A stretch of 64,000 bases of DNA from Alphaproteobacteria bacterium SS10 (GTDB taxonomy: Bacteria; Pseudomonadota; Alphaproteobacteria; TMED2), in NCBI GenBank assembly GCA_019192455.1, contig JAHCML010000003.1, forward strand, positions 477,294-541,293, given 5' to 3'. Every line of letters begins with the position of its first letter. The first letter of the stretch is position 1. This document shows, piece by piece, positions 1 through 64,000 of this stretch. The position numbers and the translations under genes are program-made. The notes beneath the pieces are model-generated. The model was not told the origin of the DNA. It worked only from the letters and a program-made list of their open reading frames with translations, and did not search any database.

Positions 1-603
1 GCTGGCGTCATCTGTGGTCTTTTGGGCGTTGCGAGCCATGCCCATAAGTACTTCCCGCGCTCAGCACCCGGCTATTTCGGTCGTTTGGTATTGGCCCATC
101 AATTCACCGCCCAGACCGCGGCGTGTCTCCTCGTCCGGCGGGAGGTTTATGAGCAGGTGGCCGGGTTGGATGAAACCCTCGCCGTTGCCTTCAACGATAT
201 TGATTTCTGCCTGCGCGTGGCCGCGGCTGGTTACCGCAACCTCTACACCCCGCATGCTGAGCTCTACCACCTAGAGTCGGTTAGCCGCGGGCTTGAGGAT
301 ACACCGGATAAGATCGTGCGCTTTAACAGTGAAGTGCAGGAGATGCTGGATCGATGGGGCGACTTCTTAGAGGTCGATCCAAGCTACAACCCCAATCTGG
401 GGTTAGAGAGCGAGAACTTCGCCCTGGCAAGCCCGCCGCGTGCATACCGCCCGTGGAGCCGTGAGCAATGGCCAAAAGCTGGGAAGGCGCTAACGCGCAC
501 CCGCACCACGCCGAAGGGACCGACGCAGCCGGATGCCAGTAGCCTGATTAAAGAAGTGGTTAAGCCCGACGCCTTGGTTGGCTCGGTTTCGAACCCCAGT
601 TAG
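1..603 (+). CDS. Glycosyltransferase family 2, C-terminal part (cut by window edge)
   Basis: The reading frame is open to the first base, so the gene starts outside the window; translation begins AGVICGLLGVASHAHK. The middle carries the GT2 C-terminal pattern: VAFNDIDFCLRV, in which the ND pair and following Asp/Arg match the acceptor-side region of GT-A enzymes, then YHLESVSRG. This family transfers sugars to rhamnan-type or O-antigen polysaccharides at the inner face of the cytoplasmic membrane. After about residue 140 the tail is rich in Pro, Arg and Thr and looks unstructured. The last 44 bases overlap the end of the convergent lipoprotein gene. Sugar and acceptor cannot be told from this fragment. 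Confidence 0.8.
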   Translation, partial: AGVICGLLGVASHAHKYFPRSAPGYFGRLVLAHQFTAQTAACLLVRREVYEQVAGLDETLAVAFNDIDFCLRVAAAGYRNLYTPHAELYHLESVSRGLEDTPDKIVRFNSEVQEMLDRWGDFLEVDPSYNPNLGLESENFALASPPRAYRPWSREQWPKAGKALTRTRTTPKGPTQPDASSLIKEVVKPDALVGSVSNPS

Positions 604-1678
604 CGCCTTCTTTGCTCGGATCATGGATCTGATCAAAGGCGCTGCCGATGATCAGTGGGCCATTGGCATCGCGACGCTCTTGTGCAGCGCGATTGCGGTT
701 CTGGTTGAACAGCTGAGCCTCACGCTGGATCTGGCGGTAGATACCGCGCACATAGCGTGCCTCAGTACCTGCTTTCGGTGAGTAATGACCGCCAAAGCGC
801 TGGGCGCGATCATCGGCGAGCAAGGACTGCGTTGGGCCGATATAAGGGCTTTGAGCCCCTGCGAGGCCAATCGCGGTTGATTGCAAGAAGCCGTATGTTG
901 GCACGGCGTCCTGCCGGACCTCACGTCTGACCAACACTCCAGACCGCTCTAAGACATCACCCAATAGGCGACGGCCAAGCTCTAAGCGGGCGTAATCGAC
1001 AAAGTTCTCAACCCGTGGGTCGGCTTGCAGCAATAGGGCTGTGTTCTCACGTGCTGCCATGGTGTCGCGATAGGCCTGCAATAGGCGGGTGCGCTCTTCA
1101 TTGGCATTTGGGCCCGTAGCACGGTCAAAGAGGTTCTTATAGATCGTTGCGAAGTCTTGTGGATCTTCCATGACCATAAGGGCTGAGAAGCTGCCAACCG
1201 TGCCGCCCTGGGCAAATACGTTGTTGTCCCGGGTAACCTGATCCATCCATGGCTCGCGCCGTTCGGTAAGGCGCGCGCGATCCAGGGCGCCGCGCGTGAC
1301 CTCACGGATCGTCTCTGGGTGCTGCTCAGCGATGCCGCCAAAGACGCCCTGACCGCCAAGCCAGCGGGTGATGCGGTCCTTATTCGCGCCATAGTCGCGG
1401 CGGCCATAAGGGTCAACGCGGTTTGGAATTCGATAGGTTCCGAAGATTGGACGACCAGCGGTGGTCTCAGGCGCGTTGTAAGCTGGCAAGGTGTAGTTGC
1501 CGCCAGCGCGGGCATCGGCCAGCGGGCCAGTTCGCAGCACAGTGGATTGAGCGCCGGTTTGTGGTGTCACGGTCGCGCAACCGCCAAGGGTCAGGATGGC
1601 GAGGGCCCCCATGGCAACCACTTTTGGTGATTTAACAGCTTTAGCGAGGCGAATTGCACGTTTTGGTCTGTCTGACAT
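560..1678 (-). CDS. Putative lipoprotein of unknown function
   Basis: A 372-residue protein. A basic N-terminus is followed by a hydrophobic stretch ending in a lipobox, LGGC (Cys34 or so), so it is probably lipid-anchored after signal peptidase II cleavage. No Asp follows the Cys directly, which would allow outer-membrane sorting. The rest is polar, Arg- and Gln-rich, with no family I recognise; the segment DPQDFATIYKNLFDRATGP and a helical region after it look folded, while the last 40 residues look disordered. It is convergent with the glycosyltransferase gene and overlaps its 3' end. It may share a transcript with the small gene upstream at 1700-2101. Confidence 0.65.
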   Translation of the reverse strand: MSDRPKRAIRLAKAVKSPKVVAMGALAILTLGGCATVTPQTGAQSTVLRTGPLADARAGGNYTLPAYNAPETTAGRPIFGTYRIPNRVDPYGRRDYGANKDRITRWLGGQGVFGGIAEQHPETIREVTRGALDRARLTERREPWMDQVTRDNNVFAQGGTVGSFSALMVMEDPQDFATIYKNLFDRATGPNANEERTRLLQAYRDTMAARENTALLLQADPRVENFVDYARLELGRRLLGDVLERSGVLVRREVRQDAVPTYGFLQSTAIGLAGAQSPYIGPTQSLLADDRAQRFGGHYSPKAGTEARYVRGIYRQIQREAQLFNQNRNRAAQERRDANGPLIIGSAFDQIHDPSKEGANWGSKPSQPRRRA

Positions 1679-1699
1679 CTTCGGTTTTTCTCACGAGGC

Positions 1700-2101
1700 T
1701 TAGCGCCGCGTCCTTTCTCTTTTCTTTCTTGCTCGTTCGTCCTCTGCCGGTTGGCTAACGGCGAACGTTACATCTTGATCGGCCATCTCATCCATAAGCC
1801 GCTGGATCGTCTCCTCGAGGAGTGCCCGCGGCGGGTTCCGGAAGGTGCCGAAATCAACGGCGTAAGACCATGCGAGGTCATCCCCATCGAGCGCTGCTAC
1901 CACCATTTCGTCAAAACCGTCATTTAGGCCGGTGATGACCTCATCCGCTAGGATTCCAAGGTTTTTGCGGGTGGTGTCCGCTTGCTCCATCCAGATTGAT
2001 TTGCCGTCTTCCCCGATGACAAGGAGGCTGATCCCTTTCAGATCCTCTTCCTCCCCAACGATGATCGGCGTTTTCCCTGGGCTTATAAGCACATCAATCA
2101 T
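1700..2101 (-). CDS. Small hypothetical protein
   Basis: About 133 residues from the ATG at 2101; a TTG four codons upstream would also be in frame. It is acidic in the first two thirds and ends in a very basic tail (RARKKRERTRR). There is no signal peptide, membrane segment or motif I recognise. It lies 21 bases upstream of the lipoprotein gene in the same orientation, so the two may be co-transcribed. Function unknown. Confidence 0.5.
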   Translation of the reverse strand: MIDVLISPGKTPIIVGEEEDLKGISLLVIGEDGKSIWMEQADTTRKNLGILADEVITGLNDGFDEMVVAALDGDDLAWSYAVDFGTFRNPPRALLEETIQRLMDEMADQDVTFAVSQPAEDERARKKRERTRR

Positions 2102-2263
2102 CGAAAGTAACAAGCGGTAATAGGTATATGATGCACAGAGATAGCATAGGCTCTCGCGCGGGAAATTGCCACTAACGGGCGGGGTGGGCTTCGAAGGCCG
2201 TAGAGAAAGGTTTAATTGGCCGCTCCAAACCAGGCAACTCGCATAGCCGAATGCCTGGTTCCC
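2102..2263. terminator. Stem-loop downstream of the XRE regulator
   Basis: Within this gap, AACCAGGCA at 2228-2236 pairs perfectly with TGCCTGGTT at 2252-2260 (9 bp, 15-nt loop). It begins four bases beyond the stop codon of the regulator gene read on the minus strand. The following tract is only weakly T-rich, so termination or 3'-end protection is possible but not certain. Nothing else was seen in the gap. Confidence 0.4.
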
Positions 2264-3706
2264 TTAGGCTTCAACCACGGGGGAGAAGCCATAGGGTGAC
2301 TGCCCACGCAGATGGTCTTCAATTTGTAGCCGGTGGTTCAGCGGTGGGAAGGCACGTTGGCTGCAATCCAGGCGTTCGCACAGGCGGCAATTGACTCCGA
2401 TGGGGACGGGCTTGGCGGTCTTGCCTAGGTCAATACCGTCGGCATAAATCAGGTCCTTAGCATGACTGATCTCACAGCCCAGGCCGATGGCATACTCATT
2501 GGCGGGCAGGTGGTGCCCCAGGCTCGGCTTACCAATCTGGCAAGCGATAGAGAAGTAGCGGGTGCCGTCTGGCATCTCTCCAAATTGGGTGAGGAAGCGA
2601 TCCGGTTGGCGTAGGGCATCATGGACAGCCCAGCGCGGACAGGCGCCGCCATAGCGGGCAAAACGCATCCCGCCGGCGCTAAAGCGTTTGGAGACATTGC
2701 CAGCCTTATCGACCCGAATCAGAAAGAAGGGAATGCCCTTTGCCCCGGCCCGCTGCAGGGTGGTGAGGCGATGGCATACCTGTTCGATGCTGGCGTGGAA
2801 GCGCCGTGACAGCACATCCAAATCATAGCGCAGCTTTTTCGCTGCCTCATGGAAGCGCTGATACGGCATCAGAATGGCGCCGGCGAAGTAGTTGATTAGG
2901 CCGAGGCGCGCCAGTCGCTTCGCATCGTCATTGCTGAAATCGGCCGCCCTGATGATGTCGTCGATCGCCTCAGTTTGCGTCAGGTAGCCAATCTGAGTCG
3001 CGATCTGAAAATTGCGGGCGGTCTGGGGTAGCATTTCTGACAACAGGACCCGGTTTGCATGGCGATCAAAGCGCCGCTGAAGGGAGCCCATCACATCAAT
3101 GGGCATGACCTTCACCCGCACATTCAGGGTATTTTCCAGATGGTCGGTCAGGCCGCGATACAGGTGGTCTGGATTGATATTTGCCTCGGCCCAGAAGTTC
3201 TCAGCCGCTTGCTCCAAGACTGGGAAGTGGTTGTGGCTGGCCTCAAAGAAGTCGCGCACTTCCTCAACCGGGAACACCTGGATATCGAGGTTTTGCAACT
3301 GCTCCTGGTCCGCCACACGCTCAGCTAGGTTTTCCAAATCCTGTCGCGTGCCGCGATAGGCGCTGTAGAGGGTCTGAACCGCCCGTGCGATGCCTGGTGC
3401 CACATTCGCCAGGTCGCGGAGGTCGGTTTTCCGAACCTCGCTCGCCTCAAACATAGGGTCCGCAAAGATTTCAGTGAGTTCAGCCTTTAGGCGGGACTCC
3501 TCATCCTCGGCAAAGCTTTGCAGGTCGATTTCAAAAATCTGGGCAAGCTTGAGCAGGATCGGCACGGTGACGGGCCGCTGGTTATGCTCAATCAGATTGA
3601 GGTAGCTGGCGGAGATACCGAGATCTTCCGCCATCTGCGCTTGGGTCAGTTGCAGGTCGCGACGCAGGCGTCGAACCTTGTGCCCCAGCATGGCCTTGGC
3701 TTCCAT
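2264..3706 (-). CDS. XRE-family regulator with IrrE-N and DUF2083 domains (ScfR/RamB type)
   Basis: A 480-residue transcription factor. Residues about 8-65 form an XRE helix-turn-helix (LTQAQMAEDLGISASYLNLI). The middle third resembles the IrrE N-terminal domain and the C-terminal third is DUF2083, with a conserved Cys cluster CRLCERLDC near residue 445. This architecture is that of short-chain fatty-acyl-CoA responsive regulators (ScfR) and of corynebacterial RamB, which controls acetate genes including isocitrate lyase. Here aceA lies 2.9 kb away in divergent orientation, separated only by two protease genes, so control of aceA is a reasonable inference. The ATG at 3706 is followed directly by the domain, which supports this start. 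Confidence 0.85.
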   Translation of the reverse strand: MEAKAMLGHKVRRLRRDLQLTQAQMAEDLGISASYLNLIEHNQRPVTVPILLKLAQIFEIDLQSFAEDEESRLKAELTEIFADPMFEASEVRKTDLRDLANVAPGIARAVQTLYSAYRGTRQDLENLAERVADQEQLQNLDIQVFPVEEVRDFFEASHNHFPVLEQAAENFWAEANINPDHLYRGLTDHLENTLNVRVKVMPIDVMGSLQRRFDRHANRVLLSEMLPQTARNFQIATQIGYLTQTEAIDDIIRAADFSNDDAKRLARLGLINYFAGAILMPYQRFHEAAKKLRYDLDVLSRRFHASIEQVCHRLTTLQRAGAKGIPFFLIRVDKAGNVSKRFSAGGMRFARYGGACPRWAVHDALRQPDRFLTQFGEMPDGTRYFSIACQIGKPSLGHHLPANEYAIGLGCEISHAKDLIYADGIDLGKTAKPVPIGVNCRLCERLDCSQRAFPPLNHRLQIEDHLRGQSPYGFSPVVEA

Positions 3707-3728
3707 AGCGATCCACTGTCCTAATTAC

Positions 3729-3740
3729 GGTGTAAACACC
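3729..3740. promoter_or_regulatory. Short inverted repeat in the regulator promoter
   Basis: GGTGT-AA-ACACC sits 22 bases upstream of the regulator ATG. Its core TGTAAA is the reverse complement of TTTACA, which recurs in tandem upstream of aceA (6328-6343). An autoregulatory operator is possible; this is inference from position and a short match. Confidence 0.3.
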
Positions 3741-3795
3741 TATAACCGCCAGTATAGAGGCGCCGTCAGGCTTGTAAATTTATCAGTGTGACTCG

Positions 3796-5310
3796 CTACC
3801 CAATAAGCGGGCTGATGGCGGAGGAATCCACACCGGCGACGATTAGGATGCTGCCATCGAAGAACTGCACCTGGGTATTGCCGAAGGTGTCGGTGAAGAT
3901 TGCTGTCACCTGGCTTGCAATGATGTTCAGCGTATCGCCTTCCGCGGCATTGAAGTCGACGAGGGTGTCGATGCCGCCGCCGGCCCGCATGACAAACTGA
4001 TCCGCCCCGTCATTGCCGATCAGGATGTCATTGCCGCGGTTACCGTTGATGGTGTCGTTGCCAAGGTTGCCATTGATGGTGTCAGCGCCTTTACCGCCGA
4101 AGATCAAATCGTCTCCCTGGCCGCCAAATACGCGGTCTTCGGCATTGTTGCCGTATATGATGTCATTACCCTTATTGCCGAAGAGACGATCGCCATCCTT
4201 GCCACCAAACAAGGTGTCGCGATCCTGGCCGCCGAATAGCTGGTCGGCGCCAACATTGCCATAGATGACCTCGGTGCCCTGGCGGCCATAGATGATGTCA
4301 TTACCGCCCAGTGCGGTGATTGCCTCAAACCCATCGGGGTTGGCGGCGCCCGTAATGATTTCGTTCGCGTTGGTTGCCTTAAACTCATGGGATCGGATGC
4401 TGGGTACGAGTTCGATCAAGTAGGTGTTGGCCGCGACCGGGACTAAATCCTCTGTGACTTGGAAGGTAATCGCCGGATCAAAGAACAGCTGGAACGTATC
4501 GACAGCAGACGCACCGCCTGCCGTGCCGTAGAGCGCCTGCAGTGCGGCAAAATCGAAGGGGGCCGGGCCGGTGGTGCCAACGGTCTGATTAAAGCTCATC
4601 ACCGTGTTGGCGGTATTGTCCAACTCCGCTGGTAGAAAAGGGCCTGAGTCAAAGAAGCTGTTATTGCCCGTATGCTTAAGGCCGAGGGCGTGACCGATCT
4701 CATGGGTCAGTAGGAAGTAACCCTGGTTGCCCGGGCTGGGTGCGAAATCCTCCGCGTCGGCCTGGGTCCAGTTGATCCAAACGTCGCCACTGCCATTCAG
4801 GTTCTCAATCGGGGGAATTGCCTCACCGTCATTGGGGATGCCGCTTGGGATGCCGTTTCGGCCGCTGTAGAGGCCGAAATTCATATCGCCACCATCTTCC
4901 GCGCTTACTTCGCGGAAGGTTAGGCCGGTATTGGCGGCATACTGGTCTAGGATCTGCCGGACGGCGATCTGCTGCTCCACGGTCATGACCCGAAAGTCAT
5001 TGATCGTATCGAAGTAGTTAGGGCCAGGCTCTGAGTTGCGGAAGCTGTAGGTCACTTCAACTGGCGTGCCGATTGGCAAACGCCAGTTCCAACGGAACTC
5101 ACCAGATCCTACAAGGGCGTTGATGATGGGATCAGCGGTGAGTACCGGATCGCCATTCCCATCAATTGGCACATCACGGCCATTGAAACCCAGCTCGGAT
5201 GATTTCTCGACTGCTGATATCTTGCAGTGGCTGCAGGCGCAGGTCACAGCGTGTGGGGATGATATCTCTGCGCTTTGCGCGTTATCAGACATTGTAAGGC
5301 CGCCGGACAT
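3796..5310 (-). CDS. Serralysin-like M10 metalloprotease with RTX repeats
   Basis: A 504-residue secreted-type zinc protease. The catalytic motif HEIGHALGLKH is at residues 203-213 and the Met-turn (VMSFN) has its Met at 238, the M10 metzincin signature. From about residue 310 to 450 there are GGxGxDxUx-type RTX nonapeptides (for example FGGQGDDLIFGGKGADTI), which bind calcium after type I secretion, followed by the usual C-terminal beta-rich end. No Sec signal is present, as expected for type I export. The N-terminus contains an unusual CACSHC cluster near residues 24-29. The ATG at 5310 has a GAGG ribosome site; Met7 is an alternative. No transporter genes lie nearby. Substrate unknown. Confidence 0.88.
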   Translation of the reverse strand: MSGGLTMSDNAQSAEISSPHAVTCACSHCKISAVEKSSELGFNGRDVPIDGNGDPVLTADPIINALVGSGEFRWNWRLPIGTPVEVTYSFRNSEPGPNYFDTINDFRVMTVEQQIAVRQILDQYAANTGLTFREVSAEDGGDMNFGLYSGRNGIPSGIPNDGEAIPPIENLNGSGDVWINWTQADAEDFAPSPGNQGYFLLTHEIGHALGLKHTGNNSFFDSGPFLPAELDNTANTVMSFNQTVGTTGPAPFDFAALQALYGTAGGASAVDTFQLFFDPAITFQVTEDLVPVAANTYLIELVPSIRSHEFKATNANEIITGAANPDGFEAITALGGNDIIYGRQGTEVIYGNVGADQLFGGQDRDTLFGGKDGDRLFGNKGNDIIYGNNAEDRVFGGQGDDLIFGGKGADTINGNLGNDTINGNRGNDILIGNDGADQFVMRAGGGIDTLVDFNAAEGDTLNIIASQVTAIFTDTFGNTQVQFFDGSILIVAGVDSSAISPLIG

Positions 5311-5461
5311 ATCTCAATCCTCGCTAGCTGGGGCTGTTGTCTGGTGTGTTAGCTATGCTTCTTACGCTGATGGTCTGGTTGCGCCAATACGCAGTTCGAA
5401 TCGTCCGGAAAATGTGATCATGGGTTGCCGAGCGGTGCCAGTGTGGCGGTCTGCCCCTGGG

Positions 5462-6199
5462 TCAAAGTCTATCCAGCCAGATCAACTGCTTATCAGTAAT
5501 TGGTTTATCGCCAGTGCCGTAGAGTTGGCGCAACGACATCAGATCCAGCGGTGCTGGTCCGTCACATGGGGCGGTATGCCGATAGCTCATAACCGTGTTT
5601 CCCGTGTGGTCCAGTGCGACGGGCAGAAACGGCCCAACATCAAAGGTTCCGTATTTGCCTGGGTGCTTGAGCCCCAGAGCATGTCCAATCTCATGGGTCA
5701 GTAGGAAGTAACCGTCATTGCCCGGTTCTGGAACTAGGTCCTCGTCATCAGCCCTGGTCCAGTTGACCCAGACATCGACCCGCTGGTCTTGCTTGATCGG
5801 TAAGGGCAGGGATTCGCCGTCATTAGGAATGTTGCTCGGCACGTCATCCCGTTCGCTATACATCCCAAAGGCCAGATGTCCCCGTTGCTCGCCCCCCAGA
5901 TATTGGCTGGCGGGATCGCCCGTTACCTCGGTAAAGCGGAGGCCCGTATTGGCCTCAAACAGGCGAAGGATGCTGCGTGTGGCGGCTTCCATCTCTGGTG
6001 TGAAGACCCGGAAGTCGCGGATCTTATCGATATAGGCATCATGGGGTCGGTCGCGACGGAAGCTGAAGGTAAGCTCCGCCGGGCTGCCCATCGGGCGATC
6101 CCGATTCCAGCGTGGGAAGCGCGGATCGATCAGGCACTTGGCTAGCTCGTCGAGATTTGACGAGGTGCCGTCATGCTGCATGTGTCCGCTGGGCTGCAT
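5462..6199 (-). CDS. M10 metalloprotease, catalytic domain only
   Basis: A 245-residue paralogue of the neighbouring protease. It keeps HEIGHALGLKH at 169-179, the Met-turn VMSYR and the substrate-cleft segment FLLTHEIG, but stops about 25 residues after the Met-turn, just where its neighbour goes on into the calcium-binding RTX region. The 150 bases between the two genes show no leftover RTX coding in any frame, so this looks like a compact protein and not a recent frameshift. Without RTX repeats and the C-terminal type I signal its export route is unclear. It is transcribed in the same direction as the RTX protease, 151 bases upstream of it. Confidence 0.8.
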   Translation of the reverse strand: MQPSGHMQHDGTSSNLDELAKCLIDPRFPRWNRDRPMGSPAELTFSFRRDRPHDAYIDKIRDFRVFTPEMEAATRSILRLFEANTGLRFTEVTGDPASQYLGGEQRGHLAFGMYSERDDVPSNIPNDGESLPLPIKQDQRVDVWVNWTRADDEDLVPEPGNDGYFLLTHEIGHALGLKHPGKYGTFDVGPFLPVALDHTGNTVMSYRHTAPCDGPAPLDLMSLRQLYGTGDKPITDKQLIWLDRL

Positions 6200-6579
6200 T
6201 GGCTAGCAAGGTCCTGGTGCCTGTATCGCCGGTTACTATGCGGGTTCGGCGGCAAGATTGTCATGTTTTCAATGTATTGAGTGTTGGGTTCGGCGGTCTG
6301 GCCAAGGGGCAGAAATCAACCTCAATATTTACAAATTTACAAATTACACAAAGATAATTGTATCAACATTTTCAATGTGACCGCTTTTTCAATCGGCTTT
6401 GTTGCATCGCGGGATTTAGTTTGCCAGCTTACGATTAATAGAACGACCCGGAAAGCGGGCGCACCCAGAAATCATCCGGCCGGTTTGGCCGCTGAGGAAG
6501 AAACTAGCGCCTTACCCAAATAGTGGGCGACGCTGTAAGAGAAACCCAATTTTGCCCGTTTTTTGAGAGGTTTAGAACA
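6200..6579. promoter_or_regulatory. aceA upstream region with tandem TTTACAAA repeats
   Basis: This 380-base gap holds no convincing gene. Its middle (about 6310-6420) is AT-rich against GC-rich surroundings. Two head-to-tail copies of TTTACAAA occupy 6328-6335 and 6336-6343, followed by ATTACACAAA. The RamB operator in Corynebacterium contains TTTGCAAA, one base different, and a RamB/ScfR-type regulator is encoded nearby. A binding array for that regulator is plausible. The aceA ribosome site GAGAGG is at 6565-6570. Confidence 0.4.
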
Positions 6580-7887
6580 ATGGCACCGCTAGATCAGAAC
6601 CAGGCAGCAGATACTGCTGAGATCCATGCTCGCCGCTTTGACGGCATCAAACGCGACTACACCGAGCGTGATGTTGAGCGCCTGCGTGGCACGCTGAAAG
6701 TCGATTATTCGATCGCCGAGCACACTGCCCGCCGTCTTTGGGAGCTGCTTAACACCCGCCCATATGTAAATTCATTGGGTGCCCTAACCGGCAACCAGGC
6801 TGTGCAAGCTGTTAAGGCTGGCCTTGAGGCAATTTACCTCTCCGGTTGGCAGGTCGCTGCCGATGCCAACATCGCTGGTCAAATGTATCCTGACCAAAGC
6901 CTTTATCCGGCCAACTCTGTGCCAATGGTTGTTGAGCGGATCAACAACGCACTGCAGCGTGCCGACCAGATCGCCCAGATGGAGCGTATGGATGGTAAGG
7001 GCGATGACCCAACCCACTGGTATGCGCCAATCGTTGCCGATGCTGAGGCTGGCTTCGGTGGCCCGCTGAATGCCTTTGAGCTGATGAAGGGCATGATCAA
7101 GGCCGGTGCCGCTGGCGTTCACTTCGAAGACCAGCTGGCGTCTGAGAAGAAGTGTGGCCACCTTGGCGGTAAAGTCCTAGTCCCAACCAAGACCTTCGTT
7201 CGTACCCTAAACGCGGCACGCCTGGCGGCTGATGTATGCGGTACCTCAACCCTACTGGTTGCCCGTACCGATGCGCAGTCTGCTCAACTGATCACCTCTG
7301 ATCATGATGAGCGTGATGCACCGTTTATCGATTTCGAGAGCGGCCGCACCCCAGAAGGCTTCTACCGCTTGAAGCCAAGCCCAGATGATGGCGTTGATCG
7401 CTGCATCGCCCGTGGCCTGGCCTATGCTGAGTATGCCGATCTAATCTGGTGGGAGACGTCCACGCCGAACCTGGATCATGCTCGTAAGTTCGCTGAAGCG
7501 ATCCACGAGAAGTTCCCGAACAAGATGTTGGCATACAACTGCTCACCGAGCTTCAACTGGAAAGCCAACCTGGATGACGAAACCATTGCGAAGTACCAGC
7601 GTGAGCTGGGTGCCATGGGCTACAAGTTCCAGTTCGTGACCTTGGCTGGTTTCCACTCCCTCAACCACGCTGCCTTCCAGCTGGCTAAAGGCTACAAAGA
7701 GCGCGGCATGGCTGCTTACTCTGAGCTGCAGCAGGCTGAGTTCGGCGCTGAGAAGGATGGCTACACCGCTACCCGTCACCAGCGTGAGGTCGGTACCGGT
7801 TACTTCGATGCGGTCAGCATGGCGATTTCAGCGGGCGAAAGCTCCACCACCGCCATGGGCGAGAGCACCGAAACCCAACAATTCTAA
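6580..7887 (+). CDS. aceA: Isocitrate lyase
   Basis: A 436-residue enzyme of the glyoxylate bypass, splitting isocitrate into succinate and glyoxylate in the cytoplasm and allowing growth on acetate, fatty acids and other acetyl-CoA sources. The catalytic loop [10 protein letters not shown] has Cys192. NCSPSFNW and other strongly conserved segments are present, and length matches the bacterial family. The ATG at 6580 is chosen over the GTG at 6523 because GAGAGG lies nine bases upstream of it and the upstream extension is not conserved in character. It is followed by a stem-loop and a DUF4170 gene. Confidence 0.96.
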
Positions 7888-7904
7888 TCCAATAACAATT
7901 GGCT

Positions 7905-7928
7905 GACGGGCCGGATACCCGGCCCGTC
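7905..7928 (+). other. Stem-loop between aceA and the DUF4170 gene
   Basis: GACGGGCCGG (7905-7914) and CCGGCCCGTC (7919-7928) form a perfect 10-bp stem with a 4-nt loop, 17 bases after the aceA stop. No T-run follows. Position and form suggest protection of the aceA mRNA 3' end or partial termination, giving more aceA than DUF4170 product. Confidence 0.55.
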
Positions 7929-7992
7929 CAAAGCCAAAGTAAAGGAACACTATTCAGGTGCCGGAAGGCGCGTAACGCAGAGGAGAAGACCA

Positions 7993-8235
7993 ATGCAAAA
8001 CCGTACTTACAACCCAGAGATTTCAACGCAGCCAAGCATGGGCGAGCGCTTCTGGATTGTCGGCGGTGAGTATGTCGACACCAAGTTTGAGCAGATCGTT
8101 GAGCAAACCCGTCGCGTCGTCGGCCCATTCGATTGCTACCGCCAGGCGCGCAAAGAATGGCAGGCGCTATCAGAGGCAAGCCGCTCAATCTGCACCGCGC
8201 GGTTCTCGATTGCCCGCGAACCAATGGGCGCCTGA
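7993..8235 (+). CDS. DUF4170 family protein
   Basis: An 80-residue soluble protein. The core FWIVGGEYVDTKFEQI followed by GPFDCYRQARKEW matches the small DUF4170 family that often accompanies isocitrate lyase in Alphaproteobacteria. The ribosome site GAGGAG lies nine bases before the ATG. Role unknown; the repeated pairing with aceA suggests a link with the glyoxylate bypass. Confidence 0.75.
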   Translation: MQNRTYNPEISTQPSMGERFWIVGGEYVDTKFEQIVEQTRRVVGPFDCYRQARKEWQALSEASRSICTARFSIAREPMGA

Positions 8236-8300
8236 ACAACGGTCTGAGTTAGGGATTAACGAATTTTGGTCCGTGCACGCTGGATGGCCGGGCTAAAGCA

Positions 8301-8336
8301 AAAAGGGATGGTGCCTCGGCATCATCCCTTTTTTTT
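8301..8336. terminator. Strong intrinsic terminator, probably bidirectional
   Basis: AAAAGGGATG and CATCCCTTTT pair around a GC-rich centre, followed by a run of eight or more T residues. On the minus strand the stem is followed by TTTTTGCTTT. It lies between the convergent aceA operon and the pilin-like gene and would serve both. Confidence 0.85.
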
Positions 8337-8364
8337 ATGTGTAGCTAAAGCTTGGCGCTGATGA

Positions 8365-8946
8365 TTAGTAGAGAACCCAGCGCATGGTGGCCTCATCGGA
8401 CCCGTCATCACAGGCGGCCACGACTGCAGCAACATCGGTTGGGAAGCTGCTAAATGTCGTATCAGAGCCATTGGCCGTAACGATGATGGAGTCCAGCCCA
8501 TCGGTAGTGCCGGTCTGATTACCGCTGTAGGAAATGATGCGAGAGCAGGCCTCAGACGGAACGCCTTCGAACGCGATATCAAACCGGTCGGGTGTGCCGC
8601 CATTGGTCTCAACGATGACTTCGCCGCCCCAGGTATTCCTGAACTCACCAACTGTTGTGGTCTTGATGTCTGGCGGGACAAAGCCGGAGTTGTCCATCAC
8701 GGTGTTGTCGAGGCCGGCAAAATTTGCGGAGCCGGAATAGAGTTCGCGGACGGATTTTTGCATCGAGATGAATTGCTGAAAACCGACATTGGTCTTGGTG
8801 TCGGTGAGCCCGCGCAAAAACAAGATGCCGACCCCGGAAATCAGGATGCCAGAGATGACCAAAACAAGAATAGTGTCGGTTAGCGTTAGGCCACGCTGAC
8901 GCGCGTTGCGCAGCGATTTGCGGCGCGGCGTTCTCATCTTCTGCAT
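8365..8946 (-). CDS. Type IV pilin-like protein
   Basis: From the ATG at 8946 the protein has 193 residues; Met50 of the longer frame (8937) is equally possible, and the frame extends to 9084. It begins with a basic leader (RTPRRKSLRNARQRG) and the prepilin cleavage context G-LTLTDT, followed by a hydrophobic helix TILVLVISGILISG. Residue +5 is Asp in place of the usual Glu. The downstream domain contains SYSGNQTGTTDGLDSIIV and two Cys that could form the terminal disulfide loop, which resembles PilS-type pilins. It would be processed by a prepilin peptidase; no assembly genes are nearby. It is divergent from the radical SAM gene. Confidence 0.65.
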   Translation of the reverse strand: MQKMRTPRRKSLRNARQRGLTLTDTILVLVISGILISGVGILFLRGLTDTKTNVGFQQFISMQKSVRELYSGSANFAGLDNTVMDNSGFVPPDIKTTTVGEFRNTWGGEVIVETNGGTPDRFDIAFEGVPSEACSRIISYSGNQTGTTDGLDSIIVTANGSDTTFSSFPTDVAAVVAACDDGSDEATMRWVLY

Positions 8947-9113
8947 TCCCGTCAAATGCATCATCTGATCGCTGTTAAACCCCCGAGCGTGGCGTTTGCT
9001 AACTGCGTCTAGCCACATTTTCGCCATGATATCATATGTCGCCAGTAAACGCTTCGTTTGTCGGTGGTGATTGCCGTGAAACAAAGCAAAAACTCGGGTA
9101 TAGTCTTTTTCAT

Positions 9114-9126
9114 GCCGTCAGACGGC
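9114..9126. promoter_or_regulatory. Inverted repeat between the pilin-like and radical SAM genes
   Basis: GCCGTC-A-GACGGC is a perfect 6-bp inverted repeat in the divergent intergenic region, 97 bases before the radical SAM start. A TATAGT hexamer at 9099-9104 could be a -10 element reading right. Operator or leader hairpin are both possible. Confidence 0.3.
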
Positions 9127-9222
9127 GCCATTTAGGCACGTCTGTCTAGTCTGGGCCGTTTGGCGGTCTACATGACTTTCAGCCAGTTAAGGGATTGAAC
9201 GGGCTGACGATTTCGGGGGGAA

Positions 9223-10389
9223 ATGGAGCGCTTTACACTCCATATGCGGATGACCAAGGCTTGCAACGCTGATTGCAGCTATTGCTCATCATGGCAGGAA
9301 TATCCAGACCGCTACATGAGTGCGGCGGATTACGCGCGTGCCGTCGACTTCATCGCAGAGGAGGTGCTGCCATTAATGGGGTGGCGCCAGGGCGATGGCG
9401 GTCACCTCTCTATTCAGTATGTCGGTGGTGAGATCATGCTTGTGCCCAAGGCACAGCTGCGCCGCTCAGTCTATTACGCCCGTGACCGGTTTGGCTCGAT
9501 GTTCGATGTGGTCACCGATGGGTGCCAAACCAACCTTATTGGCTCATCCGACCGCATTGCTGCACTCCAAACCTTGTTTGGTCATCGGCTTAGTACGTCG
9601 GTCGACAACTTCGGCTCACAACGCACGGTTAAGGGCTCGCCAGAGCTGTACCGCGCCATGATGAATAAGAGCCGGAAAGAGCTAAAACGCCGCCGCGGCC
9701 TCAATGCACCCGCGATCTTTGTTGTGGATGCCGAGGGTTTGCCCAATGCGATGGCAGAGTATGAGATCGCCAATGAGGAAGGTTACGACCTAACCCTTCG
9801 AGCGGTTTTCCATGGCGGTCGGGACGTTGGGGCTGCCACTGTTCCGGAATTAGCCACGCTCTATACTGATATCTTTGATGCCTGGGCTATGAAGGGCCGG
9901 GTGATGGTTCAGCCGCTCTATCAGCTGTTGACCACCAGGCTTTCCGATATCGCGCAGGATGAGGGGCTGTACCAGGCTAACTTTGGTTGCCCGTTCCAGA
10001 AGAACTGCGCCTTTGTCTCTCTTAACTTGGACCCGAATGGTGACCTCTATGTCTGCCTCGACATGGCAGATAGTGACCAGTTTAAGCTTGGCAACGCTGT
10101 TGAGGGCCGATTTGAGCGTGAAGTTTGGGAAGGGCTAGCCAACCGTCGTGACCATTTCGACGAGAAGTGTCGGTCCTGCAAATGGCTCGCTTCCTGCCAG
10201 GGTGGCTGCATGTCTGAAGCGGTGCATCACACTGGCTCCCCCTATGGCAGGACGGAGCTATGCAATGTTTGGGAGTCGGTGTTTTCACATGTTGATGCAC
10301 TAATTGAACGCGAAGGCGTTGAAGCTGTGGCACAATGGTGCCGGGATATCGCCACACCAAAGATGGCGCCGCAGGTCGCGGCCGAATAG
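9223..10389 (+). CDS. Radical SAM/SPASM domain protein
   Basis: A 388-residue iron-sulfur enzyme. CNADCSYC (Cys14, 18, 21) is the CxxxCxxC site for the SAM-cleaving 4Fe-4S cluster. The C-terminal third has a SPASM-type Cys set (GCPFQKNC, DLYVCLD, CRSCKWLASCQGGC and TELC) for auxiliary clusters. Relatives include anaerobic sulfatase maturases and peptide-modifying enzymes; the order of Cys fits that group. No sulfatase is encoded nearby. The 156-residue gene 35 bases downstream and the divergent pilin-like gene are the local candidates for a substrate. Reaction unknown. Confidence 0.85.
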   Translation: MERFTLHMRMTKACNADCSYCSSWQEYPDRYMSAADYARAVDFIAEEVLPLMGWRQGDGGHLSIQYVGGEIMLVPKAQLRRSVYYARDRFGSMFDVVTDGCQTNLIGSSDRIAALQTLFGHRLSTSVDNFGSQRTVKGSPELYRAMMNKSRKELKRRRGLNAPAIFVVDAEGLPNAMAEYEIANEEGYDLTLRAVFHGGRDVGAATVPELATLYTDIFDAWAMKGRVMVQPLYQLLTTRLSDIAQDEGLYQANFGCPFQKNCAFVSLNLDPNGDLYVCLDMADSDQFKLGNAVEGRFEREVWEGLANRRDHFDEKCRSCKWLASCQGGCMSEAVHHTGSPYGRTELCNVWESVFSHVDALIEREGVEAVAQWCRDIATPKMAPQVAAE

Positions 10390-10424
10390 ATCGCTGAGAA
10401 GGCCAAAGAGCCGGGGGAACAAAA

Positions 10425-10895
10425 ATGTTTGCGAAACAGTACGCTGCACGGGATGCACGAGCCTCAGCCAGGCAGGAAGCCTCTGATCGCCAAGATGAGG
10501 TGGTTTTGCGCACAATTGGCTACATCACCGGTGCGCGCAGCATGTCCTCATCCCCGGCAGATACTTTCACCGAGAACGCGATGAAAATGCGCGATGACAT
10601 TGCCGAGGTTCTGCGTGATCAGCGTAAGGCTGGGTCACCACTGCCACAGGGCACGCAGACACTATTACAGGCCACCCATCGCGAGCTTGATGGCGCCTTG
10701 AAGATGGAACCCAAGGACGGTGCCGCGTCTTTCTCAACCTTTGCCAAGGCGAATTACGATACCGCGCTTGAAGCGCTGGGTAGCGGCAATGAAGGTTATT
10801 CGGCCCGCTATCAGCGTGATGAGCTGGCTCAGAAAGCCGATACTGAGTACGCCGGCTTGATCATCAACGGTCCACTACACCGTCAGATGCGCTGA
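10425..10895 (+). CDS. Hypothetical protein linked to the radical SAM gene
   Basis: A 156-residue soluble protein with no Cys or Trp and six Tyr, largely helical in character, starting with an Arg/Ala-rich amphipathic segment (QYAARDARASARQEA). The ribosome site GGGGGA lies seven bases before the ATG, and the gene follows the radical SAM gene by 35 bases, so they are probably co-transcribed. It matches no family I recognise and lacks the leader-plus-core look of a classical RiPP precursor. It may be a partner or a protein substrate of the upstream enzyme; this is inference. Confidence 0.6.
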   Translation: MFAKQYAARDARASARQEASDRQDEVVLRTIGYITGARSMSSSPADTFTENAMKMRDDIAEVLRDQRKAGSPLPQGTQTLLQATHRELDGALKMEPKDGAASFSTFAKANYDTALEALGSGNEGYSARYQRDELAQKADTEYAGLIINGPLHRQMR

Positions 10896-11056
10896 CCCGT
10901 AACGGGTTGTTCGACCTACTTTAAAGCTTTGTGACCGGGCTGATCTAACCACGCAGCTGGGTTGTTGTTTGTTGTCGCCTCTTTCGCTCGGCCTCGTCTC
11001 GCGGTAAGACGCTGCATTGATTTGCAGGTCATGGCTAAGCCTAGAGGTAAGGAACA

Positions 11057-12466
11057 ATGAACGATATGTCCTCCACGTCCGGTGTGAATGCCCCGGCACC
11101 GGTTACGTCCGTGCTTGAGATGATCGGCAATACGCCGATGCTCAAAGTAAGCAACCTCGACACCGGCCCGTGTGAGCTGTTCCTCAAGCTGGATAGCCAA
11201 AATCCCGGCGGTTCGATCAAGGACCGTATCGGCCTATCCATGATTGCCGACGCTGAGGCCTCTGGCGCGCTGAAGCCGGGCGGCACCTTGGTTGAGGCAA
11301 CGGCGGGTAACACCGGCCTCGGCCTGGCGCTGGTCGCCCTGCAGCGTGGCTATAAGATGATCATCGTCGTGCCGGATAAGATGGCGCGGGAGAAGATTTT
11401 CCACCTAAAGGCCATGGGCGCCGATGTGCGACTAACCCGTTCAGACGTGGGTAAGGGGCACCCCGAATACTACCAGGACATTGCCGCCCGCATTGCGGAG
11501 GAAACCGGGGCGTTCTATGTGAACCAGTTCGGCAATGACGCAAACCCGCAGGCCCATGAGGACACCACGGGGCCCGAGATTTTCCAGCAGATGGACGGCG
11601 ATATCGACGCCATGATCTGTGGCGTTGGCTCTGGCGGCACGCTCACCGGCTTGGGCCGCTACTTCAAGCGTGTTTCGCCCAAGACCCAGATGATCGTGGC
11701 CGACCCCGTTGGTTCCATCGTCGCGCATTACGTCAAAACGGGTGAGCTGCTGACCGAGGTTGGCAGCTGGACTGTTGAGGGGATCGGTGAGGATTTCATC
11801 CCACCGGTTTGCGATATGTCGCTCGCCGATGACGCCTACACCATCCATGATTCCGAGGCGATGGCCGTCGCCCGTGAACTGCTTGAGAAAGAGGGCATTC
11901 TCGCTGGCTCTTCAAGCGGCACACTGATCGCCGCCGCCCTTCGCTATTGCCGGGAGCAGACCGAGCCAAAGCGGGTTTGCACCTTTGTCTGTGACAGCGG
12001 GAACAAGTACCTGACCAAGGTGTTCAATGACCTGTGGCTCTATGATCAGGGCTTTAAGCAACGTGAGGTCGCCAATGATCTGCGCGATCTGATTGCCTAC
12101 CGCCACGATCAGGGCAGTGCCGTCACCATCGGTCCTAAGGACACGCTGTTAATGGCGATGGGCCGGATGAAGATGTACGACGTCTCGCAACTCCCCGTGA
12201 TGGACGAGACCGGCACCCTGACCGGTATTTTGGATGAGAGTGACCTGCTGCTCCATGTGGAGCGGGATGAGAAACGGTTCAGTGATCCTGTAGCCGCTGC
12301 CATGACGGGTAAGCTGGAAACCGTGCCGGTTCGCTCCCCCATTACCGATCTTTTGCCGATTTTCGATGCCGATAAGGTTGCGATCGTGATGGATGGTGAC
12401 CAGTTCTTAGGCCTGATCACACGAATTGATCTGCTGAACCATCTGCGCCGCAAGGTGAATGCGTAA
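11057..12466 (+). CDS. Cystathionine beta-synthase (PLP domain plus CBS pair)
   Basis: A 469-residue enzyme of the beta-family of PLP proteins. Lys55 in PGGSIKD is the cofactor Lys, EATAGNTG is the substrate/PLP loop, and GSGGTLTGLGRY binds phosphate. Residues about 340-465 form two CBS domains, which distinguishes it from plain cysteine synthase. There is no N-terminal haem domain. It would condense serine and homocysteine to cystathionine; with the gamma-lyase family gene 27 bases downstream it gives reverse transsulfuration, from homocysteine to cysteine. AGAGGTAAGGA precedes the ATG. A cysteine synthase-like activity cannot be excluded. Confidence 0.87.
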   Translation: MNDMSSTSGVNAPAPVTSVLEMIGNTPMLKVSNLDTGPCELFLKLDSQNPGGSIKDRIGLSMIADAEASGALKPGGTLVEATAGNTGLGLALVALQRGYKMIIVVPDKMAREKIFHLKAMGADVRLTRSDVGKGHPEYYQDIAARIAEETGAFYVNQFGNDANPQAHEDTTGPEIFQQMDGDIDAMICGVGSGGTLTGLGRYFKRVSPKTQMIVADPVGSIVAHYVKTGELLTEVGSWTVEGIGEDFIPPVCDMSLADDAYTIHDSEAMAVARELLEKEGILAGSSSGTLIAAALRYCREQTEPKRVCTFVCDSGNKYLTKVFNDLWLYDQGFKQREVANDLRDLIAYRHDQGSAVTIGPKDTLLMAMGRMKMYDVSQLPVMDETGTLTGILDESDLLLHVERDEKRFSDPVAAAMTGKLETVPVRSPITDLLPIFDADKVAIVMDGDQFLGLITRIDLLNHLRRKVNA

Positions 12467-12493
12467 GCGCAACTGACACGAAAGATAAGAACA

Positions 12494-13672
12494 ATGCCTG
12501 ACAGCGTTGACACCAAGCGCGGCAACCGCGCTGGCTTTGGCACCCGTGCCATTCATGCGGGCCAACGGCCAGACCCAACCACTGGCGCGATCATGACGCC
12601 GATCTACGCCACCTCCACCTATGTGCAGGAGAGCCCCGGCGTTCATAAGGGCTATGAGTATAGCCGCACCCATAACCCAACCCGCGCTGCCTATGAGGGC
12701 TGCATCGCCGATCTTGAGGGGGGCATTCGCGGCTTTGCTTTTGCCTCCGGACTAGCCGCGACCGCGACCCTGCTTGAGGTGTTTGACCAAGGCAGCCACA
12801 TCATCGTTATGGATGATGTCTATGGCGGCACCTTCCGTCTGTTTGACAAGGTGCGCAGCCGCACCGCTGGCCTCAGCTTTACCTTCGTTGATCTGGGCGA
12901 CCTGGCGGCAGTTGAGGCGGCGATCCAGGACAATACCAAGCTGATCTGGATTGAGACACCGACCAACCCAATGCTGAAATTGGTCGATCTGGAAGCGGTT
13001 GCCCAGCTGGCGAAATCCAAGGGCATTCTGACCTGCGCCGATAACACCTTTGCCAGCTCTTGGGTTCAGCGCCCGCTAGAGTTCGGCATCGATATGGTCA
13101 TGCACTCCGCCACCAAATACCTAAACGGTCACTCCGATATGGTGGGCGGTATTCTGGTGGTTGGTAAGGACCAGGAACTCGCCGATCAGATTGCGTTTCT
13201 GCAGAACGCGGTTGGTGCTGTGCAGGGTCCCTTTGATGCCTTCCTTGCCCTGCGTGGCTTGAAGACCCTGCATCTGCGGATGGAGCGGCATTGCCAAAGC
13301 GCCGGCGAGATCGCGGCGTTCTTGGAAGCCCATGACAAGATCGAACGGGTGATCTATCCGGGTCTCAAATCCCACCCGCAATATGAGCTGGCGCAACGGC
13401 AGATGCCGGCCGGTGGCGGGATGATCACCTGCTTCATCAAGGGCGACCTCGATGATGCCCGCCGGTTCTTAGAGCGGGTGGAGGTCTTTGCTCTTGCTGA
13501 GAGCCTTGGCGGTGTTGAGAGCCTGATTGAGCATCCGGCGATTATGACCCATGCCTCAATCCCACCCGCGCAACGGGCCGAGCTCGGCATCAGCGATACC
13601 CTGATCCGGCTGTCCGTTGGTGTTGAGGATATTGATGATCTGAAGGCTGATCTGGCCCAGGCGCTCGCCTAA
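12494..13672 (+). CDS. Cystathionine gamma-lyase/gamma-synthase family enzyme
   Basis: A 392-residue Cys/Met-metabolism PLP enzyme (fold type I). The PLP Lys is Lys208 in HSATKYLNGHSD, and IETPTNPML and the N-terminal GFGTRAIHAGQ are family signatures. Gamma-lyase and gamma-synthase are hard to separate by sequence alone; the adjacent cystathionine beta-synthase gene favours the lyase, releasing cysteine, ammonia and 2-oxobutyrate. Part of a co-oriented row with the synthase and the asparaginase (gaps of 27 and 17 bases). Confidence 0.88.
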   Translation: MPDSVDTKRGNRAGFGTRAIHAGQRPDPTTGAIMTPIYATSTYVQESPGVHKGYEYSRTHNPTRAAYEGCIADLEGGIRGFAFASGLAATATLLEVFDQGSHIIVMDDVYGGTFRLFDKVRSRTAGLSFTFVDLGDLAAVEAAIQDNTKLIWIETPTNPMLKLVDLEAVAQLAKSKGILTCADNTFASSWVQRPLEFGIDMVMHSATKYLNGHSDMVGGILVVGKDQELADQIAFLQNAVGAVQGPFDAFLALRGLKTLHLRMERHCQSAGEIAAFLEAHDKIERVIYPGLKSHPQYELAQRQMPAGGGMITCFIKGDLDDARRFLERVEVFALAESLGGVESLIEHPAIMTHASIPPAQRAELGISDTLIRLSVGVEDIDDLKADLAQALA

Positions 13673-13689
13673 GGCCGGTCCGCTAAGCC

Positions 13690-14691
13690 ATGGCCACAGA
13701 GTATGGACCGATCCAGGTCCACTATACCCGCGGTGACACGGTTGAGAGCACCCATGAGGTGGTGGCCGTTCGCGCCACTACGGACGGGGTGCAGGCCCGA
13801 TGGGGCGATGTTTCCCATCCGGTGTTCCCACGCTCTGCCTTTAAGCCATTTCAGGCCCTGACGGTTATTGCCTTGGGTGCCGCCGATGCGTTTGATCTGC
13901 AGACGCATCAGCTTGCCCTGGCCATGGCGTCCCATAATGGTGAGGCGCGCCATGTGGAGGCAGTAACCGCCTGGCTGGATCAGTTGTCACTTACTGAACA
14001 GGACCTGCATTGCGGCAGCCATATACCAATGGGCACTAAGGCAACCGCCGATGTTTATCGCAGCGGTGGTGAGCCAACGGCGCGGCATAACAACTGCTCT
14101 GGCAAGCATACGGGCATGTTGGCCCTGATGAAGCATCTCGGTGCTGCGCCGGACTATGAAGATTACGATCACCCGGTTCAGGTGAAGACACGAGAGATCG
14201 CAGAGCGGTTTTTGGATGTGGATTTGGGCGCGGCCCCTTGGGCGGCTGATGGCTGCGCCGTGCCGAATTATGCGATGCACCTTTCCGCCCTGGCCATTGG
14301 CTATGCCAGGCTGAACGCACCACCCGATGATATGGCGGATGCCTGTGGTCGCCTGCTCGATGCCTGGGCTAAACGACCTGACCTTATTGCCGGCGCTGAT
14401 CGGTTTGATACCGCCGTCATGCTGGCGACCAATAGTCAGATCCTATCCAAATGCGGTGCGGAGGGGGTGCAGGCCGCCCTGATTCCATCAACTGGTGTGG
14501 CCCTGGCGACCAAGGCATTAGATGGTGGGCAGCGGGCGGCGGAGCAGGCCATGGCCGAGTTATTAGCTAATGAGGGCGTGCTGGACCTAACGGATGCAGA
14601 GCTGGCCAAGCATTGGAAGCCAGCGACCCGTGCCCTGACAAATGCGCGGGGTGATCAAATCGGTCGGATTGAGGTGGTGGTCGCCAGCTAG
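13690..14691 (+). CDS. Asparaginase, Rhizobium etli (AnsA-type/asparaginase II) family
   Basis: A 333-residue enzyme unrelated to the common bacterial type I/II asparaginases. RSAFKPFQ holds Ser49 and Lys52, matching the S-x-x-K catalytic pair of this family; Ser81 in ASHNGE is the second Ser, and Cys136, Lys139 (NCSGKH) and Cys189 (DGCAVPN) match the metal-site residues of the R. etli enzyme. It converts asparagine to aspartate and ammonia in the cytoplasm. Co-oriented with and 17 bases from the upstream transsulfuration genes. Confidence 0.88.
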   Translation: MATEYGPIQVHYTRGDTVESTHEVVAVRATTDGVQARWGDVSHPVFPRSAFKPFQALTVIALGAADAFDLQTHQLALAMASHNGEARHVEAVTAWLDQLSLTEQDLHCGSHIPMGTKATADVYRSGGEPTARHNNCSGKHTGMLALMKHLGAAPDYEDYDHPVQVKTREIAERFLDVDLGAAPWAADGCAVPNYAMHLSALAIGYARLNAPPDDMADACGRLLDAWAKRPDLIAGADRFDTAVMLATNSQILSKCGAEGVQAALIPSTGVALATKALDGGQRAAEQAMAELLANEGVLDLTDAELAKHWKPATRALTNARGDQIGRIEVVVAS

Positions 14692-14692
14692 G

Positions 14693-15244
14693 TCAAAGGC
14701 TGATTGAGCCAGGCGTGTTTAGGCCCCAAGCATCGGGATAGGTAACCACGCCACGATCACCGTCCAGGGCGCCATCAACTATCTCCAACGCCATGAAGCT
14801 ATCTTCCTCAAACGGTGCGTTGAGGTGGGATGCGAGATGAGCGTTGAAGCCAAAGCGACCGTAATAGGCGGGATCACCGAGGACGAACACGGCTTTGGTG
14901 CCCTGGGCCTGTGCGGCCTGAAGGCCCGTATTGATCAGGAACTTGCCGACACCCTTGCTGCGGTAGTCTTCCCGCACTGAGATCGGGCCGAGGGCGAGGC
15001 TTTTCACCGGGCGGTCATCCAATTTAACCGGCAGGTGGCTAAAGATGGCATGACCAACAATCTGTTGTTCGGCGATGACAACGTAAGCAGCCGCGATCAG
15101 GCCGTCCTGGCGGAGGTCCTGGACCAGCGTTACCTCAAAATCCCCACCAAACGCATCGCGGTTTAGCTGGGCAATAACCGGCCAATCGGTTGGCGCCTCA
15201 TGCCGGATGGCGAGGTCGTCCTGCGTACCAATAATTTCTGGCAT
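14693..15244 (-). CDS. GNAT family N-acetyltransferase
   Basis: About 183 residues from the ATG at 15244, which has AGGA seven bases upstream; the frame is open to a GTG at 15337, but the extra residues are low-complexity. LALGPISVREDYRSKGVGKFL is the acetyl-CoA binding motif A of the GNAT fold (given here in overlapping form R-S-K-G-V-G-K), and DPAYYGRFGF is typical of the YhbS-like subgroup. Acceptor unknown. The stop lies next to the end of the convergent asparaginase gene. Confidence 0.78.
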   Translation of the reverse strand: MPEIIGTQDDLAIRHEAPTDWPVIAQLNRDAFGGDFEVTLVQDLRQDGLIAAAYVVIAEQQIVGHAIFSHLPVKLDDRPVKSLALGPISVREDYRSKGVGKFLINTGLQAAQAQGTKAVFVLGDPAYYGRFGFNAHLASHLNAPFEEDSFMALEIVDGALDGDRGVVTYPDAWGLNTPGSISL

Positions 15245-15337
15245 GGATTGGTCCTGGCCGCCGTTGCCGGTGGCTTGGTTTGCTGTCATCGCTTGGCCGG
15301 GCCGAAGCGGGATGGGCGCGAAGTCAGATTGCGTCAC

Positions 15338-15605
15338 GGTCTGCTCTAATGATCATTAATCTTCTCTTAATGGTATTAAGGGCGGCAACAATGAAAGCCC
15401 TCAGCATAAAAGCGCATGCGGGCCATATTTACCGCGCGTTAGGCATGCCCCGACACGCCCTAGTTACCCACATTGTGGCTTCCGCGATTAAGGGCTATAC
15501 CGACGCCCAATCGCTTTGGTTCCCGAGGCCCAGAATCAAAACAGCAAAATCCCCACTTGGCCGTTGGCTAAGCAAGCTGTGTCGCCATCGCTTAAGGTGC
15601 CCAAA
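15338..15605. other. Upstream region of the giant RTX gene
   Basis: A 268-base gap. It starts AT-rich (about 15338-15400) and is likely to hold the promoters of both flanking genes. AAGGTG at 15593-15598 is a ribosome site for the ATG at 15606. A TTG at 15516 in the same frame is an unlikely earlier start. No other element was seen. Confidence 0.35.
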
Positions 15606-18600
15606 ATGAACATGATCACCCCGCCCGCCGATCTGCGTGTAACCCAAGGCTCTTCATCCGTTAAAGAGCTGATCGTTATCGATAGCGCGGCGCCGGATAA
15701 GCATCTGTTCTATGCCCAGCAATCAGCAGATGTGGCGATCGTCGAAATCCCCGCTGGTAGCGATGGCCTGGCCGAGCTGGATCGAATCTTGGGCGACTAT
15801 AGCGGGCTTGAGAGCTTGCACGTCGTCTCCCACGGTGAGGCGGGTGCGATCCAGCTGGGCGACACGCTGGTCGATGCCGCTGCCCTTCAGGCCAATGGCG
15901 GCCTGCTCGCCAATCTGGATGCCGCCATGGTCGATGGTGGTGATGTCTTTCTCTATGGCTGTGAGGTTGGCGGGGATGGTTCTGGCCAGGAGCTGCTGAC
16001 CATCATCAGCGAGGGCGCCAATGTTGATGTCGCCGCCTCCGATGACCTAACCGGTGCGGCCCATCTGGGCGGTGATGGTGAGCTGGAAATTACCGTTGGT
16101 GATGTGGATGCCGAGGCCGCCATTGCGCCAAGCGTGTTTGCGTCGATGTCGAGCCTGCTGCCGATACCGGGAACTATTGCGTTTGCCACCGCGTCCAATG
16201 CCGGCAGTGGCGGTGGCGATGGATCGGTCAATGCTACCTACACTAATGGTGGATATACCCTGGTAGTCGACGGCGCGGTACGCAATACGCGTATTTATGC
16301 AGATCCCACGAATGGGTATGCCTATTCATCTAGTGGAGAAACGTCGGTAACTTTCTCTTTTTCTGGCGGGTATCAATTCGACATTTCCTCGCTCTCTATA
16401 TTGAACTTTCTGGCACCCCAGACATTCACATTCACCAGCAACGCTGGTGGCAACTATACCTCAGGATCTGTGCCGTCTAACGGAACACAGTCTATAGATC
16501 TGGCCACAGCTGGCGGCTTTACCGGCATTACGAGCTTTACCGTCACCGGTAGCATTGGCGCTTACGCTCATTTCGATGACTTGGTTGTCTCTAGTCTAGG
16601 CATTCCCAACAGTGAGCCAGTGTTCACCGGGTTAGGCGGCACTGTTGTTTACAATGAGGGTGTGCCGGTCCTCTTGGACGCTGATGCGACGGTGTCGGAT
16701 ACCGAGCTGGATGCCCTCAGCACGGCCGGGGATTACAACGGGGCAACCCTGACCGTTGAGCGTAATGGCGGCGCCAATACCGACGATAGCTTCAGCTTCA
16801 GTGAGAGCGGCCCGTTATTCACGGTTAGCGGCGGCAATCTGCAAAGCGGTGGCCTGACCTTTGCCACCTTCACCAACTCTGGTGGCACGCTTACCGTTAA
16901 CTTCACCAGCTCTGGCACCACGGCGACCTCTGCCCTGGTCGATCAGGTGGTGCAGCGCATTCTTTACAGCAATACCAACCCGTCACCCTTTGGCTCGGCG
17001 GTGCTCGACTACACCTTCAATGACGGTACCGATGACAGCATTGGCACCAACCAGGTGTCGGTCACGCTGAACAACGGCACATCAGCCAGCACGACCGCGG
17101 CCGGTGCCAATACCAATACCGGCGCCAACCTCTCCCCCGGCATCATCTTTGACACTGCCAATGAAACGCTGACCGTTGCCAATGCGAGCCATGGATCCGG
17201 GTCCACCTTTAACGGTCAGGCGGGCAGCGACACGCTGGTGTTGGTTACTGGTGTCGATCTAAGTGGGGCGACGGTCAGTAATTTTGAGAACCTGACGCTG
17301 GCAAGCGGTGGCACCTTCACCTTTGGCGCCTCCCAGCTCGGCATCTTCTCGGGCACCATTACGGCGGCAGGCAGCGAGACCATCAATGTGGTGGGCGATG
17401 GCAACTTCACCACGCTCGCCAATGTTGAGGATTTCTCTGTTGGTGATGACAGCACCAACACCCGCACCATTACGGTCGCGGAGGCGGGGACGAATGTCTC
17501 GGCCACTTCAGGAACCGATGCGGTCACATTCGATGTCGGCACGCTAGCCTTCACCGGCACCCTGATCGGTGACGGCACGGTGAATGACACGGTGTTGCTT
17601 GGCAATGGCGCCAACATCACCGGCGCAACGCTGACCAATATTGAGAACCTAACAATCGCGAGTGGCGCGACCGTCAGTATGACGGTGGCGCAGCTGAATT
17701 CATTCACCGGCGGCGTAACCGCAACAGGCACGCAACAGGTCAATCTCAGCGGCGATGGCGATTTCACCACCGTGGCTGATATCGAGAGCTTCTCCGTTGG
17801 TGATGACAGCACAAACACCCGTACCATCACGGTTGATCAGATAAGCGTTAATGTCTCGGCAACCTCAGCGACCGATGCGATCACCTTTGCCATTGGTTCA
17901 ATTACTTATGGCGGCACGCTGACCGGTGAGGGGACGGTTAACGATGTTCTCTCGCTCGCTGACGGTGCCTTTGTCTCAAGCGCAACGCTCAACAATATCG
18001 AAGACCTGACCCTGGCCACCGGTGCGACGGTAACGCTCAACGCAGCACAGCTAGCCGGCTTCACGGGTACGATCACGGCTGCAGGCTCCGAACAGATCAA
18101 TGTTAATGCCGATGGTGATTTCACCACCCTCGCCAATGTTGAGGTCTACTCTGTTGCCGATGACACGACCAACACGCGGACCATCACGGTTGCATCAGCC
18201 AATGCTAGCGTCTCCGCGACCACCGGCAATGATGCCATCAATTTTGACATTGGTACCCTGACCTTCACCGGCACCCTGGTTGGCAACGGAACGGTCAATG
18301 ACACCGTCACCCTTGGTAATGGCGCGTCCATTACCGGTGCCACCCTCACTAATATTGAGAATGTGACGCTGACCAATGGCGCCACCGTCAGCATGACGGC
18401 CGCACAGTTGGCTTCCTTTACCGGCACGGTGACCGCCAATGTTGGCCCGCAGTTTGTCAATGTCAGCGGCGATGGCGACTTCACCACGCTCGCCGATGTT
18501 GAGGAATTCTCCGTCGGGGATGACAGTACCAACACACGGACCATCACGATCAATGGCAGCGACACTGATGTCACCGCATTCGCCGCCAATGATGCGGTAA

Positions 18601-21600
18601 CGTTCAGCCTTGGCACCGGCGCCTTCACCGGTCGCCTTATTGGCAATGGCTTCACCAATGACACGCTGTCAGTCGTCAATGGCACCGATGTCAGTGGTGC
18701 CACGCTTAGCAATATTGAAAACCTGACCATCGCCTCTGGCGCCAGTGTTTCCATGACCGTGGCGCAACTGAATGCCTTTACCGGCACGATCACGGCGACC
18801 GGTACCAATGCGATCAACCTGACCAATAGCGGGACGATCACCAATACCAATCTTGGTGCCATTGAGACGCTCTCGACCACCAGCGGTGGCACGGAGATCA
18901 TTCAGGCATCAGCGAGCATTGTTAACAATAAGACACTGACCGCCGCCGATACCGGCAGCGACGCCTTCAACATCACTGGTGCCGCCGGTAACCAGGTCAT
19001 CAATGGCTCGGCGGGTTCAGACACACTCTTTGGTGGTGCGGGTACCGATACCATCTACGGTGGTGCTGGTGCCGATACGATCAACGGCAACAATCAAGCT
19101 GATCTGATTGCCCCCGGCAGCGGTGCCGATGTCATGACCGGTGGGTTCGACAATGACACCTTCACCGGCAGCGACAGCGACCTCAATGGTGATACCATTG
19201 CCGATCTTGAGGCCGGTGATACCGTTATCCTGACTGGTTTTGCACTCGGCTCGTCAGAAGTCAGCTTCAACGGCAGTAACGACGTTCTGCGGATCGATAC
19301 TGACGGGAATACGGGCAACGGGTTTGAGGTTCAGATCAACCTTAGTAATACGCCGGGTGCCAGCCTCGATATTGGTGTTAGTAATGATGGCAGCGACACC
19401 ACCATCGATTTTACGACGGCTAATTTCCCGCCTGTTTTGGCCGGTGTTGATGGTACGCCAAGCTATATCGAGGGCGCGGCTGCCGTCCTGCTCGATACCG
19501 ATGCGACGGTGTCGGATACGGAGCTTGATGCGCTTAACACAGGGGTTGGCAACTATGACGGCGCTAGCTTCACCGTCGCACGCAATGGCGGTGCGGACGG
19601 TGACGATGTGTTCAGCTTTGTCACCGGTGGCAACCTCACTGTCTCAAGCGGCAACATCCAGGCGGGCGGCAATACCATCGCCACCTTCACCAGCACGACC
19701 GGTACACTCACCGTCACCTTTACCAATACCGGCACCATCCCAACCTCTGCCCTGGCTGATGAGGTGCTGCAGGCGGTTCGTTATCAGAACACGAGTGATA
19801 ACCAGCCAGCCAATGTCACGTTGGATTATACGTTTAATGATGGAACTGCTCCGTCGACTGGTACCAACCAGGTGGTGGTTAGCCTCACCGATGTAAACGA
19901 TGAGCCGACCCTGATTGCCACTGGCGGTAACCCGACCTTCACGGAGGATGGCGGTGCCCAAGATCTGTTCAACACAGTCACGGCAAGCACGGTCGAGACT
20001 GGCCAGAACTTCACCAGCATCACGCTTACGGTCACTAATGTGAATGACGGCGCCAATGAGATTTTGAGCTTTGATGGCTCGAATGTCGCCCTCACCAATG
20101 GCAACAGCGTCACCACAGCAACGAACAGCCTGACCGCCAATGTTAGCGTTGCTGGCACGACCGCGACGGTTCAGGTGACGGGTGCCTCACTGTCCAGCGC
20201 ACAGATGGGTACGCTGATTGATACGCTGACCTATCAAAACACATCGGATGACCCAACCACCCTGGGCAACCGCGTAGTGACGATCACTGAGCTGATCGAT
20301 GATGGTGGCACGGCGAATTCAGGTGACGCGACGGCAGCACCAAACACCGTATCAACCGTGACGGTGGTTGGGGTGAATGATCCACCAGTGATCGGTGGTG
20401 TGTTCGGCGATACCAGCTCACAGGTTGTTGCTGGCACTGGCCCGGGCAACCTTGTCGGCCTCGATGATGCGACGGTTAGCAACCCGGATTCCGATGACCA
20501 CAATGGTGGCTTTCTCACCATTGCGCAGACCTCCGGCACGACGAATGGCAGCTGGGGCGCGGATGGCACCACTGTCACCTCTGGCGGTGACGCAACGATC
20601 TCTGCGGGTGAGGTGATTTCAGTTAGCAGCGTCGCGATCGGTACCGTCAATGTCACCGATGATGGCCAGGGCGGGAATGATCTGACCATCAACTTCAACA
20701 CGGCTGGTGCGGATGATGTGGCGATCCAAGCACTGATCCGCAATCTGACCTTTGACGCGCCAAGCGTGATTGATACCCGCGCCTTTGATCTCACGCTGAA
20801 TGACAATGATGGTGTTGTCGGCGGTGGTGATCAGGATGTTACCGGTAGCTTCAGCCTATCCGTGACACCGAACCCGCCGGTCATTGCTGGCCTGGATGGC
20901 GACAGCCTGACCCTCGCCAATGGTGGTACCGCGAATGTGGATGTGGGGGGCAATGCCGCCGTCACCGATGCGGACTCAGCCGATTTCAACACCGGCACGC
21001 TGACCATTGCCCGGCAGGGTGGGCTCGCCGGTGATTTTGGCCTCGACGGTACTTCTGTAACCGTGAGCCCCGGCTTCAGCGCTGGTGCAACCCTCTCGGT
21101 TAGTGGCACGGCCATTGGCACGCTGGTCGCCAGTAACACGGGGCAAGGGACCGAAGATCTTCAGGTGACCCTGAACGCCAACGCCACCCCGGCGCGGCTG
21201 TCCACGGTGCTGCAAGAGCTGACCTATACCAGCACGGCACCAGGTGCCCAGGGCTTCGACGTGACCATCGCTGATGGCACGGGCGCCACCTCCCTCACGT
21301 CTAGCTTCACCATCAATGTGAATGCCCTGCCGGTGAACACTGTGCCGGGGGCGCAAGCCGCCGTGGATGGCACGGCGCTCGCCATTCCAGGCATCAGCGT
21401 TGCCGATGCCGATGGTGGCACCGTAACAACCACCGTCTCTGTCACCAGTGGCGATGGCACCTTCTCCACGACCGGTGCTGCGACCATCACGGGTGACAAC
21501 ACGAACTCAATCCAGCTGGTCGGTTCGGTCGCCGACGTGAACACGACCCTTGGTAATCTGGTCTACACCCCGGCGGTTGATGCTGCCTTCGCCCAGACGG

Positions 21601-22874
21601 TGACGGTGCTGACCAATGATGGCACGGACACCGACAGTGACACCTTCACCGTTAACGTCACCGACCGCCCAACCCTGATCAACCTGGACGGCGGCAGTAT
21701 CTCATCGAATGTGGGTGTGCTGACCCAGTTCGATGCCGATGTGGCGGTTGGCGATACCGACACCAATGACTTCACTGGTGGCACGCTCAACATTGCGCGC
21801 ACCGGTACGATCAGCGGCGATTTCTCGCTGGACGGCACTACCGCGACCTCTGGCACGACGGTGGGCACAGCTGATGCCGTCATCACCCTTGGTGACACGA
21901 TCTTTGTTGGTGGCCTGGCAATTGCCACCGTGACAGCGGATGGCCAGGGCACGAACGCCCTAACACTGGCGCTCAACACCGTGGCGGCGACCCGGGCGAC
22001 CCAGACGGCCTTCCTGCAGAACCTGCAATTCACCGGCGATGTTGCGTCAGCCGGCGGCTTTGATGTGACCATCACCGACCCAACCGGCAATACGAGTGAG
22101 GTGGCCTCCGTCACCGCCACCGTTACGGTGCCAAGCAGTGGTGGCGGTGCGTCACCGGAGTCTGTGGTGACATCAGGCTCGGATTTCGTTGATCTAAGCC
22201 AGCTGCCTAACGTGCCAATCAGCCTTGAGGGCGGCAACGATACTGCCGGTGACAGCATCTTTGCCGATCTTGTTTACGGCAATCAGGGGCAGGACAGTCT
22301 CGAAGGCGCCAATGGTCAGGACACCCTCTATGGCGGGCAGGACGACGACTTTGTCGGTGGTGGTGCCGATAATGATCTGCTCTTCGGTAATCGCGGCGAT
22401 GACCTTGTGAATGGTGGTCCCGGCGACGATGCCGTTTATGGCAATGAGGGGCAGGACACGGTTATCGCTGGTACCGGCAATGATGTTGCCTTCGGTGGCC
22501 AAGGCAATGACATCGTCTATGGCAACCAGGGTGAGGATCAGCTGTTTGGCAATCGTGGCGCCGACCTTCTGTTCGGCGGTCAGGGCAATGATCAGGTCAG
22601 CGGTGGCGAAGGTGCCGATACCTTAGTCGGGGGCGTTGGTGATGACACCCTAACCGGTGGTCCGGGCGCCGACAGTTTCGACTTTGGTACCAATAGCGGT
22701 GCGTCTGTTATCACCGACTATGACGGCGGCACGGGTGATGTGATCATCGGAAACGGCTTCGATGCCGCTGATACCGTGACGCTGACCAATGAGGGCCTGC
22801 TGATCCAAAACGAAGCTGGCGCAACGCTGCTGCTAATCGGTGTGACCAGCATCAATGATGTGGTGTTTGGATAG
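15606..22874 (+). CDS. Giant RTX surface protein/adhesin with DUF4347 domain
   Basis: About 2,422 residues. Order: DUF4347 domain (15650-16130; includes VVSHGEAGAIQLG and FLYGCEVGG), a beta-rich domain (16150-16610), a cadherin-like module (16630-17070), five repeats of about 119 residues (17143-18900), a short RTX block (18985-19180), a second copy of the cadherin-like module (19440-19890), further Ig/cadherin-like modules (19910-22130) and a long C-terminal RTX block (22220-22690) with the type I secretion end. There is one Cys and almost no Lys-rich sequence, as usual for extracellular Ca-dependent adhesins. Start chosen at the ATG with AAGGTG upstream. It stands alone, without type I transporter genes nearby. 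Confidence 0.88.
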   Translation: MNMITPPADLRVTQGSSSVKELIVIDSAAPDKHLFYAQQSADVAIVEIPAGSDGLAELDRILGDYSGLESLHVVSHGEAGAIQLGDTLVDAAALQANGGLLANLDAAMVDGGDVFLYGCEVGGDGSGQELLTIISEGANVDVAASDDLTGAAHLGGDGELEITVGDVDAEAAIAPSVFASMSSLLPIPGTIAFATASNAGSGGGDGSVNATYTNGGYTLVVDGAVRNTRIYADPTNGYAYSSSGETSVTFSFSGGYQFDISSLSILNFLAPQTFTFTSNAGGNYTSGSVPSNGTQSIDLATAGGFTGITSFTVTGSIGAYAHFDDLVVSSLGIPNSEPVFTGLGGTVVYNEGVPVLLDADATVSDTELDALSTAGDYNGATLTVERNGGANTDDSFSFSESGPLFTVSGGNLQSGGLTFATFTNSGGTLTVNFTSSGTTATSALVDQVVQRILYSNTNPSPFGSAVLDYTFNDGTDDSIGTNQVSVTLNNGTSASTTAAGANTNTGANLSPGIIFDTANETLTVANASHGSGSTFNGQAGSDTLVLVTGVDLSGATVSNFENLTLASGGTFTFGASQLGIFSGTITAAGSETINVVGDGNFTTLANVEDFSVGDDSTNTRTITVAEAGTNVSATSGTDAVTFDVGTLAFTGTLIGDGTVNDTVLLGNGANITGATLTNIENLTIASGATVSMTVAQLNSFTGGVTATGTQQVNLSGDGDFTTVADIESFSVGDDSTNTRTITVDQISVNVSATSATDAITFAIGSITYGGTLTGEGTVNDVLSLADGAFVSSATLNNIEDLTLATGATVTLNAAQLAGFTGTITAAGSEQINVNADGDFTTLANVEVYSVADDTTNTRTITVASANASVSATTGNDAINFDIGTLTFTGTLVGNGTVNDTVTLGNGASITGATLTNIENVTLTNGATVSMTAAQLASFTGTVTANVGPQFVNVSGDGDFTTLADVEEFSVGDDSTNTRTITINGSDTDVTAFAANDAVTFSLGTGAFTGRLIGNGFTNDTLSVVNGTDVSGATLSNIENLTIASGASVSMTVAQLNAFTGTITATGTNAINLTNSGTITNTNLGAIETLSTTSGGTEIIQASASIVNNKTLTAADTGSDAFNITGAAGNQVINGSAGSDTLFGGAGTDTIYGGAGADTINGNNQADLIAPGSGADVMTGGFDNDTFTGSDSDLNGDTIADLEAGDTVILTGFALGSSEVSFNGSNDVLRIDTDGNTGNGFEVQINLSNTPGASLDIGVSNDGSDTTIDFTTANFPPVLAGVDGTPSYIEGAAAVLLDTDATVSDTELDALNTGVGNYDGASFTVARNGGADGDDVFSFVTGGNLTVSSGNIQAGGNTIATFTSTTGTLTVTFTNTGTIPTSALADEVLQAVRYQNTSDNQPANVTLDYTFNDGTAPSTGTNQVVVSLTDVNDEPTLIATGGNPTFTEDGGAQDLFNTVTASTVETGQNFTSITLTVTNVNDGANEILSFDGSNVALTNGNSVTTATNSLTANVSVAGTTATVQVTGASLSSAQMGTLIDTLTYQNTSDDPTTLGNRVVTITELIDDGGTANSGDATAAPNTVSTVTVVGVNDPPVIGGVFGDTSSQVVAGTGPGNLVGLDDATVSNPDSDDHNGGFLTIAQTSGTTNGSWGADGTTVTSGGDATISAGEVISVSSVAIGTVNVTDDGQGGNDLTINFNTAGADDVAIQALIRNLTFDAPSVIDTRAFDLTLNDNDGVVGGGDQDVTGSFSLSVTPNPPVIAGLDGDSLTLANGGTANVDVGGNAAVTDADSADFNTGTLTIARQGGLAGDFGLDGTSVTVSPGFSAGATLSVSGTAIGTLVASNTGQGTEDLQVTLNANATPARLSTVLQELTYTSTAPGAQGFDVTIADGTGATSLTSSFTINVNALPVNTVPGAQAAVDGTALAIPGISVADADGGTVTTTVSVTSGDGTFSTTGAATITGDNTNSIQLVGSVADVNTTLGNLVYTPAVDAAFAQTVTVLTNDGTDTDSDTFTVNVTDRPTLINLDGGSISSNVGVLTQFDADVAVGDTDTNDFTGGTLNIARTGTISGDFSLDGTTATSGTTVGTADAVITLGDTIFVGGLAIATVTADGQGTNALTLALNTVAATRATQTAFLQNLQFTGDVASAGGFDVTITDPTGNTSEVASVTATVTVPSSGGGASPESVVTSGSDFVDLSQLPNVPISLEGGNDTAGDSIFADLVYGNQGQDSLEGANGQDTLYGGQDDDFVGGGADNDLLFGNRGDDLVNGGPGDDAVYGNEGQDTVIAGTGNDVAFGGQGNDIVYGNQGEDQLFGNRGADLLFGGQGNDQVSGGEGADTLVGGVGDDTLTGGPGADSFDFGTNSGASVITDYDGGTGDVIIGNGFDAADTVTLTNEGLLIQNEAGATLLLIGVTSINDVVFG
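17143..18900 (+). repeat. Five tandem repeats of about 119 residues inside the giant RTX gene
   Basis: Each unit contains, in order, a segment like ATLTNIENLTIASGA, then AQL-x-FTGTITA, then GDGDFTTLANVE-x-FSVGDDSTNTRTITV and a FTGTL-GNG-TVNDT link. The start of the FSV segment falls at 17433, 17790, 18147 and 18507, so the period is 357, 357 and 360 bases; a fifth, shorter copy lacks that segment. DNA identity between copies is visible, suggesting duplication and possible recombination within the gene. Confidence 0.85.
18985..19180 (+). repeat. Internal RTX nonapeptide block
   Basis: Codes for consecutive GGxGxD-type units (SDTLFGGAGTDTIYGGAGAD and so on). Such units form calcium-binding beta-rolls. 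Its place in the middle of the protein, and not only at the C-terminus, separates the repeat stalk from the cadherin-like half. Confidence 0.75.
22220..22690 (+). repeat. C-terminal RTX nonapeptide block
   Basis: About 16 tandem nonapeptides such as FGGQGNDIVYGNQGEDQ. It precedes the C-terminal segment that carries the uncleaved type I secretion signal in this class of proteins. Many units have GNQG or GNRG in place of GGxG, a bias also seen in the M10 protease at 3796-5310. Confidence 0.8.
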
Positions 22875-22900
22875 GGGCGGCCCTCGCCCTTACCCGCGTG

Positions 22901-24520
22901 TCAGCGCTTCTGGATTAGGTGCGCGATGGTGGCGCCCTGACCGTCAATGGTTAGGGCGGCCACGGCCTCCTGCACCGCCTGATCGGCAACCGATACCCGC
23001 TCATGATGGCGTAGATGCTCAGTCCATGAGCTCTCGGACCAGCTCTCCACGAACACGGTTGGATCATCCGCATCTTGCAGGATATGCCAGCCATAGGCGC
23101 CATATCCCTGACGGATATGCTTCAGCTTCTGTACTTGGTCTAAGAACGCATCCTGGTTGTCATCGGATACGCGATAGGTGGCTGTGATCGTCACCGGTTG
23201 GTGATGGTCGGCCTCATCTACGTGTACTGGCGTTGGCCAATGCATGGAGGGGGTGAAGTCCGTGCCAGCGCCAGTGCCCAGCTTCGCCCGCCAAGTAACC
23301 GGAATGGCGAGCACAAGGCCGGCGGCGGCGATCAGCATGGCAGTACTGACATCATAGAAGCTGGCAACCTGACCCCAGAGGATCGAGCCGAGCGCCATGG
23401 TGCCGAAGAATACCATCAGGAACACCGACAGCCCTCGGGCACGCACCCAATTGGGCAGCGACGTTTGCGCCGAGACATTGAGGGTGGAGAGCACGGCAAT
23501 CCAGCTTGCCCCGGCTAACCCTGCCGCGAGAGCCGCCAGGATTTGATTGGGTACAACAGCAAAAATGGCGAGCACCAAGGCCGTGCCGATAGAGCCAGCG
23601 GCGACCGTCTTATCAGCGCCCAGCTTCTTACGAATGGGCGGCATCACCATGGCCCCGGCCACCGCGCCAGCGCCAACACACCCCATTAGGATGCCGTAGA
23701 GCGTGGCACCGCCTTGCAGCACATCCCGTGCGATAAGCGGCAGCATGGCCCAATAGGCGCTGGCGAACAGGAAGAAGCCAACGGCTCGCACCAATGTCTG
23801 TTTCAATGGCGCGCTATGCCGGGCATAGCGAAGACCGGCGCCCATAGCGCCCAGAATATGCTCAGGCGGCAGCTTGCTTTGCTTCACCGGCGGTGGGCGC
23901 CACCAAATCAGCGCAACAACGATGCCGATTGTTGAGATGAAGTTAAGGGCAAAGGGCGCCGTAATCCCGACGGAGACGATGAGAATGCCCGCTAAGGCAG
24001 GGCCAATTGCCCGGCTGACATTGATGCCAACGGAGTTAAGGGAAACGGCGGCCGGTAAGCTGTCGCGTGAAACCAGGCTAGGCACGATCGCTTGCCAGGC
24101 TGGCGCCATGAAGGCCGCACCGGTGCCCAGCAGGAAGGTAAAGACCAGCAGCACAACGGGCGTTACCAAACCGGCTGCAACTAGCCCGGTAAAGATCGCC
24201 ACCGTGATGGCCATCAGAATGTTAACAACGATCAGCAACCGGCGGCGATCACAGATATCGGCAACCGCACCGGCCAAAACGGCGAATAGGAAGACCGGCA
24301 GCGTCGTCGCCGCCTGTACCAAGGAGACAATGGCCGGGGAGGGCGATAACTCTGTCATCAACCAGGCCGCGCCAACATCATGCATCCAGGTGCCGATGTT
24401 GGAAACGACCGTGGCGACCCATAGGACAGCGAAGGCGCGTTCGCCAAACGGTGCCCAGGCGCTGTTGCTTGTCGCTTTAGTGGCGCCGTCTGATGCTGCT
24501 TTAGAGGTTGCGTTCATCAT
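22901..24520 (-). CDS. MFS_3 family transporter
   Basis: A 539-residue membrane protein with about 12 hydrophobic segments over the first 410 residues and a soluble C-terminal domain of about 110 residues (starting near ITATYRV) that looks like an antibiotic-biosynthesis-monooxygenase-type fold. This two-part layout is typical of the MFS_3/DUF894 family, related to the enterobactin exporter EntS. An SD AAGGTGA precedes the tandem ATG ATG. It is the last gene of the minus-strand row with the amidohydrolases (gap six bases), so it may export or import their substrate or product. Convergent with the giant RTX gene, 26 bases apart. Confidence 0.85.
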   Translation of the reverse strand: MMNATSKAASDGATKATSNSAWAPFGERAFAVLWVATVVSNIGTWMHDVGAAWLMTELSPSPAIVSLVQAATTLPVFLFAVLAGAVADICDRRRLLIVVNILMAITVAIFTGLVAAGLVTPVVLLVFTFLLGTGAAFMAPAWQAIVPSLVSRDSLPAAVSLNSVGINVSRAIGPALAGILIVSVGITAPFALNFISTIGIVVALIWWRPPPVKQSKLPPEHILGAMGAGLRYARHSAPLKQTLVRAVGFFLFASAYWAMLPLIARDVLQGGATLYGILMGCVGAGAVAGAMVMPPIRKKLGADKTVAAGSIGTALVLAIFAVVPNQILAALAAGLAGASWIAVLSTLNVSAQTSLPNWVRARGLSVFLMVFFGTMALGSILWGQVASFYDVSTAMLIAAAGLVLAIPVTWRAKLGTGAGTDFTPSMHWPTPVHVDEADHHQPVTITATYRVSDDNQDAFLDQVQKLKHIRQGYGAYGWHILQDADDPTVFVESWSESSWTEHLRHHERVSVADQAVQEAVAALTIDGQGATIAHLIQKR

Positions 24521-24526
24521 GTCACC

Positions 24527-26227
24527 TTAGGCCGCAGCGCCCGGCGCGCCAAAGGCGTTGATTGGTGACCAGTCGGGGAGTTCACCCAGCGCCTCCGGCC
24601 CATGGGCCTTCAGCCCGTCCTTGGCATGAACCACCTTACCGCCGGTTAAGGTGAGGTCGGCGGTGATATCCGCAATCTCATCTTCGGTAACTGCGAAGTA
24701 ATCACGATCCAGCACAGCGATATCGGCAAACTGCCCCGCCTTAATCTGGCCCTTGATGCTTTGCTCGCGGCTGAACCAGGCACCGGCGGCGGTCCAGTGG
24801 CGGAGGGCGTCTTCACGGCTCAAGGTGTTGTCCTTGGCCCAGATGACATCACCACCGCGTCCCTTGCCTGAGACGGCCCAGTGAATAGCCAACCACGGAT
24901 TGTAGGAAGAGACACGGGTCGCATCAGTGCCAGCGGCCAGCGGCACGCCGGATGCCATCATCTTTTGCACCGGCATCACCTCCCGCAGGGCCTGCTCACC
25001 ATAGCGATCCCGATAGGCGGTTGCCTGGAACGCAATCCGGTTCTGGTAAGAGATACCGCCACCTAGTCGCGCAACCCATTCCATCGTGCTCTCGGTGATC
25101 GTTTCACCATGGTCGAAGATCCAGTTCAGTTCTTCGAGGCCCTTATCGCGGCCAACCTCTTCCAACACAGTCAGCAGTCGTTGCGCGCTTTCCTCATAGG
25201 TGCAGTGGAAGCGGATCGGCCAACGGTTCTCTAGCAGGAACTCCAGAACGGGGCGGAGGTCCCCCTCCATCCGCTTGGGCAAGTCTGGACGCGGGTATGA
25301 GAAGTCCTCAAAATCATAGGCGGAGGCGACCAGCATCTCGCCCGCCCCAACACACTTTAAGTACTCGTTGCCTTCATCGGGTTTGACGATGTCATGCCAG
25401 CGTTTGAAGTCATCAAGCTCAAACATTGGGCGTTGCGCAAAGAGTTGATAACCGATGCGGACGGTTTGCTCGCCGCGTCGGTTTAGCTCGGTGATCACAC
25501 CGTAATCATCCGGGTAGTTGAGGAAGCCGCCAGCGCAATCCAAGGCTGAGGTTAGCCCCAGACCGTTTAGTGCGCGGAAGTAGTGCTTGGTCGATAGCAC
25601 TTGCTGTTCAAAATCGAGCTTGGGCGCCATGTCGAGCAGGGCATAGAGCGGCTGTGCATTCGGCCGGGCCATGGCAAGTCCGGTGGGGTTGCCGTCATCA
25701 TCCCGCTCCAACCTGCCGGAGACGAAGGGTTCATAGAAATGTTTGTCGATGCCCAGCGCGCGTAAAGCAGCCTTATTCAACCAGGCGCGATCATAGAGGT
25801 GCAGCACATAGACCGGGACATCCGGTGCCACGGCATTGATCTCATCCAGGGTGGGTAGGCGTTTTTCAGCGAACTGATCGGCTGACCAGCCGCCGACTAC
25901 TCTTATCCATTGGCCGGCTGGTGTTCGTTCTGCCTGTTGTTTCAACATGGCCAGGCCATCGGCGAGCGACGGCACATGGTCCCAGCGCAACTCCATCGCA
26001 AAGTTATTGCCCTGGCGGATGATGTGGGTGTGGCTATCGATTAGCCCTGGGATAACGCGGCGGCCATCGAGATCGATAACCTCTGCCTCCCCAGCATTGG
26101 CCATGATCTCAGCATCGGTCCCGACCGACAGAATGTTGCCATCGCGGATAGCGACTGCCTCGGCCTCCGGTTTGTCTGGGTCGAAGGTGGTGACACGGCC
26201 ATTGCGCAGGATAAGGGTCGGTTCCAT
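24527..26227 (-). CDS. Amidohydrolase 3 family protein (cytoplasmic)
   Basis: A 566-residue metal-dependent hydrolase of the YtcJ/N-substituted formamide deformylase type. It begins with the short beta-sandwich part (LILRNGRVTTFDPDKPEA), then GLIDSHTHIIR with the HxH metal ligands, and GTDATRVSSYNPW near the C-terminus with the conserved Asp. There is no signal peptide. The next gene upstream encodes a clear paralogue with an export signal. Substrate is probably an amide or formamide-like compound, judged from family only. Confidence 0.83.
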   Translation of the reverse strand: MEPTLILRNGRVTTFDPDKPEAEAVAIRDGNILSVGTDAEIMANAGEAEVIDLDGRRVIPGLIDSHTHIIRQGNNFAMELRWDHVPSLADGLAMLKQQAERTPAGQWIRVVGGWSADQFAEKRLPTLDEINAVAPDVPVYVLHLYDRAWLNKAALRALGIDKHFYEPFVSGRLERDDDGNPTGLAMARPNAQPLYALLDMAPKLDFEQQVLSTKHYFRALNGLGLTSALDCAGGFLNYPDDYGVITELNRRGEQTVRIGYQLFAQRPMFELDDFKRWHDIVKPDEGNEYLKCVGAGEMLVASAYDFEDFSYPRPDLPKRMEGDLRPVLEFLLENRWPIRFHCTYEESAQRLLTVLEEVGRDKGLEELNWIFDHGETITESTMEWVARLGGGISYQNRIAFQATAYRDRYGEQALREVMPVQKMMASGVPLAAGTDATRVSSYNPWLAIHWAVSGKGRGGDVIWAKDNTLSREDALRHWTAAGAWFSREQSIKGQIKAGQFADIAVLDRDYFAVTEDEIADITADLTLTGGKVVHAKDGLKAHGPEALGELPDWSPINAFGAPGAAA

Positions 26228-26297
26228 AGGGTTTAGCTCTTATCGGCGATCATCGTGGGAAGAGGGGCGCAGCCGATGCCGCGCCCCTAACTGTTGG

Positions 26298-28094
26298 TTA
26301 GCCTTGTTGCATGATGACGGGCGACCAATCCGGGCTGACTGCCGGGATATGCTTCAGGTCTTCCCGGGCAAAAGCACCGGCGCCATAGACCACCTCACCA
26401 CCAACGACGGTCAGCTCAGACTGCAGACGGGCAATCTCGGCATCTGTCACGGTGAAGTAATCCCGGTCGAGGACAGAGAAGTCGGCCAGCTGTCCGGCCT
26501 GGATCGCGCCCTTATTGCCCGCATCGCCGGTGAACCAGGCCGAGCCGGTGGTCCAGATGCGCAAGGCTTCTTCACGGGTTAGCAGGTTGGCGTCGTCATA
26601 CATGTTGAGGCCGCCGCGTGAGAGACCGGTGGTCATCCATTGGATTGAGTACCAAGGGTTGAACGAGGTCACGCGAGTGGCATCGGTACCGCCACCAACC
26701 GGCACGCCGAGATCAAGGATGGCACGGAAGTTCGGTGTCTTCTTAAGTGCCTCCGCACCGTAATTGGCGACGAAGTCCTCTGCCTGGAATTGGATGCGGT
26801 TTTGAAGCGCAATACCGCCGCCCAGATTGGCAATCCGCTCCAGGTTCCGTTGGCTGAAGGTCTCCACATGATCAACGAACCAACCTGGGGTTAGGCCGGC
26901 GCCCTTGGCCACATCCTCATAGACGGGCAGCAGGCGATCACCGGTTTCCTCATAGGTGATGTGTTGGCGGAATGGCCAACCACCTTCACCCAGTACGGTC
27001 ATGACCTGGTGTTGGTACTCCTCCGCATTTCGGTCGATATCCGGCCGTGCGTCGGCGAAGATTTCAAAGTCGTAGGACGCCCAGGCAAGGTTCTCACCGG
27101 CACCGACAAACTTCAGCATGTCATCGCCGGTTCCCGCGCGGGTATCGGCGGTCCAGCGCTTGTAGTCGTCGGGCTCTTGCCCCTTATGCTGGGGGAAGGA
27201 GTGATAGCCGATACGGGTGGTCAGCAGATCCTCGCCATGCATCCAGCGGATGACCTTGTAGGGATCAGCATCCGGGAACTCCATCCCGCCGCCACCGGCG
27301 TCAGAGACCGAGGTGATGCCGAGGCTATTCAGCTCGTCAAAGTATTGGAGTGAGCTATTGATCTGATCACGGATGGAGAGCTTCGGCGCCGCGGCTAGGG
27401 TCTTGTACATGACCAGGCCCGAGGGGGCGGCGAGTAGGCGGCCGGTGGCATTGCCGCCCGCATCCTTCTCAATAATCCCGCCTGGATACTCAGGGTGACC
27501 AGGCGTGTCGTAGCCATACCATTCTACCGCCTTGGTATTGAGCAGCGTCAGCTTATAGAGGTGGTGGATCAGAACCGGATGGTTGGGCGCAACCGCATCC
27601 AACTCAGCGATGGTTGGCAGCCGTTTTTCCTTAAACTGGAACTCAGAGAAACCACCAGCAACCCGGATAAACTGGCCCTCGGGTGTGCGCTCGGCTTGCA
27701 CACGCAGCAGGTGCAGCGCTTCTTCCAGGCTATCAACACCGTCCCAGCGAACCTCGAGGTTGTAGTTTACCGCACCACGGATCGCATGGGTGTGGCTGTC
27801 ATTGAGGCCGGGGATCACCCGCTGGCCCCGGGCATTGATCACCTGGGTGAACGGGCCAATCAAGCTTTGCATCTGATCATCAGAACCAACGGCAATGAAC
27901 CGGCCATCACGGGCGGCGAGCGCGGTCGCGTCCGGCTTTTCCGGATCCATGGTTGTGATGCGACCATTCAGTAGAACGAGGTCGGCACCACCACTTTGCG
28001 CATAGGCAAGCGGTGCGCCCGATGCGGCAATGAGGGTGGAGAGGCCAGCCATCATATGGCGGCGGTTCATAGATGTGTTCACGGGCGTGTCCAT
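26298..28094 (-). CDS. Amidohydrolase 3 family protein with export signal
   Basis: About 599 residues from the ATG at 28094, which has GGGGAG seven bases upstream; an earlier in-frame start at 28154 lacks this. The N-terminus has NRRHMMAGLSTLIAASGAPL ending in AYAQS, a hydrophobic signal with an Arg pair that suggests Tat export. GLNDSHTHAIR holds the metal ligands and GTDATRVTSFNPW the conserved Asp. It is closely related throughout to the cytoplasmic enzyme encoded next to it (for example EKRLPT and AVAP segments in both). Probably acts in the periplasm on the same or a related compound. Confidence 0.83.
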   Translation of the reverse strand: MDTPVNTSMNRRHMMAGLSTLIAASGAPLAYAQSGGADLVLLNGRITTMDPEKPDATALAARDGRFIAVGSDDQMQSLIGPFTQVINARGQRVIPGLNDSHTHAIRGAVNYNLEVRWDGVDSLEEALHLLRVQAERTPEGQFIRVAGGFSEFQFKEKRLPTIAELDAVAPNHPVLIHHLYKLTLLNTKAVEWYGYDTPGHPEYPGGIIEKDAGGNATGRLLAAPSGLVMYKTLAAAPKLSIRDQINSSLQYFDELNSLGITSVSDAGGGGMEFPDADPYKVIRWMHGEDLLTTRIGYHSFPQHKGQEPDDYKRWTADTRAGTGDDMLKFVGAGENLAWASYDFEIFADARPDIDRNAEEYQHQVMTVLGEGGWPFRQHITYEETGDRLLPVYEDVAKGAGLTPGWFVDHVETFSQRNLERIANLGGGIALQNRIQFQAEDFVANYGAEALKKTPNFRAILDLGVPVGGGTDATRVTSFNPWYSIQWMTTGLSRGGLNMYDDANLLTREEALRIWTTGSAWFTGDAGNKGAIQAGQLADFSVLDRDYFTVTDAEIARLQSELTVVGGEVVYGAGAFAREDLKHIPAVSPDWSPVIMQQG

Positions 28095-28183
28095 GGCTTG
28101 CTCCCCTTTGATCAGGCCGAGCGGTGGGGTTGCTTGCCTAGGGGCAAACAGCACAACCGACGGTAAGCGTTGGTGAAACGGGT

Positions 28184-28209
28184 GGATGGGGGCTTTGGCA
28201 CCCCCATCC
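28184..28209 (-). other. GC-rich stem-loop downstream of the isochorismatase-fold gene
   Basis: GGATGGGGG (28184-28192) pairs with CCCCCATCC (28201-28209), loop of eight. It begins ten bases after the stop of the isochorismatase-fold gene on the minus strand and lies 90 bases before the amidohydrolase start. No T-run, so it may act as an attenuator or mRNA 3' stabiliser within the operon. Confidence 0.5.
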
Positions 28210-28219
28210 CTTTAGGTCA

Positions 28220-28924
28220 TTACTCTGCGGCTACAGATGGCGTGATCGGGGCTGGCACTGGGGCCAGGGTCTCACCATGCTTCGCCCGTTCAGCATTCTT
28301 GTGAACCATGGTGTAGGCGTAATCGACGCCCATGCCATAGGCACCAGAGTGCTCCTGAACCAGGCCGATGACCGCATCATAGGTGTCGCGGCGGGCCCAA
28401 TCACGCTGCCACTCAAGCAGGACCTGCTGCCAGGTCATTGGCACGATGCCAGCCTGGGTCATCCGATCCATCGCGTAGTTATGGGCATCAACCGAGGTGC
28501 CGCCGGAAGCGTCCGCGACCATGTAAATCTCATACCCACCTTCAAGTGCCGCTGAGAGGGCAAAGGTGGTGTTGCACACCTCAGTCCATAGGCCAGAGAC
28601 GATGACCTTCTTACGGCCATTCTCGGCCAGGGCATCGCGAACCTTCTGATCATCCCAGGAGTTCATGGAGGTACGCTCAAGCAATGGCGCATCGGGAAAC
28701 ACATCAAGCAGCTCAGGGAAGGTGTGGCCGGAGAAGCTATCGGTCTCAACCGTGGTGATGGTGGTTGGAACGTTGAAGATCTTCGCCGCCTTGGCCAGGC
28801 CTACCACATTGTTCTTTAGGGTCTGGCGGTCGATGGATTGCACGCCAAACGCCATCTGCGGCTGCTGATCGATAAAGATCAGCTGTGAATTCTCTGGGGT
28901 TAGTACTTCTAATTTCTTGCTCAT
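28220..28924 (-). CDS. Isochorismatase-family cysteine hydrolase (YcaC-like)
   Basis: About 234 residues from the ATG at 28924 (GCGAGG upstream; the frame extends to 28960). The Asp-Lys-Cys triad of the family is visible: Asp in IFIDQQPQM, Lys in ENGRKKVIVSG and Cys in WTEVCNT. YcaC-type proteins are cytoplasmic hydrolases often of amide substrates. A C-terminal extension of about 40 residues rich in Pro and Ala is present. It is first in the minus-strand row toward the amidohydrolases and MFS gene, and divergent from a LysR regulator. Confidence 0.82.
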   Translation of the reverse strand: MSKKLEVLTPENSQLIFIDQQPQMAFGVQSIDRQTLKNNVVGLAKAAKIFNVPTTITTVETDSFSGHTFPELLDVFPDAPLLERTSMNSWDDQKVRDALAENGRKKVIVSGLWTEVCNTTFALSAALEGGYEIYMVADASGGTSVDAHNYAMDRMTQAGIVPMTWQQVLLEWQRDWARRDTYDAVIGLVQEHSGAYGMGVDYAYTMVHKNAERAKHGETLAPVPAPITPSVAAE

Positions 28925-28998
28925 TTGTTCCTCGCCTTCGCTGTGGGAACCAACTCTCAAACGGTGCGCCGGTGATCGGCTCTCATCTCAATATTTTG

Positions 28999-29022
28999 AA
29001 AACAAAGCTGAAATTCTGTTTT
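28999..29022. promoter_or_regulatory. Inverted repeat in the divergent LysR/hydrolase promoter region
   Basis: AAAACA (28999-29004) and TGTTTT (29017-29022) are separated by 12 bases, in the 225-base AT-rich region between the divergent hydrolase and LysR genes. LysR proteins usually bind such spaced dyads near their own promoter and a divergent target. Candidate only. Confidence 0.35.
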
Positions 29023-29149
29023 AGATGTTGGTGTTCGGGATCTCGTTACGCGGCGTCAAATGGGTGCACACCTATTCTTCGACAAATGAGGAGTTCTAAC
29101 TTCTGAGGTAAGTTCAGCTTAACTGTCCCTCCAGCTACACTTTTGCCTT

Positions 29150-30100
29150 ATGCCGTTTCGTCGCCTGCCACCCCTGTCATCTCTTCGCGCTTTTGAAGCG
29201 GCCGCCCGGTTGGGGTCGTTCAAAGAGGCCGCTGCCGAGCTATCGGTGACCCCGGCAGCGATTAGTCAGCAGATCAAAACGCTGGAGGAGGATCTGCAGG
29301 TAAATCTATTCAATCGCGGTGCCCGCGCCGTGTCCTTAACCCCAGATGGTGCAAAGCTTAGCCAGGGGTTGAGTCAGGCATTCTTTCAGATGCGGGACAC
29401 GGTTGAGCAGTTGCTGCAGAGCCAGTCCCCAGAACTTGCCATCGCAACATCCCCGGCCATTGCCTCAAAATGGTTGAGCCGTCGCATTCATAAGTTCAGT
29501 GAGCAGTACCCCGAGCTAACACCGCAAATCATGGCCCATTATGATGTGGTGCCGTTGGGGGATGGCGGACCTAGTGTGGCGGTGCGCTGTGGCCGAGAGC
29601 CGGGTGAAGAACTCTATTTCCGAAAACTGTGCTCAGAGCTTGTGCTGCCCTTGGCCAGCCCAGGGCTAGTGCAGCAATTAGATCTGGAGAAGCCCGCCGA
29701 CATCATGCGGGCACCGCTGATCCATGACCTCAGCCACTCCCATGTGGTGGCAACAATGCCGACCTGGGATGATTGGTTTGCAGAGGTGGGGTTGGACCCT
29801 CGAAATGCTGGGCATGGCACCCGGTTTGTCGGTGCCGCCGATCTTGCCCTAAATGCTGCAATCTCCGGCGCAGGGGTTTTGTTGGGTCGCTTGGGCTTAG
29901 CGATTGATGACATCCGGGCGGGGCTACTGGTCTGTCCGTTTGGGCCGGTCCTGGAAACCGGCAGTGACTATTACGTCGTTTGCCCGCGCGAATTTGCCGA
30001 CCGGGAATGCCTGCAAACCTTCATGAATTGGCTGGAAGGCGAGAGTGCTGAAAACCTCCGCATCCGTGATGAGTTCTTGGCTGGCATTGTCGCCAGTTAG
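29150..30100 (+). CDS. LysR-family regulator (GcvA-like)
   Basis: A 316-residue regulator. Residues 6-65 form the winged helix (SLRAFEAAARLGSFKEAAAE, then VTPAAISQQIKTLEE), of the GcvA subgroup; the rest is the two-lobed effector domain. It is divergent from the isochorismatase-amidohydrolase-MFS row and the obvious candidate to control it. The start ATG fits the usual N-terminal length. Confidence 0.88.
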   Translation: MPFRRLPPLSSLRAFEAAARLGSFKEAAAELSVTPAAISQQIKTLEEDLQVNLFNRGARAVSLTPDGAKLSQGLSQAFFQMRDTVEQLLQSQSPELAIATSPAIASKWLSRRIHKFSEQYPELTPQIMAHYDVVPLGDGGPSVAVRCGREPGEELYFRKLCSELVLPLASPGLVQQLDLEKPADIMRAPLIHDLSHSHVVATMPTWDDWFAEVGLDPRNAGHGTRFVGAADLALNAAISGAGVLLGRLGLAIDDIRAGLLVCPFGPVLETGSDYYVVCPREFADRECLQTFMNWLEGESAENLRIRDEFLAGIVAS

Positions 30101-30119
30101 GCTGCCTTTAAAGGCAGCC
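30100..30119 (+). terminator. Perfect palindrome at the LysR stop codon
   Basis: GGCTGCCTTT joined directly to AAAGGCAGCC, beginning with the last base of the LysR stop codon. It can form a stem of up to eight pairs with a small loop. No T-run follows, so Rho-dependent termination or mRNA end protection is possible. Confidence 0.45.
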
Positions 30120-30518
30120 CTGCCCACTAGGGACGGGTCGTTTGTGACGTACAAGAATTCGATGAGAACCGTTTTCAAGTAGTCTGGTAGAAAATACATA
30201 GTGCAGTGCAATAAATTCTATAAGCAAGAATTGAAAAATTACCAAATTTTGCTATTTGGCAAATAAATGCTGCATTGCAGCGACCTTTCTTCTGTAAAAT
30301 ATTTGTGTATTTGGTAGTCGTTTTGGCTGTGTTAATGCCAATCTATAAAAATATTTCACTCTAATTAATTCAATAAAATTAGATGCTTATAGGTTTCTTT
30401 GCACGTTTTTCCCAGTTTTTTCATACGCAGGCAAATGATCTAATCGCCGGTCAGTACTAGTAATTAAAAGGAGTAACTAAACTAATTCTGCGGCCGCCAA
30501 GACCGCAGGGAGGATCAC
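30120..30518 (+). promoter_or_regulatory. AT-rich promoter and leader of the rhodopsin operon
   Basis: About 400 bases with no gene, strongly AT-rich from about 30180 to 30480. Candidate promoter elements: TTGAAA at 30231 with TATTTG at 30253 (16-base spacer), and TTGGCT at 30323 with TATAAA at 30344 (15-base spacer). A palindrome GCTGCA-T-TGCAGC is at 30269-30281. Near the gene, AAAAGGAG at 30466-30473 is an SD-like sequence with no start codon after it, and CTGCGG/CCGCAG (30488-30493/30503-30508) forms a hairpin whose right arm abuts the true SD AGGGAGGA region (30507-30513). Confidence 0.5.
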
Positions 30519-31268
30519 ATGGAATCAATTTCGGTCGGTCAATACGACCTTATCTACAACGCTTTCTCATTTACCTTTGCCACAATGGCGGCCGCGACCT
30601 TGTTCTTTTGGTTTGGCCGAAGCCAGGTTGCCCCGGCCTATAAGACGGCCATGACCATTACCGGTCTGGTGACCTTTATTGCGGCGTATCACTACCTTCG
30701 TATTTTCCAAAGCTGGGAAGCAGCTTTCGAGGTCAATAACGGCACCATTGAAGCGACGGGTTATGCGTTCAACGCGGCCTATCGGTATGTCGACTGGTTG
30801 CTGACCGTTCCGCTTCTGCTGATTGAGCTTATCCTCGTGATGAACCTCTCCCGCTCAGAGACGTTCTCAAAGGCAACCAAGCTTGGTGCAGCTGCAGCTC
30901 TCATGATTATCCTTGGTTATCCAGGTGAGGTTGCGGCCTCCGCTGGTGATCGCTGGCTCTGGGGTGGTCTGTCCATGATCCCATTCCTGTACATCGTGTT
31001 CTCACTGTTCACGGGTCTGCGGGATTCAATCGGTAGCCAGCCAGAAGATGTGCGCGGGCTTGTGAACTCCGCCCGTTGGATTTTGGTTCTGTCTTGGAGC
31101 TTCTATCCGGTTGTCTTCTTCGCCGGTGCAATCGGCCTTGATGGCGCGACCGCAACCACGGTTGTGGAAGTCGGCTACACCATTGCTGACATCGTTTCCA
31201 AGGCTGGCTTTGGTGTCCTGATCTACATGATTGCGGTTCGTAAGTCCGCGCATGATGGTGGCCACTAA
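30519..31268 (+). CDS. Microbial rhodopsin, light-driven proton pump (xanthorhodopsin/proteorhodopsin type)
   Basis: A 249-residue seven-helix inner-membrane protein. Lys228 (ADIVSKAGFG) binds retinal. Helix C reads RYVDWLLTVPLLLIE: Asp92 counterion, Thr96 and Glu103 proton donor, the D-T-E set of outward proton pumps. Position 100, equal to proteorhodopsin 105, is Leu, which predicts green absorption. His58 matches the His that partners the counterion. In helix E, WGGLSMIPFLY has Gly149/Gly150 about where xanthorhodopsin has the Gly that opens a carotenoid-binding window. First gene of the cassette encoding retinal synthesis. Confidence 0.95.
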   Translation: MESISVGQYDLIYNAFSFTFATMAAATLFFWFGRSQVAPAYKTAMTITGLVTFIAAYHYLRIFQSWEAAFEVNNGTIEATGYAFNAAYRYVDWLLTVPLLLIELILVMNLSRSETFSKATKLGAAAALMIILGYPGEVAASAGDRWLWGGLSMIPFLYIVFSLFTGLRDSIGSQPEDVRGLVNSARWILVLSWSFYPVVFFAGAIGLDGATATTVVEVGYTIADIVSKAGFGVLIYMIAVRKSAHDGGH

Positions 31269-31326
31269 GTAGCTCCGGCTGCCGCTGAGTAAGCTTGGAT
31301 CTCGCTTGTTAAAGTGAGTTTGGTTG

Positions 31327-31353
31327 CGGCGGCGTTGATGATCAGCGCCGCCG
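31327..31353 (+). other. GC-rich hairpin between rhodopsin and crtE
   Basis: CGGCGGCGTTG (31327-31337) and CAGCGCCGCCG (31343-31353) form an 11-bp stem with one G-T wobble and a 5-nt loop, 58 bases after the rhodopsin stop. No T-run follows. It could protect the rhodopsin message or reduce read-through into the crt genes. Confidence 0.6.
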
Positions 31354-31393
31354 TAGCTCGCTTAAATCCTACGGGTATCCGCCGGTGAAATTT

Positions 31394-32311
31394 ATGCAAT
31401 CAACATTATCAAATCGGGAGTTGGCCTCTTCGCACCCGGCGATGCTGCAGCAAATGCTGCGCGAGGTTGAAGCACTGATGTTGGATCTGGCAACCACTGC
31501 CTCCGCTGGATCCACCACAACCGCGGAAGCGGTCCGCGAACACTTTGCCGCCGGTGGCAAACGTATACGCGCCCTAATGGCCCTAGATGCCGGCCAGAAA
31601 CTTCAGATTGATGAGCAAAGCGCAGTCGCCGTCGCGGCTTGCTGTGAGCTCTTACACAACGCGTCGCTCGTCCATGATGATATTCAGGATCAGGACTTAG
31701 AGCGCCGAAATCGTCCATCACTTTGGGCCACCCATGGCGCCGAGCATGCCTTGTGTGCTGGTGATCTTATGCTCTCGGCTGCTTATGCGGCGCTTGCCCA
31801 TGTTGATGTGCAGGGTGGCCTCGGTCAGTTGCTACAACGCACCTATCAGGCGGTTGCCAGAACCATCAATGGTCAGACCGCCGACATTGAGCAGCGCGGC
31901 CAAAAGCTCGATGACTTCACCCTTTACGAGACGATCGCCTCAGAGAAGTCTGGCCCGCTGCTTGGCCTACCGATCGAGTTGAGCTTGGTGATTGCGGGTC
32001 AGCTGCAATCGGTTGAGGTCTTGAACCAAGCGGTTAGGTCTATCGCCATCGCCTATCAGCTGGTCGATGATCTCGGTGACATTGCCGAGGATGCGGAACA
32101 GGGCGCCATGAATGGCGTTTGGGTTCTGGCGGAAGGCCATGAGAACAACATTGGCATCGCAATCCAAGAAGCCGCGACCACGACGCGACAGCACCTAGAT
32201 TTCGCCAGACGCCAAGCCGCGATGTTGCATGGCGATTGCGGTGCAGTACTGGCCAGCCTTGCTGACCGGTTAGAGGCAAAGCTTAAGGATCTTCTCGCCG
32301 ATGCCCCGTGA
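31394..32311 (+). CDS. crtE: Geranylgeranyl diphosphate synthase
   Basis: About 305 residues of the trans-prenyltransferase family. The first Asp-rich motif is DDIQDQD after LLHNASLVH, the second DDLGDIAED; GGKRIRAL is the conserved diphosphate-binding segment. It makes GGPP from shorter prenyl diphosphates, the precursor of phytoene. ATG at 31394 is preferred; a GTG at 31385 is in frame. The end overlaps crtI by 11 bases, so translation is probably coupled. Confidence 0.92.
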   Translation: MQSTLSNRELASSHPAMLQQMLREVEALMLDLATTASAGSTTTAEAVREHFAAGGKRIRALMALDAGQKLQIDEQSAVAVAACCELLHNASLVHDDIQDQDLERRNRPSLWATHGAEHALCAGDLMLSAAYAALAHVDVQGGLGQLLQRTYQAVARTINGQTADIEQRGQKLDDFTLYETIASEKSGPLLGLPIELSLVIAGQLQSVEVLNQAVRSIAIAYQLVDDLGDIAEDAEQGAMNGVWVLAEGHENNIGIAIQEAATTTRQHLDFARRQAAMLHGDCGAVLASLADRLEAKLKDLLADAP

Positions 32312-33839
32312 TCCGGAAATCATTGGGGAACCACCCCAATCCTCCATGCGTGGCGCGAAGAATGCCATAGTCATCGGTGGCGGTTTTGGCGGCATTGCCG
32401 CCGCTTTGCGTTTACGGGCCAAGGGCTATGAGGTCGATATCTTTGACCGTTGCCCACGGCTGGGTGGCCGCGCACAGGTGTTTGAGCGTGATGGTTTTCA
32501 CCATGATGCCGGGCCCACGGTCGTTACCGCCCCCTTCCTGTTTGAGGAGCTATTTGCCCTCTATGACAAGCAGCTGAAGGACTATGTGACGCTGGTTGAG
32601 CCAGAGCAATGGTACCGCTTTTTCTTTCACGAGGATGGCACCCAGTTCGATTATGGCCCGACACAGGAAGCGACCGAAGCTGAGATCGCCCGTATCAACC
32701 CCGCTGATGTGGCGGGGTATCGCCGCTTTAACGAGCATGCGCGCCGCATCTATGACCTCGCTTTCACCAAGCTATCCGATGCACCGTTTCATGATCCCAA
32801 ACTGATGGTGAAGTACCTGCCGTCGCTGCTCCGTTTGCGCAGCTACGAGACGGTTTGGCAGATGGTTTGCCGGTTTATGAAGGATGACCGCATCCGCCGG
32901 GCATTCTCAATTCAGCCACTTCTGCTGGGCGGGAACCCGTATCAGAAAACCAGCATCTATGGTCTGATCAATCACCTTGAGCGGGAGCATGGGGTTTGGT
33001 TTCCCATGGGCGGCACGGGGGCGCTGGTTGATGGCCTGACTAAGCTGATGGGTGAGGAGGGGATCAGCATCCATACCAGCACCACGGTCGATAAGATCGT
33101 GATTGAGAATGGTCGCGCGGCTGGAATCCGCCTTGAGGACGGGCAAATCCATCGTGCTGATTTGATCATCTCCAACACGGATCCGGTTCACCTCTATCGT
33201 CACATGTTGCCCGCCGATGCAGTTAATGCGACGGCCAAGCTGCGCTCGAAACACGCAAGGCTGTCGATGGGCCTTTACGTCCTATTCTTCGGCGCAAAAC
33301 ATCAATGGCCAGATGTGGCACACCACACGGTTTGGTTTGGCAAACGCCATCGCGGTCTACTGGACGATATTTTCAACCGTAAGCGTTTGGCCGATGATTT
33401 CTCTCTCTACCTGCATCGGCCGACTGCGACGGACCCAAGCTTTGCCCCCGATGGTTGTGACAGCTTCTACGTGCTCTGCCCGGTGCCAAATCAGCAGGGC
33501 CGAATTGATTGGTCGGTTGAGGAGCCAAAGCTGCGGCAGCGCATTGTGGATGCGCTGGATGGCAGCATCCTACCCGGGCTTAAAGGGTCCATCTGCTCGG
33601 AGTTTGCGATGACCCCAGACAGTTTCGCACAGGATTATCTGAGCGTTGACGGCGCTGGCTTCTCCATCGCACCCCAGTTCACCCAGTCAGCCTGGTTCCG
33701 GTTTCACAATCGGGCCGAGGCGATACCTGGGCTCTACCTGGTTGGTGCTGGCGCCCATCCCGGTGCGGGGCTACCGGGCGTGGTGTCCTCAGCGAAGGTG
33801 GTGGATCAATTGATCCCGGCAGCGACTGAGGCCTTGTGA
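32301..33839 (+). CDS. crtI: Phytoene desaturase
   Basis: A 512-residue FAD enzyme. The N-terminal dinucleotide fold is AIVIGGGFGGIAAALRLRAKG and the family end is YLVGAGAHPGAGLPGVVSSA (shown within family limits). It turns phytoene into lycopene at the membrane. AAGGA lies about 11 bases before the ATG. It overlaps crtE at the start and touches crtB at the end (TGATG). Confidence 0.95.
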   Translation: MPRDPEIIGEPPQSSMRGAKNAIVIGGGFGGIAAALRLRAKGYEVDIFDRCPRLGGRAQVFERDGFHHDAGPTVVTAPFLFEELFALYDKQLKDYVTLVEPEQWYRFFFHEDGTQFDYGPTQEATEAEIARINPADVAGYRRFNEHARRIYDLAFTKLSDAPFHDPKLMVKYLPSLLRLRSYETVWQMVCRFMKDDRIRRAFSIQPLLLGGNPYQKTSIYGLINHLEREHGVWFPMGGTGALVDGLTKLMGEEGISIHTSTTVDKIVIENGRAAGIRLEDGQIHRADLIISNTDPVHLYRHMLPADAVNATAKLRSKHARLSMGLYVLFFGAKHQWPDVAHHTVWFGKRHRGLLDDIFNRKRLADDFSLYLHRPTATDPSFAPDGCDSFYVLCPVPNQQGRIDWSVEEPKLRQRIVDALDGSILPGLKGSICSEFAMTPDSFAQDYLSVDGAGFSIAPQFTQSAWFRFHNRAEAIPGLYLVGAGAHPGAGLPGVVSSAKVVDQLIPAATEAL

Positions 33840-34741
33840 TGGAACAGAGGGCGCTTCAGCAATCGGCCGATGAGGCGCTGGCACGCCACGGCAAAAGCTT
33901 TGCCTGGGCCGCTCGGTTCTTACCGTCAAGCCAGGCCGAACAGGCGGCGCGCCTCTATGCCGTTTGCCGCACCATTGATGATATCGCCGATGATCAGCCG
34001 GCCAATCTGGCGAGGGTTGAGCTTGCTTGTCTTCGCGCTGCGCTGGCTGGTGAGGGGCATCACCCATTGGCCGCGCGAATTGTTGAACTGCAAGGCTCGG
34101 TCGGCCTGACCATGTCAGCGCTTCATCATCTGATCGATGGCGTCGAGCAGGATTTGACCCGGGTGAGGCTAAAGGATCAGGATGCGTTGGTCCGTTATGC
34201 CTACCGCGTCGCCGGCACGGTTGGTCTGATGATGTGCGATGTGCTCGACATTGATCACCCGGTCGCACGGCGTCATGCCATTGACCTTGGCATTGCGATG
34301 CAGCTGACCAATATCGGCCGCGATGTTTATGAGGATGCCGGGATGGACCGGCGCTATCTGCCAGCACGCTGGGTTCGACTGGAACCCGATGACCTGCTTG
34401 CCCCATCATCGGAACAGCAAACGCAGATTGAACAGGCCCTGAAACGCCTGCTGACGCTGGCCGAGCGGTACTATCAATCTGGCCAAGCTGGTCTCGACTA
34501 TCTACCGGGACGCACCCGCCAGGGTATTGCAATTGCGGCGGCGGTCTATCGCGAGATTGGTCAAACAATAACCCGTCGGGGTTACCGATATGATCGCAAG
34601 CGGGTCGTCGTGCCGAAGTGGCGGAAAGCACTGGTATCGGCCAAAACCGTTATCACCCTCTCTAGCGATAAGGGATGGCCAGCCCCCCATGATGCAAACC
34701 TTCAGGCGGCGCTGACCGATATTGCCCATGCCAGCGGTTGA
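33839..34741 (+). CDS. crtB: Phytoene synthase
   Basis: A 300-residue squalene/phytoene synthase family enzyme. CRTIDDIADD and NIGRDVYEDAGMDRRYLP are the two Asp-rich substrate-Mg sites. It joins two GGPP into phytoene. The ATG overlaps the crtI TGA by one base; a GTG directly before it (33836) would also be in frame. Ends inside the start of crtY. Confidence 0.94.
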   Translation: MEQRALQQSADEALARHGKSFAWAARFLPSSQAEQAARLYAVCRTIDDIADDQPANLARVELACLRAALAGEGHHPLAARIVELQGSVGLTMSALHHLIDGVEQDLTRVRLKDQDALVRYAYRVAGTVGLMMCDVLDIDHPVARRHAIDLGIAMQLTNIGRDVYEDAGMDRRYLPARWVRLEPDDLLAPSSEQQTQIEQALKRLLTLAERYYQSGQAGLDYLPGRTRQGIAIAAAVYREIGQTITRRGYRYDRKRVVVPKWRKALVSAKTVITLSSDKGWPAPHDANLQAALTDIAHASG

Positions 34742-35876
34742 TACCCATGCGGTTATCCTGGGCGGTGGCCTGTCCGGCCTGGCCCTTGGTAACGCCCTAT
34801 GGGCCCGCAATATCCGTGCCATCATCGTTGAACCGCGGGAGCAGTATGCAGCTGACCGTACTTGGTCGTTTTGGCATCAAGGGCGGCCACCATTCGATGA
34901 TGCCATTCAAGGGCAATGGCAATGTTGGTCAGTTGGTGTTGGTGAGCGGCAGATCATACGGCATGGCGATCGCTACCGCTACACCACCCTAGACTCCGCC
35001 AGGGTTTATCAAAACCTGACCACGCCCTTGCTCGACTTGCCTGGTGTGGTTGACCTCAAGCTGGGCCACACAGCCCATGGCATGCCCAGCTTTGACCCTG
35101 GGTCACAGACTTGGGTGACTGAGACGAGTGACGGCCAAATCCGCTCACAGGTCGTTTTCGATAGCCGCCCCGGCCGTTCAAATGCGCTGCCGTATGGCCA
35201 GCATTTCCTCGGCTGTGAGGTTCGCACTGATCGCCGATGCTTTGACCATGTAACAGTGCAGCTCATGCAGTTTCGTAAAACAGCTGAACCAGGCGCCATC
35301 GATTTCCTCTACCTCCTGCCATTTGCACCGGATCACGCACTGATCGAGGTAACGAGGTTTAGCGCCAGCCAACCGGATCAGGCCGAGATGGAACGTTGGC
35401 TGATTGATGAGTTGGCATTGATCACGGATGGCAGCATGGTCACCGAGTATCGGCGGGAACAGGGCTTCATACCAATGGTGGCTGGATACCGAACCGATGG
35501 CGCACGGGATCCCGGCTACTGCAAGATTGGCCTCTCAGGTGGTGGTGCGCGGGCCAGCACCGGCTACGCCTTCCTCCGTATTCTTGATCAGGCGCAACAA
35601 CTGGCAACACAGGTCGCAGCTGGACAGCAGGCGCCGAGGGCCAAGCTAGATGGCTTCTTCACCAGCTGGATGGACCGTGTGTTCCTTGGGGTCCTGGAAG
35701 CCATGCCAGATCGCGCACCCGCCATGTTTAATGAGTTGTTTGAGCATGTGCCCCAAGACCGGCTTGAGCGGTTCTTAAGTGGGCCGCAGAGGATGACCGA
35801 TCGCTATGCGGTGATGCGGGCGCTGCCAATGCAACCATTCCTGCAGCAAGCGCTGGGCCTAAGGTTGCAATCATGA
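34728..35876 (+). CDS. crtY: Lycopene beta-cyclase
   Basis: About 382 residues. The N-terminal FAD/NAD fold is AVILGGGLSGLALGNAL; DRTWSFWHQ and FDSRPGR are CrtY signatures. It forms both beta-ionone rings to give beta-carotene. The ATG at 34728 is preferred to the TTG at 34722. Overlaps crtB by 14 bases and blh by four (ATGA). Confidence 0.93.
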   Translation: MPAVDTHAVILGGGLSGLALGNALWARNIRAIIVEPREQYAADRTWSFWHQGRPPFDDAIQGQWQCWSVGVGERQIIRHGDRYRYTTLDSARVYQNLTTPLLDLPGVVDLKLGHTAHGMPSFDPGSQTWVTETSDGQIRSQVVFDSRPGRSNALPYGQHFLGCEVRTDRRCFDHVTVQLMQFRKTAEPGAIDFLYLLPFAPDHALIEVTRFSASQPDQAEMERWLIDELALITDGSMVTEYRREQGFIPMVAGYRTDGARDPGYCKIGLSGGGARASTGYAFLRILDQAQQLATQVAAGQQAPRAKLDGFFTSWMDRVFLGVLEAMPDRAPAMFNELFEHVPQDRLERFLSGPQRMTDRYAVMRALPMQPFLQQALGLRLQS

Positions 35877-36742
35877 GTTCGGAGAGCCAGCCAAGGGTTG
35901 GGCCCCTTATCCTTATCGCAAGCTGCGCGGCTGCGGTGATGGCGAGCGTCTTGCTGGGCAACGACCTAACCTGGCAGCTGTGGTTCATCGTGCCGATGAT
36001 TGCCGTGCTGGGGCTGCCCCATGGATGCCTGGACCTTGAGATTGCCAAGGTTTTACGCCCGTTGCCATCAGTGCAATCTATAGTCGCCTTTCTGGGCCTT
36101 TACCTGCTGATTGCTGGCGCTGTGCTGCTTGCCTGGATGGCGGCGCCCGGACCGGCGCTGGTTGCGTTTCTGATCTATTCAGCGGTGCATTTTGGCGGTG
36201 ACTGGCGTCAGCATTTGAAGCGCGGCCTGCATCTGCTCCCCGGCTTTGCCATCATCTCGGTTGCTGCACTTCTGCAGATCGAGCAGACGATCCAGATTCT
36301 TGCCTTCTTGGCCCCGCAAGATTGGGCCGTTAGCATCGCACTGGCCATGAAGTGGACGGCATGTGCGGTGGTGCCGGCCAGTATTGGCATCATGCTCGCA
36401 ACTCGTGTTGAGCGGGTCGTTCTGGTTGAGTTCACCTGCCTTATGGCGCTGGGCTTATTGGCGCCGCCATTGGTGTTCTTCACCGTCTATTTCTGTATCG
36501 CGCATTCGCCCAAGCATATTGGCGACACACTTTCAGCGCTTAAAATGCCGTTCACCAACGGTATCCGTCGGGCCTTGCCCATTTGGCTGGTCACGATGAT
36601 TGGGGCTGGGGGCGCGGTCGTGCTGTTGCCGGCCGCCTTATCCGTGGCCACCGTTCAGGTGATCTTTATCGGCCTCGCCGCGCTAACGGTGCCGCATATG
36701 CTGTTGGTTGAGAGCCTATGGCGCCGGGATCTAGCCAGCTGA
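35873..36742 (+). CDS. blh: Beta-carotene 15,15'-dioxygenase, Brp/Blh family
   Basis: A 289-residue polytopic membrane protein that splits beta-carotene into two retinal molecules. The iron-binding His are visible in GLPHGCLDLE, SAVHFGGD, CIAHSPKH and TVPHMLL. It starts within the crtY stop (ATGA), showing tight coupling. It completes the retinal pathway for the rhodopsin at the head of the cassette. Confidence 0.94.
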   Translation: MSSESQPRVGPLILIASCAAAVMASVLLGNDLTWQLWFIVPMIAVLGLPHGCLDLEIAKVLRPLPSVQSIVAFLGLYLLIAGAVLLAWMAAPGPALVAFLIYSAVHFGGDWRQHLKRGLHLLPGFAIISVAALLQIEQTIQILAFLAPQDWAVSIALAMKWTACAVVPASIGIMLATRVERVVLVEFTCLMALGLLAPPLVFFTVYFCIAHSPKHIGDTLSALKMPFTNGIRRALPIWLVTMIGAGGAVVLLPAALSVATVQVIFIGLAALTVPHMLLVESLWRRDLAS

Positions 36743-36800
36743 CTTTCACTGTCGGGCGCAGTGGTCAAAGCTGAGCTGCTCGGTGCTTTAAGGCGAATGG

Positions 36801-36873
36801 TGCCGGCTGAGGGACTTGAACCCCCGACCTTCGGTTTACAAAACCACTGCTCTACCAACTGAGCTAAGCCGGC
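36801..36873 (-). tRNA. tRNA-Thr (TGT)
   Basis: On the minus strand it starts GCCGGCTTAGCTCAGTTGG; the acceptor stem GCCGGCT pairs with AGCCGGC, and the T arm is GGGGGTTCAAGTCCCTC. The anticodon loop TTTTGTAAA gives anticodon TGT, reading ACA. CCA is not encoded. Its 3' end faces the end of blh 58 bases away. Confidence 0.96.
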
Positions 36874-37141
36874 CATGGCCACATATGGGCTGCGCGGGAA
36901 ACTAACGCTACGCGCGCTTTGTGGCAACCGCTCTCAGCTGACTCATTTCTTAATTCAGTTCCGGTCAATTCAGGGCCCGTTAACCGAAATCGGGCATCAC
37001 TTGTTTACCAAGATGAATGGCACGTCAGGTTGGCGATGGGGCGTTCATCACTTGTAAACCTTTGTCACCGGGTTGGTGTTGAACGCCGCTTGGTGATGCA
37101 GAACGCATTTTGACACGGATTGGTTCGGGGAAGCGAGAAAC
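36874..37141. other. Gap between tRNA-Thr and a hypothetical gene
   Basis: 268 bases. It should contain the tRNA-Thr promoter on its left side. Short frames here have no ribosome site or protein-like composition. Nothing else seen. Confidence 0.3.
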
Positions 37142-37747
37142 GTGGGTGTTAGCATTCCTTTAGCGCAAGCGGCGATGTCCGGGCAGATGGCCAGTGGGCG
37201 GCCATCTGGGAATGGTTTGTCGGTGGCGGCGGAGGTTCGGCCTCTAACCGCACCGGCAACCTTTCTGCCCAATATGGGATTGATCGCGACAGAGCGGGCC
37301 GAGATTTGGTCCCAGCTTTCCGCCCGGGACAAGGTTAGTGCCTTGATGGCCGGACGGGCCGCGGATGAGCAGTTGCAGCTCGGTGCCCCGGTCTATGGCC
37401 GCACGCCCAGTAACCTAACTGATCGCACAGGCTTTGCCGTGACGGCCTATTTGGGCCTGTTCGATGCGCCGCCAGCGGGCGCTAGCCGCGCACCGCAAGC
37501 TGACTTTCCAGAAGTGCCAAAGCTAACTCAGCCAGGCTTTGTCGACGTTGATCTGGCACCACCAGTTTCGACGGGCGATGACGCAATCGTCGCCTTTGAG
37601 ATGACGCCGGATGGCGTGCTGGCGACGCCGATGCCCGCATCACAGGGTGCAACCGGTGGCGGTACATCAGGCTTTATGGAGATGAGTGGGCCGTACAGCG
37701 CCGTTGATCGCCGGTTCCCCGGCGATATCGTCGACTACTTTGCTTAG
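37142..37747 (+). CDS. Hypothetical protein
   Basis: 201 residues from a GTG at 37142; an ATG at 37175 is an alternative start. The first 35 residues are Ala/Ser/Gly-rich, then a helical part containing ERAEIWSQLSARDKVSALMAG, then Pro/Gly-rich sequence likely to be unstructured, ending SAVDRRFPGDIVDYFA. No family recognised. Its last four bases overlap the end of the convergent rlmB gene. Confidence 0.5.
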   Translation: MGVSIPLAQAAMSGQMASGRPSGNGLSVAAEVRPLTAPATFLPNMGLIATERAEIWSQLSARDKVSALMAGRAADEQLQLGAPVYGRTPSNLTDRTGFAVTAYLGLFDAPPAGASRAPQADFPEVPKLTQPGFVDVDLAPPVSTGDDAIVAFEMTPDGVLATPMPASQGATGGGTSGFMEMSGPYSAVDRRFPGDIVDYFA

Positions 37748-38658
37748 GCGCCCGGCTCATCAAGCCGTCGCCATTCATACAGGCTGGCCGCCACGGCGTT
37801 GGAGACATTAAGGCTGGCAATCGGTGGTTGGGTCGGCAGGCGGACCAATTTCTGGCATCGCTCAGAAACCAGCCGGCGAAGGCCACTACCCTCAGCGCCC
37901 ATCACGAAGGCGATGCGTGGCTGCATCTCAACCTTAGCTAGGGTTGTCTCACCACGCTCATCCAGACCGACGCTTAGGAACTCATGCTCATCGAGCCAGG
38001 TGAGGGTGCGCGCGATATTGGTCACCTTCACATAGGGCACATGTTCCATCCCACCGGATGCGGTTTTGACCATGATTGCCGTCTCATCCGGCGCATGCCG
38101 ATCCTGGCCAATAACGGCAACGGCACCAAAGGCCGCGGCACTGCGGATAATCGCGCCAATGTTATGTGGGTCCGTCACCTGGTCGAGGATGACCAGTGCC
38201 GCCCCCGCACCATCTGGCAGCTTGTCGATCAGTGATGGTAGGTCTGGTTGATCAAGGGGAGCCACATCGGCTGCGATACCGTTATGGCCAGGGGCGTCGG
38301 TGATCTTGGCGTTGAAATCCGGCGGGCTCATCAGGGTTGGGGTTGGGCGACCCATCTTAGCGGCCACGGCCGCATCTAGATGCGGCTGCAGCAGTTCCAA
38401 GCCCGACTGGGTGGTGTTGAGGCTATAGATCCGACGCTTGGGGTTCAGGAGGGCCTCAGCGATCGCATGCAGGCCGTGCAACCAATAACCCTTGGCTTGC
38501 AGCATCTGTCCACCGCCGCCGCTGCCACCACGGCCGCGTCGTTGATCCTGGCCACCACCTTTGCCGCCGCGCTGATGCTGCGGCTTGCCACCACCCTTAC
38601 CATCCGGACGATGGGGGCGCCGCCGACGGCGGTTCTTGGATTTGGATTGGTCGTTCAT
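37744..38658 (-). CDS. rlmB: 23S rRNA (guanosine-2'-O)-methyltransferase, TrmH/SPOUT family
   Basis: 304 residues. The SPOUT motifs are VILDQVTDPHNIGAIIRSA (motif 1), FVMGAEGSGLR (motif 2) and LNVSNAVAASLYEW (motif 3), and the N-terminal substrate-binding domain (GLHAIAEALLNPKR) is present. It uses SAM to methylate a ribose in rRNA, by family G2251 of 23S. It has an added N-terminal tail of about 50 residues rich in Arg, Gly and Lys. It lies between tRNA-Thr and tRNA-Tyr. Confidence 0.88.
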   Translation of the reverse strand: MNDQSKSKNRRRRRPHRPDGKGGGKPQHQRGGKGGGQDQRRGRGGSGGGGQMLQAKGYWLHGLHAIAEALLNPKRRIYSLNTTQSGLELLQPHLDAAVAAKMGRPTPTLMSPPDFNAKITDAPGHNGIAADVAPLDQPDLPSLIDKLPDGAGAALVILDQVTDPHNIGAIIRSAAAFGAVAVIGQDRHAPDETAIMVKTASGGMEHVPYVKVTNIARTLTWLDEHEFLSVGLDERGETTLAKVEMQPRIAFVMGAEGSGLRRLVSERCQKLVRLPTQPPIASLNVSNAVAASLYEWRRLDEPGA

Positions 38659-38835
38659 ATGGGGCTGATCAGGTTGGCGCGAAGGCGTTGTCTAGCGCTG
38701 TGCACTATCGCAGTTTGCCATTACGCGCCAAGTGGAAAGCGAAAGCGGAGATTCTTGGCGCTTAGCCGTTGACAGGTCGGGGGCAATCGCCTTACTTCCC
38801 TGCTCCTGGCCTTCCCAGACGATGGGACCCGGTTT

Positions 38836-38920
38836 GGAGGGGTGGCCGAGTGGTTAAAGGCAGCAGACTGTAAATCTGCCCGCATAGCGTACGTAGGTTC
38901 GAATCCTACCCCCTCCACCA
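38836..38920 (+). tRNA. tRNA-Tyr (GTA)
   Basis: A class II tRNA: acceptor GGAGGGG pairs with CCCCTCC, a variable arm CCGCATAGCGTACG follows the anticodon stem, and the T arm is GTAGGTTCGAATCCTAC. The anticodon loop CTGTAAA gives GTA. CCA is encoded at 38918-38920. Confidence 0.96.
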
Positions 38921-38964
38921 TCAGCCCTTAAGCGGCGACGACCCAGTCTTCCAGGACAATCAGT

Positions 38965-39378
38965 TTAGTCGAATACGGTGCCCAGGCAGCGATTGATCGC
39001 GGTCTTAATGGTGCCTGCCCGCGGTGGCTTGGCCAGGAACCCATTTACGGCCAATTCCTTGGCCCGCATCACGGTCATTTCCTCTGTGTTACCGGTTAGG
39101 AAGACAACCGGCGTTTCTGCGACATCACGATCTGCCACGCCGCGAAGCTTGGCGAGGAAGTCTAGGCCTGAGACCGGTTCCATATCGATATCGCAGAGAA
39201 CCATATCCGGCCGTTGGCCAATCAGCTCCTCAAATGCTTCACCACCGTCATTGGCGGTGCGAATATGCCGGATACCAAGAAATCGCAGTGTCTCGGCGAT
39301 CACATCGCAGAGGCCGTGGTCATCCTCCACGACCAATATCCGAATGAAATCCAGTGATGGGCCTCGGCGGTCCAACAT
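38965..39378 (-). CDS. Single-domain response regulator
   Basis: 137 residues from the ATG at 39378, which has GGGAG upstream. It is a CheY-like receiver alone: acidic pair Glu18-Asp19/Asp20, phosphoacceptor Asp63 in MVLCDIDMEP, Thr in FLTGN and Lys in FLAKPP. No output domain. The histidine kinase is not in the window. The motif DMEPVSG recurs, without the Asp, in the Hpt-receiver protein at 47024-47818. Confidence 0.85.
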   Translation of the reverse strand: MLDRRGPSLDFIRILVVEDDHGLCDVIAETLRFLGIRHIRTANDGGEAFEELIGQRPDMVLCDIDMEPVSGLDFLAKLRGVADRDVAETPVVFLTGNTEEMTVMRAKELAVNGFLAKPPRAGTIKTAINRCLGTVFD

Positions 39379-39476
39379 TGCGCGCTCTCCCTTGTCGCTG
39401 CGTCGCTTAAGGGATTGTTTATTCTGGTACGTGGTTCGACTAGGGGCTCTCACAGGCTGTTGAGGGCGCGTGAGAC

Positions 39477-39505
39477 ATCACGACCGGTTTGTGATCGGCC
39501 GTGAT
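39477..39505. other. Imperfect stem-loop between the cupin and response regulator genes
   Basis: ATCACGACCGG (39477-39487) and TCGGCCGTGAT (39495-39505) pair with G-T/mismatch at two positions and a 7-nt loop. It lies just beyond the cupin stop on the minus strand and may end the transporter operon transcript. No clear T-run. Confidence 0.35.
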
Positions 39506-39517
39506 CGCTTTGCGAGG

Positions 39518-39988
39518 TTAGTCGTCGGGATGTGGGGGAACAGGTCCCATCATAATGATGTCATAGCGCTCATTCAGCGCCATCATCTTGGCCTCGTCCT
39601 GGAAGTCTGATTCGGCCATCTGACCGAGTTCCGCCAAAAAACCATCGAAGCCTGAGGGCTGATAGATCATCAGCATCTTAGCTGGTTCACCATTGCCGGC
39701 CCGGCAGGCATGCGGCATGCCAGGTGGCACATGGATTGTGGTGCCGGGCACGGCCTTGATCCATCGTCCATCGGCATAGAAGTCCACCACCCCTTCGAGG
39801 AAATAGAACGTCTCAGCATGGTGGTCGTGGCGGTGGAGGCCGAGCTGGAAAGATGCCTTGAGGTTATCTTCCATTAGCGTGTAGGCGCCGTCGGTATCCT
39901 CTGCGGCAACCTTCACGAAGGTGTGGTCATTTTCCCGGTCGTAATCGACGCCCTCGCCCGGAGGCAAATGGCTGAACCGTCCACCCAT
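39518..39988 (-). CDS. Cupin-domain protein
   Basis: 156 residues from the ATG at 39988. A single cupin barrel: HRHDHHAETFYFLEG is motif 1 with the metal-binding His and Glu, and PPGMPHACRAG is motif 2. The gene starts 28 bases after livF, so it is probably the last gene of the ABC transporter operon. Upstream in-frame codons run into livF and are not used. Function unknown; may bind or act on the transported compound. Confidence 0.75.
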   Translation of the reverse strand: MGGRFSHLPPGEGVDYDRENDHTFVKVAAEDTDGAYTLMEDNLKASFQLGLHRHDHHAETFYFLEGVVDFYADGRWIKAVPGTTIHVPPGMPHACRAGNGEPAKMLMIYQPSGFDGFLAELGQMAESDFQDEAKMMALNERYDIIMMGPVPPHPDD

Positions 39989-40016
39989 GTCAGATGCATC
40001 CCGTAACGGTGAGGCT

Positions 40017-40868
40017 TTAGATCGCCAAGTAATCCTTACGAAGCTGCTCGTTATCGAGCACTTCTTTGGCGACACCATCGAAGACGACTTGACCGGTATC
40101 AAGGATGATTGCCCGATCAGCGAGGTGCAGGGCGGCAATGGCGTTCTGCTCAACGATGATTGTGGTCATGCCCAGGGTCTTAATCTTCTCAAGCGTCTTC
40201 TCGATCTCCTGAACGATCACAGGGGCGAGGCCCTCATAAGGTTCATCGAGCAGCAGCAGTTTCACATCCCGGGATAGGGCGCGGCCAATGGCGAGCATCT
40301 GTTGCTCACCACCGGAGAGGGTGGTGCCCTCCTGGGTGCGGCGTTCGCCAAGACGTGGGAACAGGTCATAGACACGCTCCAACGACCAGCCATGACCGGG
40401 GGCGATCTGTGCCAGCTTGAGGTTTTCTTCAACCGTTAGGCCCTGAATGATCCGGCGATCCTCTGGCACGAGGCCCAGGCCAGCCTGTGCCGCCTGATAG
40501 GATTTCATTTCATGTAGTGGCTTATGGTCGAGCCAGATTTCACCGTGGCGCAGCTCAGGGTTATCGACCCGAGCGATTGCGCGAAGGGTGGAGGTCTTGC
40601 CGGCACCGTTCCGGCCAAGCAGGGCAAGGATCTCACCCTCTCGGACCTCAAAACTAATGCCCTGGACGATGTAACTTTCGCCGTAATAGGCCTGCAGATC
40701 CCAGCAAGAGAAGAAGGCTGGCTGGCTACCACGCGCGGTTACAGGATCGACGCCTGGTGCCTTCGCGCTGGCGTAATCAAAACCGAGGGAACCTTCACCG
40801 ACTTGCTTGGGCTTGCCCTCTGCTTCGGTAGCTTCTGCTTCTGGGGTTTGGCTGTCTGACGCGGTCAT
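40017..40868 (-). CDS. livF: HAAT-type ABC transporter ATP-binding protein (LivF)
   Basis: 283 residues. Walker A GRNGAGKTS, signature LSGGEQQ, Walker B LLLLDEPYEGLAP. It powers uptake of branched-chain or related amino acids together with LivG. Compared with usual LivF (about 235 residues) it has an N-terminal extension of about 50 residues, acidic and Ala-rich. Overlaps livG by four bases (ATGA). Confidence 0.9.
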   Translation of the reverse strand: MTASDSQTPEAEATEAEGKPKQVGEGSLGFDYASAKAPGVDPVTARGSQPAFFSCWDLQAYYGESYIVQGISFEVREGEILALLGRNGAGKTSTLRAIARVDNPELRHGEIWLDHKPLHEMKSYQAAQAGLGLVPEDRRIIQGLTVEENLKLAQIAPGHGWSLERVYDLFPRLGERRTQEGTTLSGGEQQMLAIGRALSRDVKLLLLDEPYEGLAPVIVQEIEKTLEKIKTLGMTTIIVEQNAIAALHLADRAIILDTGQVVFDGVAKEVLDNEQLRKDYLAI

Positions 40869-41620
40869 TGGTGAGCCCCTCCCAGATAGGCTTCTTGTAC
40901 TTTCGGGTTGCCCTTAATGTTCTCGGGCAGGTCCTCAACAATCACGGTGCCTTGTGCCAGCACTGAGATTTTGTGGGCGAGTGAGAAGACCACATGCATG
41001 TCGTGCTCAATCACGACCATGGTCACGCCGGTGTCAGCGATGGTCTTCATCAACTCAATGGTGTCGTTGGTATCTGCCCGTGACATGCCAGCGGTTGGCT
41101 CATCAAGCAGCAGCAGTTTCGGGTTCTGGATTAGGCACATGGCCAGCTCTAGCCGCCGCTTATCACCACGGCTTAGCTCACCGGCACGAACCTCATGCTT
41201 ATCGGCGAGGTTCACCTCCGCCAGCTTTTGCATGCCGAGGTCGCGAACCTCGATATCCTTTTCAAGTGCGCCCCAGGCATTCACCGTAAACGCACCATCA
41301 CGGCTCGCTAGGGCTGGGATCATGACGTTCTCAATCAGGGTTAGGTCGCCAAAGATCTCAGGTGTCTGGAACACCCGGCTGACGCCCATCTGATTGATCT
41401 CATGCGGCTTACGGTTCATCAGGGATTGGCCATCAAACTGCACGGTCCCGGTATCGGGTTCGAGGCGACCAATCAGGCAGTTCAGCAGGGTCGACTTACC
41501 GGCACCGTTCGGGCCGATAATCGCGTGGACCTTGCCTTCCTCCACATTGATATTCACCGCGTCGAGCGCCTTTAGGCCGCCGAAGCGTTTGTTGACGTCT
41601 TTAATCTCTAGAATGCCCAT
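40865..41620 (-). CDS. livG: HAAT-type ABC transporter ATP-binding protein (LivG)
   Basis: 251 residues. Walker A GPNGAGKST, signature LSRGDKRRLE in place of the canonical LSGGQ, Walker B LLLLDEPTAGMSRAD. The altered signature (Arg-Gly-Asp) is found in part of this family. Partner of LivF. Confidence 0.9.
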   Translation of the reverse strand: MGILEIKDVNKRFGGLKALDAVNINVEEGKVHAIIGPNGAGKSTLLNCLIGRLEPDTGTVQFDGQSLMNRKPHEINQMGVSRVFQTPEIFGDLTLIENVMIPALASRDGAFTVNAWGALEKDIEVRDLGMQKLAEVNLADKHEVRAGELSRGDKRRLELAMCLIQNPKLLLLDEPTAGMSRADTNDTIELMKTIADTGVTMVVIEHDMHVVFSLAHKISVLAQGTVIVEDLPENIKGNPKVQEAYLGGAHQ

Positions 41621-41656
41621 ACGCTGTCTCTTCTCACTCGGCCTATCGGGTGCCGA

Positions 41657-42868
41657 TTACTCTGTTGGTGCTGGGGTAGCGGCCGCTGGTGGCTCGTCCG
41701 ACTTCTTATTGTCGCGACGCTGCTTGAATAGGCGTGCAAGACGTTGTGCGCCTTCAACTAGGCCACCTGGCAGGAAGATCACCACCATCATGAACATGAG
41801 GCCCAGGGTCAGGTGCCAGCCCTTACCGATGAAGGGGTGGATGACGAAGACAAAGAAGTCTTGCGCCGCCTGCGGCATGAACGAGAACCAGTCATAGAGC
41901 ATGTTGTCGTTGATCTTAGAGAAGATGTTCTCGAAGTACTTGATCATGCCCGCGCCAAAGACCGGGCCCAGCAAGGTGCCCGCACCGCCGAGGATGGTCA
42001 TCAGGACAACCTCACCACTGGCGGTCCATTGCATCCGCTCAGCACCGGCAAGTGGGTCCATCGCCACCATCAGGCCGCCTGCCAGCCCGGCATACATGCC
42101 AGAGATGATGAAGGCCGCCAGGGTGTATGGCTTTGGGTTAATGCCCGTGTAGCGAAGTCGCTGTTGGTTGGTCTTCACCGCCTTCAGCATGATGCCAAAG
42201 GGGGAGCGGAAGATGCGGATTGAGATGTAGAAGGCGACCAACATCACAACGGCGCAGAGGTAGTAGCCGAAGTTAAAGTTGAACACCCATGGTCCCATCA
42301 TGAGTTCAAACCCGGCCCGCATATCAATGCCGAACAGATTGGTTGGTGGGATCGAGCCATTCACCTGGCTGACGCCCAGGATACGTGGGTCATCCAGTGC
42401 TAGCTGCAGACCCGTCTCACCATTCGTGATTGGCGTCAGGACCGAGTAGGCGAGGGCAAACGACATCTGCGCAAAGGCAAGCGTCAGGATCGAGAAGTAG
42501 ATCCCCGACCGGCGTAGTGAGACGAAGCCCACAATTGCGGCGAACGCACCAGCGAACAGGATCGAGACGAAGATCGCCGGGATCACATTCATGGTCAGCA
42601 GCTTAAGCGTCCAAACACCGGCATAGGAGCCGACACCCAGGAACGCTGCGTGACCAAAGCTGAGATAGCCGGTCAGGCCAAACAGGATGTTAAAGCCAAT
42701 CGCAAAGATCCCGAAGATCATGAAGCGCTGCATCAAATCCGGATAACCGGCATTGAACTGCGCAAGTTCGGAATTCTCGGGGAACGGGTTCAACAGGAAG
42801 GGGGCGAACACCACCAACCCAATGACAAAGAGAAACAGGATCGTGTCCTGCCGGTTAAGGCCCAACAT
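41657..42868 (-). CDS. livM: HAAT-type ABC transporter permease (LivM)
   Basis: 403 residues with about ten membrane segments. [17 protein letters not shown] and [14 protein letters not shown] are LivM signatures. The cytoplasmic tail is Lys/Arg-rich and ends in Ala/Pro-rich sequence. Four bases separate its start from the livH stop. Confidence 0.9.
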
Positions 42869-42872
42869 GGTC

Positions 42873-43904
42873 TTATTCCTCCATCACGCCCTTACGACCC
42901 ATAAGGCCGCGGGGCAGCGTCAGTAGAATGATGATGGCTACGAGGTAGATGATGATCTGATTGATACCGGGAAGCAGGGCAATCACCTCCGGCATCGAAG
43001 CGAAGGACTCCAGAATACCGAGAAGGAACCCGGCGGCGACGGCACCGCTAAGCGACCCCATGCCGCCCACAACCACCACGACGAAGGACAGGACCAGGAA
43101 GTCCATCCCCATATGATAGTTTGGTGGGTTAATCGGCGTGTACATCACGCCCGCCAGGCCAGCCACGCAGGCGGCCAGCGCAAACATGATGGTAAAGCGC
43201 TTATCGATATTGATGCCTAACAGGCCTACCGTCTCACGGTCTGCCATACCGGCGCGCACCACCATGCCGAAGGTTGTGTATTGCAGGAAGGCAAAGACGC
43301 TGCCCAGGATCACAGCCGCGAAGGCAAAGTATATCAATCGCCAATAAGGATAGATGATACTGCCCGGGTCGAAGCCAAGGAACGCACCCACATCCAAGCT
43401 GCCCTGCATGTTGCCAGGGGCGGGGGTTGGGATCGGGTTGGCGCCATAGAAATACTTAATGATCTCTTGCAGCACGATGGCCAGGCCAAAGGTGACAAGG
43501 ATCTGATCCGCATGGGGGCGGTGATAGAAGTGCTTGATCAGCCCGCGCTCCATCGCGAGGCCGATAAACGCCATAACCGGTATGGCGAATAGGATCGAGA
43601 TCGGTACCGACCATTCAATGATCCCGGCGCCCATTTCAGGGCCAAACCAGTCATAGATATAGGGGGTGTCGACTTTGAGCGGGTTGCCGAGGAAGTCGGT
43701 GCGGGTCTCATCGATCGTCTGGTACGACGTCTTAAGCATCACATTCAGCGTAACCGCGCAGAACGCGCCAAGCATGAACAGCGCACCATGGGCGAAGTTA
43801 ACAACGCCTAACGTGCCGAATACCAGTGTAAGTCCGAGGGCGATTAGCGCGTAGGCGCTACCCCTATCCAGGCCGTTTAATACCTGAAGTACTATCGCGT
43901 CCAT
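42873..43904 (-). CDS. livH: HAAT-type ABC transporter permease (LivH)
   Basis: 343 residues from the ATG at 43904, with AGGGAGAG upstream; the frame is open further but the extra residues are basic and not family-like. [15 protein letters not shown] and [12 protein letters not shown] are LivH signatures. About eight membrane segments. It forms the membrane channel with LivM. Confidence 0.9.
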
Positions 43905-44002
43905 GCCGCGGCGCTCTCCCTTTGATCCAGGTGACCGGTTTGCCGGCTCTACCCTTCTTTTCCGGCCATTATCGTTGGCCTTAACTAGCTTTTTGGGGGC
44001 GG

Positions 44003-44072
44003 TATCGGCCGCGATTCTAGAACCGCGGCCGATAGCCAAATCCCAATGGAAGCCCGGTTTTTAGGGCTTCCA
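44003..44072 (-). other. Two tandem strong hairpins between livK and livH
   Basis: Hairpin 1: TGGAAGCCC (44047-44055) with GGGCTTCCA (44064-44072), loop of eight, starting ten bases after the livK stop. Hairpin 2: TATCGGCCGCG (44003-44013) with CGCGGCCGATA (44024-44034), loop of ten. Both are perfect. Neither is followed by a T-run on the minus strand. They fit the known need for more binding protein than permease: mRNA 3' protection or partial termination. Confidence 0.65.
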
Positions 44073-44082
44073 GTTTCAGTGT

Positions 44083-45444
44083 TTATGCACCTGGGTTACA
44101 GGTACCCAGCTGACCACCAGCGAATTGTGGGTGGTTCGGGTCATAGGTGACTTGCGACACCGGGGTGACCTCGACGATCTCCAGAAGGTCAAACTCGGAG
44201 GAGGGGTTCTCCTTACCGCGCACGACCAGGACATCCTTGAAGCACTGGTGATCTTCAGCCCGGTATAGGGTTGGGCCGTTACCCATGCCGTCAAACTCAA
44301 AGCCTTCAAGGGCTTCAACAACGCCGCATGGGTTGAAGGTGCCAGCACGCTCAACCGCGTCAGCATACAGCATCGCCTGCACGTAGCAGGTGTGTGCCGC
44401 CTGGCTCGGTGGGAAGCCATATTTGGTACCGAAGGACTTGGTGAAGGCCTTGGAGCCCTCATCCTGCAGTGACCAGTGCCAGTTGGTAGAACCGAAGATG
44501 CCCTTCACGTTCGCGCCAGCACCCTTCGCCATCAGGCGGGAGTAGAGCGGAACGATGATCTCAAAGTTCTTACCATTCACCACACGGTCACGAAGACCGA
44601 ACTGTACGGCGTTGGTGAGTGAGTTCACCATGTTGCCGCCATAGTGGTTGAGGACCAGAACGTCAGCATCGGACTGCAGAACAGGCGCGATGTAGGATGA
44701 AAAGTCGGTCTGTGCCAGTGGCGTCTTAACCGTTTCAACCGTGTTCCAACCCATGGCTTCGGTCGAGGTGCGAACCGCTTCCTCAGTCGTGTAGCCCCAG
44801 TTGTAATCAGCGGTCAGGTGATAGGCGTTACGGCCTTTGCCGTAGTTGGCTTCCAACACAGGAGCCAGTGCCGCACCGGACATGTAGCTGTTGAAGAAGT
44901 GACGGAAACCGTTCGCCTTCTTGTCTTTACCGGTCGTGTCATTCGAGTGGGTCAGGCCCGCCATGAAGATCACGCCGGCTTCCTGACAGAGAGCCTGCAC
45001 AGCAACCGCAACACCGGAGGATGAACCACCGGTAATCATGATCGCGCCGTCTTTCTCAATCATGGAACGAGCGGACGCACGAGCGGCATCAGACTTGGTC
45101 TGCGTGTCACCGGTGACGTACTCGACCTTCTTACCCAGGATGCCGTTACCCTTCAGCGCCTTAGACGAGAAGGTGTTCATCATGCCGCCATCGCCTTCAC
45201 CATTCAGGTGCTCAACGGCAAGCTCGTAAGCGCGAAGCTCATCCGCACCCTCATCAGCGTAAGGGCCGGATTGTGGAACGTTAAAGCCAAGGGTCACGGT
45301 GCTGCCCGTTGGCGCGTTGCGGTAACCGCTCTGCGCATGGGCCGTGCTTGGAATGATGTAGGGGGCGCCGACTGCGGCGACAGCCGCCGCACCTGCTCCA
45401 GTCTGGAGCGCACGACGTCTGGTAAAATCTCTCGTGTTACTCAT
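44083..45444 (-). CDS. HAAT-type ABC transporter substrate-binding protein (LivK-like)
   Basis: 453 residues from the ATG at 45444, which has GGGAGGA upstream. The N-terminus TRRRALQTGAGAAAVAAVGA ending STAHAQS is a twin-arginine signal, so it is probably exported folded. The mature part is a type I periplasmic binding fold (LGFNVPQSGPYADEG; GDTQTKSDAARASARS). Ligand is likely an amino acid, amide or urea-like compound; sequence alone does not decide. It heads the livKHMGF-cupin operon. Confidence 0.88.
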   Translation of the reverse strand: MSNTRDFTRRRALQTGAGAAAVAAVGAPYIIPSTAHAQSGYRNAPTGSTVTLGFNVPQSGPYADEGADELRAYELAVEHLNGEGDGGMMNTFSSKALKGNGILGKKVEYVTGDTQTKSDAARASARSMIEKDGAIMITGGSSSGVAVAVQALCQEAGVIFMAGLTHSNDTTGKDKKANGFRHFFNSYMSGAALAPVLEANYGKGRNAYHLTADYNWGYTTEEAVRTSTEAMGWNTVETVKTPLAQTDFSSYIAPVLQSDADVLVLNHYGGNMVNSLTNAVQFGLRDRVVNGKNFEIIVPLYSRLMAKGAGANVKGIFGSTNWHWSLQDEGSKAFTKSFGTKYGFPPSQAAHTCYVQAMLYADAVERAGTFNPCGVVEALEGFEFDGMGNGPTLYRAEDHQCFKDVLVVRGKENPSSEFDLLEIVEVTPVSQVTYDPNHPQFAGGQLGTCNPGA

Positions 45445-45477
45445 TAATTCCTCCCGGTAAAAACCGCCTCTTGTTGC

Positions 45478-45496
45478 GCTGCACAATAAGTGCAGC
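45478..45496 (-). other. Hairpin in the livK leader
   Basis: GCTGCAC and GTGCAGC form a perfect 7-bp stem with a 5-nt loop, 33 bases upstream of the livK ATG. It would lie in the 5' untranslated region downstream of the TATACT -10 element proposed at 45517-45522. Confidence 0.45.
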
Positions 45497-45516
45497 AATT
45501 GGGCGACGGAAGGCAG

Positions 45517-45624
45517 AGTATATGACTTATCGATTGTATACAAACCGCTTGACGCAATTGCCTGTGATTAGCATTGGTTGTCGGGGTTACTTGTATAGTG
45601 ATTACAAGTACTTCGGTTTGTATA
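45517..45624 (-). promoter_or_regulatory. livK promoter with GTATAC-centred operators
   Basis: TTGTATACAA (45534-45543) is a perfect palindrome placed about 15 bases upstream of a TATACT hexamer (45517-45522 on the minus strand), so it overlaps the expected -35 site. A second dyad ACTTGTA-7-TACAAGT is at 45589-45609. TATACAAACCG (45537-45547) and CGGTTTGTATA (45614-45624) form an 11-bp inverted repeat 66 bases apart. The form resembles operators of FadR-type GntR repressors. No such regulator is in the window. Confidence 0.5.
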
Positions 45625-45678
45625 TTGGCGGCGATGGCCTGCTGCGGATAGATCAGGTTTCCTAGCTGAAAACAGCCG

Positions 45679-46995
45679 TTACGCCGATTTGGATTCTACC
45701 GCTTTGGGCTTCTTGCCAATCGGCAATTCATCGCGCAGTCGAATGGTATAATCGAGCAGCAGTGCCTGCCACAGATCGACCCACAGCCCATCGGTAATAT
45801 GGTGATGGAAGGCAAGCAGCGGCATCGGGTTCTGTTCGAAAGAAAGGGCCTTCGGAATCTTCACGCTCGGATTATCGGGATCGATTGATTGATCGATTGG
45901 TGCCGATGGCTCTTCTTCGCCTTCTTCATCTGGATCGCTGATATCAACATGAAGCTGGGCGGCCGCCATCCATGAGTGTTCAGCACCAACTGCAACGGCC
46001 GCGCCTAGGTCACGCCAGGCCAGCTTTGCTTTCGCTGCTTCCAAGTCGCTCTCTTGTCGTTCGCCCGCCTTAAAATGCTGCAGCCAAGAGGCGGCGATCT
46101 TGTGGCCCCTGCCCGGCTTCTCCGACACGCGGATCCAGGCCCGCAGCAATGGGATTGAAAAACCAGATAGAACGATCGCCAGCGCGCCAATAACGCCAAC
46201 GGCGATGGATAAGACGACGACGCTGGAAAGCATCATGATGCAAATGCCGAGCGATAATGTGGCCATCAGGTAGAAGCGGTCTTGATAGCGGCTAACCCCG
46301 GTCGCCTTGCTGGCACGCTTTGATTTCATGGCAAGGCCCGCCGTCCAGAGCAGCAGCAGGGGCCAGATCATCGTCATGAAGCTGACGATATAACCACTGG
46401 AGCCTGCCTCCGTCCTGCCGATCACAAATATGATCATCAGGGCTATCGCACCCAGCAGTCCGCCCATTAGCGGGTGTGGAACAGAAATGCGGGTATTGCC
46501 CAGGCGCTTCTTGTTGGCGCGCTCAATCAGTCGGCGCGCCTCGCCCAGCAGGTCAGAGTTCCGCCATTCAATCGTCAGCTCTGTCGCCTCATTCGGGAAC
46601 AGTTTTGACATTAGGGCGCGGTCAAGTTTGCTGAGCTTGCTAGCATCCTCAATCGGCTGGCGTTGAAGGATGAAGTCTTCGCTGCGCGGGTTCCAGGTGA
46701 TCTTCAGCAGGCCGCGCATGGACATATCGATCAACATGCTGAGCAGTGGTCGCGCCAACCGGTCACGGTTCACGAGCAGGGCTAAAAGATGACTTGGTGC
46801 TTGCCGTGCCTCTGGGGCCAGCTCGCTCGGCTTACGCACGGGGTCGGCCCAAACTTTTTCAGCCTGTGGCGGCAGGTCAATCATCTGACCCCAAGGCAGA
46901 TACAGGTAGTCGCGGAATGGCGACCCACCGAGCTTTGTGCGGGCGAGGCCAATAAGGCCGACGAAGATAACAATGGTGAGTAGGAGGGCGAGCAT
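45679..46995 (-). CDS. Membrane protein resembling the DUF2207 C-terminal region
   Basis: 438 residues from the ATG at 46995; the frame is open to 47070 inside the upstream gene. One membrane segment at the N-terminus (LALLLTIVIFVGLIGLA), a soluble part with RPLLSMLIDMSMRGLLKI and SKLDRALMSKLFPN as in DUF2207 proteins, then about four membrane segments (residues 180-300) and a soluble tail with an acidic stretch. Function unknown. Follows the Hpt-receiver gene by 28 bases. Confidence 0.6.
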   Translation of the reverse strand: MLALLLTIVIFVGLIGLARTKLGGSPFRDYLYLPWGQMIDLPPQAEKVWADPVRKPSELAPEARQAPSHLLALLVNRDRLARPLLSMLIDMSMRGLLKITWNPRSEDFILQRQPIEDASKLSKLDRALMSKLFPNEATELTIEWRNSDLLGEARRLIERANKKRLGNTRISVPHPLMGGLLGAIALMIIFVIGRTEAGSSGYIVSFMTMIWPLLLLWTAGLAMKSKRASKATGVSRYQDRFYLMATLSLGICIMMLSSVVVLSIAVGVIGALAIVLSGFSIPLLRAWIRVSEKPGRGHKIAASWLQHFKAGERQESDLEAAKAKLAWRDLGAAVAVGAEHSWMAAAQLHVDISDPDEEGEEEPSAPIDQSIDPDNPSVKIPKALSFEQNPMPLLAFHHHITDGLWVDLWQALLLDYTIRLRDELPIGKKPKAVESKSA

Positions 46996-47023
46996 GGCGC
47001 TAGATGGTTCTTTGGAGCATTGG

Positions 47024-47818
47024 TTATTCGATGGCGTAGCGTTTTGCCAAGGCCTTGAAGTCAGGCTCAAACCGTTGGCCGGATCGGATCACCGCCACAT
47101 GCGGCGTCTCTGTCGCAATTCTCTCCTCTTCCTCATCAGAGGAGGTGAGGAGCGCAACCGGCAAGCGGCAGGTGGCCGACATGGCATGTAGGCCCTTAAG
47201 CAGATCACGGCCCGATAGTGGTTCCATTACCGCCGATGCGATCAGCAGATCGGGCTTACTGCGCAGAACGATGCCAATCGCCTCAACCGGGTCATGGCAG
47301 AAGGTTGGGCTGACACCAAAATCCGCTAAGTGGCTGCTGACCAATCGGCTCATAATCCGTGAGGGCGTCACGACGATGATCGACTTCTTTCGCTGGCCAC
47401 TCTCATCAACCTCGCGGCTGCCTGGTGCGGGAAGGATCTGCAGCAAGGCGTTGATCTGCTCCGCGGTGGCGTGGCTGCCATCGGTAATCTGGCCCATCAC
47501 GTTCATGTATTGGCTAAACGCGTGCAGCGTTTCTTCGCCAACGCTGCCATCTAACGCGTCGATAAAGTTCTCAAACCGGTGGGCCAGCATGCTGACCGCT
47601 GGGAAGCCAAATGACGACGCGATGCCTTTTAGGCAATGCACCTCACGCCGGATCGCCCAGAGGGTTTGGGGATCATCCATGCGTCCCGTATCGGCGGAAC
47701 GTTGTTCGGTGGCTAGTTGATCAATAAGGCGGCCAAGAAGCTCCAAACGGTCATCTGACTCATCACGGAAATCCGCAATCAGATGGGCGTGGAGGGCATC
47801 TTCAAGGGCGTCCTTCAT
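47024..47818 (-). CDS. Hpt domain fused to a degenerate receiver domain
   Basis: 264 residues from the ATG at 47818. Residues about 1-115 form a histidine phosphotransfer domain with His61 in REVHCLKGIASSFGF. Residues about 140-262 resemble a receiver (SIIVVTPSRIMSRLVSSHL; LPVALLTSSDEEEE) but the phosphoacceptor position reads Ser in IASAVMEPLSG. The Hpt may pass phosphate between partners while the receiver works as a binding module. Start is four bases from the upstream stop. Confidence 0.7.
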   Translation of the reverse strand: MKDALEDALHAHLIADFRDESDDRLELLGRLIDQLATEQRSADTGRMDDPQTLWAIRREVHCLKGIASSFGFPAVSMLAHRFENFIDALDGSVGEETLHAFSQYMNVMGQITDGSHATAEQINALLQILPAPGSREVDESGQRKKSIIVVTPSRIMSRLVSSHLADFGVSPTFCHDPVEAIGIVLRSKPDLLIASAVMEPLSGRDLLKGLHAMSATCRLPVALLTSSDEEEERIATETPHVAVIRSGQRFEPDFKALAKRYAIE

Positions 47819-47822
47819 CGTC

Positions 47823-48476
47823 TCAGTACCCGCTATGCAGCTGGGTCTGCTCAATCAGAAGGCTCATCGCCTCACCGAAATCGGCGAGCGGAATACCAAT
47901 CCGCCGTTTCATGAAGGATTTGCTGAGAGGCGCGTCGCGGAAGGTTAGAACGCCGGCGGGGCGTTCGGCGGACAGCATCTGCTCAACCAAATGCTCAGCA
48001 GCGCCGCGGCGAAGCAGGCATGGGCCGATAACGCAGACATCGGACACGCGCAATTCAAACTCCCCAATGCGCAGTACGGCATCGGACCAGCTTGGCGTCG
48101 GCGTGGAGTCTAGCAACAGGTTAAAATCGTAGATCTCGCTGACCAAGTTCTGGCCGCGACCCGGATTGGGGGCGGCTGGCACAGCCTCAATCACCAAATC
48201 AAAGATGAAGGTTGGTTTGGTATGGCCAGTTGCCTGCTCGCGTTCATGCAGTCGAAGTTCGCAAGCGTCGCGGACCGGCTGCACAAAGGTGCGGCGGTAG
48301 CAGGTGACTTGCCAGTCACCGACCCGCTTTAGTGAAACCACATTGTCCTGCATGCCCATGGTTGGTGGTGGGCGCCAGGTCGGGCGGTCACCGGATGCAT
48401 TGGCCTGTTGTAACTGCAGGACGAAGGCCAGCAGCATAGCGGCAAAGCCAATGGCGAATTTTGTCCACGATCTCAT
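47823..48476 (-). CDS. Exported IalB-like protein
   Basis: 217 residues from the ATG at 48476. A Sec signal peptide (FAIGFAAMLLAFVLQLQQ, cleavage near ANA-S) precedes a domain with VGDWQVTCYR and four Cys, as in invasion-associated locus B proteins of Alphaproteobacteria. Periplasmic or surface location expected. Function of this family in free-living bacteria is not known. First in the row with the Hpt-receiver and DUF2207-like genes. Confidence 0.65.
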   Translation of the reverse strand: MRSWTKFAIGFAAMLLAFVLQLQQANASGDRPTWRPPPTMGMQDNVVSLKRVGDWQVTCYRRTFVQPVRDACELRLHEREQATGHTKPTFIFDLVIEAVPAAPNPGRGQNLVSEIYDFNLLLDSTPTPSWSDAVLRIGEFELRVSDVCVIGPCLLRRGAAEHLVEQMLSAERPAGVLTFRDAPLSKSFMKRRIGIPLADFGEAMSLLIEQTQLHSGY

Positions 48477-48698
48477 GGGCTTACATAACTGCTTGTGGAT
48501 GGCTTGTCGGATTTGGCCGGTCAAGGCCTTGTCGCAACCCTCTCATTTCGCAATTATGCAGGTGTTGAGGGCAGGGCGCCAAGCGTGTTCGGCAAACTGC
48601 CTGTGCAAATCCGGCGTCTGGCGGTCTTGAAGCCACAATCGTGGCCATCCGTTCGACTAGCCTAATCAAGAATAAAGCACCAACAAGCGGGATTAGAA

Positions 48699-49031
48699 AT
48701 GGCGAGACACATGATGGGTAAGGCTAACCCTGATCAGCAATCCACCGGGAATTTTGAGATTAAGACCGTCCGGGTCTCGATCTATGGCCGTGTGCAAGGT
48801 GTGGGCTACCGCGCCTGGACGGAGCAGCGGGCGCGTCAGCTGGGCATTGATGGATGGGTCCGTAATCGCCTCGATGGGTCAGTCGAGGCGGTGTTTTCCG
48901 CCGAACCCAGCAAGGTCCAGCGGATGATGGATGACTGCGCCAATGGCCCACGCGTGGCCCAGGTTGATCGCTTGATTGAGCAGGCGGAACCAGAGCAGGT
49001 TACCGGCTTCCGCATCCTGCCGACCTGTTAA
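48699..49031 (+). CDS. acyP: Acylphosphatase
   Basis: 110 residues. VQGVGYRAW has the phosphate-binding loop and catalytic Arg38; GWVRNRLDGSVEAV has Asn56, 18 residues later as in the known enzymes. It hydrolyses acyl phosphates. About 18 residues before the domain are extra, so an ATG at 48714 or so (Met6) is also possible. Convergent with the next gene, two bases apart. Confidence 0.9.
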   Translation: MARHMMGKANPDQQSTGNFEIKTVRVSIYGRVQGVGYRAWTEQRARQLGIDGWVRNRLDGSVEAVFSAEPSKVQRMMDDCANGPRVAQVDRLIEQAEPEQVTGFRILPTC

Positions 49032-49033
49032 AC

Positions 49034-49957
49034 TCAGGCGGCTACAACAACAGTTTCAGCACGGCCAAATCTGAGAGCGGTGCTGTCCACCGTTGGCAGA
49101 AGGCTGGGCATCAACAGCACACAATGATCATAGGGTGTGCGGATTTCCCGCTCGCCGTCATGGGCGATTAGGGTGCCGGCCTCGGCCACTTCCATCAGGC
49201 CTTCGAACTCAGCCGCAAATCGGAAAGCCTCACTCTCCGGTCGCACGGTATGGGTCACCTCAATCTCAACCGGGGCCGCAGTTGCATCCGGCCTTGGCGC
49301 ATCCAGCATATGAAGCGCTGATAGAAACCGCAGACAGGCCTGCTCTGCATTGTTCGCGCTGTCTGGCGATTGGTGCCCTCCACATTCTACCAGAACAGCG
49401 CTGGCATAGTGATCGCCGCCACTGAAATGCCTGTAGTCGGTGAGCCGTGGTCCGCCCTCATGCCCTGGGTCTTTCAGCAGCCAGTGCGGCCAGCCCATGG
49501 CGCGCGCCAAGTCGCGGTGTCGTGGTTCCGCACCGATCAGGGCTAGGGGCGGCGCCTGTCGCGGCATGGTGTGTAGGTCGAGCAGGAAGTCGCAGTCCTC
49601 GATCACGGGCAATAGGGCCTGTGCCCGCGATGTTTCCCAACTGTTGGCGGGGCGCTGGGCCAGGTCATCGGTCCAAAGCCGATTCATATCTTCTTGTAAG
49701 AACCGACCCGCCAATGGCTGCGCCGGGTCGTACAATTCATAGGCGCGGTGATTGGCAAAGCAGGCCGTCAGCTTGCCGGCCACTGGCGTACTAATAGTGC
49801 TGAGTACGCGGTCTAGGCCAATGGCGCCCGCCACCTCGTTCCCATGGATCAGGGCCATAATCACCGCATGGGGACCGGCGCGCCCGCTATCCAGAGTGAC
49901 CGCGTAATCAACGCCATGAGTTGCGGCGGCGTAGCGGGTAAGGTCAGGCAGCATCAT
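49034..49957 (-). CDS. Succinylglutamate desuccinylase/aspartoacylase-family (M14) hydrolase
   Basis: 307 residues. [10 protein letters not shown] gives the Zn ligands His and Glu, LLDLHTMP the third ligand, and QEDMNRLW the Asn-Arg substrate-binding pair of M14 deacylases. Substrate is probably an N-acyl amino acid or similar. The start (ATG at 49957 or the next ATG) overlaps the end of lipB by 14 bases. Confidence 0.8.
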
Positions 49958-50633
49958 GTCGGTTTGCTAGCCCTTCGGGCAGGGTGTCACGCAGCGCCAC
50001 ATCCATATCTGCCAGGGTAACCGGCAGCCCCAGATCAACAAGGGAGGTCACACCGTGCTCGCGAATACCGCAGGGGACAATGCCGTCAAAGTGGGACAGG
50101 TCGGGATCCACATTGATTGAGATGCCATGCATGGTGACCCAACGGCGGACCCTTACGCCAATCGCAGCGATCTTGTCTTCCTGGCCCTGGCGCCCGCCAT
50201 ATCGGCTGCGATCAACCCAGATACCCACCCGGCCTTCACGCCGCTCGCCGACAACTTGGAAGGTGGCGAGGGCGTCGATGATCCACTGCTCTAGCTCATG
50301 GATGTACCAACGGATGTCCTGGCGGCGCAGTTTTAGGTCCAGCATTAGATAGGCAACACGTTGCCCTGGGCCGTGATAGGTGAATTGACCACCTCGACCG
50401 GCTTTATGAACCGGAAACTGGGCGGTCAGCATGTCCTCTTCTTTTGCGCTGGTGCCAGCGGTGTAGAGCGGCGGGTGCTCAAGCAGCCAGATCAGATCAT
50501 TGGCCTCGCCATTGGCAATTTGGGCCGCGCGCTCCTCCATTTGTTGGAGCGCGTCGGCGTAATCGACCGGTTCTTTGGAAATTTTCCAATCGATTGTCGT
50601 ATCAGCTGCGGCCAGCATATCAGGGGTCGCCAT
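49944..50633 (-). CDS. lipB: Octanoyl-[ACP]:protein N-octanoyltransferase
   Basis: 229 residues. [36 protein letters not shown] and [15 protein letters not shown] are LipB motifs; Cys188 and the Lys in KIAAIG are the catalytic pair. It moves octanoyl groups from ACP to lipoyl domains as the first step of lipoate formation. Cytoplasmic. LipA is not in the window. Confidence 0.94.
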
Positions 50634-50805
50634 GGCGTTAATCCTTGTCCTACGCCTGACATAAGCTTGTTACCTGGTCCTGCCAAGGTTGTTTGGTGTG
50701 CAAGGCAGGTAGGCGTTTGCTTGACCCCTCTAACGGCATTTGTTAGCTACTCGGCTCCTACCAACGAGCCGATGCCCGCATCGCCTCGTCAAGCGTAGCG
50801 ATTGT

Positions 50806-50893
50806 GCGGTCGTGGCGGAATTGGTAGACGCGCAGCGTTGAGGTCGCTGTGGGCATTGCGCCCGTGGAAGTTCAAGTCTTCTCGACCGCACCA
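50806..50893 (+). tRNA. tRNA-Leu (GAG)
   Basis: A class II tRNA: acceptor GCGGTCG with CGACCGC, D arm TGGCGGAATTGGTAGACGC, and a long variable arm. The anticodon loop GTTGAGGT gives GAG, reading CTC/CTT. CCA is encoded at 50891-50893. Confidence 0.95.
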
Positions 50894-51098
50894 TCTCTCT
50901 TCTTTCCTTGCTGGTTTAAGCCTTTCTGCACGGCAGTTTTGCCGGAATAGCGGTAGTCCAGGCCTTTCTTTTTGCTTGGAAAACAGGCACAAGCTCCCCA
51001 TCAGGCCGCCTTTATCGGACATCCCATCTCGGCCGGCTTAGCAGAATTGCATGAATGATGGTTTTGGCCCGGAACATGGGTCATGCCGGGGAGGAAAT

Positions 51099-53405
51099 AT
51101 GGGCGATAAGCTCAAAGATAGGGCGCTCGAATATCACCGTGCCCAGCCAGCCGGTAAGCTGGCACTGCAGCCCACAAAGCCACTTGGCAACCAAAGTGAT
51201 CTTGCGCTCGCCTACTCCCCCGGCGTTGCCTTTGCTTGTGAAGCCATCGTTGAAGACCCCAGTGCGGCCAGCACCTATACCAGCCGCGGCAATCTGGTGG
51301 CGGTCGTCACCAACGGCACGGCCGTGCTCGGCCTGGGCAATATTGGGCCGCTTGCCTCCAAACCCGTGATGGAAGGTAAGGCCGTACTGTTCAAAAAGTT
51401 TGCCGGCATCGATGCGATTGATATCGAGGTGGACGCCGCCGAGCCGGATAAGTTCTGCGATATCGTTGCGGCGCTGGAACCCAGCTTTGGCGCGATCAAC
51501 CTGGAAGACATTAAGGCACCAGAGTGCTTTGTCGTGGAAGAGCACTTGCGCAAGCGCATGGGCATTCCGGTGTTCCACGATGATCAGCATGGGACCGCAA
51601 TCATTGTTGGTGCCGCCGTTCTCAACTGGTCTCGACTGACCAAGCGTAAGCTTGAAGAGGTTAAGGTTGTGACCTCTGGCGCTGGTGCTGCCGCCATTGC
51701 CTGTCTCAACCTGCTGGTCGATATGGGCGTGAAGCTTGAGAACATCACGGCGACCGATATCGATGGTGTGCTGCATGCCGAGCGCCGCGACAGCCTGCAT
51801 GAAAAGCAAGCCCGTTTTGCCCGCGAAACCGATCATCGAACCCTATCCGATGCGATTGGTGATGCCGATGTCTTCCTCGGCGTTTCTGCGCCAAAGGTGC
51901 TGAAGCAAGAGCATGTGAAGGCGATGGCAAAAGAGCCGCTGATCATGGCGCTCGCCAACCCAACACCGGAGATTATGCCGGAAGAGGTAAAAGAGGTGCG
52001 CGATGACGCTTACATCGCAACCGGCCGCACCGACTTCCCCAACCAGGTGAATAACGTCCTCTGCTTCCCGTTCATCTTCCGAGGCGCCCTCGATGTTGGC
52101 GCGACTGAGATCAATGAGGCGATGAAGCTGGCCTGTGTGGAGGCGATTGCCGATCTCGCGATGGTTGAGGCCAGCGAGGCTGTTGCTGCGGCTTACGGTG
52201 ATGAGGCCATGGGCTTCGGTCCGCAATACCTGATCCCGAAGCCGTTTGACCCGCGCCTTGTCGGGCGGATTGCCATGGCGGTTGCCAAGGCGGCGATGGA
52301 TAGCGGCGTTGCCACGCGTCCGATTGAAGATTTCGACCAATACGCCAATGAGCTGAACCGCTTCATGTTCAAATCTGGCTTGGTCATGACGCCTGTGTTC
52401 AGTAAGGCCAAGCAAGCCCCGCAACGTGTCGCCTATGCCGAGGGCGAGGATATGCGCGTCCTAAGGGCGGTGCAGCTGGCCGTTGATGATGGTCTTGCCG
52501 AGCCGATCCTCATTGGGCGGCGCAGTGTCGTGACCGACCGGATTGAGCGGCTTAACCTGAGAATTCGTGAAGGCGAGCATTTCGAGCTGGTCGATCCAGA
52601 GAGTGATCCACGGTTTCCGGAATATTGGGCCTCCTATCACAAGATTCTGGAGCGGCAGGGCATTACGCCAGCCCGTGCCCGGGAAGCGGTGCGTACCAAC
52701 ACGACGATCATTGGCTCCCTCATGCTGCGCAAGGGCGAAACGGACGCCATGATCTGTGGTGCCAAGGGGGGCTATCGTAAGCAACTCCATGATGTGCAGA
52801 GCGTCATCGGCCTGCGTAAGGGGCAGACGATCCCGGCGGCGCTTAGTGTTCTTGTCACCGGCTCCGGCACCTTCTTTATCTGTGATACGCAGATTAACGA
52901 GGACCCAAATGCCGCCCAGGTCGCCGAGATGACGATTGAGGCAGCGGAAGCGGTCCGGCAGTTCGGCATCACGCCAAAGGTTGCCTTGCTGTCGTTCTCA
53001 AACTTCGGCTCCCGATCCGGGCCGTCGGTTGAGAAGATGCAAGAGGCGCGGCGCCTGCTGCATGAAATTGCGCCGGATCTTGAGGTTGAGGGCGAGATGC
53101 ATGCCGATCTGGCGCTGCAGGAAGACTTACGGGCACAGATCTTCCCGAACTCTCACCTAACCGGTGCGGCAAACCTGCTGGTGATGCCAAATCTGGATGC
53201 CGCTAATATTGGCTATAACCTGGTAAAATGCCTCGGAGATGCGCAACCGATCGGTCCGCTCTTGCTTGGCGTCGATAAACCAGCGCATATCCTCACCAGC
53301 TCAGCCACGGCGCGGACAATCTTAAATGTTACCGCGTTGGCCACCGTCGATGCCCAACAGCATTCAGGTGGGCCGGCCAAGCAGACACAACTATTCGGGG
53401 TTTGA
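51099..53405 (+). CDS. maeB: NADP-type malic enzyme with phosphotransacetylase-like domain
   Basis: 768 residues from the ATG at 51099 (GGGGAGG upstream; a frame open to 51051 is not preferred). The N-terminal 420 residues form malic enzyme ([40 protein letters not shown]), the rest resembles phosphate acetyltransferase ([28 protein letters not shown]) but usually serves as a regulatory, acetyl-CoA-sensing part. It decarboxylates malate to pyruvate with NAD(P)H, feeding gluconeogenesis from C2 compounds. Confidence 0.93.
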
Positions 53406-53513
53406 TCGCCATGATCGGGGCGGCGTCGTCGCTGCCCAAACACCAAGCTTAAGACTGAAATTAAGTCTACCAAGTCAGGGGGCGCCTGCGCCCAAACTCT
53501 AGGAACCCGGCAT

Positions 53514-54941
53514 ATGGCCGAACTCGACCTGCAGAAAGAACCGCGCATCAAGGAACCCGACATGCGCGAGGAGATCGAGGAAGCAGGCGAGGCCGATGAG
53601 TATGGCTTGGATGCGGAGGCGGTCCGCAAGGTCATCAAATGGCTTGATAAGGGTAAGCTCGACAAGGTTCGTGGGTTTATTGATGACCTGCATGAAGCCG
53701 ATGAGGCTGACCTTATTGAGCAGATCGACCCGGAACACCGTCGTCAGCTGATTGATTGCCTGCGCCCTGGTATCGACCCGGAGGTTTTCGTCCATCTTCG
53801 CGGCTCAATCCGTGAAGAGCTGCTGAACTATCTTGAGCCTGATGAGATCGCCAAGACCATCGCTGAGCTTGATAGCGATGACGCGATTGAGCTGGTTGAG
53901 GACCTGGAAGAAGAGCGGCAGAAGGAAATTCTGGCCAAACTTTCAGACCAGATGCGGGCGCTGGTTGAGCAGGGCCTGACCTTCCCCGATGATAGTGCCG
54001 GCCGTTTGATCCAGCGGGAAGTCGTGGCGCTGCCCCAGTTTTGGACCGTTGGTAAGACCATCGACTACATGCGTGCGGCCCCGGACAGCCTGCCGGAAGA
54101 CTTCTACAGCATCTATGTGGTTGACCCGTTGCACCGGGTTGTTGGATCGGTGCCGTTGAACAGCCTGGTCCGCACCCGCCGTTCGGTGAAGCTCGAACAG
54201 ATTCAAGATTCTGAGATCCAGCCGATACCAGCAGAGATGGATCAGGAGGAAGTCGCCGACGTTTTCCGTCGTTATTCCCTCGTCTCCGCACCGGTGGTGG
54301 ATGAGACGGGGCGCTTGTTGGGTGTGATTACCGTTGATGACATCGTCGACGTCATCGATGAAGAGGCCGAGGAAGATCTGTTGAAGCTCGGTGGTGTTGC
54401 CGAGAGCGATATCTACTCCGCCACCTGGCAGACGTTGAAGAGCCGCTTTGCCTGGTTGTCAGTTAACTTGCTAACCGCCGTCTTGGCCTCGGTTGTAATC
54501 GGTGTGTTTGAGGCAACCATTGATCAGGTTGTGGCCCTGGCCGTCCTAATGCCGATTGTGGCCAGCATGGGCGGCAATGCGGGGACCCAAACCCTAACCG
54601 TCGCGGTCCGTGCGCTTGCGATGAAGGAATTGTCGGCCAATACAGCCTGGCGGGTCATCGGTAAGGAAACCCTCGTCGCCAGTATCAACGGCTTTATCTT
54701 TGCCGTGGTTAGTGGGCTTGTCGCCTCGTTCTGGTTTGGTGATCCGGTGTTAGGCGGGGTAATTGCGCTCGCCATGATTGCCACCTTGGCCATTGCGGGC
54801 CTCTCTGGTGTTTTGATCCCGTTGACCCTCGATCGCCTTGGCGCTGACCCAGCGGTAGCGTCATCGGTCTTCCTCACCACCATCACCGATATCGTCGGCT
54901 TCTTTACCTTTTTGGGTCTCGCCGCCTGGATTCTGCTATAA
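53514..54941 (+). CDS. mgtE: Magnesium transporter MgtE
   Basis: 475 residues. An acidic N-terminal superhelical domain (about 50-150), two CBS domains (about 155-280, with LLGVITVDDIVDVIDEEAEE) and five membrane helices including PIVASMGGNAGTQTLTVAVR, the ion pore signature. Gated by cytoplasmic Mg. AGGAA lies eight bases before the ATG. Confidence 0.94.
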   Translation: MAELDLQKEPRIKEPDMREEIEEAGEADEYGLDAEAVRKVIKWLDKGKLDKVRGFIDDLHEADEADLIEQIDPEHRRQLIDCLRPGIDPEVFVHLRGSIREELLNYLEPDEIAKTIAELDSDDAIELVEDLEEERQKEILAKLSDQMRALVEQGLTFPDDSAGRLIQREVVALPQFWTVGKTIDYMRAAPDSLPEDFYSIYVVDPLHRVVGSVPLNSLVRTRRSVKLEQIQDSEIQPIPAEMDQEEVADVFRRYSLVSAPVVDETGRLLGVITVDDIVDVIDEEAEEDLLKLGGVAESDIYSATWQTLKSRFAWLSVNLLTAVLASVVIGVFEATIDQVVALAVLMPIVASMGGNAGTQTLTVAVRALAMKELSANTAWRVIGKETLVASINGFIFAVVSGLVASFWFGDPVLGGVIALAMIATLAIAGLSGVLIPLTLDRLGADPAVASSVFLTTITDIVGFFTFLGLAAWILL

Positions 54942-54962
54942 GCCTTGCCGCAAGGTTTCTTT
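54941..54962 (+). terminator. Short hairpin and T-rich tract after mgtE
   Basis: CCTTG and CAAGG form a small stem with a 3-nt loop, followed by TTTCTTT. It begins at the mgtE stop codon. A weak intrinsic terminator is likely. Confidence 0.45.
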
Positions 54963-55017
54963 GGCTGTCGGCCCCAATATGGGTGGGCAGGCCGTTGTTT
55001 GCAGTTGAGTGCGAAGC

Positions 55018-56556
55018 ATGAGTGATTGGGGTGAGGGCTACGTTACCGCCACCGATTATACGACGAACTTCTATTCCCCCCTGGCGCCGGAATCGATTGA
55101 TCAGGTGGCCCTGTTTATGGGTAAGCGCCCGGCCAGGAAGGGTAAGGCATTCCGTTACTTTGAGTTGGGCTGCGGCACCGGCCTAACCTGCATCTTGCTG
55201 GCAGCAACCCACCCTGAGGCTGAGTTTGTCGCCAACGACTTCAACCCCGGCCACGTCGCGATCGCGCATGAGATTATTGAGGCGTTGGGCCTGACCAATA
55301 TCACCATCACGGATCGCAGCTTTGCTGAGGTGCTGGCCGATACCCATGAGCCCTACGACTATATCATCGCCCACGGCATATATACTTGGGTGTCCCATGA
55401 GAACCGGGAATACGTCACCCAGTTCATCGGCAAGAACCTCAAGGTCGGCGGCTACTCACTCGTCTCTTACAACTGCGCGGGTGGCTGGTCGCAGCATGAC
55501 ATCCTCAACGTCATGTTCAAATCGATGCTGAAGGGCAAAGACCTCAGCGAGCCAAATCTGCCCAACCAAATCTTCGGCGAGATAAGCCAGCTATTCAGCC
55601 TGGATGAGGGGCTTCTCCAATCGAACAGCCCAACGGTGCAGTTCATGAACCGCCTCGGCGGCGGTGAGCATGACCCGCGCTACGTGATGCATGAGTTCGG
55701 CAATGACACGTGGGAGCCGGTCTATTCCCACACGCCGATTGAGCATATGGCGGGTAAGAAGCTCGATTACATCGGCCAGTCCAATGTGCTGGACAACATC
55801 CCGGTTACCGGCGTGCCCGCCAAGCTGCATCCGGTTCTAGAGGGGCGGCCGAAGCTTCAGCGCGAGATGCTGGTCGACTTTGCTATGGCCCGCATCTTCC
55901 GAAGCGATGTTTACGTGAAGGGGGCGATCAACCAAACGCCGGGCGCCCATCGGGCGGAGCTTGATAAGGCCAAGTTCTTCGCCGCCTATCCAGCTGAGCG
56001 CTATGACATGGCGGTTAAGGTGCCAACCGGTCAGATCGGTCTGGATGAGAAGGCATGCCGCAGCATTCTGGGCTTTGCCGGTGTCGATGGCTGTACGGGC
56101 GCTGAGCTGCGCCAGCATTGCGAGACGCTCGGCCTGGTCGATGATGGCTTTAGGGAGATTGTCGGCATCCTGGTGGGCGTCGGTTACCTGCGCCATGCCG
56201 CTGATGAGCCCGCGCCCGCTGATCATATGACCAACATTAATAAGCGGCTTTGCGCCATGGCATTGGATGGCCAGCGCTCGATCAACTATCTGCTCTCGCC
56301 GCGAACCCGGTCGACCTTGAAGGTCACCATGTTCGATCAGCTGTTCTTCCATACCGGTGAAACTGCCGATCTGGGCAAGCTAGTGGAGGCGGCCTTGGGT
56401 GAGATGACGGCCCGGAACATCCAGATCAGCGATGCCAAGGGCAATCCATTGGCTAGCGATCAGCTGCACAAAATGATTGAGGGCAATGCCGAGGCCTATA
56501 TGCGTGACACCTTGCCAGTGCTGCACGCTCTTCATATCGTCGCTGCCAACACCTAA
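55018..56556 (+). CDS. SAM methyltransferase with regulatory domain (protein lysine methyltransferase type)
   Basis: 512 residues from the ATG at 55018. YFELGCGTG (47-55) is the SAM-binding motif I of a class I methyltransferase, with FVANDFNPGHVAIA next; residues from about 210 form the methyltransferase regulatory domain (pfam10119 type) and a further C-terminal domain. Layout and length match the Rickettsia PKMT1/PKMT2 enzymes, which methylate lysines of the outer-membrane protein OmpB. Substrate here is unknown. Confidence 0.78.
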   Translation: MSDWGEGYVTATDYTTNFYSPLAPESIDQVALFMGKRPARKGKAFRYFELGCGTGLTCILLAATHPEAEFVANDFNPGHVAIAHEIIEALGLTNITITDRSFAEVLADTHEPYDYIIAHGIYTWVSHENREYVTQFIGKNLKVGGYSLVSYNCAGGWSQHDILNVMFKSMLKGKDLSEPNLPNQIFGEISQLFSLDEGLLQSNSPTVQFMNRLGGGEHDPRYVMHEFGNDTWEPVYSHTPIEHMAGKKLDYIGQSNVLDNIPVTGVPAKLHPVLEGRPKLQREMLVDFAMARIFRSDVYVKGAINQTPGAHRAELDKAKFFAAYPAERYDMAVKVPTGQIGLDEKACRSILGFAGVDGCTGAELRQHCETLGLVDDGFREIVGILVGVGYLRHAADEPAPADHMTNINKRLCAMALDGQRSINYLLSPRTRSTLKVTMFDQLFFHTGETADLGKLVEAALGEMTARNIQISDAKGNPLASDQLHKMIEGNAEAYMRDTLPVLHALHIVAANT

Positions 56557-56618
56557 CTGATAAACCGGCCATCGCTTGAATGGTCGATCCGCAATCGCGT
56601 CTGCTGGGGAGGAGACCA

Positions 56619-57815
56619 ATGTCGAAAACCAATCATGATCCCGTTGTCATTGTTGGCGGCGCCCGCACGCCCATGGGTAGCTTCCAGGGCGATCTCGCCG
56701 ATGTGAAGGCACCGGCGCTTGGTACCGATGCGATGCGGGAAGCGCTCGCCCGTGCCGGGGTAAAGGGTGATGAGGTTGATGAGGTGGTGATGGGCTGCGT
56801 CCTGCCCGCTGGCCTCGGCCAGGCGCCCGCGCGTCAGGCCTCACTGGGGGCCGGTATCCCAGAGGCTGTGGGTTGCACCACGATCAATAAGATGTGCGGC
56901 TCTGGCATGAAGGCGACCATGCTGGCCCATGACGGCATTCTGGCTGGCAGCAATGATATCGCAGTTGCCGGTGGGTTTGAGAGCATGACCAATGCCCCTT
57001 ACCTGCTTGAGAAGGCACGCGGCGGCTATCGCATGGGGCATGGCAAGGTTTATGACCACATGTTCCTGGACGGGCTTGAGGATGCGTATGAGCCGGGCCG
57101 CCTCATGGGTACCTATGCCGAGGCGACAGCCCAGCATTATCAATTCACCCGTGAAGCGCAGGATGAGTTTGCGATCACCTCCCTCAACCGTGCCAAGCAG
57201 GCGGGTGAGGATGGCACCGCGGATAAGGAAATCATCCCGGTCACGCTAAAGACCCGAAAGGGTGAGGTGACCATCAGCCGTGATGAGCAGCCGTTTAAGG
57301 CCAATCTGGAGAAGATCCCACAGCTCCGCCCCGCCTTTGATAAGGACGGCACGGTGACGGCGGCCAACTCCAGCTCAATCTCCGATGGTGCTGCAGCACT
57401 GGTCCTGATGCGTCAGTCAGTGGCTGAGAAGCGGGGTGCTAAAATCCTCGCCAAGATCCATGGCCACGCAACCCATGCCCAGGCGCCAGCCTGGTTCACC
57501 ACCGCGCCCATCGGTGCCATGGAGACGCTATTTGAGAAGGTGGGTTGGTCCGCTGGTGAGGTTGACCTTTATGAGGTCAACGAAGCCTTTGCCGTCGTTA
57601 CCATGGCGGCGATGCGCGACCTGGATCTGCCCCATGACAAGGTGAATGTGCATGGCGGTGCCTGTGCCCTTGGCCACCCGGTTGGTGCCTCCGGCGCCCG
57701 GATCATCGTCACCCTGATGAACGCACTTGAGAAATACGACCTGACCAAGGGGGTCGCCTCCCTCTGCATCGGCGGGGGCGAAGCCACGGCCATCGCCATC
57801 GAACGGGTGAACTAG
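56619..57815 (+). CDS. Acetyl-CoA acetyltransferase (thiolase)
   Basis: 398 residues from the ATG at 56619 (GGGGAGGAG upstream). Cys93 in NKMCGSG is the acyl-carrying Cys, His in NEAFA/ALGHPVGASG and Cys383 in CIGGGEA complete the site. It condenses or cleaves acetoacetyl-CoA or 3-oxoacyl-CoA. First of three genes for acyl-CoA metabolism in one row. Confidence 0.92.
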   Translation: MSKTNHDPVVIVGGARTPMGSFQGDLADVKAPALGTDAMREALARAGVKGDEVDEVVMGCVLPAGLGQAPARQASLGAGIPEAVGCTTINKMCGSGMKATMLAHDGILAGSNDIAVAGGFESMTNAPYLLEKARGGYRMGHGKVYDHMFLDGLEDAYEPGRLMGTYAEATAQHYQFTREAQDEFAITSLNRAKQAGEDGTADKEIIPVTLKTRKGEVTISRDEQPFKANLEKIPQLRPAFDKDGTVTAANSSSISDGAAALVLMRQSVAEKRGAKILAKIHGHATHAQAPAWFTTAPIGAMETLFEKVGWSAGEVDLYEVNEAFAVVTMAAMRDLDLPHDKVNVHGGACALGHPVGASGARIIVTLMNALEKYDLTKGVASLCIGGGEATAIAIERVN

Positions 57816-57819
57816 ACCG

Positions 57820-58497
57820 ATGCCGACAGTACTGATCACCGGTGCCAAGCGTGGTATCGGGCGTGGCTTGGTTGATCGTTTTCTTGAGCAGGGATGGGAT
57901 GTCCTGGCCGCTGGTCGTGATGCCAGCTCAAGCCCACTAGCTGAATTAGACCGGGTTCGAACGGTCGATTTTGATGTAACCGATGAGGCTTCGATCAAGA
58001 CCGCTGCCGCTTCACTAATCGGGGTGCCGATTGATCTGCTGATTAATAATGCCGGTGTCTTTGATGCCGATTACAGCAACCTTGCCGATGTCTCGGTTGA
58101 GCAATGGCAGCGTGACTTTGCCGTTAACACCATGGGGCCAGTTCTGGTCGCCCGTGCGTTTCTGCCCAACCTTCGAGCCGGTGGCCGGAAGCAGCTTGCG
58201 GTGATCTCTAGCACCATGGCCTCCATGGGCAAGAATGCCATGGGCTTCCATTACAGCTATCGCAGTACCAAGGCCGGGGTGAATGCCGCTTGGGTCAGCC
58301 TATCCCTTGATTTGGCTGATGATGATTTCACCTGCGTTGTCCTGTGCCCTGGTTGGGTTCGCACGGATATGGGCGGACCATCGGCAGCGCTTAGCGTTGA
58401 GGAGAGCACCGGCGGTCTGTTCAAAGTGCTGAACGGGTTAACGGCGGCGGATAATGGCCGATTCATCAATTATGCCGGTGAGGAAGTCGCCTGGTAG
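57820..58497 (+). CDS. Short-chain dehydrogenase/reductase
   Basis: 225 residues. TGAKRGIGRG is the NAD(P) loop, NNAG is present, and the catalytic Ser (ISSTMAS) and Tyr-x-x-x-Lys (YRSTK) are intact. Starts four bases after the thiolase stop, so they are probably translated from one mRNA. The carbonyl substrate is unknown; csgA-like SDRs are the closest type by general look. Confidence 0.85.
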   Translation: MPTVLITGAKRGIGRGLVDRFLEQGWDVLAAGRDASSSPLAELDRVRTVDFDVTDEASIKTAAASLIGVPIDLLINNAGVFDADYSNLADVSVEQWQRDFAVNTMGPVLVARAFLPNLRAGGRKQLAVISSTMASMGKNAMGFHYSYRSTKAGVNAAWVSLSLDLADDDFTCVVLCPGWVRTDMGGPSAALSVEESTGGLFKVLNGLTAADNGRFINYAGEEVAW

Positions 58498-58524
58498 CGA
58501 CTGCAAGGGAGTGGGGCTGCGCCC

Positions 58525-59658
58525 ATGATACTGACTGAAGACCAGGAACTTATCCGGGAGACGGCCCGGCAGTTTGCCACGGACCGCCTAGCGCCCTTCG
58601 CCGCCGAATGGGACCGGGAGCATAGCTATCCCCGTGAAGCGCTGGCTGAGATGGCCGAGTTGGGTTTCCTGGGCATGGTGGTGCCAGAGGAATGGGATGG
58701 CGTTGGCGCTGATGCGGTTTCCTATGCGCTGGCTTTGGAAGAAGTAGCCGCTGGTGACGGTGCCACCTCAACCGTGATGAGTGTCCACAACTCCCCATGC
58801 TGTGCCGCGCTGGTCAAAAGTGGGACGACCGAGCAGAAGGAGCACTTCCTGAAGCCCATGGCGCGGGGTGAGATGGTTGGCTGCTTCTGTCTGACTGAGC
58901 CGCAGGCGGGTTCAGACGCCGCCGCGCTTAAAACTAAGGCTCAGCGTGACGGCAATCATTGGGTCCTGAACGGCGCGAAGCAATTCATCTCAACCGGTAA
59001 AAACGGCGATATCGCTCTCGTCTTCGCTGTGACCGATCCGGAAGCCGGGAAGAAGGGCATTAGTGCCTTCCTCGTCCCAACCGATACCGAGGGTTACAAC
59101 GTGGCGCGGGTTGAGCGGAAGCTGGGCCAACATGCCTCTGACACCGCACAGATCGTCTTTGAGGATTGTCGGATTACGCCCGACATGATGCTGGGTGAGG
59201 AAGGTGAGGGTTATAAGATCGCGCTCGCCAATCTTGAAAGTGGCCGGATCGGTATTGCCGCCCAGTCAGTGGGAATGGCGCGGGCCGCACTGGACCTAGC
59301 GATCGCTTATGCCAAGGACCGGGAAAGCTTCGGCAAACCGATCTTTGATCATCAGGCAGTGAATTTCCGCCTTGCCGATATGGCGACGCAAGTGGAAGCC
59401 GCGCGCCAGCTTACCCTGCATGCCGCCGCGATGAAGGATGCAGGTCGTCCCTGCCTGAAAGAGGCCGCGATGGCCAAGCTGTTCGCCTCAGAGATTGCGG
59501 AGAAGGTCTGCTCAGATGCCATCCAGGTTCATGGTGGCTATGGCTATCTCGAGGACTTCCCGGTTGAGCGGATCTATCGCGATGTGCGTGTTTGCCAGAT
59601 CTATGAAGGCACAAGTGATATCCAAAAGCTGATCATCGGTCGTCAATTGGCAGGCTGA
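58525..59658 (+). CDS. Acyl-CoA dehydrogenase
   Basis: 377 residues. FCLTEPQAGSDAAA and VHGGYGYLEDFPVERIYRD are family signatures; Glu361 in YEGTSDIQ is the likely base. FAD enzyme making enoyl-CoA and passing electrons to ETF. Chain preference (short-chain or branched) is not clear, though the nearby HMG-CoA lyase and transporter suggest amino acid breakdown. Its end overlaps the convergent gene by 16 bases. Confidence 0.92.
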   Translation: MILTEDQELIRETARQFATDRLAPFAAEWDREHSYPREALAEMAELGFLGMVVPEEWDGVGADAVSYALALEEVAAGDGATSTVMSVHNSPCCAALVKSGTTEQKEHFLKPMARGEMVGCFCLTEPQAGSDAAALKTKAQRDGNHWVLNGAKQFISTGKNGDIALVFAVTDPEAGKKGISAFLVPTDTEGYNVARVERKLGQHASDTAQIVFEDCRITPDMMLGEEGEGYKIALANLESGRIGIAAQSVGMARAALDLAIAYAKDRESFGKPIFDHQAVNFRLADMATQVEAARQLTLHAAAMKDAGRPCLKEAAMAKLFASEIAEKVCSDAIQVHGGYGYLEDFPVERIYRDVRVCQIYEGTSDIQKLIIGRQLAG

Positions 59659-61196
59659 CCGGCAGCGGTTGCTGGTTTCAGCAGCTCGTCTAGATCAAAC
59701 CGCCAGATCTCGGCCTCACGTTCGCGGCGAGTGATTGGGTTGCGCGCCTGAATGGCGGCGATCAGAACCCGACGATCATTGGTCCAATCCAGATCAATGA
59801 TCTGATAGGCGTCACCTGTACGCCTAGACAGTTCGCCATGGTTGGTAAGTTGGTAAAGCGGGCCATCGGCAACCCTGATGAACAAATCCGTTGGCGTTTG
59901 CCATTCTTCCGCACCCAGCTGTCGCGCTGGGATTGATCGAGACGAGCTATAGACCATCACCTTACGTCCGCGATCCCGCAGCGCCGGGCCGACCCGATCA
60001 GGCGGTGAAAACTCAGACCGCCGTGGTCGCTCAATCAGCCCGTGGTCGATAACCCGTAGGCGGAATGTGCTGGTGCTGTCATAGAGCCGTTGGAACTTGT
60101 CGCCATTCGCAATCCGTGTGACCAAGCTTGTAATGCCTGAGGTGACAAGCCGTGGCTGTCCCTCCAGATCCTGACTGCCACCGGTTCTTGGTTGTGTCGA
60201 CTTGATATTTGTTCTTGAGATCTTCCAGTTGAACCAGGGGTCCTGGCGTTGTCGCCCGCGGGCAAAGGCGCCAACTTGCGCCACTGCTTGGTCGTCCGCG
60301 GCGGGTAGAGCCCGTTCTGCAAATCGAATTTGTAGAGCGTTCAAGAACTGAGGGGAGACGGCGCCATGTCCCGGCGGGCTGATCCAGACTGGCTTGAACT
60401 CTCGCGTTTCAATGTTGAGGGCCCAAAGATCGTGATTCACTCCCCAATCTAAGCGTTCGCTCAATCGGCCGTCGGCAGCCGCATTCTCATTCAATCGCTG
60501 AACCACCACCGTCGTATTGGTCGGGTCAACGGTGGGGTTGCCCATAACTGCCCGAATACGCGGCTCGATGAAGCAGGTAAGGCAAAGCGGCAAGCGACCA
60601 TCGATATACATGCGGTAGATATCGCGGTGACCAGTAATGCCGTTGAAGACCCGGTCATACACGATGGTTTCAGTTCCAGGCAGTCGTGGGTCGACAGGCG
60701 TGCTTATGTCAAAACGGCCACCACGATCGGTCAGTCTTTGTCTGGGGATTAGCCCCGCATCTGCCATTATCGGCTTGGCTGCTGCATCTGCAATGGCAGC
60801 GGGCATCAGTTTATCGACCCAGATGGGAACCCTTCTGCCCTGTCGGGATTCCCATCCGATAATGACGTTGTCGCCATCCTTTAATCGGCCAATCAGATTG
60901 ATCGTTCGTTGATCCGATACGGGTTCAAGCCGGGTTGAGTTTGGGGCCGGTGGCGCCTCAAATCGAACCAGGGAACTTGAGCCCTCAACCTCGATGGCGA
61001 AGGTGTCCATTGCCTTGTTTAAGACGGCTCCTTCTGTCTCGCCACGTGCCGTAACTGTCTGATCTTGGGCAGAAATCGATGCTGCGCTGCCGAAATAGAA
61101 AAGCGCGAAAGCTAGTCCAAACGCGAATTTGCCTGCAACAGATATACGACACGCAGAGCTTTCATATTTTTTAGTCGAAAGAGCAGTTTTCTTCAT
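59643..61196 (-). CDS. Exported hypothetical protein
   Basis: 517 residues from the ATG at 61196. A signal peptide (FAFGLAFALFYFGSAASISAQ) precedes a long region with repeated strand-turn blocks such as DLWALNIETREFKPVWI, RVIDHGLI and YQIIDLDWTNDRRVLIAAI, which suggests a beta-propeller resembling TolB or peptidase propellers. Two Cys lie close together (LCLTCF). No catalytic motif recognised. Expected in the periplasm or outside. Confidence 0.6.
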   Translation of the reverse strand: MKKTALSTKKYESSACRISVAGKFAFGLAFALFYFGSAASISAQDQTVTARGETEGAVLNKAMDTFAIEVEGSSSLVRFEAPPAPNSTRLEPVSDQRTINLIGRLKDGDNVIIGWESRQGRRVPIWVDKLMPAAIADAAAKPIMADAGLIPRQRLTDRGGRFDISTPVDPRLPGTETIVYDRVFNGITGHRDIYRMYIDGRLPLCLTCFIEPRIRAVMGNPTVDPTNTTVVVQRLNENAAADGRLSERLDWGVNHDLWALNIETREFKPVWISPPGHGAVSPQFLNALQIRFAERALPAADDQAVAQVGAFARGRQRQDPWFNWKISRTNIKSTQPRTGGSQDLEGQPRLVTSGITSLVTRIANGDKFQRLYDSTSTFRLRVIDHGLIERPRRSEFSPPDRVGPALRDRGRKVMVYSSSRSIPARQLGAEEWQTPTDLFIRVADGPLYQLTNHGELSRRTGDAYQIIDLDWTNDRRVLIAAIQARNPITRREREAEIWRFDLDELLKPATAAGQPAN

Positions 61197-61390
61197 TCTG
61201 TGTGCTTTGACGCTTTCGTAAGCTGCAACCAGCATTTAATCAGGCCAGTTGATGATCTCTCCTCCGATCGGCCCGATATTTCCGGTTCCAGACCCTAGGA
61301 CATGCGCCGACGGTTTGTGATCCGAGCCCCCGCAAATGCTGGTGCTACTGGATTGGGAAAATCCGGGCGCGCCGCCCCTAAGGAGAGCAC

Positions 61391-62026
61391 ATGACATTCA
61401 TACCCCGTCTTGATCGCAAGATGCAGCCCCTTGCGCCGGAAACCGGTAAGGCTGTGCTGCAACAGATCAACCGGCATTTCACTGCCCGCCCGATGGCGGT
61501 GAAGTCGACAGAACTGTCCTGGATGTCCCTGCCTTTCTATGACGACATGCTGCTTTATGCGGCCACCGATTATTCGGTGATCCCGGCACTCACCAAATAT
61601 GTGTTGCGCCGTGGGACGGAAGTTTTCCCAATCGATTACACACCGACGCCAATCATGGCCGCCAACCAGAGTGCGCCACTGACGCTGACGAGTGATAATG
61701 CGGTTGAGTATCTGCGTTTCTTCACCCGCTTTGTTTGGCGGATGGGTGAGCCACAATGGCTGATTGAGAGCCCGGCCGACCTGCCGGCATTAAGCACCAT
61801 GGCCGCCAGCGACCAGCGCCGCATTCAGGCGGCACTGCACCCGATCCGCATTCGCTCGGCAGGCGATGCCTTCCCGGATGGGTTTGTGATCGATGCCTGC
61901 TTTGTTAGCGGCACTACCTTGGTTTCTCGCCGCCTGCTGGTGCCAGCAGATGGCAATGTCCGGTCCGCGCCAGATCGCGTTCTGTTCGATGGTAAGCCGG
62001 TGACCATGGAGATGCAGATGCGGTAA
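61391..62026 (+). CDS. Hypothetical protein
   Basis: 211 residues, soluble, with GGAGAG about six bases before the ATG. Contains ELSWMSLPFYDDMLLYAATD and EYLRFFTRFVWRMGEPQWLIES; the sequence looks folded and is not low-complexity. No family recognised. It precedes the putative peptidase gene by 115 bases, same strand. Confidence 0.55.
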   Translation: MTFIPRLDRKMQPLAPETGKAVLQQINRHFTARPMAVKSTELSWMSLPFYDDMLLYAATDYSVIPALTKYVLRRGTEVFPIDYTPTPIMAANQSAPLTLTSDNAVEYLRFFTRFVWRMGEPQWLIESPADLPALSTMAASDQRRIQAALHPIRIRSAGDAFPDGFVIDACFVSGTTLVSRRLLVPADGNVRSAPDRVLFDGKPVTMEMQMR

Positions 62027-62141
62027 CGCGCCATCTCAAAACAAGTTCCAGCGTCTCCCCCGCTGTTGTCTTCGTCGCCAACGAATTTTGTAAATCCACG
62101 GTCAGGCACCACGCCGACCAAGCTTATGATTAGGGGATAAC

Positions 62142-63503
62142 ATGGCTGATTTTCGTCCACTTCTGGACCTCGCGGCAGAGGCTCCAAGCGATCCATACGC
62201 TGGATCGAACAGTGCAGGCGCCATCGCGGCGGCTGACGAGGACATGCATGCACAGTTGATGAACTTCTTGCATCCACGACGCCACCAACCAGAGATTGAT
62301 TACGGGTCACCAGAGGCTTGGGGTGCCTTTGCCGATGATCAACCAATTCCAACCGCGTCAACCGCCAGCGTTGAGGGCACCGGTAATGGTGCAGCGGCCA
62401 AGGACAGCCAGAAGCTGATCGTTTGGGATGAGTTCGGTGCCAATAAGCGCCTGCCAACCAACAACCGCGACGGCAGCTTCCCTGGCAGCGGCCCATCAGA
62501 CAGCAAGGATGAGGGCCCAGATGCTCCGGGTGATGAGGGCGAAGAGATGCCCAAGATGACCCAGGAAGGTGCTGTGGCAACGATCAATCGCTACATGGAA
62601 ATCCTCAATAAGAGTGAGTCAGGTCGCGCCCTGGTTGAGATGGCGAAAGAGATGAACATCAAGTTCGCCATCGATATGCAGGCTGGTGTCTATGGCTACT
62701 ACTCACCAGGCGAGAATCTGGTTGGCATCAACCCAACCGTTGATGAGGGACGTGCGGTTGCCACTTTGGCGCACGAGCTTCGCCACGCTTGGCAGTTCAA
62801 GAATGGCTTCAATACCAAGCTTGAGTTCAAGCCACGCGACAACATTTGGATGATGCGTGCGATGGAAGCTGATGCCGAAGCCAACGCCATTAAGTTGGCG
62901 GCAGAACTGGCCGAAGCGGGCTATCCAGCTGCACTGCAGTCCCACCTGAACAGTGAGTATGGTGACGAGGCCATGGCCTTCATCCACCAGGTTCAAGAAG
63001 ACCCAACCTCACTTACCGATGGTCGTGCACAGCGTGCGGTGTTTGATCAGTGGTTCTCTAAGACCTGGCGCCGGGATGCTTACGATAAGCACTCCGTTGA
63101 CTATCTTGAGCACTTCTCCTTCGCGCTTGAGCACAACAAGAAGACCAAAGGCTTCGATGAAGTTACGGTTGAGTGGCTGCGCGGCATGGGTGCCCAACCG
63201 GATGGCAGCAACTATCTGGACCCGAAAGACGGCTCCATGGATCTGGATGATGACTTCTACCGTGAAGGTATCGCCAGCCCGGTTGAAGATCGTCTTGAGC
63301 ACATTGAGCGTCGTCTGGACGGTGTTAAGCGTGGACCGAACCGCCGCAATGGCGATGAGGCACCGCTTAAGATGCCACCACGTGGTGCGGCCAACGACGA
63401 TCGTCTGCCTGGCGATGGCGGCCTGCCAATCGCGGCTGAACTTGGCAAGGATGGTGAGCCAAAGCCACCACGCCTTCTGCGGGCTGGCGGCATGGGCATG
63501 TAA
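62142..63503 (+). CDS. Putative zinc metallopeptidase, DUF6782-like
   Basis: 453 residues. ATLAHELRHAWQFKNG has an HExxH-like H-E-L-R-H site and EADAEANAIKLAAE about 35 residues later gives the likely third ligand, as in DUF6782-type zincins. The N-terminal 150 residues and the last 70 are polar, Gly/Pro/Asp-rich and probably disordered. No signal peptide. Substrate unknown. Confidence 0.65.
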   Translation: MADFRPLLDLAAEAPSDPYAGSNSAGAIAAADEDMHAQLMNFLHPRRHQPEIDYGSPEAWGAFADDQPIPTASTASVEGTGNGAAAKDSQKLIVWDEFGANKRLPTNNRDGSFPGSGPSDSKDEGPDAPGDEGEEMPKMTQEGAVATINRYMEILNKSESGRALVEMAKEMNIKFAIDMQAGVYGYYSPGENLVGINPTVDEGRAVATLAHELRHAWQFKNGFNTKLEFKPRDNIWMMRAMEADAEANAIKLAAELAEAGYPAALQSHLNSEYGDEAMAFIHQVQEDPTSLTDGRAQRAVFDQWFSKTWRRDAYDKHSVDYLEHFSFALEHNKKTKGFDEVTVEWLRGMGAQPDGSNYLDPKDGSMDLDDDFYREGIASPVEDRLEHIERRLDGVKRGPNRRNGDEAPLKMPPRGAANDDRLPGDGGLPIAAELGKDGEPKPPRLLRAGGMGM

Positions 63504-63531
63504 GCCCAGTCAGAATAAACAGATAGTAGGG

Positions 63532-63566
63532 AAGGCGGCGCCAATGGTGGCCGCCTTCTTTCCTTT
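63532..63566 (+). terminator. Intrinsic terminator
   Basis: AAGGCGGC (63532-63539) pairs with GCCGCCTT (63550-63557), loop of ten, followed by CTTTCCTTTT. It ends the transcript of the putative peptidase gene and lies before mvaB. Confidence 0.75.
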
Positions 63567-63623
63567 TCAGCTATCTGCCTTTACCTCTCACCTTATGAGA
63601 TTAACCGGATCTAGAGTGCAGAG

Positions 63624-64000
63624 ATGACGGACCGCGTTACCCTGGTTGAGGTGGGCCCGCGCGACGGCCTACAGAACGAACCAAAGCCGATTGATGCGGC
63701 GACTAAGATCACCTTGGTTGATCGACTGGCTGCCGCTGGGCTGCCCAGTGTTGAGGCTGGCGCCTTCGTGTCGCCGAAATGGGTGCCGCAGATGGCCGCC
63801 AGTGATGAGGTGATGCGCGGTATTCAACGGCATGAGGCTACAGATTACCCGGTGCTGGTCCCCAATCTCAAAGGCTTGGAGGCGGCTAAGACCGCAGACG
63901 CTGAGACCATCGCGATCTTCCTCGCGGCCTCTGAGAGCTTCTCCCAAAAGAATATCAACTGCTCAATCGATGAAAGTTTTGGCCGCGCCGCCGAGGTTAT
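63624..64000 (+). CDS. mvaB: Hydroxymethylglutaryl-CoA lyase, N-terminal part (cut by window edge)
   Basis: The frame runs from the ATG at 63624 to the window end (about 125 residues). VEVGPRDGLQNE carries the Arg-Asp catalytic pair and metal Asp, then VEAGAFVSPKWVPQMA and ASESFSQKNINCSI, all typical of HMG-CoA lyase in the DRE-TIM family. It splits HMG-CoA into acetyl-CoA and acetoacetate, the last step of leucine breakdown. The C-terminal half with the active-site Cys loop is outside. Confidence 0.92.
   Translation, partial: MTDRVTLVEVGPRDGLQNEPKPIDAATKITLVDRLAAAGLPSVEAGAFVSPKWVPQMAASDEVMRGIQRHEATDYPVLVPNLKGLEAAKTADAETIAIFLAASESFSQKNINCSIDESFGRAAEV

Follow-up and report, generated by a model that had tools for sequence, protein, structure and literature searches.

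The window, meaning the whole stretch of 64,000 nucleotides that was analysed, carries at positions 30519-36742 of its forward strand a gene for a seven-helix rhodopsin followed by crtE, crtI, crtB, crtY and blh. These genes and two shorter features are located as follows:

30519..31268, + strand, rhodopsin gene (249 aa), a predicted proton pump of the subgroup II xanthorhodopsin type; Pfam Bac_rhodopsin; nearest PDB entry 3ddl by sequence and by fold
30960..30992, + strand, helix E stretch WGGLSMIPFLY, in which Gly149 aligns with Gly156 and Gly150 with Phe157 of Salinibacter xanthorhodopsin (XR)
31322..31358, + strand, perfect 17-bp stem-loop with a 3-nt loop between rhodopsin and crtE, a putative attenuator or 3' stabiliser
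31385..32311, + strand, crtE, geranylgeranyl diphosphate synthase type; Pfam PF00348; DDIQD and DDLGD motifs
32301..33839, + strand, crtI, phytoene desaturase; TIGR02734, 544 bits
33836..34741, + strand, crtB, phytoene synthase; PF00494
34728..35876, + strand, crtY, lycopene beta-cyclase; PF05834 (a TTG at 34722 is a possible alternative start)
35873..36742, + strand, blh, beta-carotene 15,15'-dioxygenase; TIGR03753, above cut-off

Open reading frames, protein families and motifs agree with a preliminary description of this DNA, which had reported the six genes in one direction and read them as a proton pump with a full retinal pathway, a reading that families, motifs and pump residues support well. 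Pfam matches were obtained for the rhodopsin (Bac_rhodopsin, E 3e-43), CrtE (polyprenyl_synt, 3e-39), CrtB (SQS_PSY, 2e-60) and CrtY (Lycopene_cycl, 4e-45), and the curated NCBIfam cut-offs were passed by CrtI (544 bits for a family cut-off of 238) and by Blh (167 bits for a Brp/Blh cut-off of 95). CrtE, CrtB and CrtY score above the gathering thresholds of their broad Pfam families, yet below the NCBIfam cut-offs. Catalytic motifs are intact in CrtE (as listed), CrtB (DDIAD and DVYED) and Blh (HGCLD and HSPKH), and the dinucleotide-binding glycines are present in CrtI and CrtY, so that the retinal pathway from prenyl diphosphates is complete, with crtE, crtB, crtI, crtY and blh all intact. 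Three further SQS_PSY (squalene/phytoene-synthase) genes occur elsewhere in the genome; two of them adjoin a weak CrtI-family match at C3:1074889, in what looks like an hpnCDE-like arrangement, and the crtB of the cassette is therefore the likely phytoene synthase.

Consecutive enzyme genes overlap by 11 (crtE/crtI), 4 (crtI/crtB), 14 (crtB/crtY) and 4 bases (crtY/blh); the range given previously, 1 to 14 bases, was right at its upper end and is corrected to 4 at its lower end. Rhodopsin and crtE are separated by a gap of 116 bases. The earlier wording "in one operon" stands as regards gene set and order, and has to be qualified by the strong stem-loop between rhodopsin and the enzyme genes. 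Neither the region upstream of rhodopsin nor the rhodopsin-crtE gap gave a match to a sigma-70-like promoter, and an Rfam scan of positions 29000-38000 returned a tRNA and nothing else. A foreign origin of the cassette was rejected on composition, the enzyme genes (GC 0.57-0.59) being similar to the flanks; a dip to 0.47 corresponds to the intergenic region upstream of rhodopsin. That the six-gene arrangement arose by chance is excluded.

In an alignment with XR, Gloeobacter rhodopsin (GR) and Kin4B8, the residues His58, Asp92, Thr96, Leu100, Glu103, Asp224 and Lys228 are identical in all. They comprise the Schiff-base lysine (Lys228), the acceptor (Asp92), Thr96 and the carboxylic donor (Glu103) of a DTE-type pump, as well as the green-tuning Leu100, and the alignment bears out the roles first assigned to them. 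A sequence search of the PDB gave Salinibacter xanthorhodopsin 3ddl as the nearest solved structure (E 1e-74). An AlphaFold model of the rhodopsin (pLDDT 92.6) also had 3ddl as its closest fold (Z 34.5, with an rmsd of 1.5 across 247 residues); psXR, thermophilic rhodopsin, Kin4B8 and GR came next. In a phylogeny of 55 sequences, where related MAG sequences stood in for the Octadecabacter type sequences, the window rhodopsin clusters with 49 relatives, and a branch with 100/99 support sets this group off from XR, GR, psXR, Kin4B8 and a planctomycete sequence; within the group its placement has no support. By its position in the tree and by its retinal-gene cluster, the window rhodopsin matches, at the sequence level, the subgroup II xanthorhodopsins of Vollmers et al. 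2013 (PMC3646047), for which conserved clusters of opsin and retinal-synthesis genes have been reported and whose Octadecabacter representatives showed proton pumping when expressed in E. coli (PMC3646047). Light-driven outward proton pumping is thus predicted from published work on relatives, and this prediction is well supported.

The cassette belongs to the XR-crtEIBY-blh type, which is known from other bacteria. The full order rhodopsin-crtE-crtI-crtB-crtY-blh is seen in 25 of the 50 relatives, with crtE plus crtI following the opsin in 31; among those departing from the full order, several loci are truncated where a contig ends, and others have blh or crtY directly after the opsin. A rhodopsin is present in 35 of the 385 sampled genomes of the same class. 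In surveys of the genus and of the family, the source genome was the only member in the collection searched, and the lineage is poorly sampled. Gene order and enzymes are the same in the XR-crtEIBY-brp operon of glacier bacteria (PMC7701988) and in Rhodobacter calidifons M37P (PMC9231093), whose rhodopsin is 77% identical to that of the window. Bacteriochlorophyll photosystems are additionally present in M37P and in some glacier strains, whereas the source genome gave no match to Photo_RC (reaction centre), which speaks against a dual phototrophy. The subgroup II clusters of Octadecabacter arcticus and O. antarcticus (PMC3646047) are comparable in having an XR-family pump, the equivalent of Gly156, changed helix F slot residues and clustered retinal genes; two Octadecabacter-related sequences (one an Octadecabacter MAG), about 70% identical to the window rhodopsin, differ from it by a Tyr instead of Phe at position 200.

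The least expected feature of the locus is the stem-loop. The 135 bases 3' of rhodopsin have a folding z of -4.95 relative to shuffled sequence, due to the 17-bp stem, and a stem-loop at most 100 bases from the rhodopsin stop (p <= 0.05 against dinucleotide shuffles) was detected at 43 of 48 loci. Using a uniform threshold (pairs plus GC pairs of at least 18), stem-loops were retained after rhodopsin at 39 of 50 loci, and at 0-9% of loci after the other genes (crtE 2/33, crtI 1/32, crtB 0/28, crtY 3/34, blh 1/37), figures that give an approximate effect size, as the scoring rule and threshold were set after the first results, the loci are related, and the shuffle control is not specific to AT-rich genomes. 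A T-rich tail accompanies only 17 of these 39 stem-loops, and that of the window is without one. In two sub-clades the stem has changed without loss of pairing, in some cases by substitutions in both arms. Among 29 further rhodopsin loci of the same class, mostly proteorhodopsin-like and around 30% identical, 21 pass the threshold, usually with a T tract, and several of these 21 have crtE next; the stem-loop thus recurs in structure and not in sequence across xanthorhodopsin and proteorhodopsin loci. The possibility of a dispersed repeat was discarded, since the hairpin occurs only once in the genome.

This element is most simply read as a terminator-like attenuator or a 3' stabiliser, and its position suggests that it sets opsin above enzyme expression. 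A comparable element is the pufBA-pufLM intercistronic hairpin of purple bacteria. More generally, structured RNA after the rhodopsin stop, with divergent sequence and conserved structure in both xanthorhodopsin and proteorhodopsin operons, might act between cistrons as an attenuator or stabiliser and so determine the ratio of opsin to retinal enzymes, a generalisation to which we give slightly less than even chances. No mention of a stem-loop after rhodopsin was found in the open-access literature.

The preliminary description had also placed Gly149/150 near the site where xanthorhodopsin admits an antenna carotenoid. In the helix E alignment Gly149 corresponds to the fenestration glycine of XR, of Kin4B8 (Gly153) and of GR, with no bulky residue there. 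Among 50 relatives this position is Gly in 24 and Trp in 26, and retention of the glycine may be under selection. Kin4B8 (8i2z) and XR resemble the window rhodopsin in fold, pump residues and fenestration glycine (47-51% identity), and differ from it in the residues around the carotenoid. In Kin4B8 the carotenoid ring is held by Tyr204, Ser208 and Tyr209, of which the first is described as shared by every known carotenoid-binding rhodopsin, and the single substitution S208A leaves 2% of the wild-type zeaxanthin binding (PMC12308411). The aligned residues of the window rhodopsin are Phe200, Ala204 and Ile205: the anchoring Tyr (XR 207, Kin4B8 204) is missing, as are polar residues at Kin4B8 positions 208 and 209, which are associated with 3-hydroxy xanthophylls. 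In helix E, Thr157 of Kin4B8 (Thr160 of XR) is replaced by Met153, and overall T160, L194, L197, A198, G201 and I205 of XR become M, W, V, L, S and V, positions that differ in all subgroup II proteins (PMC3646047). The combination of Gly149 and Phe200 is shared with seven relatives. Six of the seven form a supported clade of alphaproteobacterial rhodopsins in which, as in the window rhodopsin, the fenestration glycine is kept and Phe replaces the conserved Tyr.

As to pigment supply, the lack of a hydroxylase or ketolase gene in the cassette, pointed out earlier, was confirmed and extended to the whole genome, which contains no recognisable CrtZ (protein query), no FA_desaturase-type CrtW or CrtR, and no second CrtI-family enzyme above cut-off, hence no CrtO. 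The CrtZ query works, as it gave strong matches in the genomes of four relatives. An FA_hydroxylase match was rejected as CrtZ (289 aa; its sole NCBIfam match, below cut-off, is the ornithine lipid hydroxylase OlsE); this OlsE-like match was found with equal score on two contigs (C3:301457-301864 and C14:2605-3012). The single P450 gene of the genome (C7:23223-24314) has the putative P450 7wzl as best PDB match and plant LUT5 as second, with only 175 residues covered, and its assignment as a CYP175-type carotenoid hydroxylase is unsupported. The P450 reading frame directly follows that of a LuxI-like synthase and lies near a LuxR-like one, and is possibly a quorum-sensing-linked P450.

With no known route to a hydroxylated or keto carotenoid in the genome, an antenna pigment would have to be external, and a xanthophyll acquired from algae or other bacteria could be bound at the Gly149 fenestration. 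We regard this as unlikely. It has in its favour the aligned glycine; the fenestrated, blh-linked XR of Sphingomonas sp. AAP5, which a citation in PMC12308411 reports as a nostoxanthin binder; and GR, which binds ketocarotenoids despite differing from XR at L194 and A198 and having non-polar residues at 208 and 209. In a survey of the genomes of 31 relatives, many of them possibly incomplete MAGs, for CrtZ as the sole enzyme, strong matches were found in 4 (1 of 18 with Gly149, 3 of 13 with Trp), so that presence of the glycine does not track that of CrtZ; acquisition from outside could nevertheless be common, given the 17 fenestrated relatives without a strong match. These points are set against the replaced ring anchors, one of which alone nearly abolishes zeaxanthin binding in Kin4B8 (about 98% lost), against the observation that beta-carotene is not bound by Kin4B8, and against the Octadecabacter subgroup II xanthorhodopsins, which have the fenestration glycine and yet did not bind salinixanthin (PMC3646047). 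The antenna suggestion was therefore sound as to the glycine and the absent hydroxylase and ketolase genes, and is weakened in that the glycine alone is insufficient and the ring-anchoring residues are missing. Non-binding of carotenoid is a sequence-based prediction.

A far less probable alternative is that the carotenoid genes serve mainly to make beta-carotene as a membrane antioxidant, with the rhodopsin in a minor or a sensory role as light detector. For the XR of Sphingomonas AAP5, which is barely expressed, a sensor role has indeed been proposed from an adjacent histidine kinase (PMC7762795). At the present locus the rhodopsin has no neighbouring kinase or transducer gene in the window, blh overlaps crtY by its 4 bases, and the pump residues are all present, including the donor.

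On the genes, families, residues and stem-loop seen here, and with pumping and enzyme activities taken from published relatives, we consider with good confidence that the locus is a self-contained XR-crtEIBY-blh phototrophy cassette, whose green-absorbing pump most likely works with retinal alone, its fenestration unoccupied; we infer the absence of an antenna from a fenestration glycine kept without the known ring anchors. In this phototrophy cassette CrtE would supply the prenyl diphosphate (GGPP), two of which would be joined by CrtB to give phytoene; CrtI would desaturate phytoene to lycopene, CrtY would cyclise lycopene to beta-carotene, and Blh would cleave the latter to retinal. Retinal would then be bound at Lys228 of an outward proton pump with Asp92 as acceptor and Glu103 as donor. 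The stem-loop 3' of the rhodopsin stop would probably allow much more opsin than enzyme to be made from one promoter.

The cassette is thus real, functional-looking and ordinary, with an antenna unlikely. It adds one more lineage to the bacteria with a self-sufficient rhodopsin cassette, and provides a useful negative example, in that a fenestration glycine alone should not be taken for an antenna site. If the stem-loop is confirmed, it would account for the production of opsin and retinal enzymes in very different amounts from a shared operon.
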